Made by a program: the position numbers and the translations under genes. The notes under the pieces are model-generated. The model saw nothing but the letters and a program-made list of their open reading frames with translations, was not told where the DNA came from and made no database searches. From the IMG/VR virus record IMGVR_UViG_3300017958_000044, positions 1 through 28,708 of that record: a stretch of DNA of 28,708 nt. The stretch is one strand, 5' to 3'. This stretch comes from a virus. The first letter of the stretch is position 1. The number at the start of each line of letters is the position of its first letter. This document shows, piece by piece, positions 1-28,708 of the stretch.

Positions 1-1101
1 AGACAGAGTGCTTGGCAAAGCAAAGTCAAAGACGATATACTAAAACTACAACGCGGCATTGACGAATTAGAGCAACTGGACATTGATGCTGAACTGGAAG
101 CACATGAAAAACTCGCATCTTGGACTGAAAACAACAATGCAATTACTGCTCTCAACAAAGAAAAGAGCACACTAGAAGTAGCACTAGAACGTGCAGACAA
201 ATCCGTTAAAAAAGTAGAACAAGATATTGCGGAACTAGAAGATGCAACCTGTTATGCTTGTGGACAAGAACTACATGCAGACAAAAAACAGGAAATACTT
301 GACAAAAAGACCAAAGAACTTAAAGATGCTGACACTTACAAACTGGAAATAGCAGAAAAACTGTCAGAAGTAGAAGAGGCATTAAGTGTAATTGGCGAAA
401 TTAATGGCAAACCAAGCACATTTTACGAAACTGCTAAGGAAGCATACGAGCATCGCAACAATGTTGACAGTTTGCGTCAAGCACTTGAAAGCAAGACTAC
501 AGAAACGGATCCGTATCAAGGTCAAATTGACGATTTAACCGAAACAGGCCTGCAAGAAGTAGACTGGAATCCTGTAAACGACCTAACAAACTACAAAGAA
601 CACCAAGAATTCTTATTAAAACTGTTAACAAACAAGGATTCGTTTATTCGTAAAAAGATTATTGATCAAAATCTAATGTATCTAAACAATAGATTAACAT
701 ATTATCTCAACAAACTGGGATTACCGCATCAGGTTGTGTTCCAAAATGATCTAAACGTTGAAATCACACAACTAGGACAGGACTTAGACTTTGACAACCT
801 GTCACGAGGTGAAAGAAACAGACTTATCCTTGGTATGAGTTTTGCATTCCGTGACGTATGGGAAAGCCTATATCAAAACATCAACTTGTTATTCATTGAC
901 GAGTTAATTGACAGTGGTATGGACACAGCAGGTGTTGAGAACAGTCTTGGTGTGCTCAAGAAAATGGGCAGAGACAGAGACAAAAATGTATTCCTTATCT
1001 CGCACAAGGACGAACTTGTGGGCAGAGTTAACCATGTAATGAAGGTTATCAAGGAGAACGGTTTCACATCATACGAAAATGACATAGAAATTGTAGAATA
1101 G
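1..1101 (+). CDS. 46: Recombination endonuclease subunit gp46 (SbcC/Rad50-like), 5' end missing
   Basis: The frame is open from base 1, so the gene enters from outside the window and about 366 C-terminal codons are seen (T4 gp46 is 560 aa). A charged coiled coil is split by a CYACG zinc hook (Cys codons at 250 and 259), as in Rad50/SbcC proteins. It is followed by the ABC-ATPase C-terminal lobe: the signature LSRGE at 799-813, Walker B (LLFIDEL, about 886-906) and the switch histidine of LISHKDE at 1003. In T4, gp46 pairs with nuclease gp47 to resect DNA ends for recombination-dependent replication. The Walker A half lies upstream and cannot be checked. The next gene starts one base after the stop, so the two are co-transcribed. 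The identification rests on motifs and their order and is firm. Confidence 0.95.
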   Translation, partial: RQSAWQSKVKDDILKLQRGIDELEQLDIDAELEAHEKLASWTENNNAITALNKEKSTLEVALERADKSVKKVEQDIAELEDATCYACGQELHADKKQEILDKKTKELKDADTYKLEIAEKLSEVEEALSVIGEINGKPSTFYETAKEAYEHRNNVDSLRQALESKTTETDPYQGQIDDLTETGLQEVDWNPVNDLTNYKEHQEFLLKLLTNKDSFIRKKIIDQNLMYLNNRLTYYLNKLGLPHQVVFQNDLNVEITQLGQDLDFDNLSRGERNRLILGMSFAFRDVWESLYQNINLLFIDELIDSGMDTAGVENSLGVLKKMGRDRDKNVFLISHKDELVGRVNHVMKVIKENGFTSYENDIEIVE

Positions 1102-1102
1102 C

Positions 1103-1303
1103 ATGGAAAAAGACACACACGACAAACTAGTAGAGGCATATCTAGAATATTTCAAGGCAAATGAAAAATTTGAGGCACGTAATAGTGAGCGAACCCATCG
1201 TGCAACTCGTAAATGGCTGCGTACCATACGCAGTTTAGCATACGATCGCATGGGAGAAGTTCACGAAAAACATCTAGCCAAAAAGGCAGCAAATAAAAAG
1301 TAG
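1103..1303 (+). CDS. Small basic protein of unknown function (66 aa)
   Basis: A 66-codon ORF begins one base after the gp46 stop and is probably translated by coupling, since no separate strong ribosome site is seen. The product is rich in Lys, Arg, Glu and Ala, looks fully helical (it begins MEKDTHDKLVEAYLEYFKAN) and ends in a Lys/Ala tail. There is no membrane segment or signal peptide. Its place behind gp46 suggests a role near replication or recombination, but that is position only. I associate short proteins like this with marine T4-like phages but cannot name a family. The tight junction and sensible composition argue for a real gene rather than a chance ORF. Confidence 0.7.
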   Translation: MEKDTHDKLVEAYLEYFKANEKFEARNSERTHRATRKWLRTIRSLAYDRMGEVHEKHLAKKAANKK

Positions 1304-1321
1304 GCACACATATATAAGTTC

Positions 1322-1756
1322 GTGCAGTGGACTTATGAAGGCAAACAAATAGACACAATACCAGACGAATACGAAGGCTTTGTTTATCTCATAACGAATA
1401 AAAAGAATGGCAAAAAGTACATAGGCAAAAAACTAGCCAAATTCAAAACCACTAAACCTCCCCTCAAAGGCAGAAAAAACAAACGCAGAGGCTACAAAGA
1501 AAGTGACTGGCGCGAATACTGGGGTTCATCAGATCGTCTTAATGAAGATGTAAAAAAGTATGGTGAACAAAACTTTTTGCGCGAAATACTTTATCTTTGC
1601 AAATCAAGGGCAGAAATGTCGTACATAGAGGCAAGAGAACAATTTGACCGCCGTGTATTAGAAACAGATGACTATTATAACGGTATTATCAACGTAAGAG
1701 TAGGCGGTTCGGATAAATTGCGGCAGGCATTACTAGAGCATCAGGCAAAAAAATAA
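1322..1756 (+). CDS. GIY-YIG endonuclease-domain protein
   Basis: This 144-aa protein starts at a GTG. The frame is closed upstream by the stop of the preceding gene, and no ATG precedes the conserved core. Residues about 18-38 read GFVYLITNKKNGKKYIGKK, which matches the paired GIY and YIG strands of the GIY-YIG nuclease fold. Further family marks follow: the helix with YWGSS and KYGEQNF, a conserved Glu in SYIEAREQF, and an Asn-containing NGIINVR near the end. There is no separate DNA-binding domain like that of I-TevI, so it is closer to the short freestanding Seg-type or to phage-fixed GIY-YIG proteins. It could be a homing endonuclease or a DNA-processing nuclease. The structured intergenic region begins directly after its stop codon. 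Confidence 0.8.
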   Translation: MQWTYEGKQIDTIPDEYEGFVYLITNKKNGKKYIGKKLAKFKTTKPPLKGRKNKRRGYKESDWREYWGSSDRLNEDVKKYGEQNFLREILYLCKSRAEMSYIEAREQFDRRVLETDDYYNGIINVRVGGSDKLRQALLEHQAKK

Positions 1757-2084
1757 TCAGCACCTAAGGTTAGCGGGCCAGATTGTAATACCGCTGTGGA
1801 AAACCCGGCGAAAAGTAACCGGACACGTACACATCAAGCCACTCCCTTTGGAGTTAAGGATTGGTGTAGGTTGAATGCTGACAATCGCAAACACAGATAC
1901 TCCTAAAAACCGTGTGCTAGGAACGAAGTAGCGGGTAATACATCAAGTGTATGATATAATACACTTAGTGTATGATGTCGACGCAGGTAGGGAAAGGTCA
2001 GAGCCCATGGAGTTGTGTATAAACTAAACACCTGTTTCCATAGTCTCGGCTGGGGCGAACTCACATGAAGCGAGAAATTTTTTT
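1757..2084 (+). ncRNA. Candidate structured noncoding RNA, ends at a T-run
   Basis: About 330 bases without a credible ORF but dense with complementary pairs. TCAGCACCT (1757-1765) pairs with AGG (1868-1870) and TGCTGA (1876-1881) and encloses three arms: AGCGG/CCGCT (1772-1776/1791-1795), CCGG/CCGG (1805-1808/1819-1822), and ACAC/GTGT (1829-1832/1864-1867) capped by ACTCC-CTTT-GGAGT (1841-1854). A second domain has ACATC/GATGT (1940-1944/1974-1978) around an 8-bp stem (1945-1952/1959-1966). A third has ATGGA/TCCAT (2007-2011/2037-2041). TCTCG/CGAGA (2044-2048/2071-2075) is followed by seven Ts (2078-2084), which look like a terminator. I do not recognise the family. Pairings were found by eye, without energies or alignment. 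Confidence 0.45.
2044..2084 (+). terminator. Possible intrinsic terminator of the structured RNA
   Basis: TCTCG at 2044-2048 pairs with CGAGA at 2071-2075 and is followed by AA and seven Ts (2078-2084). The stem is short and the loop of 22 bases is large for a classical terminator, so the call is tentative. It marks the likely 3' end of the preceding structured region or of the gp46 transcript. Confidence 0.35.
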
Positions 2085-2085
2085 G

Positions 2086-2109
2086 GATGGAACCCTAACA
2101 GGTTCCGTC
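2086..2109. other. Stable intergenic hairpin
   Basis: GATGGAACC (2086-2094), a six-base loop CTAACA, then GGTTCCGTC (2101-2109) gives a nine-pair stem with one G-T pair. It follows a T-run directly but has no T-run of its own, so it is unlikely to be a plus-strand terminator. It may belong to the structured RNA domain upstream, or, read on the minus strand with its trailing As and Ts, stop leftward transcription from gp26/gp51. Confidence 0.5.
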
Positions 2110-2137
2110 TGACTGAAACAATCTACATGAAACTTAA

Positions 2138-2163
2138 AACAACACCACTTCGTGTTGTTGTGT
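2138..2163 (+). terminator. Hairpin, possible weak terminator
   Basis: AACAACAC (2138-2145) and GTGTTGTT (2152-2159) form a perfect eight-pair stem with a six-base loop. The following sequence is G/T-rich (GTGTTTAATCTTC) rather than a clean T-run, so termination would be inefficient. It lies between the structured region and the late promoter at 2228 and would separate the early-side genes from the late transcript. Confidence 0.4.
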
Positions 2164-2208
2164 TTAATCTTCTAAAAAAGAAAAATAGTTTGAGCGATAG
2201 CGAAAACT

Positions 2209-2235
2209 TGTTTCGTGAAACGAAACACATAAATA
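2209..2235 (+). promoter_or_regulatory. Late promoter CATAAATA with abutting palindrome
   Basis: CATAAATA at 2228-2235 differs from the T4 late box TATAAATA in one base and lies 24 bases before the GTG start at 2260, giving a predicted start site near 2241 and a short leader with AGGAG. Directly upstream, TGTTTCGT (2209-2216) and ACGAAACA (2220-2227) form a perfect eight-base inverted repeat with a three-base centre that touches the box. T4 late promoters have no -35 element, so the palindrome is an unexpected extra. Confidence 0.6.
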
Positions 2236-2259
2236 TATACAACTATCTAGGAGAGTATT

Positions 2260-3018
2260 GTGAAAGTATTTGATGTTGTCAATGAGGGAAAAGTTGAAGA
2301 AGGTCCTCTTGATTATGTAAAAAGAGCATTTGGTAGTAAAACTGCTGCTACTAAGATTGACATGGGTCAAGAAACAAAGAGATTAGCCAACGATTTTAAA
2401 GCATTTTATAAAAATACTCCTGATGGTGTTCCTACTACTGCATTATTGTTAAAGTTTCTTCAGGATGCTGGGTTGCCAATCGGATCTGAAAAAGAAATAA
2501 TTGCAGCGATGAGAAAAAATCCCAGCATGGCAAGAAAAATTAAAGGTGCAGCAAAAAGCACTGCTGGTGTTGCAGGAAAAGTTGCAAAAGGTGCTGCTGG
2601 CGCAGTTGCTAAGGGCGCACAAAAAATTGGTCAAGCAGTTAAGGGACCTGCTCCGATAAAACCAAAAGACGGCGAAACTGTAATGACAGCAGGAATGTAC
2701 GAATCATTAATGGAAGCAGAACTTGCACCTAGCGACATCACTGGTATAATTCAACATTTTGTAAAAAAAGGGTTACAGGCTAAAGGTGCTGATGTTAAAA
2801 GATCAAAATATGCGGCTCCGGCACAGCAAGAGCCAGCAGGAATAGTGCAGAAAGCACAAAGTGCTACAGGCGGAACTGCTCCTGCTAGTAAGGCACCAAG
2901 CGGAGAAGAACCAGCACAACAGCCTAAGTTATCAAAAGCAGGACAAGTAGTAGTAAGTGCATTTAAAAAGTTGCCAGCAGCAGAAAAGCAAACTGTTTTA
3001 GGAATGTTAAGTTCTTAA
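2260..3018 (+). CDS. Ala/Lys-rich protein, histone-H1-like middle, unknown function
   Basis: This 252-aa ORF starts at GTG with a well-placed AGGAG seven bases upstream and a late promoter just before it, so it is probably a late product. The N-terminal 90 residues look helical and globular. Residues about 92-136 form a low-complexity Ala/Gly/Lys stretch with repeats such as KGAAKSTAGVAGKVAKGAAG, much like the tail of histone H1 or other DNA-compacting proteins. Residues about 180-225 are Pro/Gln/Ala-rich, and a short helix (LPAAEKQTVLGML) closes the protein. There is no signal peptide. It may be a DNA-associated internal head protein or another virion component; the composition supports this but proves nothing. 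Its stop overlaps the stop of the opposing gp51-like gene. Confidence 0.75.
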   Translation: MKVFDVVNEGKVEEGPLDYVKRAFGSKTAATKIDMGQETKRLANDFKAFYKNTPDGVPTTALLLKFLQDAGLPIGSEKEIIAAMRKNPSMARKIKGAAKSTAGVAGKVAKGAAGAVAKGAQKIGQAVKGPAPIKPKDGETVMTAGMYESLMEAELAPSDITGIIQHFVKKGLQAKGADVKRSKYAAPAQQEPAGIVQKAQSATGGTAPASKAPSGEEPAQQPKLSKAGQVVVSAFKKLPAAEKQTVLGMLSS

Positions 3019-3233
3019 AAGAAAGGTAAACCTGATTTTTTAGTTGTTTCTAGATTATCATTAATAAGTGTAGCACAAATTTCTCGATCTTCTGCGCCCA
3101 TGATATAGATATCTTCTATAGATACAGATCCTCTCATATACCAACACAATTTCATTAGTTCTAGTTTAAACTGCTTGGCCTCTTTTTCTAGGATCTTGAC
3201 TTCGTTTAAAATTTGGTCAACCGGCCAGGGCAA
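3015..3233 (-). CDS. 51: Baseplate hub assembly catalyst / tail chaperone, gp51-like (72 aa)
   Basis: A minus-strand ORF of 72 codons begins eight bases after the gp26 stop. The only usable start is TTG at 3233, since an in-frame stop lies ten codons upstream; AAGGA overlaps the gp26 stop but sits very close to the TTG. The product has a helical LEKEAKQFKLELMKLCWYMRG core, a conserved-looking SIEDIYIMGAEDREI helix and ends KKSGLPFF. I associate this pattern with small proteins called gp51 in marine T4-like phages; T4 gp51 itself is much longer (249 aa), so the name is a positional and pattern call. In T4, gp51 acts in baseplate hub formation, and genes 26 and 51 also sit together on the opposite strand. 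Translation is probably coupled to gp26. Confidence 0.65.
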   Translation of the reverse strand: MPWPVDQILNEVKILEKEAKQFKLELMKLCWYMRGSVSIEDIYIMGAEDREICATLINDNLETTKKSGLPFF

Positions 3234-3238
3234 GATCC

Positions 3239-4102
3239 TTATGCGAAAAAATTTGCTTGGTCAAACATAATAGGTACTTCGTAACTTTCAGGAGCACCTT
3301 TTTCTATATCTTCAGGATCTGACATTACCTTCATTGGTGGAATGTTAAATTTTGATTTTTCGTTTTCAATTTGACTAGAAACAAGATTATAAAAAGTTCT
3401 ATCAGCATTTTCGATAAATTCTTTTATTTGATGAGGGTTCGTAACTTTGTCCTCTCCTATTTCTATACTCTGTATGCTAGACAACATCATGCCAACAGTT
3501 AACTCTGTAAGTTTTTTGAAACTTTTGTTAAATTGATTTATTTTTTCTTCATCAGATGTATTTTCATCATTTACAATAGCAAATACACGCTGTTCTTCAA
3601 ATGTTTTAATAGCACTTTGTGTAAATTCTTTATAGTTGATTGGACGTATTTTAATCACAAGATCGTCTACATAAACGGTATCATTAAACTCTATGTCGCG
3701 ATATTGCTCTAATAGTGGACGCAAGTCAGTGCTAAAGTCTCTAGTTTCGTTAATACCAGGCACTGACGATGTAATAGTCATATATTCGCCAAATGTAGCA
3801 ATTCGAATAGCAATAAGTGCAGCATCAAGATCTAAACTTGGCATCATCCAAGCATTTTTAATATTAGGAATGCAACTTTGTATAACATCAACAGTTGATT
3901 GACCGTTCATAAGAGCATCAGCAGTTTTAAATGCTAGTTCGTCTTTAGCAGTCATTGAAAATACAGGATACTCATTGTTTTCTGTAGGTTCAAGTGCACC
4001 TTCAGGATAGTACTTTCCTTTACTAGGCAAAGTCATGTATAACTTAGGTTGTCTAAAATATTTCTTTAAAGGGTTAGCACCCGGTGCAGTAATTTCTGGC
4101 AT
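3239..4102 (-). CDS. 26: Baseplate hub subunit gp26
   Basis: A 287-aa minus-strand protein starts with ATG at 4102, preceded by GGAGAAAAAC as ribosome site. It opens MPEITAPGANPLKKYFRQPK and continues with LYMTLPSKGKYYP and FSMTAKDELAFKTADALMNG, the strongly conserved start of the T4 gp26-like baseplate family. T4 gp26 is 208 aa, so this one has a longer C-terminal part, including an acidic helix near residues 150-200. The protein acts in assembly of the central hub of the baseplate. It forms a two-gene minus-strand unit with the gp51-like gene, driven by the minus-strand late box at 4153-4146, while nearly all its neighbours run the other way. This strand switch also occurs in T4. Confidence is high. 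Confidence 0.88.
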   Translation of the reverse strand: MPEITAPGANPLKKYFRQPKLYMTLPSKGKYYPEGALEPTENNEYPVFSMTAKDELAFKTADALMNGQSTVDVIQSCIPNIKNAWMMPSLDLDAALIAIRIATFGEYMTITSSVPGINETRDFSTDLRPLLEQYRDIEFNDTVYVDDLVIKIRPINYKEFTQSAIKTFEEQRVFAIVNDENTSDEEKINQFNKSFKKLTELTVGMMLSSIQSIEIGEDKVTNPHQIKEFIENADRTFYNLVSSQIENEKSKFNIPPMKVMSDPEDIEKGAPESYEVPIMFDQANFFA

Positions 4103-4113
4103 GTTTTTCTCCG

Positions 4114-4121
4114 CATAAATA
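4114..4121 (+). promoter_or_regulatory. Plus-strand late promoter box CATAAATA
   Basis: CATAAATAC lies 59 bases before the tape-measure start. By T4 geometry, transcription would begin near 4127, giving a leader of about 53 bases that contains AGGA at 4165-4168. It faces the minus-strand box at 4146-4153. Confidence 0.6.
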
Positions 4122-4145
4122 CAATATAAGCGTATGTATCTCTTT

Positions 4146-4153
4146 TATTTATA
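4146..4153 (-). promoter_or_regulatory. Minus-strand late promoter box TATAAATA
   Basis: On the minus strand these bases read TATAAATA, an exact match to the T4 late consensus. A start near 4140 would give a leader of about 38 bases to the gp26 ATG at 4102. The transcript would run back over the plus-strand box at 4114-4121. Confidence 0.7.
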
Positions 4154-4179
4154 TGCGCATATTATAGGAACAACATTTT

Positions 4180-7100
4180 ATGGCAGGACCAGTTCAAGGT
4201 CAATGGGGCGGCGAAGACATCATTCTAAATGATGCAGCAACCGAAACTACGGCTTTACAAATACTAGCAGCAGTAAACCGCATGAGCGGTGGACCGAACA
4301 CTAGTCAATCACAAAAAGCCGCAGACATGCTTGCTCAAGCCAACATGAATGCTGCGTCAGCAGCCTCTGCTGCTGCGGATGCAGTAAGCGGACTAGGTTC
4401 AGCAGTAGCCGGTGCATTTAGCACAATGATAGGCACAATAAGAGGTCTAGGCGAAGAATTACTTATTGGCGGCAATAGAATAAGTGACTTTTCTTCACAC
4501 ATTACAGGAGCAATGTCTGAAATTCCTGTATTTGGTGCTGCGCTCGGCGGTCTAACACAACTGTTTATTAGTGTAGTTGACAATCAGATAGACACATTTA
4601 GAGAACTAAGTGGTGTTGGTATGGATCTCGGTGGAGATCTATTTGAAGCAAAAAGATCAGCAATACAGGCAGGACTAAGTTTAGACACATTCCAGCAAAC
4701 ACTGATGAATAATTCTGTAGCACTAACAACTTTTGGCGGAAGTGCAAGAGAAGGTGCTAGAAGATTTAAAGAAACAAGCGGAGTACTACAAAGAAACTTC
4801 GGAAAAAATCTTTCTGCACTAGGCTTAACAATGGATGAAACTGCACAATTTACTGCCGAGTATATGGAGTTGCAGAACACTTTAGGTAGAAATCAAAAGT
4901 TTACTGCTGCAAGTCAAGCACAAGCAACTAACGATTATATTATGCAGTTAGATGGTCTTTCAAGAGTAACAGGTAAACAGCGCGAAGAAGTTGCTGCTAT
5001 GTTGCAGCAACAGGCTAACGACAAGAGAATGAAAGCACTTCTGGCATCTATGGACGAAGATGTTGCTAAAACACTACAAAATGTAACAACTAATATTGCA
5101 GCAAAGAGTCCAGAGTTAGCAGAAGCAGTTACAGAACTTGTTGCTACTGGTGGCGTACCACTCAATAATGAACTTGCAAAAAGTATTTCATTGATGAGTC
5201 CTGCAATTAGAGAAGCATCTGCTCAGTTAAGAGACGGAACAATAACTGAACAGCAGTATGTTGATGTTCTTAATAGAGAAATTGCTTCGTCAAAAGACAA
5301 GTTAAAAGCCGACGGAAAAAATATTGCTACACTTGCTGCCTTAGGCAATACTGCATATGACGGAACTTTAGCATTAGCGTCTATGGGCGACGGATTAAAG
5401 TCTGTAGAAGAAGTAAGTGCAGAGCAAGCAGCAGCACAAGAACGCGGACAAAAATCACTTTTAGATTTTGAAAGAATGATTCAACAGGTTAGAAATGTTA
5501 TTTTTGGTGCTCTTGTAAACAGCGGCATCTTTGATACGATTATGGATAGTTTCGAAGACTTAACAGCAATGTTTAGTGTAGACGGCGAAGAAATGGGATC
5601 TGGACTTAGTGCTTTAACTGACAAAGTAAAAGAAATAGCAAGCGGCGTAAGCAAAGTTTTTGGACAATTTGTAAGTGATGTTAAACAGTTTGGATTTGAC
5701 AAAGCATTTTCATTACTTTGGAGCGAGACACTAAAACCAAAACTGTCCGAAGCATGGGAAAAGATTAGCACAGGCATTAGAGAAACTGTGTGGCCAATGT
5801 TTAGAGACGGCATGCAAAGTGCAGCAGATTATCTTACTGAAAAATTAACTACTTGGTGGCAAGGCATAGATTTCAAACAGATTCTAATGGAAAACTGGAA
5901 GACGTTTGGTGTAGTTGCAGGAGGCTTACTATTAGGAGCATTTGTTGGTATACCTGCACTAATTGGAGGAGCACTAATACTTGGCATCGGCGCACTGTTT
6001 GGTGCTGAACTGTTTTCAAACATCGGTGCAAAACTATCTGAAACATGGACATCATTCACAGACGGTATCTATGAAATGTTTTCTGGAGTAGCGGAATTTT
6101 TCCAACCAGCAGTAGATGTCTTTAGGTCAGTAGCCGATGGTATTAGAAGTATAATAAGTGGTATTACTGGATTTATTGGCGACATAATTAGCAAAATTCC
6201 AGGTGCAGGACTAGTTACTGATGGACTAACCGCAGTAAGCGACTTTTTTGGATTTGGAGAAGAAAAAGCAGAAGAAGCCATTGCAGCAGCCGATCAAAGC
6301 ACAATGCGTGTACTAGAAGGCGAAGAAAAAATTGCCCATCTAAAAGAAGAAAGAGCAAGAGAACAAGAAAAATTTGATAATGCAAAATCTAGAAGAGAAA
6401 AATCTCGTGCAATGGAATGGATTAGAATGTACGATCAGGCTATTGCGCAAGAAGAAGCAGCATTAGCAAATACCACAGCAGCAAGAACAGAATCTGCAGA
6501 AAGAGAAGTAACTGCTGCTGAAGCCGCAGCAATAGAAGCAGAAGCAAAAGCCGCAGCAATTTCAAGTCTTCAAACTGCCCTTGATGAAGAACGATTAAGA
6601 TATCAAGATCTTACTACTAGAGAAGAACTCGAAGCATCTAAAGAAGTACAAGAAAATCTTAAACGTATGTTAGCAGAGCAAGAAGCAGCAGCACAAGAAG
6701 TTACTGATGCAAAAATACAAGCCGCTGAAAGCGAAAAACAATCCATAACTGCTACATTAGATGACACTGCTAGTACAGTAGCAGATCTTGCTAAACAAAT
6801 GGGAATCGATCCATCTGAAGGGTTAAGTGCTACTCTGCACGGCGGAGTCCCAACTGAAATAAATGGACGACCAGTTCCGATGTCTATGCTTTCAGAAGAT
6901 CAAAAAAATAATATACTTGCATCAAAAGAAGCACAATCATATATGCCAGATGCTGGCAATAGATCAAAAAAACAAGTAAAAAGCCCAGAAATAAAAGCAC
7001 TTTCAGATGCACTTACACAAGTTAAAGATCCTAAAAACTACGCATCAGATATACATTCTGCACAACAAGGACAATTTTTAACACCTGCGCAAATGGCTGA

Positions 7101-7467
7101 AGCATTTGGATTTTCACCAGGAGCAAAAATACAAGGTGCTGCTTCGTCAGAATTAGATGCAGGAATTGTAGGAGCATCAGAAAAATTAAAAGGATTGCAA
7201 GAAAATCTTGACATTGAAGCAATATCCAGTTATAATAAAAAGATGGGTGAAGCAAGTGATCTACTTTCTGACATGAAAAACATGATGGCAGAAGCACAAA
7301 TTAAAGAAACACCTCAACAAACTGGCGATAGCGTAATGTCGCAGTTTGAAAAACTAGATCAGTTAAATAATACACTTGGATCGCTTTTAGCAGAAACTCA
7401 GGCAGGAAATACGATAACTAAAAGACAACTGCAAATTGCAAAACGTGCAGGTGATATGATAGGATAA
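4180..7467 (+). CDS. Tail tape-measure protein candidate (1095 aa)
   Basis: A 1095-aa protein starts with ATG after TAGGA. The N-terminal 90 residues are Ala/Ser-rich, and residues about 100-400 contain helical segments typical of tape measures. A long hydrophobic Gly/Ala/Leu/Ile stretch occupies residues about 577-612 (VVAGGLLLGAFVG and onward), followed by amphipathic helices with IRSIISGITGFIGDIISKIPG-like character. Residues about 694-864 are a Glu/Ala/Arg-rich coiled coil. Length, central hydrophobic segments and coiled coils fit a tape measure that sets tail length and leaves the tail at DNA ejection. T4's own tape measure, gp29, is 590 aa, and I see no diagnostic gp29 motif, so no gene number is given. 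It lies beside gp26 and directly before the portal; the gap to the portal ATG is three bases. Confidence 0.72.
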   Translation: MAGPVQGQWGGEDIILNDAATETTALQILAAVNRMSGGPNTSQSQKAADMLAQANMNAASAASAAADAVSGLGSAVAGAFSTMIGTIRGLGEELLIGGNRISDFSSHITGAMSEIPVFGAALGGLTQLFISVVDNQIDTFRELSGVGMDLGGDLFEAKRSAIQAGLSLDTFQQTLMNNSVALTTFGGSAREGARRFKETSGVLQRNFGKNLSALGLTMDETAQFTAEYMELQNTLGRNQKFTAASQAQATNDYIMQLDGLSRVTGKQREEVAAMLQQQANDKRMKALLASMDEDVAKTLQNVTTNIAAKSPELAEAVTELVATGGVPLNNELAKSISLMSPAIREASAQLRDGTITEQQYVDVLNREIASSKDKLKADGKNIATLAALGNTAYDGTLALASMGDGLKSVEEVSAEQAAAQERGQKSLLDFERMIQQVRNVIFGALVNSGIFDTIMDSFEDLTAMFSVDGEEMGSGLSALTDKVKEIASGVSKVFGQFVSDVKQFGFDKAFSLLWSETLKPKLSEAWEKISTGIRETVWPMFRDGMQSAADYLTEKLTTWWQGIDFKQILMENWKTFGVVAGGLLLGAFVGIPALIGGALILGIGALFGAELFSNIGAKLSETWTSFTDGIYEMFSGVAEFFQPAVDVFRSVADGIRSIISGITGFIGDIISKIPGAGLVTDGLTAVSDFFGFGEEKAEEAIAAADQSTMRVLEGEEKIAHLKEERAREQEKFDNAKSRREKSRAMEWIRMYDQAIAQEEAALANTTAARTESAEREVTAAEAAAIEAEAKAAAISSLQTALDEERLRYQDLTTREELEASKEVQENLKRMLAEQEAAAQEVTDAKIQAAESEKQSITATLDDTASTVADLAKQMGIDPSEGLSATLHGGVPTEINGRPVPMSMLSEDQKNNILASKEAQSYMPDAGNRSKKQVKSPEIKALSDALTQVKDPKNYASDIHSAQQGQFLTPAQMAEAFGFSPGAKIQGAASSELDAGIVGASEKLKGLQENLDIEAISSYNKKMGEASDLLSDMKNMMAEAQIKETPQQTGDSVMSQFEKLDQLNNTLGSLLAETQAGNTITKRQLQIAKRAGDMIG

Positions 7468-7470
7468 ATT

Positions 7471-9213
7471 ATGGCGTGGAAAAAATATTTTAGCCCGGTA
7501 AAAACAGCAGACAATCCTAACGGAAGTTACTCTCCAATAGGAGGTCCTCGCAGTGGCAACAATCCAGGGCCAGCACGTTCAAACTATTCATCATATTTGC
7601 CAGATGTGTATGTAGGAAGTCCTAATCGTGTTGAACGTTACGGACAATATAATACAATGGACTTAGACTCCGAAGTAAATGCAGCACTTGATATATTAGG
7701 AGAATTTTGTTCACAACTAAACAGACAAAATAATACTCCTTTCTTAATGCAATTTAAAACAAAAGCAACAAATTCAGAAGCAACAATATTACAGCAGTAT
7801 TTGCAACAGTGGTGTAAACTACAAAATTTTGAAACAAAAATGTTTAGAATTTTACGCAATACATTTAAGTATGGCGATCAATTCTTTATAAGAGATCCTG
7901 AAACTAAGAAGTGGTTTCATGTTGACCCAGCAAATGTTAGTAGGATCATAGTTAATGAAAGCGAAGGCAAAAAGCCTGAGCAATACATTATAAAAAACTT
8001 TAATTTAAATTTTGTTGACAATGTAGCAACAACACCGTTTGAAACAAACGGAAATGTAACAGGTGGCGGCAGCGGATATTTAACAGGCGGTGTACGCGGA
8101 ATGGTTGGACAACCGCAACAGTCTATGAGTGGAAATAGATTCATGACTGAAGAACGCGAAGTTGCAATAGACGCAGACCATGTAATACATCTAAGTCTAT
8201 CTGAAGGCTTAGATACGAACTTCCCATTTGGTAATTCACTATTAGAAACAATATTCAAAGTCTACAAGCAGAAAGAACTGCTTGAAGATGCAATTATTAT
8301 CTATCGTGTGCAAAGAGCACCTGAACGCAGAGTGTTTTATGTAGACGTTGGTAATATGCCAAGTCACTTGGCAATGCAGTTTGTCGAAAGGGTAAAGACT
8401 GAGATACATCAGAGACGCATACCGAGTTCGACAGGAGGTGGCACGAATGTCATAGACAGTTCCTACAATCCGTTGAGTATTAACGAGGACTACTTCTTCC
8501 CGCAAACTGCTGAAGGGAGAGGATCAAAAGTTGAAACACTACCAGGCGGAACTAACCTAGGTGAAATTGACGACTTGCGTTATTTCACTAACAAACTAGT
8601 ACGCGGTCTCCGTATCCCTTCATCCTATCTTCCTACTGGAGCAGACGACAGTGCTGCACAGTATAATGACGGCAGAGTTGGTACTGCATATATTCAAGAA
8701 TTAAGATTTAACAACTATTGTGAAAGACTACAAAAACTTCTTATAGAAGAATTTGATAGAGAATTTAAACGTTACATTCTAGAAAAAGGTGTAAATGTTG
8801 ATACATCAATGTTTGATCTTAGTTTTCAACCTCCGCAGAACTTTGCTGCATATAGACAAAGTGAAATTGATAACGCTCGTGTACCAACCTATTCGCAGAT
8901 GAGTGCTATACCTTACATTTCAAATCGCTTTGCAATGAAACGTTTCTTAGGACTAACCGAAGAAGAAATTGCAGAAAACGAACGCATGTGGCGTGAAGAG
9001 AATGATGAAGAATTAAGTGCTTCTCCTAATGATCCTGCAAGTGAAATGCGAGGAGCAGGAGTTAGCGGAGCAGGACTAGAATCAGATCTTGGAAGTATGG
9101 AAGATCAAGTACCTGGTGCTGAACAACCAATAGAAGGCGGAGAAGGCGAAGGTCCTACAACTGCAACTGGAGATGAAGCAGTAGCACCAGCAGCAACTGA
9201 CCAAACAATATAA
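7471..9213 (+). CDS. 20: Portal vertex protein gp20
   Basis: This 580-aa protein (T4 gp20: 524 aa) is a clear gp20. It shows the N-terminal clip-adjacent motif MDLDSEVNAALDILGEFC, the middle KVYKQKELLEDAIIIYRV followed by RAPERRVFYVDVGNMP (residues about 264-297), and the downstream YFTNKLVRGLRIPSSYLPTG, all hallmarks of the marker gene used for marine myovirus diversity. Twelve copies form the ring at the head vertex through which DNA is packaged and to which the tail attaches. The C-terminal 70 residues are Glu/Gly/Ala-rich and look disordered. ATG at 7471 follows the previous stop by three bases, with AGGA inside the end of the upstream gene. The last codons contain the late box for the next gene. 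Confidence 0.97.
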   Translation: MAWKKYFSPVKTADNPNGSYSPIGGPRSGNNPGPARSNYSSYLPDVYVGSPNRVERYGQYNTMDLDSEVNAALDILGEFCSQLNRQNNTPFLMQFKTKATNSEATILQQYLQQWCKLQNFETKMFRILRNTFKYGDQFFIRDPETKKWFHVDPANVSRIIVNESEGKKPEQYIIKNFNLNFVDNVATTPFETNGNVTGGGSGYLTGGVRGMVGQPQQSMSGNRFMTEEREVAIDADHVIHLSLSEGLDTNFPFGNSLLETIFKVYKQKELLEDAIIIYRVQRAPERRVFYVDVGNMPSHLAMQFVERVKTEIHQRRIPSSTGGGTNVIDSSYNPLSINEDYFFPQTAEGRGSKVETLPGGTNLGEIDDLRYFTNKLVRGLRIPSSYLPTGADDSAAQYNDGRVGTAYIQELRFNNYCERLQKLLIEEFDREFKRYILEKGVNVDTSMFDLSFQPPQNFAAYRQSEIDNARVPTYSQMSAIPYISNRFAMKRFLGLTEEEIAENERMWREENDEELSASPNDPASEMRGAGVSGAGLESDLGSMEDQVPGAEQPIEGGEGEGPTTATGDEAVAPAATDQTI

Positions 9214-9216
9214 ATA
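9209..9216 (+). promoter_or_regulatory. Late promoter box TATAAATA at the portal stop
   Basis: This exact T4 late consensus overlaps the portal stop codon (9211-9213) and is followed by CTATT and then ATG at 9222. By T4 spacing, transcription would start at or within a base or two of the ATG, so the mRNA from here would have almost no leader. No Shine-Dalgarno sequence lies between box and ATG. Confidence 0.6.
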
Positions 9217-9221
9217 CTATT

Positions 9222-9470
9222 ATGATTTTACGTGAATTATTTTATTTCGACAAGCAAACTGGAGAGCCAGTAGAAAACGACATGTATTCTCCTGAGGATG
9301 ATCAATCGCCAGTTAATCATGACGACACACGTAAAACTCGTTTAACACTCCGCCAAATTAACCGTGCACGTAAATCTAGTGAGCAACATAAACAAGAACA
9401 AGTGAAAGAACTTGATTTTATAAGACAAATGTACGGCATTGCTGCAAATGCAGAAGAAGGCGGAGTTTAA
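9222..9470 (+). CDS. Small protein between portal and core genes (82 aa), possible prohead core component
   Basis: An 82-aa ORF begins MILRELFYFDKQTGEP and ends at 9470. The middle is rich in Asp, His and Thr, followed by a basic helix (RLTLRQINRARKSSEQHKQ) and a C-terminal hydrophobic motif LDFIRQMYGI. There is no membrane segment. In T4 the position after the portal is held by gp67, an 80-aa prohead core protein. Length and position fit, but the acidic composition of T4 gp67 is absent here, so the equivalence is only inferred. No ribosome binding site precedes the ATG; translation would depend on coupling to the portal stop nine bases upstream or on a leaderless message. Confidence 0.75.
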   Translation: MILRELFYFDKQTGEPVENDMYSPEDDQSPVNHDDTRKTRLTLRQINRARKSSEQHKQEQVKELDFIRQMYGIAANAEEGGV

Positions 9471-9475
9471 GTTAT

Positions 9476-10297
9476 TTGGCTAAGGTTGACAAATCTCAGT
9501 TATCTAAAGCAGAGTGGAAAAAATTAAAAGAATTCCGCAGAAAAGAAAAAGCATTAGCACGTTCTGAGAAAAAGAAAAAACAATCCCTAAACGATATCAG
9601 ACACAAGGTGCAAGAACAAACTAAACCCTTGGAGCACCAGCCCGAGTTTCTAGCCCAATCAAACCCTAAACAACAAATTACATTTCCCAAAAACGACGAT
9701 CCTAAAATTGCGTTTGTCTTAGGAAATGGCACAAGTCGTAGACCTATAGAACCTGAAACTCTAAAACACTATGGCAAAGTATATGCTTGCAATGCTATAT
9801 ACAGAACTTTTGATCCTGATTATCTAGTAGCAGTTGACACTAAAATGATTTTAGAATTACACAAAGCAGGCTACCAAAAGAAAAATCCAAATGTTTGGAC
9901 AAATCCAAATAAGTCATTAATGAAATACAAAGGTTTTAACTTTTTTAGTCCTAGTAAAGGATGGAGCAGCGGACCTACTGCGTTATGGCTTGCCAGTCAG
10001 CACGGCTACGATAAAATTTACATATTGGGCTTTGATTATAGAGGACTAGAAGACGGACAAAAATTTAATAACGTTTATGCAGACACTCCTAACTATAAAA
10101 AATCATCAGATAGTGCAACATTTTTTGGTAACTGGATGCGACAAACGCTTACTACAATAAAAGAACATAAGCATATAGAGTATTTTAGAGTAATAGCACC
10201 AGATAATTACAGACCACAAGAACTAAATAAACTTGACAATGTACAAACTATATTAGTCGAAGATTTTAATAAAATATTTAAAAATCCTCAAATCTAG
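9476..10297 (+). CDS. Rossmann-like protein resembling GT42/DUF115 glycosyltransferases
   Basis: The 273-aa frame starts at TTG (9476), with GGCGGAG as ribosome site inside the end of the upstream gene; no ATG precedes the conserved part. Residues 1-65 are Lys/Gln/Glu-rich and probably disordered. From residue 76 a compact domain shows VLGNGTS (81-87), YACNAIY (103-109), DYLVAVD (115-121), WSSGPTALWLAS (163-174) and GYDKIYILGFDY (177-188). This order of GNG-S, CN, SSG and GY-IY-GFD resembles the CST-I/II sialyltransferase (GT42) and DUF115 families, where these strands bind a nucleotide-sugar or related nucleotide. The His-containing segment expected after the GIDFY-like strand in Campylobacter CST-II is not evident. 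Presence in the head gene block is unusual. The function is not established. Confidence 0.8.
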   Translation: MAKVDKSQLSKAEWKKLKEFRRKEKALARSEKKKKQSLNDIRHKVQEQTKPLEHQPEFLAQSNPKQQITFPKNDDPKIAFVLGNGTSRRPIEPETLKHYGKVYACNAIYRTFDPDYLVAVDTKMILELHKAGYQKKNPNVWTNPNKSLMKYKGFNFFSPSKGWSSGPTALWLASQHGYDKIYILGFDYRGLEDGQKFNNVYADTPNYKKSSDSATFFGNWMRQTLTTIKEHKHIEYFRVIAPDNYRPQELNKLDNVQTILVEDFNKIFKNPQI

Positions 10298-10319
10298 GCC
10301 AAAAACTCTCATTTTGGCC
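10297..10319. terminator. Hairpin after the GT42-like gene
   Basis: GGCCAAAA (10297-10304), loop ACTCTCA and TTTTGGCC (10312-10319) form a perfect eight-pair stem that begins at the last base of the stop codon. No T-run follows directly (the next is at 10341-10347), so it may slow or process the transcript rather than end it. The late box at 10348 follows. Confidence 0.5.
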
Positions 10320-10347
10320 CCATAATTCTATATATTCAACTTTTTTT

Positions 10348-10355
10348 ACTAAATA
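10348..10355 (+). promoter_or_regulatory. Probable late promoter box ACTAAATA
   Basis: ACTAAATAATAG lies 43 bases before the ATG at 10398 and matches TATAAATA at six of eight bases. It follows a T-run and a hairpin, and AGGAG lies at 10387-10391. It would drive the acidic core, protease, scaffold and capsid genes as one late unit. Confidence 0.45.
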
Positions 10356-10397
10356 ATAGTGACAGCCTTACCATAGGTCCAATTACAGGAGATTAAA

Positions 10398-11393
<996 letters not shown>

Positions 11394-11403
11394 GGAAGCC
11401 TGA

Positions 11404-12036
11404 ATGAGAAACTTACGAGAGCATTTGACATTCGACCAAGCAGGCATTGTAATAGAGTCGTCAGATAACGAAAACGGCGGCAAAGACCTTTATATGAAAG
11501 GTGTTTGCATCCAAGGCGGTGTACGCAATGCTAATCAGCGAGTGTATCCTGTAAATGAAATTGGCAGGGCTGTCAAAACTCTCAACGATCAAATCAGCGG
11601 AGGTTATAGTGTTCTCGGCGAAGTTGATCATCCAGAGGGACTTAATATAAACTTAGACAGAGTAAGCCACATGATTACTGATGTATGGATGGATGGCCCA
11701 AATGGATATGGCAAGTTAAAAGTTTTACCTACCCCTATGGGACAACTAGTAAAAACAATGCTTGAAAGCGGAGTTAAACTAGGTGTTTCATCTAGGGGTT
11801 CTGGTAATGTTAGTGAAGACGGCAACGGAGAAGTAAGTGATTTTGAAATTATTACTGTTGATGTTGTTGCTCAGCCAAGTGCTCCAGGTGCATACCCTAC
11901 GCCAGTTTACGAGCACATTATGAACGCCCGCGGAGGGTATAAGGCATACGAATTAGCACAGGCAACCAAACATGACGAAAAGGCACAAAAGTATCTTAAG
12001 GAATCACTGGTTAATATAATCAGTAAACTCCGATAA
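11404..12036 (+). CDS. 21: Prohead core protease gp21
   Basis: A 210-aa protein, the same size as T4 gp21 (212 aa), starts at ATG 11404 after AAGGAAG. The fold belongs to the assemblin-like prohead proteases (peptidase family S80). The expected catalytic motifs are visible: EVDHPEG with His76, and GVSSRGSG with Ser129/Ser130. The later ITVDVVAQPSAPGA strand is also typical. It cleaves scaffold, core and capsid precursors after short L-x-E type sites, then degrades itself. It is placed directly before scaffold and capsid, as in T4, and its stop is followed by AAGGAG for gp22. No oddity is seen. Confidence 0.95.
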   Translation: MRNLREHLTFDQAGIVIESSDNENGGKDLYMKGVCIQGGVRNANQRVYPVNEIGRAVKTLNDQISGGYSVLGEVDHPEGLNINLDRVSHMITDVWMDGPNGYGKLKVLPTPMGQLVKTMLESGVKLGVSSRGSGNVSEDGNGEVSDFEIITVDVVAQPSAPGAYPTPVYEHIMNARGGYKAYELAQATKHDEKAQKYLKESLVNIISKLR

Positions 12037-12050
12037 CGAAGGAGAAAAAT

Positions 12051-13142
12051 ATGTTAGATGCACTAAAAACACTTTTTGAGAACGATGTTGTTTCTGAAGA
12101 AGTACGTGCGGATATTGAAGAGGCTTGGAATGCAAAAATCAAAGAGAACAAGCAGCAGGTTACTGCTGAACTCCGCGAAGAATTTGCACAGAAATACGAG
12201 CATGATAAGCAAACAATGGTTGAAGCCATTGATACTATGCTCTCCGAAAGACTTCAAGCAGAAATTGCTGAGTTTGCAGAAGACCGCAAGCAACTAGCCG
12301 AAGCAAAAGCAAAATATGCAATGAAGATGCGTGAAAACGCAGAAATCATGAAAGGTTTTGTTATGGATCAGTTAGGAAAGGAAATTTCTGAACTACACGA
12401 AGACCAAAAAGAAATGGCAACTAAGTTTGCTACTCTTGAAGAATTTGTAGTAGAAGCACTTGCTAAAGAAATAAGTGAGTTTTATGAAGACAAGAAGGAT
12501 CTTGCTGAAACCAAAGTACGTTTAGTACGCGAAGGTAAAGAACATCTTTCTAAAGTACAGAATCAATTTATTGAGAAAAGTGCTGCTCTAGTATCAGAAA
12601 CAGTTGATAAAACTCTTAACAGAGAAATTCATCAATTGCACGAAGATATTGAAGAAGCACGTAGGAATGACTTTGGACGTAAGTTATTTGAAGCATTTGC
12701 ATCTGAGTATGCAAACAGTTATCTTAACGAAAAGTCAGAAACTGCAAAACTTTTACAAGTTGTACAGTCTAAAGACAAGCAACTTGCTGAAGCAAAAGCG
12801 TTTGCTGCTAAAGCAAAACAACTTGCTGAATCACAAGCACACGAAAACAAGCGTATTGTTGAGACAGCACAAAGACAAGAAATTATCAATGATCTTATTG
12901 CACCACTGAATAAGAGTCAAAGAGAAATTATGGTAGACTTACTGGAATCAGTCCAAACTGCGAAATTAAGTACACAGTTTGACAAGTATTTACCGGCCGT
13001 TATCGACGGTAAAACTCCAGCCAAGCGAAAGGCACTGACAGAAGGCACAGAAATTACAGGCAACAGAGAAAACAATAACAGTAGTAAGAAGGCAGACGAC
13101 TCAAACGTGATAGAAATTCGTCGTCTGGCTGGATTAAATTAA
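12051..13142 (+). CDS. 22: Major prohead scaffold protein gp22
   Basis: The 363-aa product is nearly all charged helix, with Glu/Lys/Ala/Gln-rich heptad-like stretches from residue 20 to 290 and repeated segments of the type EISELHEDQKEMA and EISEFYEDKKDLA, about 50 residues apart. Residues about 285-325 (IINDLIAPLNKSQREIMVDL) and the final NVIEIRRLAGLN give the conserved C-terminal end that is thought to touch the shell. T4 gp22 is 269 aa, so this scaffold is longer, partly through internal repetition. It forms the core around which gp23 assembles and is destroyed by gp21. ATG at 12051 has AAGGAG six bases upstream; it lies between protease and capsid as in T4. Confidence 0.9.
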   Translation: MLDALKTLFENDVVSEEVRADIEEAWNAKIKENKQQVTAELREEFAQKYEHDKQTMVEAIDTMLSERLQAEIAEFAEDRKQLAEAKAKYAMKMRENAEIMKGFVMDQLGKEISELHEDQKEMATKFATLEEFVVEALAKEISEFYEDKKDLAETKVRLVREGKEHLSKVQNQFIEKSAALVSETVDKTLNREIHQLHEDIEEARRNDFGRKLFEAFASEYANSYLNEKSETAKLLQVVQSKDKQLAEAKAFAAKAKQLAESQAHENKRIVETAQRQEIINDLIAPLNKSQREIMVDLLESVQTAKLSTQFDKYLPAVIDGKTPAKRKALTEGTEITGNRENNNSSKKADDSNVIEIRRLAGLN

Positions 13143-13149
13143 GGAGATA

Positions 13150-14331
13150 ATGATGTCAGAACTACTAGAAAGCCGCTGGTCGGAGACTAAAGGAGCACTT
13201 CTTGAAGGCCTAGAAGGTAACAAGAAGTCTGTAATGGCTGCTACTTTAGAAAATACACGCAAGTATTTGTCAGAAAGTGCAACTGCAGGCTCCACATCCG
13301 CCGGTAATGTCGCAACTCTTAACAGAGTTATTTTACCAGTTATCAGACGTGTAATGCCAACAGTTATTGCTAACGAATTAGTTGGTGTTCAGCCTATGAC
13401 TGGACCAGTGGGTCAGATCCACACATTAAGAGTACGTTATGCTGAAACCAACAATGCAGATGGTACAGCAAATGACGTAACAGCAGGTGATGAAGCACTA
13501 TCACCATTCAAGATTGCTACTGCTTACTCCGGTGACGGAACAGCAGGAAAAGCAAATGCTACAGCCGCTATGGAAGGTACAGCAGGTCGTAAGTTAAGCA
13601 TTCAGATCTTGAAGCAAACCGTTGAAGCCAAGACTCGTAAGTTAAGTGCTCGCTGGACTTTTGAAGCAGCACAAGACGCACAGTCACAGCACGGCATCGA
13701 CGTTGAAGCAGAGATTATGGCTGCACTAGCACAAGAAATCACTGCTGAAATAGATCAAGAAGTATTAGCAAGCCTACGTAACCTTTCTGGTTCATATGAA
13801 ACATATGATCAGTCTGCTGTTTCTGGTACTGCTACATTTGTTGGTGACGAGCATGCTGCATTAGCAGTTCAAATCAACAGAGTTGCAAACTTGATTGCAC
13901 AGCGCACACGTAGAGGTGCTGGTAACTGGGCAGTTGTTTCGCCATTCGCGTTAACAATTCTTCAGTCTGCTACAACTTCAGCGTTTGCACGTACAACAGA
14001 AGGCACATTTGAAGCCCCAACTAACACTAAGATGGTTGGTACATTAAACAACGCAATGCGTGTTTATGTTGATTCTTATGCTTCAGATAGCACTGGTGTA
14101 CTAGTTGGTTACAAAGGTTCAAGCGAATCAGACGCAGCAGCGTTCTACTGCCCATACATTCCATTAATGAGCAGCGGCGTTGTACTAGATCCGTCAACAT
14201 TCGAGCCAGTTGTATCGTTTATGACACGTTATGGCTATGTTGAACTTTCTAACACAGCATCATCTCTAGGTAACGCAGGTGACTACCTCGGTACTGTTGA
14301 TATTACATCAGCAGCGGTAAGTTTCTCTTAA
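13150..14331 (+). CDS. 23: Major capsid protein gp23, short form
   Basis: The frame opens with two ATGs, at 13150 and 13153; AAGGAG ends at 13146, so the second (six-base spacing) is the better start. The protein is about 393 aa against 521 in T4. Recognisable gp23 parts are ATLNRVILPVIRRVMPTVIA, GVQPMTGPVGQIHTLRVRYAE, the VEAKTRKLSARWTFEAAQD helix and RVYVDSYA. A likely gp21 site, YLSE/S near residue 42, would remove a short N-terminal piece (T4: 65 residues). The surface insertion domain of T4 appears reduced or missing. It builds the hexamers of the head shell. A strong terminator follows 24 bases after the stop. Confidence 0.95.
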   Translation: MMSELLESRWSETKGALLEGLEGNKKSVMAATLENTRKYLSESATAGSTSAGNVATLNRVILPVIRRVMPTVIANELVGVQPMTGPVGQIHTLRVRYAETNNADGTANDVTAGDEALSPFKIATAYSGDGTAGKANATAAMEGTAGRKLSIQILKQTVEAKTRKLSARWTFEAAQDAQSQHGIDVEAEIMAALAQEITAEIDQEVLASLRNLSGSYETYDQSAVSGTATFVGDEHAALAVQINRVANLIAQRTRRGAGNWAVVSPFALTILQSATTSAFARTTEGTFEAPTNTKMVGTLNNAMRVYVDSYASDSTGVLVGYKGSSESDAAAFYCPYIPLMSSGVVLDPSTFEPVVSFMTRYGYVELSNTASSLGNAGDYLGTVDITSAAVSFS

Positions 14332-14354
14332 TAGTTACATTAGAGAGCAGTATT

Positions 14355-14383
14355 AAAATAGGACCTTCGGGTCCTATTTTTTT
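14355..14383 (+). terminator. Strong intrinsic terminator after gp23
   Basis: AAAATAGGACC (14355-14365), a TTCG tetraloop (14366-14369) and GGTCCTATTTT (14370-14380), followed by more Ts, make an eleven-pair stem closed by the very stable C(UUCG)G loop and running into a T-tract. It ends the head transcript and isolates it from the appendage block. Confidence 0.92.
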
Positions 14384-14396
14384 ATCTGTAGATTTT

Positions 14397-14486
14397 GATA
14401 AATACTTTTGTCTAATAGTGTGTCGCAAGGCGGACTTATGCGGACCCACCGCGTAGACCTAGAACGTCAATTATAAGGAGAAAACA
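14397..14486 (+). promoter_or_regulatory. Late promoter GATAAATACT and structured 80-base leader
   Basis: GATAAATA lies at 14397-14404. The predicted transcript start is near 14410, where GTCTA (14410-14414) can pair with TAGAC (14454-14458) and enclose GCGG/CCGC (14430-14433/14449-14452). The leader of about 77 bases is long for this genome and ends with AAGGAG just before ATG 14487. Confidence 0.6.
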
Positions 14487-14897
14487 ATGGGACGTCCAAT
14501 TAATAAAAGAAAAATCGGCCAAGGTTCTGGTCGTATTATGTGCACCAGATATTTTTTTACAGGTGCATCAGAAGTAAATGGTGCAACAACACCAGCGTGG
14601 ATTGTATCACAGCGTTCAACACGTAAATTTAAAGTTACAGATGGTTCTACAACTGAAATTCTTACACTTGTTAACCAAAGTTCAGGTGACTTATCAGAAG
14701 GCGAATTTGCAATTGATGCTGTCTTAGATGATTCTACAGTTGTACAAGTTACAAAACTGCATAATCGCACTATCCAATACGAGTACGGTAGCGAAGATAC
14801 AGATGATTCTGTAGCAGTCAATAAAATTAAGTACAACATTGGTCCTGCAGACGACGACGGAGTTTCAGATACTGCTACTGTTGATGATCAACCATAA
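14487..14897 (+). CDS. Small virion structural protein candidate, MGRP type (136 aa)
   Basis: ATG at 14487 follows AAGGAGAAAACA. The product begins MGRPINKRKIGQGSGR, continues with Gly/Thr/Ser-rich beta sequence (WIVSQRSTRKFKVTDG) and ends in an acidic tail (GPADDDGVSDTATVDDQP). I associate the MGRP-NKR opening and the QRS-RKF motif with small structural proteins of marine T4-like phages. There are no signal peptide, membrane segments or enzyme motifs. As first gene of the appendage unit, behind its own late promoter and structured leader, it is probably made in large amounts. A head decoration or neck/tail accessory role is possible, but neither is shown. Confidence 0.75.
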   Translation: MGRPINKRKIGQGSGRIMCTRYFFTGASEVNGATTPAWIVSQRSTRKFKVTDGSTTEILTLVNQSSGDLSEGEFAIDAVLDDSTVVQVTKLHNRTIQYEYGSEDTDDSVAVNKIKYNIGPADDDGVSDTATVDDQP

Positions 14898-14907
14898 GGA
14901 CCAGTAA

Positions 14908-15957
14908 ATGTCTAAACAATTATCTGTACCATATGGCAACTACACTATTGCTGTGCAAGACGGAGGAACTATCCGTCTTGACACAGGTGTAGAATCTGGC
15001 CGGGTAGAAATAACCGGCGATTTGTGGGTACAAGGAACTACAACTACTATTGATACAGTAGAAATGACTGTGGAAGATAATATTATCGAACTCAGTTATG
15101 GGCATAGTAACGATGGATTACCTACATTTGCCGATGGCGGCCAAACTTCTGGTATACGTATTAACAGAGGTTCAAGATCCGATGCATTGTTTGTATTTGA
15201 CGAAAATGTATCTTGGGATGATACTGGCCCAGGTACAGGAGTGTCGTCAGGCGCTTTTAATTTTAAAAATGCAAGTGGCGACCCTTTAGGTTTACAGACT
15301 AATTTTATTACTACACAAGGTGGAGGAAATCTTTATTTGATTTCTAAAGGGGGCAGTGGCGTAGTTAGTGTTGAAGGTACTACAAACTATGAAGAAAACG
15401 TATTTGTTTACACCGCCCCTAACACTATTGATATCACAGGCGGCCCGGATGGCATTGGTGTGCTAGATGCAGACTACATTCCTAATGCGCAAGGTCTTGC
15501 AGATTATATGTCATCTTATTTTGCAACTGTGTTCCAGGATAGAATTGAAGAAAACGATACTTATGTAGAAGTTTTAGATTTTGATACAACAGGAAATCAA
15601 AGTTATGTTGATTTTGGCGTAGACAATACTAGTGTTGCAAGATTTTACAACAATAGGCTAGAACTAAATGGCATACGGATAGATGATAATAAAATATCTA
15701 CATATGACTCTAATGTTGATTTAGTTTTAAGTGCGCCAGGCACAGGCTCTATTAGAATAGATGATACATTGCACATTAATACTACTCCTGGCATCGATGA
15801 TATTACAATAAATCCAAGTGTACCATCGGATGGGTTAAAATTATATGTAAAAGCCGAAGATACTGGTAACACAGGTCTGTATTTTGTAAATAGTTCTAAC
15901 ACTAGAGACGAACTTATTAGTAATAATAGATCCTTAGTGTATAGTATGTTATTTTAA
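14908..15957 (+). CDS. Virion structural protein with fibre-type beta repeat (349 aa)
   Basis: This 349-aa protein starts after AAGGACC. The N-terminal part (QLSVPYGNYTIAVQDGGTI) and the following ITGDLWVQGTTTTIDTVEM-TVEDNIIEL unit are Gly/Thr-rich beta sequence typical of phage fibre shafts. Residues about 251-273 carry one copy of the D-N-I-T-SN-DL-A-GTG unit that is repeated many times in the two giant fibres downstream. The C-terminal end (LYFVNSSNTRDELISNNR, then LVYSMLF) resembles a cap I associate with marine myovirus structural proteins. It likely forms a short fibre or a connector for the larger fibres. No enzyme motifs are present. The spacing to both neighbours is ten or fewer bases, so it is part of one operon. 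Confidence 0.8.
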   Translation: MSKQLSVPYGNYTIAVQDGGTIRLDTGVESGRVEITGDLWVQGTTTTIDTVEMTVEDNIIELSYGHSNDGLPTFADGGQTSGIRINRGSRSDALFVFDENVSWDDTGPGTGVSSGAFNFKNASGDPLGLQTNFITTQGGGNLYLISKGGSGVVSVEGTTNYEENVFVYTAPNTIDITGGPDGIGVLDADYIPNAQGLADYMSSYFATVFQDRIEENDTYVEVLDFDTTGNQSYVDFGVDNTSVARFYNNRLELNGIRIDDNKISTYDSNVDLVLSAPGTGSIRIDDTLHINTTPGIDDITINPSVPSDGLKLYVKAEDTGNTGLYFVNSSNTRDELISNNRSLVYSMLF

Positions 15958-15966
15958 AGGAACAAC

Positions 15967-16326
15967 ATGGCAATAACAAGCGCAGTTATTACAGACGACA
16001 GCAGCCCAACTACATTACTAACAGTTGATGCTGGAAAAAATTATGCTGTTACAACAGTTATAGTCTGTAACACATATATTCCTAATCCTTCTGATATTGA
16101 AGAAGGCAAGGCATATTTTGACATGTATTTAATTCCTAGCGGCACAGCAGATGTAGTAGCGTCGGAAGCACAAGTTATTAAAGATCTATATCTAAGAGCA
16201 GGAGAAACTTTTACTTTTGACTCTGAGAAACTAGTTTTAAGTGCAGGAGATAAAATAGTATTTGTTAGTTATTCACTACCTAGTGGAGGTAGTTTAAGTG
16301 CAACAGCAAGTTGGTTGGAAGTGTAA
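15967..16326 (+). CDS. Small beta-rich virion protein, family A copy 1 (119 aa)
   Basis: A 119-aa protein with ATG after AAAGGAACAAC. It is a compact beta protein with the pattern NYAVTTVIVCNT, then FDMYLIPSG, then GETFTFDSEKLVLSAGDKI and a final ATASWLEV. The next gene repeats the same pattern, and a more distant version lies at 26546, so the three form a small paralogous family. The pattern suggests a small jelly-roll or immunoglobulin-like accessory domain on the virion surface or at a fibre joint; that is inference from neighbours. There are no signal peptide or membrane segments. The stop codon at 16324 is one base before the next ATG. Confidence 0.8.
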   Translation: MAITSAVITDDSSPTTLLTVDAGKNYAVTTVIVCNTYIPNPSDIEEGKAYFDMYLIPSGTADVVASEAQVIKDLYLRAGETFTFDSEKLVLSAGDKIVFVSYSLPSGGSLSATASWLEV

Positions 16327-16327
16327 A

Positions 16328-16666
16328 ATGGCAATAGCAAACGTAGCAATAGCAAACACAGACACTGTATTATTAGAAGTTCCTGCAGGAGTTAGATATG
16401 CAGTTACTAACATTTTAATATGCAATACAGCAGATTATAACGAATTGCACGAAGAAGCAGGTATAACTAATTTTGATATGCACTTAGTAGAAAACGGTCA
16501 ACCTAAATCAACTACTAATAAAATAGTTAATGCTCAAATAATGCCACCTGGAGAAACTTTTACATTTGACAGCGAGCGAATTATATTAGAAGAAGGCGAT
16601 TCTATAATATTAATGGGCGAATCTCCTACAAATCTTGTAGCAACTGTGAGTTATATGGAAGTTTAA
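16328..16666 (+). CDS. Small beta-rich virion protein, family A copy 2 (112 aa)
   Basis: The frame is open from 16298, but ATG at 16328 is chosen: it follows the upstream stop by one base, and the protein then begins MAIANVAIA in register with copy 1 (MAITSAVIT). Shared landmarks with copy 1 are RYAVTNILICNT against NYAVTTVIVCNT, FDMHLVENG against FDMYLIPSG, and the nearly identical GETFTFDSERIILEEGDSI. It is clearly a tandem duplicate, now diverged. It probably forms a homo- or hetero-oligomer with copy 1 on the virion. Its stop is one base before the ATG of the next gene, so the genes are translationally linked. Confidence 0.82.
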   Translation: MAIANVAIANTDTVLLEVPAGVRYAVTNILICNTADYNELHEEAGITNFDMHLVENGQPKSTTNKIVNAQIMPPGETFTFDSERIILEEGDSIILMGESPTNLVATVSYMEV

Positions 16667-16667
16667 A

Positions 16668-17168
16668 ATGCGATTAATAAAACGTCAAACAACAAATTTA
16701 CGCAGTATACAAGGTCCAGGAATGTCGTATGATATTAATGATCAAGTTATTTTAGACTCTAAAACTGGATTGTTAGTACCAAAAGGCGAAACTGCTGATA
16801 GACCTTTTTATCCTGAAAATGGATACATAAGATACAACTCTACAGCAAACGAATTTGAAGGATATCAAAACGGACAATGGCGAAAGTTTAGATACAAAGA
16901 GCCAAGAGCAATCGTAAAACAAACACTAGGCCCAGGTGACGGATCTACATTAATTTTTGGAGCACTAGACAACGGAGATACAGATTATCCTGCTCCTGAA
17001 AGCGATGATGCTATTTTTGTATTTGTAGAAAACGTGTTTCAAATATCAAATACAAACTACACTTTAGTTCAAAACCCACCTACCTATTCCGCAGGCTGGT
17101 ATATAAGTTTTGCTTCAGCACCTCCAGAAGGAAAACTTATAACAGTGCTACACAACTTCGACAAGTAA
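16668..17168 (+). CDS. Virion protein with fibre-cap module (166 aa)
   Basis: This 166-aa protein begins MRLIKRQTTNLRSIQGPG. Residues about 32-70 carry the module LLVPKGETADRP, GYIRYNSTANEFEGY and NGQWRKF. The same module, V/LP-G-T/D-A-RP, then G-I/M-RYNT, FEGY or VEVY and W, stands near the C-termini of both giant fibres. The second half (DGSTLIFGALDNGDTDYP, IFVFVENVFQISNTNYTL) resembles a beta domain common in phage fibre and adhesin proteins, with a short hydrophobic strand presenting the FV-N-V-Q motif. It is probably a fibre-associated connector or tip protein. It begins one base after the upstream stop; the late box at 17173 lies just behind it. Confidence 0.78.
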   Translation: MRLIKRQTTNLRSIQGPGMSYDINDQVILDSKTGLLVPKGETADRPFYPENGYIRYNSTANEFEGYQNGQWRKFRYKEPRAIVKQTLGPGDGSTLIFGALDNGDTDYPAPESDDAIFVFVENVFQISNTNYTLVQNPPTYSAGWYISFASAPPEGKLITVLHNFDK

Positions 17169-17172
17169 AACC

Positions 17173-17180
17173 AATAAATA
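17173..17180 (+). promoter_or_regulatory. Late promoter box AATAAATA
   Basis: AATAAATACT stands 19 bases before the fibre ATG, after the upstream stop. A start near 17186 gives a leader of about 13 bases that contains TAAGGG as ribosome site. It shares the trailing CT seen at the 9209, 14397 and 21265 boxes. Confidence 0.55.
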
Positions 17181-17198
17181 CTGTATAAGGGATACAGT

Positions 17199-20100
17199 AT
17201 GGCAAAGCAACTTGGTAGAATATCAGGCCCGTTACTTCAAGAAAACTTATTACGTAACGGATCTAATTTAGAATTCAGCAACGATAGAACAGTTCCAAAT
17301 TCAACTGTTCTGTTTCTAGATGTCAATAACAATAGAATTGGAATAAATTCTCGAACTCCTCCCCTTGGAAAGGATCTATACGTTGACGGCACTGTACAAA
17401 CAAATAATATTATATCTACCAGCGATGCGACTATAGCAGATTTTGATATTAGTAATGGACAAATACAAAATTTTGCAACGTCGGATATTAATATAACTTC
17501 TGCAAATTCAATAAATCTTCCTGCTTTAAAAACAGCAAATATTTTTATTAACGATAATAATATAGAAACATATACTGCTAACACAGATCTAACAATAGAA
17601 GCATTTGCAGGCGAAAAAGTTATCTTTGAAACTGATACTGTAATAGACAACGATCTTTTAATTAACGGTACTACTTTTTTACAAGATTTAAATGCAACTA
17701 ATATCTTGTTTAATAATATAACAGTAAACGACAACATTACAGTAAATAGAGATGTCCAGTTTGAAAATATAAAAATTTCTCAAAATATAATTTCTACAAC
17801 TGAGTCTAATAGCAATATAGATCTAAGTCCTGCTGGAACAGGAACTGTAGAAATTTATGCTAACACAAACGTGGACGGCAATGTTCATGCAACTGGAAAT
17901 ATTACCTTTACTGCTAACACTATACTAGGTGACCAAGACACTGATTCTATCGTAATAAATGCTGATGTAACGTCGAACATTGTACCAACATCATCGGGTG
18001 TGTATAATTTAGGTTCAGAACTGCAACAATGGTCAGAAGTAAAATCACTTTTACTAAATGGTTTAGATATAAACTCTGCTGCTGTGGCTGTTGGCGGAGT
18101 TGATATAGGTGACTCACAAGGAAACGTTTTTTATGTTGCAGTAAACGGAAATAACGCAAATAGAGGAGACCATCAACAAGGACCATGGGCATCTTTAAAA
18201 TATGCACTCGAACAAGCAGATGCTAGTATTGCCGGGCCAGTAACAATATATCTATATCCTGGAGAATACGAGGAAGAACTACCAATGTATGTTCCGCCTA
18301 ACGTGACAGTAAAAGGATTAGATTTAAGGAATTGTATAATAAAACCTGACTCTAGTAGTCAAAGCGAAGATGTGTTTTTGTTAGACGGTGAAAGCACAAT
18401 TGAAGATTTAACAATTAAAGATTTTTACTATGATAATGTTAACGATAAAGGTTATGCTTTTAGATTTGCAGAAGTATCTAGCACTAAAACGGTAGTAACT
18501 AGACGCTCTCCATATATTCGAAACGTAACTGTTATAACACAAGGTAGTGTTACAAGTGCAAACGATCCTAGAGGTTTTGACGCAGGCGATGCCGGGCGAG
18601 GTGCGTTAATTGACGGTCAATATGTAGATAGTTCTAGTAATGATGCAAGTATGTTATTTCATAGTTGCACATTTATTACACCTAATGCAGTAGCAATTAC
18701 TATGCGTAACGGTGTAAGAGTAGAATGGTTAAACTGTTTTACTTATTTTGCTGATATTGGATTGTACGCAATTAACGGAGCACTAGGACGACTAACAAGT
18801 GACGGAAGCACTGTTAGAAAAGGCGCAGAAATAAGAAGTATCGGCTCTGCTAGTGTGTACGGAAACTACGGTGCAATCGCAGACGGTGACGAAACATTAA
18901 TGTATTTGATAGGACATAATTTTGCATATATCGGAACTGGCAAAGATGTTTCTAATGATACAACTCTAGTAATAGACGAAAATCAAACTGTAGAAAGAAA
19001 CAACGGTAGGATCTATTATACTAAAACTGATGAACGAGGAAACTATGATGTAGGTGATTCATTCTTTGTTGATTTTGATACTGGAACTACAAGTTTAACA
19101 GGAGCCGGCGTTGATCTAGTAGGACTCTCCAGCATAACAATTGATACAGCAGGAAGCCAAACATTTATTGATGCAACAAAAATTGAAACTGGGAACATAC
19201 GAATTAGTGGTAACACAATACAGAGTTTGTCTGGACCTATAATTTGGGAAAGTGCTTCGGGCGAAATAAATGTTACAGGAGACATAATTGCTAGTGAAAA
19301 TATAGATATTACAGGTAATTTGTCAACACAAGGATTAACTACAATAGGTAATCAAGTTACAGATACAGTTGAATTTGATGCAGAAGTAACAAGTAGCATT
19401 ATTCCAAATGTACCAGATACATACAATCTTGGAACATCTAATAAAAGATGGAATTATACTTGGTTATCACAAATAGACACTGATCAAATTACTATTAACG
19501 ACAATGTTATAAAAACCAATGACAGCAATGTAAATCTTGAGTTATTAGCAAACGGTTCTGGGAGTATTAATCCTAACAATCTTCATGCCAATAACAATTT
19601 TACTGTTAACAATTTAACAAGTTTAAGCAATGTGGACTTTTTTATTCTTTCGCACACTGGAAACCTTACACATACAGGCAATTTTTCTCAAACAGGAAAT
19701 ACAAATATAATTGGTGACTTGAATACTAGTACTGTTGTTGATTTTGAAAACATCAAGATACAAGGGAACGTTATTACTACAACAGTATCTAATGCAGATT
19801 TAGAATTAAGAGCAAACAGTACAGGCGATATATTTGTACCGACTGCTAATGTGGAAATATTAAACAACGCCTCTGTAAACACATTAGGACAAATGCAAGA
19901 CGTATTTGTTACTAATACAACAGAGTTTACAACAGCAACTATTTCTAATAATACACAGATATCAAATAATACTATAACAACAACAGAAAGCAATAGCGAC
20001 TTAGAATTGCGAGCAACTGGAGATGTTTATATTCCGTCAAATAATGTAGAGGCTAATAATAATTTATCTGTTAATTCTATGTCTACGTTTAGTGATACTA

Positions 20101-21242
20101 ATATTTCTAATAATTTTGATATTCAAGGAACCTATAATATAGTAGGAAATATTTCACAGTCTGGCAAAACTGTAGTAACTGGAGATCTAAATGTAGGTAA
20201 TACTGTTAACATAGAAGATATTGAAATTAATCAAAACTATATATCTACAACTGAAAGTAACACAGACTTAGAATTTAGAGCAAGCGGTTCTGGAAATATT
20301 AGATTTACAGATGATACTGATATAACTAATAATCTACAAGTAAATGTCTCGGTTACAGCAGCAAACATAGATATTGCTACATCACTAGATTTAAATCAAT
20401 TAATTACTCCTAGCAATATTAAAATTGATGATAATTTTATTACAACAACAGTTTCAAATGCTGATTTAGAATTACGTGCTAACGGCTCCGGCAGCATTGC
20501 TATGCAAGATTTATATTTTAGAGATAATATTTTAAGAACATTGTCTAGTGATATAGTTTTGTCTACACAAACTTCTAATTTAGATATAAACTCTAATAAA
20601 GCATTGATATTACCTGTAGGAACAACAGCAGAACGTACTTCGCAAACAGGAGACATTAGATTTAATACTTCTTTTGGTATATACGAAGGATTCGCAACTT
20701 CAAATGTAGTGTTTAATGGTGTATATTCTGACAACTTTTTAACAAGAGTCCGTGTAGCAGATACTGATAATATTCTAAGATTTGATATTGCAGGTGTCGA
20801 GCAAGCAACAATAACTGATAGTACTAATCTGTCTGCGCTTCAAGTTGATGACATTAATATCAATAGCAATCAGATTGTTACAAATGTATCTAATTCAAAT
20901 GTTGATTTATCTGCTAATGGCACAGGCAATTTAGTGCTCGATGATATAACAATAAAAGGTAATACTTTTACAAATACGCAATCAGGTGGTACAATCCTTG
21001 CAACCTCAGGCTTTGGATCAGTTGTTATAGCAGGAACAGAAGCAGTTGAATTAACAGCAGGAGACACTGCAAGCAGAAGATCTAACCCAGAAGTAGGTGA
21101 ATTTAGATACAACACAGACGACGGAATTGCTGAAGTTTATACTGGAACTGAGTGGGTTGCAGCCACTGGACCTGTTGGTGAGACTGTTTCTGCAGAAACT
21201 ATGGGTTACATTATCGACGAATGGAGCCTTATACTAGGCTAA
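17199..21242 (+). CDS. Giant tail-fibre/appendage protein A with beta repeats and beta-helix (1347 aa)
   Basis: ATG at 17199 follows TAAGG. The N-terminus (MAKQLGRISGPLLQENLLRNG) is nearly shared with fibre B (MAALGRISGPLLKANLERLG) and is probably the attachment end. Residues 30-300 and 690-1250 hold about eight shaft units of the form I-D/N-DN-I-T-SN-DL-L-ANGTG. Residues about 308-590 form a right-handed beta-helix-like domain that begins NVFYVAVNGNNANRGD, followed by YLYPGEYEEELP, VTVKGLDLRN and YGNYGAIADGD. TYNLGTSNKRWNYTW is a further fibre motif. The end carries two cap modules (LPVGTTAERT and GEFRYNTDDG-AEVYTGTEWV). There is no visible chaperone domain or catalytic site. It most likely forms a trimeric fibre that binds the host surface. 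Confidence 0.85.
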   Translation: MAKQLGRISGPLLQENLLRNGSNLEFSNDRTVPNSTVLFLDVNNNRIGINSRTPPLGKDLYVDGTVQTNNIISTSDATIADFDISNGQIQNFATSDINITSANSINLPALKTANIFINDNNIETYTANTDLTIEAFAGEKVIFETDTVIDNDLLINGTTFLQDLNATNILFNNITVNDNITVNRDVQFENIKISQNIISTTESNSNIDLSPAGTGTVEIYANTNVDGNVHATGNITFTANTILGDQDTDSIVINADVTSNIVPTSSGVYNLGSELQQWSEVKSLLLNGLDINSAAVAVGGVDIGDSQGNVFYVAVNGNNANRGDHQQGPWASLKYALEQADASIAGPVTIYLYPGEYEEELPMYVPPNVTVKGLDLRNCIIKPDSSSQSEDVFLLDGESTIEDLTIKDFYYDNVNDKGYAFRFAEVSSTKTVVTRRSPYIRNVTVITQGSVTSANDPRGFDAGDAGRGALIDGQYVDSSSNDASMLFHSCTFITPNAVAITMRNGVRVEWLNCFTYFADIGLYAINGALGRLTSDGSTVRKGAEIRSIGSASVYGNYGAIADGDETLMYLIGHNFAYIGTGKDVSNDTTLVIDENQTVERNNGRIYYTKTDERGNYDVGDSFFVDFDTGTTSLTGAGVDLVGLSSITIDTAGSQTFIDATKIETGNIRISGNTIQSLSGPIIWESASGEINVTGDIIASENIDITGNLSTQGLTTIGNQVTDTVEFDAEVTSSIIPNVPDTYNLGTSNKRWNYTWLSQIDTDQITINDNVIKTNDSNVNLELLANGSGSINPNNLHANNNFTVNNLTSLSNVDFFILSHTGNLTHTGNFSQTGNTNIIGDLNTSTVVDFENIKIQGNVITTTVSNADLELRANSTGDIFVPTANVEILNNASVNTLGQMQDVFVTNTTEFTTATISNNTQISNNTITTTESNSDLELRATGDVYIPSNNVEANNNLSVNSMSTFSDTNISNNFDIQGTYNIVGNISQSGKTVVTGDLNVGNTVNIEDIEINQNYISTTESNTDLEFRASGSGNIRFTDDTDITNNLQVNVSVTAANIDIATSLDLNQLITPSNIKIDDNFITTTVSNADLELRANGSGSIAMQDLYFRDNILRTLSSDIVLSTQTSNLDINSNKALILPVGTTAERTSQTGDIRFNTSFGIYEGFATSNVVFNGVYSDNFLTRVRVADTDNILRFDIAGVEQATITDSTNLSALQVDDININSNQIVTNVSNSNVDLSANGTGNLVLDDITIKGNTFTNTQSGGTILATSGFGSVVIAGTEAVELTAGDTASRRSNPEVGEFRYNTDDGIAEVYTGTEWVAATGPVGETVSAETMGYIIDEWSLILG

Positions 21243-21264
21243 CTCCACATTATAATCTAATTAC

Positions 21265-21372
21265 GATAAATACTATTAATGCTAAGTGCGACCTCACCTA
21301 GCAGGACAGACTGTGGTCAACCCGCAACGTAAGGTGGTTGGAGGGACAGGATCCCCGTATTGAGGAGAAGAG
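21265..21372 (+). promoter_or_regulatory. Late promoter GATAAATACT and structured 95-base leader
   Basis: GATAAATA at 21265-21272 predicts a start near 21278 and a leader of about 95 bases before ATG 21373. The leader can form CAACC/GGTTG (21318-21322/21336-21340) and GGGA/TCCC (21343-21346/21352-21355), with CACCT (21295-21299) able to compete for AGGTG (21332-21336). GAGGAG at 21362-21367 is the ribosome site. The gap 21243-21372 holds nothing else. Confidence 0.58.
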
Positions 21373-24300
21373 ATGGCAGCGCTCGGTCGAATAAGCGGTC
21401 CGCTCTTAAAGGCTAACCTCGAACGCTTGGGCGTCGATTTGGCTTTTGAGACAGATTTATTATATCTAAATGTTACAGATAGCCGAATTGGTATTAATAC
21501 TAACAACCCTCAGTACGATCTCGATGTAAACGGAACTACTAGAACAACTAATCTTGAAGTTACTGATATTGCTAATATAGCAGATATAACAATCAGTGGC
21601 AACACAATAGAAACTACTAATTCAGTTTTAAATCTTGGAACTGCAAATACTGTTGTCTATCAAACCAAATTAAACGTTGACGACATTGAAATTAACGGCG
21701 CATCTATTACAACTACAGCGTCAAACGCAGATTTGCGATTGTCAGCAAATGGCTCTGGCATAATTCACCTACCAACAAACAATGTACAGTTTGATCAAGA
21801 TCTTACCGTAAACGGCACTACTACTTTAAACAATGTAGAATCTACAGGGAATCTTAGTGTAAGTCAAAATGCCACAGTGTCTCAAGATTTAACAGTTGGC
21901 AGATCTGCACAGTTTGAAAATATTAAAATTGATCAAAATATTATCTCAACAACAGATAGTAATTCTAATTTAGAAATTAAACCAAACGGAACCGGCACAG
22001 TTGAAATTATTGCTGATACAAATGTTTATGGCAACATTCATGCTACTGGAAATGTAACAGCAGATGGCGACATAACAATAGGTGATGCTAATACTGACAG
22101 TGTTACTTTTAATGCAGAAATTGCTTCAGACATTGTTCCTGATCAAGACAATACTTATACAATAGGTTTAGATAGCAAACGCTGGGCAAATATATGGGTA
22201 AACAACTTTGTTGCAAGCGATATTGATACAGACGCTCTTGTAGTTGACGGTGTCGATTTAGCATTGCGCCAAGGCAACATATTTTACGTTGCAGAAAACG
22301 GAAATGATCTTAACACAGGAACGCATCAAAATGATCCTAAGGCAAGCATAGAAGCAGCATTGTCTATTGCAAACGACGGCGATACTGTTTATGTGTATCC
22401 TGGAGTGTATACTGAATCTTTTCCGTTAACAATCAAAAAAGGTGTTACACTAAGAGGCTTTGGCATACGTTCTGTAGAAGTAAAACCAACTACGGCTACA
22501 AGGTATAATGATGCTATTTTGTTAAATGGCGAAAGCACTATTGAAGATTTAACAATTAGTGATTTTTACAGTGGCGGAAACTTTTTTGCTGTAACAGAAA
22601 TTGTTGACACAACAAATATAAAATTTAATGTAGGTACAGCGCCATTTGCACACACTTATGTAAGTGGAGGCGAAATTGTATCCGACGACAGCACAATAGC
22701 AAACGTATCAAATGCTGTTTACGATCATACTACTGGTGTGCTTACAGTTACAACAGATGTACCACACGACACATACTTAGGTGCAAATTTATTCCTTAAG
22801 AATTTAACATTCAGTTGCAATGGTGGAACTAGAATATTTCCAGACAACGGATATGCTTTCCGTTTTGCTACTGACTTTGAAGTTACAACACGTTCACCCT
22901 ATATTAGAAACGTCACAGTTCTTACACAAGGTACCGGAGCAGGCGGTTCTGATCCTAGAGGTTTTAATTCAGGAGACGCAGGTAAAGGTGCTTACATAGA
23001 TGGTGCGTATGCTACAGCAGCATCAAGAGAAGCAAGTATGCTTTTCCACTCTGCAACATTTATTTGCCCAGGAGTAGATGCGATTACAGCAACCAACGGT
23101 GCTAGAATTGAATGGTTAAATTCGTTCACATATTTTGCTAACAAAAGTTTTAACGCATACGACAGTAACGATGGATTACGAGGAGCAGGTAGAACAGCAA
23201 TTAAAGTAAGCGGCGGCACTGGCTCTTATAGTGCCGGAGAACAATTTACATATGTAGCAGACGATGGCTCGACTATACTTGCACAAGGAACTATTGACGA
23301 AATTGTTAATGATAAAATTTATCTTACAGGTAACGTTGGCGGACTAGTAACTGCCGATTCTCGTCCAGGGAAAACTTTAGTTGCTAATGCAAATGCTCAG
23401 TTAGATACTGCTCAAAAGAAATTTGGATCTAGCAGTTTATTGCTAGACGGTACTGGAGACTATGCTAGTGTTACTGCACAAGACGACTTTGGGTTTGGAG
23501 TAAGCAGTTTTTCTATAGAAACATTTGTATATCCAAACGGAGCAGGATCATTAACATCAACTAAGTCTATAGTAGATTTTAGAGCAGGCGCTGCATCAGA
23601 CAACGGACTGTATATGTACAGCGACGGCGGCGCAATAAAAGTTTTATTAAACGGATCTGTTATACTTACAGCGTCTACACTAATAACAATAAACAACTGG
23701 CATCACATTGCACTTACCCGCACTGGTACAACTATGCGTTTGTACGTCAATGGCGTCTTAGAAGATAGTGCTACAGTTGCAACAGATCTAGGAACAACAA
23801 AACCACTAGCAATTGGTAGTAACTATGACGGCACAACAGATTACTGGAACGGTTGGTTTGATGAACTTAGAGTAAGCACTATATCAAGATATAATTCTCC
23901 AACCCTAGTTGTACCGGCATCAGAATTTGTAAGTGACACTGATACTGTATTACTATTGCACTTTAACGGTGACGATGCAGCAACAACTTTTACTGACGAC
24001 AGTCTTACAGCACAAGATTTGCAGTTTAGCGGAGGCGCTAGTGCAGATTATATAGATTTTGTTGACTATACAGATTTTGGTGCAGAAGTAAGAGCAATTG
24101 CATCTGCTGCTGTCTATGGAAATTACGGGATTGTAGGAGATGGCCCAGGCGTTATTATGTACTTAATATCGCAAAACTTGGCATATATCGGCACAGGTTT
24201 AAATGTAGACAATGATCCTGATCTAGTAATACAGGCTAACGAAATTGTAGAACTTAACGATGCTAAAATTAGATACAGTTCAGTTGACCATAAAGGTGAT

Positions 24301-26541
24301 TTTAGAGTAGGCGATTTATTTTACGTTAATCAAGAAACTGGTGTTGTTGAATTTACTTCAGCAGCATTTAATGTAGAAACTACAACTGGTTTAACTTTTA
24401 CAAGCGGAAGTGACGTAACATTTATAGACGGAACTACAGTTGATACTGGTAATATATCAATACACGATAACACTGTTGAAACAACAACAGGTGACCTCAA
24501 TATTACCAGCGCAACAGGAAATATAAATTTTGGTGATAACTTAAACGTAACAGGAAATGTTGATGTAACAGGTAATGTGTCCATCGGCGGCAACATTACT
24601 ATAGGTGATGCAAATACAGACGATCTAAATATTGTTGCTGAAGTAGTATCAGATATTGTACCTGATCAAAATTCAACGTATAACTTAGGCACAGCAACTA
24701 AAAGATGGAACAGATTATTTGCAAGCAATGTACAAGTAGACGACATTGAAATAAATGACAATTATATTACTACTACAGTATCTAATGCAGACTTAGAGTT
24801 ACGTGCTAATGGTACTGGTGAAATTTTAGTACCTTCTAATAATGTTCAAATTGACAATGACTTAACTGTAGACGGAACAACAACTTTAGCAAACACTGTA
24901 ATAAATGGTGCAGTTTCAGTTACAGGACCAATAACACAAACTGGAAATTACAGTGTTACTGGAGATGTTAGTGTATCAGGAACTTTGACAGTTTCTGGAC
25001 AAAGTCAATTTGAAAACATACTTATAAACGACAATTATATTACAACTACTCAAAGTAATTCAGATCTTGAGTTACGTGCTAATGGCACTGGAGATATATT
25101 AATACCAGATAACAATTTAGTAGTTAACAATAATTTAACTGTTTACGGTACTTCCTTTATAGAAGATTTAAACGTTACTAACACTGTTACCGCTAACAAC
25201 TTTACAACCGGTGACATCAATATCGATGATAATTTTATTACAACAACACAAGCAGATTCAGATTTAACACTTACTGCAAACGGAACTGGTCGCATTTATG
25301 TTCCTAGTAATGATGTTGTTATAGATAACAATCTAACAGTAAACGGAACTACAAATTTATCTAACACTAATATTAGTGGTGCACTTATACATGTAGGCAA
25401 TTTTACTCAGACAGGTAATATTACTGTTACAGGAAATTACAATATATCTCAAACATTTACAGTAAGCGGTGAAGCACAGTTTGAAAATATATTAATAAAC
25501 GATAATTTCATTACAACTACAGATAGTAACTCCGACTTAGAACTACGTGCTAATGGAACTGGAAATATTGTTATTCCGAATAATAATGTTATTTTCGATA
25601 ACAATGTTACTATAAGCGGAACTGCAACTATACAAGATTTAAACAGCACCGGAACTATTACTGCAAACAGTTTTAGCACTGGTGATATTTTAATTGATGA
25701 TAACTTTATTACAACTACGTTAAGCAATAGTGATTTAGAATTACGTGCTAATGGCACTGGCAGTATAGTTACAGATAATTTTAGTTTTAAAGACAATGTT
25801 ATGTCTACAGACACAGACATGATATTAAATCCAAGTACGGGTGTTGTAGAGATTGATTCTACAGCAAGTCTTATTGTTCCTAAAGGCACGGAATTAGAAA
25901 GACCAGCAGTACCCGAAACTGGCATGATTAGATATAATACAGACAACGACTATTTTGAAGGATGGAATGGTTCTTACTGGGTACGCATGAGTCAAGGTGT
26001 TATCGATGTTGACGGTGATACAAAAATTACAGCCGAGTTAACAGAAGGTGCAAATGATAACACAATAAGATTTTATACACAAGGTAACCTAGTTGCAGAC
26101 TTAAATGCATCAAGATTTAGAACAGACAAGTTAATCATTGATGATATTCAAATAGACGGTAATGTGATAAGTACTATTACAAATAATACTGATTTAGAAA
26201 TAACTGCAAACGGAACTGGTACCGTAAATTTTGAAAACTTTTCTTTTAAAAATAGCACAATAACAAATACAGTTAATAACGAAGATACAGTTTTTGAAAA
26301 TTCTACAAATGGTTATGTAAAGATTGACGGTACAAATGGATTTGTGTTACCTGTTGGTGATGCTACAAATAGACCGCCTACCTTATATTCAACAGTAGGT
26401 ATGATGCGCTATAACACTGCTGACCAAAGAGTTGAAGTTTATGACGGTATTACTTGGACTAGTGTAGCAGGTGCAAGTTCAGGTATAAGTGCAGGTGATG
26501 CAGAAAATATTGCAGTAGAAAGAGTGTTAATGTTAGGATAA
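21373..26541 (+). CDS. Giant tail-fibre/appendage protein B with LamG insertion (1722 aa)
   Basis: This is a paralogue of the upstream fibre with the same N-terminal end, shaft units and cap modules. The beta-helix begins near residue 302 (NIFYVAENGNDLNTG) and has YVYPGVYTESFP and VTLRGFGIRS. Two insertions break it relative to protein A: residues about 400-492, with AHTYVSGGEIVSDDS, and about 596-903. The second holds a concanavalin/LamG-like domain: FGSSSLLLDGTGDY (684-697), NNWHHIALTRTG (774-785), MRLYVNGVLEDS and WFDELRVS (828-835). Residues 1000-1650 carry six to seven very regular ITTT-SNSDLELRANGTG units. Two cap modules (VPKGTELERP, LPVGDATNRP) precede the C-terminus. The LamG domain probably binds a surface glycan. 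No hydrolase residues are evident. Confidence 0.87.
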   Translation: MAALGRISGPLLKANLERLGVDLAFETDLLYLNVTDSRIGINTNNPQYDLDVNGTTRTTNLEVTDIANIADITISGNTIETTNSVLNLGTANTVVYQTKLNVDDIEINGASITTTASNADLRLSANGSGIIHLPTNNVQFDQDLTVNGTTTLNNVESTGNLSVSQNATVSQDLTVGRSAQFENIKIDQNIISTTDSNSNLEIKPNGTGTVEIIADTNVYGNIHATGNVTADGDITIGDANTDSVTFNAEIASDIVPDQDNTYTIGLDSKRWANIWVNNFVASDIDTDALVVDGVDLALRQGNIFYVAENGNDLNTGTHQNDPKASIEAALSIANDGDTVYVYPGVYTESFPLTIKKGVTLRGFGIRSVEVKPTTATRYNDAILLNGESTIEDLTISDFYSGGNFFAVTEIVDTTNIKFNVGTAPFAHTYVSGGEIVSDDSTIANVSNAVYDHTTGVLTVTTDVPHDTYLGANLFLKNLTFSCNGGTRIFPDNGYAFRFATDFEVTTRSPYIRNVTVLTQGTGAGGSDPRGFNSGDAGKGAYIDGAYATAASREASMLFHSATFICPGVDAITATNGARIEWLNSFTYFANKSFNAYDSNDGLRGAGRTAIKVSGGTGSYSAGEQFTYVADDGSTILAQGTIDEIVNDKIYLTGNVGGLVTADSRPGKTLVANANAQLDTAQKKFGSSSLLLDGTGDYASVTAQDDFGFGVSSFSIETFVYPNGAGSLTSTKSIVDFRAGAASDNGLYMYSDGGAIKVLLNGSVILTASTLITINNWHHIALTRTGTTMRLYVNGVLEDSATVATDLGTTKPLAIGSNYDGTTDYWNGWFDELRVSTISRYNSPTLVVPASEFVSDTDTVLLLHFNGDDAATTFTDDSLTAQDLQFSGGASADYIDFVDYTDFGAEVRAIASAAVYGNYGIVGDGPGVIMYLISQNLAYIGTGLNVDNDPDLVIQANEIVELNDAKIRYSSVDHKGDFRVGDLFYVNQETGVVEFTSAAFNVETTTGLTFTSGSDVTFIDGTTVDTGNISIHDNTVETTTGDLNITSATGNINFGDNLNVTGNVDVTGNVSIGGNITIGDANTDDLNIVAEVVSDIVPDQNSTYNLGTATKRWNRLFASNVQVDDIEINDNYITTTVSNADLELRANGTGEILVPSNNVQIDNDLTVDGTTTLANTVINGAVSVTGPITQTGNYSVTGDVSVSGTLTVSGQSQFENILINDNYITTTQSNSDLELRANGTGDILIPDNNLVVNNNLTVYGTSFIEDLNVTNTVTANNFTTGDINIDDNFITTTQADSDLTLTANGTGRIYVPSNDVVIDNNLTVNGTTNLSNTNISGALIHVGNFTQTGNITVTGNYNISQTFTVSGEAQFENILINDNFITTTDSNSDLELRANGTGNIVIPNNNVIFDNNVTISGTATIQDLNSTGTITANSFSTGDILIDDNFITTTLSNSDLELRANGTGSIVTDNFSFKDNVMSTDTDMILNPSTGVVEIDSTASLIVPKGTELERPAVPETGMIRYNTDNDYFEGWNGSYWVRMSQGVIDVDGDTKITAELTEGANDNTIRFYTQGNLVADLNASRFRTDKLIIDDIQIDGNVISTITNNTDLEITANGTGTVNFENFSFKNSTITNTVNNEDTVFENSTNGYVKIDGTNGFVLPVGDATNRPPTLYSTVGMMRYNTADQRVEVYDGITWTSVAGASSGISAGDAENIAVERVLMLG
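24766..25765 (+). repeat. DNA-level direct repeats inside fibre gene B
   Basis: Near-identical stretches encode the shaft unit. The core GTTACGTGCTAATGG or TTACGTGCTAATGGCACTGG occurs around 24798, 25071 and 25741, with a close form at 25543. The preceding ATTACAACTAC-type sequence is also shared. Spacing is about 190-470 bases. Similarity is retained at the DNA level and not only in protein, so copies could recombine. Related copies occur in gene A (for example near 20460). Confidence 0.7.
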
Positions 26542-26545
26542 AATA

Positions 26546-26875
26546 ATGGCGACTTTTTTCAAAAACAAAGTTATAAAAGATGTAGGTCCAAAGCCTATTT
26601 CAGTACTAGAGACCAGTGCTAGTATTCGTGCAACTGTTATAGGATTAAGTTTTGCTAATCTAACAGATGCTTTTGTATACATTAGTGTATATGTAAAAGA
26701 CGATACAAGTGTAACAGGATTTTATTTAAAAGATATTTTAGTTCCAGCAAATACAACATTAAAAGCCTTAAACGGTGGCGAAAAATTAATTATTGCTCCC
26801 AGCAACGAACTATTAGTTTCTAGTTCAGCACAGGACAGTATTGATGTTGTATTAAGTTACGTTGAGATAACATAA
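26546..26875 (+). CDS. Small beta-rich virion protein, distant family A member (109 aa)
   Basis: A 109-aa ORF starts four bases after the fibre stop (TAAAATAATG). It reads MATFFKNKVIKDVG and then beta strands with RATVIGLSFANLT, YISVYVKDDTSVTGFYLKDI, LKALNGGEKLIIAPSNELLV and a closing VVLSYVEIT. The layout (short N-terminal strand, hydrophobic IGLS strand, G-EKLII/L, final SYVEI) parallels the two family members at 15967 and 16328, whose ends are SWLEV and SYMEV. It is probably an accessory protein linked to fibre B. There is no recognisable enzyme motif or membrane segment, and no separate promoter is seen, so expression follows the fibre transcript. Confidence 0.78.
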   Translation: MATFFKNKVIKDVGPKPISVLETSASIRATVIGLSFANLTDAFVYISVYVKDDTSVTGFYLKDILVPANTTLKALNGGEKLIIAPSNELLVSSSAQDSIDVVLSYVEIT

Positions 26876-26885
26876 AGGTAAGATT

Positions 26886-27305
26886 ATGAGTTCATTTTAT
26901 TTAGGTAATAATCCACAAGACGTACTAGACGGTATAATTAAAAGATACCTGTATGGTCTTAGAAGAAATTCAGACGGTGAATTATTTTTAGTGAAAATTG
27001 ATCAGTTGCAAGGCGGTGATGACCAAGTTGCTACAATAAACGAAGTAGGTGTACGTGCAGAAAACTTACCTGATTTTGAAGAAGGGATTGACTTTTTAGA
27101 AGGAATTGATGAAGATCATGAAATTGTTTATGATAATCTTAGGTATCAACAATTACGTTGGGATGGTAGAAGTTTAACATATTATATTGACCCTGTAGAC
27201 GGACAGTTTATACAAAGATTATCAGAAGGATATACATATCCTGAAAACATTAGTTCCCCTGCGTATGGCGACGGCAATGACAGTCAAGTAATTACAACGG
27301 TGTAA
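26886..27305 (+). CDS. Virion-associated protein of unknown function (139 aa)
   Basis: A 139-aa protein begins MSSFYLGNNPQDVLDGIIKR after AAAGGTAAGATT. The middle contains GDDQVATINEVGVRAENLPD, FEEGIDFLEGIDEDHEIVYD and YQQLRWDGRSLTYYID, mixed charged beta sequence without low complexity. I have the impression that the EGIDF-EGID-H--VY and WDGR--YY pattern is conserved in structural proteins of marine T4-like phages, but it has no functional name that I can support. Its position between fibre B and the next large adhesin suggests a connector or tail-associated protein. Spacing of ten to fourteen bases on both sides shows that it belongs to the same operon. Confidence 0.77.
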   Translation: MSSFYLGNNPQDVLDGIIKRYLYGLRRNSDGELFLVKIDQLQGGDDQVATINEVGVRAENLPDFEEGIDFLEGIDEDHEIVYDNLRYQQLRWDGRSLTYYIDPVDGQFIQRLSEGYTYPENISSPAYGDGNDSQVITTV

Positions 27306-27318
27306 AGGATAAACAAAA

Positions 27319-28708
27319 ATGGCAGAATTTAAGTTAGATAGATTTAAATACAGATGGAGAAACACCTGGGCACCCGGTGTAGAATATCTTCGTGATGATA
27401 TTGTAAGACTTAACGGTAAAAGTTGGGTTTGCTTGATCGCACATACCTCTAACACAGACTTTGGCGCAGATGTTAACGCAATACTGCCTGGAAGTAATCC
27501 TCCAGTTCCGCAGCCTAAATGGTCAGTGATGACAGACGGTAAAGCATTTGTAGGATCCTGGACCGGAGGACAGTCGTATTATAGAGGAGACATTGCGTTA
27601 AATGGCGGAACATTATATCTTTGTACGTTAACACACGTTGCTGACTCTTTTGAAAATCAACTAGACAATTGGACTATATTTGCTGATCATATTGCATTTA
27701 AGCAAGACTGGGAGGCTGACACTGCATACGCAAAAGGAGCCATAGTAAAGTATAACGGCATAGTTTATCGTTGTATAACACCTCATTTAGCAGGCAGTTT
27801 ATTAGAAGATAACATTAACGATTGGGAATTCTTTCACAACGGAATAGAGTTTGTTGGAGCCTGGACTCCAGACACAAGTTTTAGAAAAAATGATCTAGTA
27901 AGATTCGGCGGCAGTATTTTTAGAACTAAAGTTTCTCACACTAGTCTGTCAGCATTCGAAGAAGCAAAATTTGATATGGAATTGCCAGGCTTTAACTTTG
28001 AGAGCAACTGGAATGAAACAACAGAATATCAAATAGGTGACGTTGTAAGATACAGAGGCACATTGTGGTATGCTGTTAGTAGGAATACAGGATCAGATCC
28101 ATATTATGGTCCTGGTGACAGTAGTGATCCTTGGCTAGAATTAAGTTATTCTTACGCATTTCAAGGCGAGTGGACTACAGACGGAGTTTATCGTCCAGGA
28201 GATATAGTACAACGAGGGGGCAATCTTTACATTGCTCTTGTTGATATTAACGGTTCAGGATATGACGGCAGTACACTTGATCTATTTTCAGATAATAACT
28301 TATGGGAATTACTATCCCCGGGAAACAAATGGGAAGCAAACTGGAAGGCAGATACAGAATACGAGTTAAATGATGTTGTATTCTTTTTAGGAACTGCTTA
28401 TTATTGCACATTCCCACATGTTGCTAGTAATTTAAACTTTCCTGGCGACAACGGAGAAGATGAAAATTATTGGGAAATCTTAATTGAATCAGCAACTCCT
28501 GCAGGATTACAAGAACGCGGCGATCTGTTAACGTACAATCTCTCTAGGACAATAACCGGCGACGGCAGCACAGTGGGTGCAACAAGAGTGCCCATAGGTA
28601 ACACTGCTGAAGTCTTATCAGTAGACTCAGACGAAAACGTTTTTTGGAGAAACTACATCAATGACGCTGAAGTTATATATGTAGCAACAAACGGCATTGA
28701 TGCTCCAG
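27319..28708 (+). CDS. Large adhesin with seven CBM5/12-like repeats, 3' end missing
   Basis: ATG at 27319 follows TAAAGGATAAAC; the frame is open to the end of the window (463 codons). Seven repeats of about 31 residues lie between residues 13 and 369 with the pattern W-(3-6)-Y-GD-V-(Y/F)-G-LY-C-H. Examples are WEADTAYAKGAIVKYNG, WTPDTSFRKNDLVRFGG and WKADTEYELNDVVFFLG. This is the signature of CBM5/12 (ChiC-type) carbohydrate-binding modules. Residues about 395-440 carry a fibre linker (LQERGDLLTY, TGDGSTVGATRVPIGN). The last visible residues, VIYVATNGIDAP, match the start of the beta-helix in fibres A and B (VFYVAVNGN, IFYVAENGN), so a third beta-helix probably begins at the edge. It is likely a host- or glycan-binding appendage. 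Confidence 0.83.
   Translation, partial: MAEFKLDRFKYRWRNTWAPGVEYLRDDIVRLNGKSWVCLIAHTSNTDFGADVNAILPGSNPPVPQPKWSVMTDGKAFVGSWTGGQSYYRGDIALNGGTLYLCTLTHVADSFENQLDNWTIFADHIAFKQDWEADTAYAKGAIVKYNGIVYRCITPHLAGSLLEDNINDWEFFHNGIEFVGAWTPDTSFRKNDLVRFGGSIFRTKVSHTSLSAFEEAKFDMELPGFNFESNWNETTEYQIGDVVRYRGTLWYAVSRNTGSDPYYGPGDSSDPWLELSYSYAFQGEWTTDGVYRPGDIVQRGGNLYIALVDINGSGYDGSTLDLFSDNNLWELLSPGNKWEANWKADTEYELNDVVFFLGTAYYCTFPHVASNLNFPGDNGEDENYWEILIESATPAGLQERGDLLTYNLSRTITGDGSTVGATRVPIGNTAEVLSVDSDENVFWRNYINDAEVIYVATNGIDAP

Follow-up and report, generated by a model that had tools for sequence, protein, structure and literature searches.

Sequence comparison indicates that the gap behind an endonuclease gene of an uncultured T4-like phage encodes a real RNA of a new class, which matches no known RNA family searched. 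Covariation among relatives showed the architecture of this RNA, in which one pseudoknot closes the 5′ domain and a second, where helix X crosses helix Pc, organises the 3′ core. We propose, with a probability of about 0.4, that this is an early-expressed, stand-alone and trans-acting RNA, whose scaffold presents two identical 7-mers to one partner. An earlier note, made from the single sequence, had suggested an unrecognised structured RNA at positions 1757 to 2084, and the comparison of relatives supported this suggestion.

The window, which is the whole 28,708-nt stretch of DNA that was analysed, contains the following features around the RNA.
1-1101: SbcC/gp46-like gene
1103-1303: small ORF
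1322-1756, + strand: SegE-type GIY-YIG endonuclease gene (Pfam PF19835, E 1.3e-35), which adjoins the RNA upstream and lies outside it
1757-2259: gap
2260-3018: ORF without family
3239-4102, other strand: T4 baseplate-type gene
7471-9213: portal gene

The gap was indeed gene-free, as had been claimed, between the GIY-YIG stop at 1756 and the next gene from 2260. No conserved protein frame crosses the RNA, in which single-base indels and hairpins of very different length separate the conserved blocks. The usual order across loci is gp46, GIY-YIG, RNA and a poorly conserved gene, with the baseplate gene farther along, and in many loci the stop of the upstream ORF is only a few bases from the RNA. 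The window GIY-YIG protein belongs to PHROG 447, which is labelled 'NAD synthetase', as are several GenBank phage records; this label is probably a misannotation of a SegE-like endonuclease. The product of 2260-3018 and its counterparts 3′ of the RNA elsewhere are highly divergent, but have a common N-terminal pattern, MKV(Y/F)DIIxE...EAP, which we take to be reminiscent of T4 capsid-targeting sequences, and these proteins are perhaps packaged internal proteins. In two loci (L151 and L166) tandem CAGACACAAAGTCAAACT-like units are located between the GIY-YIG stop and the RNA. ARAGORN found zero tRNA or tmRNA genes in four long T4-like records (G001, G003, G007, G008; L304-L334), which is unusual at their size of 116-182 kb.

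The first relatives were obtained by fetching viral contigs through the GIY-YIG protein and comparing their gaps, which were about 68-85% identical with block-like conservation. Exact-word scans for the core, using TGGGAAAGGTCAGAGCCCAT and then VGGGAAAGGTCAGAGCC, returned 120 and 81 stretches. More than 200 IMG/VR loci carry the RNA, from which 150 distinct sequences were segmented, and each of 14 virus records contains one copy of it. None of three different members, used as blastn queries, detected it in 50,697 phage genomes, and a 19-mer of the core had no exact match in 84,980 bacterial and archaeal species genomes. A 17-mer gave 19 genome matches among prokaryotes, where real copies were present only on two contigs, of 335 and 153 kb, from one Red Sea Neomarinimicrobiota MAG (L302 and L303; PBPT01000016.1 and PBPT01000082.1). 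Because 99 other genomes of this phylum do not contain the RNA, a misplaced or stray phage contig is likelier than a host gene; the two are probably phage contigs binned with the bacterium, and the MAG is a weak lead to the host. Within the collections searched, the RNA was shown to be restricted to viruses.

The structure was evaluated using an alignment of 49 diverse copies (A1), which was scored against an explicit structure containing the pseudoknots, and using an alignment-light arm-swap test, in which the arms of a helix are exchanged among sequences. The parts of the RNA, which in the window is of the first of two types, are listed below, all on the + strand.
1757-2131: minimal extent of the structured RNA, from covariation and conservation
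1757-1886: 5′ domain, with helices K, P1, P2, P3 and P5
1757-1762 with 1876-1881 (loop of P5): pseudoknot helix K; compensatory changes, arm-swap z about -7
1772-1776 with 1791-1795: P1; compensatory changes
1796-1798 and 1805-1808 with 1819-1822 and 1824-1826: P2; compensatory changes, arm-swap z -13.1
about 1829-1867: P3; the drawn register fits only part of the sequences
1869-1873 with 1882-1886: P5; compensatory changes
1899-1903 with 2009-2013: helix X; both-side changes in 5/5 pairs, arm-swap z = -23.6 (0/200 permutations)
1910-1915 with 1928-1934: hairpin Pa; arm-swap z = -16.9, compensatory pairs, near-invariant loop AGGAACGAAG
1937-1975: variable hairpin Pb; top mutual-information pairs 1939-1972 and 1940-1971
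1983-1988 with 2030-2035: helix Pc; UA, CG and GC at 1984-2034
1980-1982 with 2043-2045: Pc2, tentative; neighbours Pc
1990-2006: hairpin Pd, GGG-AAAGGUCAGAG-CCC; invariant, which is no evidence alone since Pd served as a search word, and also exact in 29 first-type loci retrieved via the protein neighbour
2063-2069: direct repeat copy 1, ACATGAA, after invariant CTC
2086-2109: hairpin Pe, between the repeats; 96% of cells paired, mostly one-sided changes to G-U
2125-2131: direct repeat copy 2, ACATGAA, after invariant ATCT
2138-2159, 2187-2208 (GAG...CGA motif) and 2209-2227: three 3′ hairpins; similar hairpins in relatives

The covariation in homologous regions was strong. In A1, 90.8% of cells were paired, as compared to 81.8% in column shuffles, which ignore relatedness, and to 34-38% when the partner strand was slid by 1-3 columns, a control which retains relatedness and still leaves a large gap. 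Double-sided changes were found in 332 cells versus 125 in the shuffles, and the covariation score was 0.302 versus 0.146, with 0/500 shuffles reaching 0.302. The top pairs of an unbiased mutual-information scan were in the same helices, and two crossing helices, K across P5 and X across Pc, covaried on both sides. The length of Pb differs greatly among relatives, with its pairing kept. For P3 the register given by RNAalifold was better supported, with both-side changes; the P3 register and Pc2 are less certain. The Pd loop (1997-2000) is complementary to 2110-2113, and this putative contact Q, invariant in the first type, is an unproven candidate, less certain than the covarying helices. The frequent G-U pairs on the + strand, for example in P1 (GU:24/AU:21) and Pe (UG:25/CG:19), suggest that this is the RNA strand.

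The comparison also corrected the earlier description. A closing pair of 1757-1765 with 1868-1881 had been proposed, whose core, 1757-1762/1876-1881 (UCAGCA/UGCUGA), was paired in 99.7% of cells with compensatory changes in 3/6 pairs; its geometry, on the other hand, is not that of a simple closing stem but of a pseudoknot with the loop of the hairpin 1869-1886. The proposed end at 2084 was too short, as the hairpin at 2086-2109 and the repeat at 2125-2131 rank among the most conserved parts of the molecule. The seven-T run (2078-2084), at which a third stem was thought to end, is not a conserved terminator, and most relatives have a GAGATTAG-like sequence there. The RNA is about 375 nt long, or up to about 470 nt with the three 3′ hairpins, which may extend it to about 2227. 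These hairpins were terminator-like on both strands in a scan, the folding z of 2125-2240 was -3.67, and the segment 2138-2227 is the probable 3′ end of the RNA with its terminator.

The expectation of structure far above chance did not hold thermodynamically. The minimum free energy of 1750-2100 was -85.8, compared to -86.9 ± 5.5 in shuffles (z = +0.19), and the subdomains gave z between -0.4 and -1.5. Since the best nested fold does not surpass shuffled sequence in stability, the case made from the single sequence would fail. However, energy is the wrong test here, because nested folding cannot represent pseudoknots, and the ordinary values are explained by the fact that two covarying pseudoknots are invisible to it. 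Hence, the folding energy does not refute a structured RNA whose native fold is pseudoknotted.

The search of Rfam 15 (4227 covariance models) gave no gathering match in the window, in agreement with the earlier view that no known family could be assigned; the best match was a weak one to mir-137, with 23.5 bits versus a threshold of 56.7. A tRNA, excluded by eye before, was excluded also by ARAGORN and Rfam. A tmRNA was first suspected because the methylophage Melnitz carries one and because GCAAACACAGA resembles a tag start, and was rejected in its one- and two-piece forms, as both programs were negative for the tRNA-like domain and the tag frame. The window RNA resembles the two-piece tmRNA of Melnitz in being a structured RNA of a marine T4-like phage, and the GIY-YIG proteins are related, Melnitz having the closest database relative of the window protein (68.6%); in contrast to the window, no comparable gap follows the GIY-YIG gene in Melnitz, nor in the isolates S-SRM01, phiM12, phiN3, C48C1 and RHph_I1_18. 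Riboswitches and all other Rfam families did not match at the thresholds used, and a hammerhead-like candidate, H2 (GAG...CGAAA), was rejected, as inspection by eye showed no CUGA core and Rfam gave no match for it.

The sequences at 2063-2069 and 2125-2131 are exact 7-nt repeats, which change in step in every lineage. Both copies were located by a parser in 212 loci, in at least 13 types (ACATGAA, ACATGAT, ACATGAG, ACATAAT, ACATAAA, ACGTGAA, GCATGAA, GCATAAA, GTATGAA, ACAGAAA, ACAGGAA, AACTGAA and ATCATCA). Each variable column of copy 1 has the same column of copy 2 as its best mutual-information partner, and the columns covary as equal, not complementary, letters (AA/TT/GG; GG/AA), with no variation in the CUC and AUCU ahead of them. 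In one sister pair (L013/L036) both copies changed from A to G, and in another (L155/L108) from G to A, with the core unchanged in each. The pattern CTC(N7)...TCT(same N7) returned 224 elements with the core plus the second type, while comparable triplets gave 8-33 matches by chance in 3.4 Mb. The repeats are located outside all covarying helices. No consistent complement to them was found within or near the RNA over 25 loci, nor any by mutual information; the neighbouring sequence showed no enrichment of complements and no extra copies or targets, and an orthologous target was absent in 11 phage records, which suggests that the partner must be outside the phage or nonexistent. The complement could be read as a start-codon context (NNNAUGN), which fits most types, but fails for ACGTGAA, ACAGGAA, ACAGAAA, GTATGAA and AACTGAA, and no orthologous gene start was matched. 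The repeats demand an explanation in which equality counts and sequence does not.

Of the GIY-YIG loci, 54 extended far enough downstream for this comparison; 29 had the first-type RNA, and 25 had a different conserved sequence in the same place (L005, L006, L008-L011, L018, L024, L032, L037, L038, L040, L042, L046, L047, L049, L050, L058, L059, L067, L070, L071, L075, L079, L080), with further examples at L366-L438. This distantly related second type is arranged as ...GGUCA loop...ACTC-N7...hairpin...UGAC...ATCT-N7, retaining GGUCA/UGAC at the counterpart of Q, and has no Rfam match. Its N7 is GAATAAT, GAATGAT or AGATGAT in concerted copies, which in L018, L413 and L436 are unequal at the seventh letter. 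A covariance model of the core 1977-2131 (R1), built from first-type sequences only, scored 148.7 bits in the window (E 1e-29), whose sequence was included in the model, and found members outside its training (L309, 1.3e-29; L302, 1.3e-25; L120, 1.8e-22; L205, 3.2e-15). The other strong matches were members only. R1 also matched ten second-type RNAs at the homologous position, weakly (E = 0.004 to 1.1) but with nothing else matched in 516 kb. The 5′ domain of first-type L090, L095, L149 and L181 resembles that of second-type L070. In place of the usual 5′ domain, these four loci and L110 have an unrelated one (GGACACTGTTTGATCG...), similar to the start of L070, which would reflect modular exchange of RNA domains between phages. 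As judged from these sequences, the two types look like one superfamily, in which the 3′ core is conserved and the 5′ domains can be exchanged.

The gene neighbourhood bears on how the RNA may act. Four loci (L120, L205, L260, L269) are without gp46, GIY-YIG and baseplate genes, and have a terminase large subunit gene downstream of the RNA, whose product in L269 is about 42% identical to pelagiphage and other phage versions; L258 resembles them, with no terminase within its available stretch. The presence of the RNA in phages of such a different kind is evidence of horizontal spread, and its occurrence amid quite different genes is consistent with action in trans. Where room allows, a consensus host promoter appears upstream of the RNA, read from the sequence as TTGACA-N17-TATAAT in L193 and as TTGACA-N17-TATACT in L162 and L200. 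In the window no own promoter was evident, and the RNA may share a transcript with gp46 and the GIY-YIG gene; the sequence CATAAATA at 2228-2235, after the three 3′ hairpins, resembles a T4 late promoter. We infer early expression by the host polymerase and a function in trans.

In the proposed mechanism the scaffold would keep both 7-mers open, and both would base-pair in trans with the same single partner, most likely a host RNA, so that the molecule would serve during early infection as a double-seed regulator or decoy, and a change in the partner sequence would carry both seeds along. The covarying structure, the 13 or more concerted types over 212 loci, the single copy and the own promoter in some relatives are in favour of this reading, and trans pairing of both repeats with one partner is the simplest account of their equality. 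It is weakened by the shortness of the repeats, as 7 nt would make a small seed, and by the fact that ordinary seed pairing does not need two identical copies. Equality would be better accounted for by exchange chemistry, in which RNA splicing, circularisation, template jumping or DNA recombination between the copies would remove or copy the hairpin between them, so that only their equality matters and the sequence drifts. Consistent with this somewhat unlikely explanation are the copies that are equal without a complementary partner, the invariant triplet ahead of each, and the quite different 7-mer (GAATAAT) of the second type in the same frame. In DRT2-type RNAs, the template is flanked by short direct repeats. 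The window RNA is similar to the DRT2/DRT10 template ncRNAs in being pseudoknotted and in having a segment flanked by such repeats. A pseudoknotted template RNA is reported to undergo reverse transcription (PMC12039810). Unlike at those loci, a reverse transcriptase (PF00078) was found neither adjoining the RNA nor elsewhere in 18 records, two of them longer than 175 kb, although a host-encoded enzyme is possible. No DNA copy was seen that lacked the hairpin between the repeats. As with group I introns that carry GIY-YIG endonucleases, the RNA has pseudoknots and adjoins a GIY-YIG gene. In group I introns P8 is positioned between P3′ and P7′; the strand order here, X5′-Pa-Pb-Pc5′-Pd-X3′-Pc3′, has its hairpin between Pc5′ and X3′, unlike group I. 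Neither a split gene nor an internal guide for splice-site or repeat sequences was found, the latter over 25 loci and by mutual information, and no group I or II catalytic core was matched in Rfam, for group I even at E = 10.

The remaining explanations fit less well than trans pairing or exchange. It is unlikely that the RNA is a scaffold forming a multimer or RNP like GOLLD, ROOL or OLE, with the repeats as contacts or protein-binding sites. Its size and ornate pseudoknotted fold, and the palindrome GUCGAC (1977-1982), which could serve dimerisation, agree with such a role; like GOLLD and ROOL it is phage-encoded and large, with no established function, and in GOLLD, too, the 3′ part is conserved while the 5′ part diverges (PMC12286853). 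However, the equality of the repeats would be left unexplained, no Rfam model of GOLLD, ROOL or OLE matched in the window, and the RNA differs from GOLLD and ROOL by its length, at most half of theirs, its location away from tRNA genes and its concerted repeats. It is similarly improbable that the RNA works in cis, as a leader or as an antitermination element where early and late gene blocks meet. The RNA is directly ahead of the late module in T4-like phages or of terminase genes in others, and terminator-like hairpins come after it; yet the genes 3′ of it vary and are often on the opposite strand (L088, L115, L131, L148, L151, L211, L284), which makes a purely cis role unlikely. We regard as very improbable that a single endoribonuclease, of phage or host, cuts at both repeats and thereby frees the hairpin segment as a small RNA or decoy. 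The repeats are equal, apparently unpaired and flank a stable hairpin, but close relatives would need a complete change of nuclease specificity (ACATGAA versus GAATAAT), with adjacent GIY-YIG genes in both kinds of loci more than 80% identical to that of the window, and Q appears to tie the segment between the repeats to the core.

Large structured RNAs are seldom found in phages, and the known ones, GOLLD and ROOL, are still without a function. Marine viromes frequently contain the RNA described here, which our searches detected neither in Rfam nor among phage isolates and which strong covariation supports. Few orphan RNAs offer a clue as sharply testable as the 7-nt repeats that change together in this one. 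It is possible, though doubtful, that it founds a new functional kind, namely pseudoknotted machines that operate on two interchangeable copies of a 7-nt word whose sequence is free to vary, by exchange, circularisation, template jumping or programmable targeting, and that exist in at least two RNA subtypes and in two unrelated phage lineages. A new RNA mechanism would be at hand if the repeats prove to be programmable guides or points of exchange; should they instead be seeds that target a host RNA, they would point to a host pathway controlled by many marine phages.
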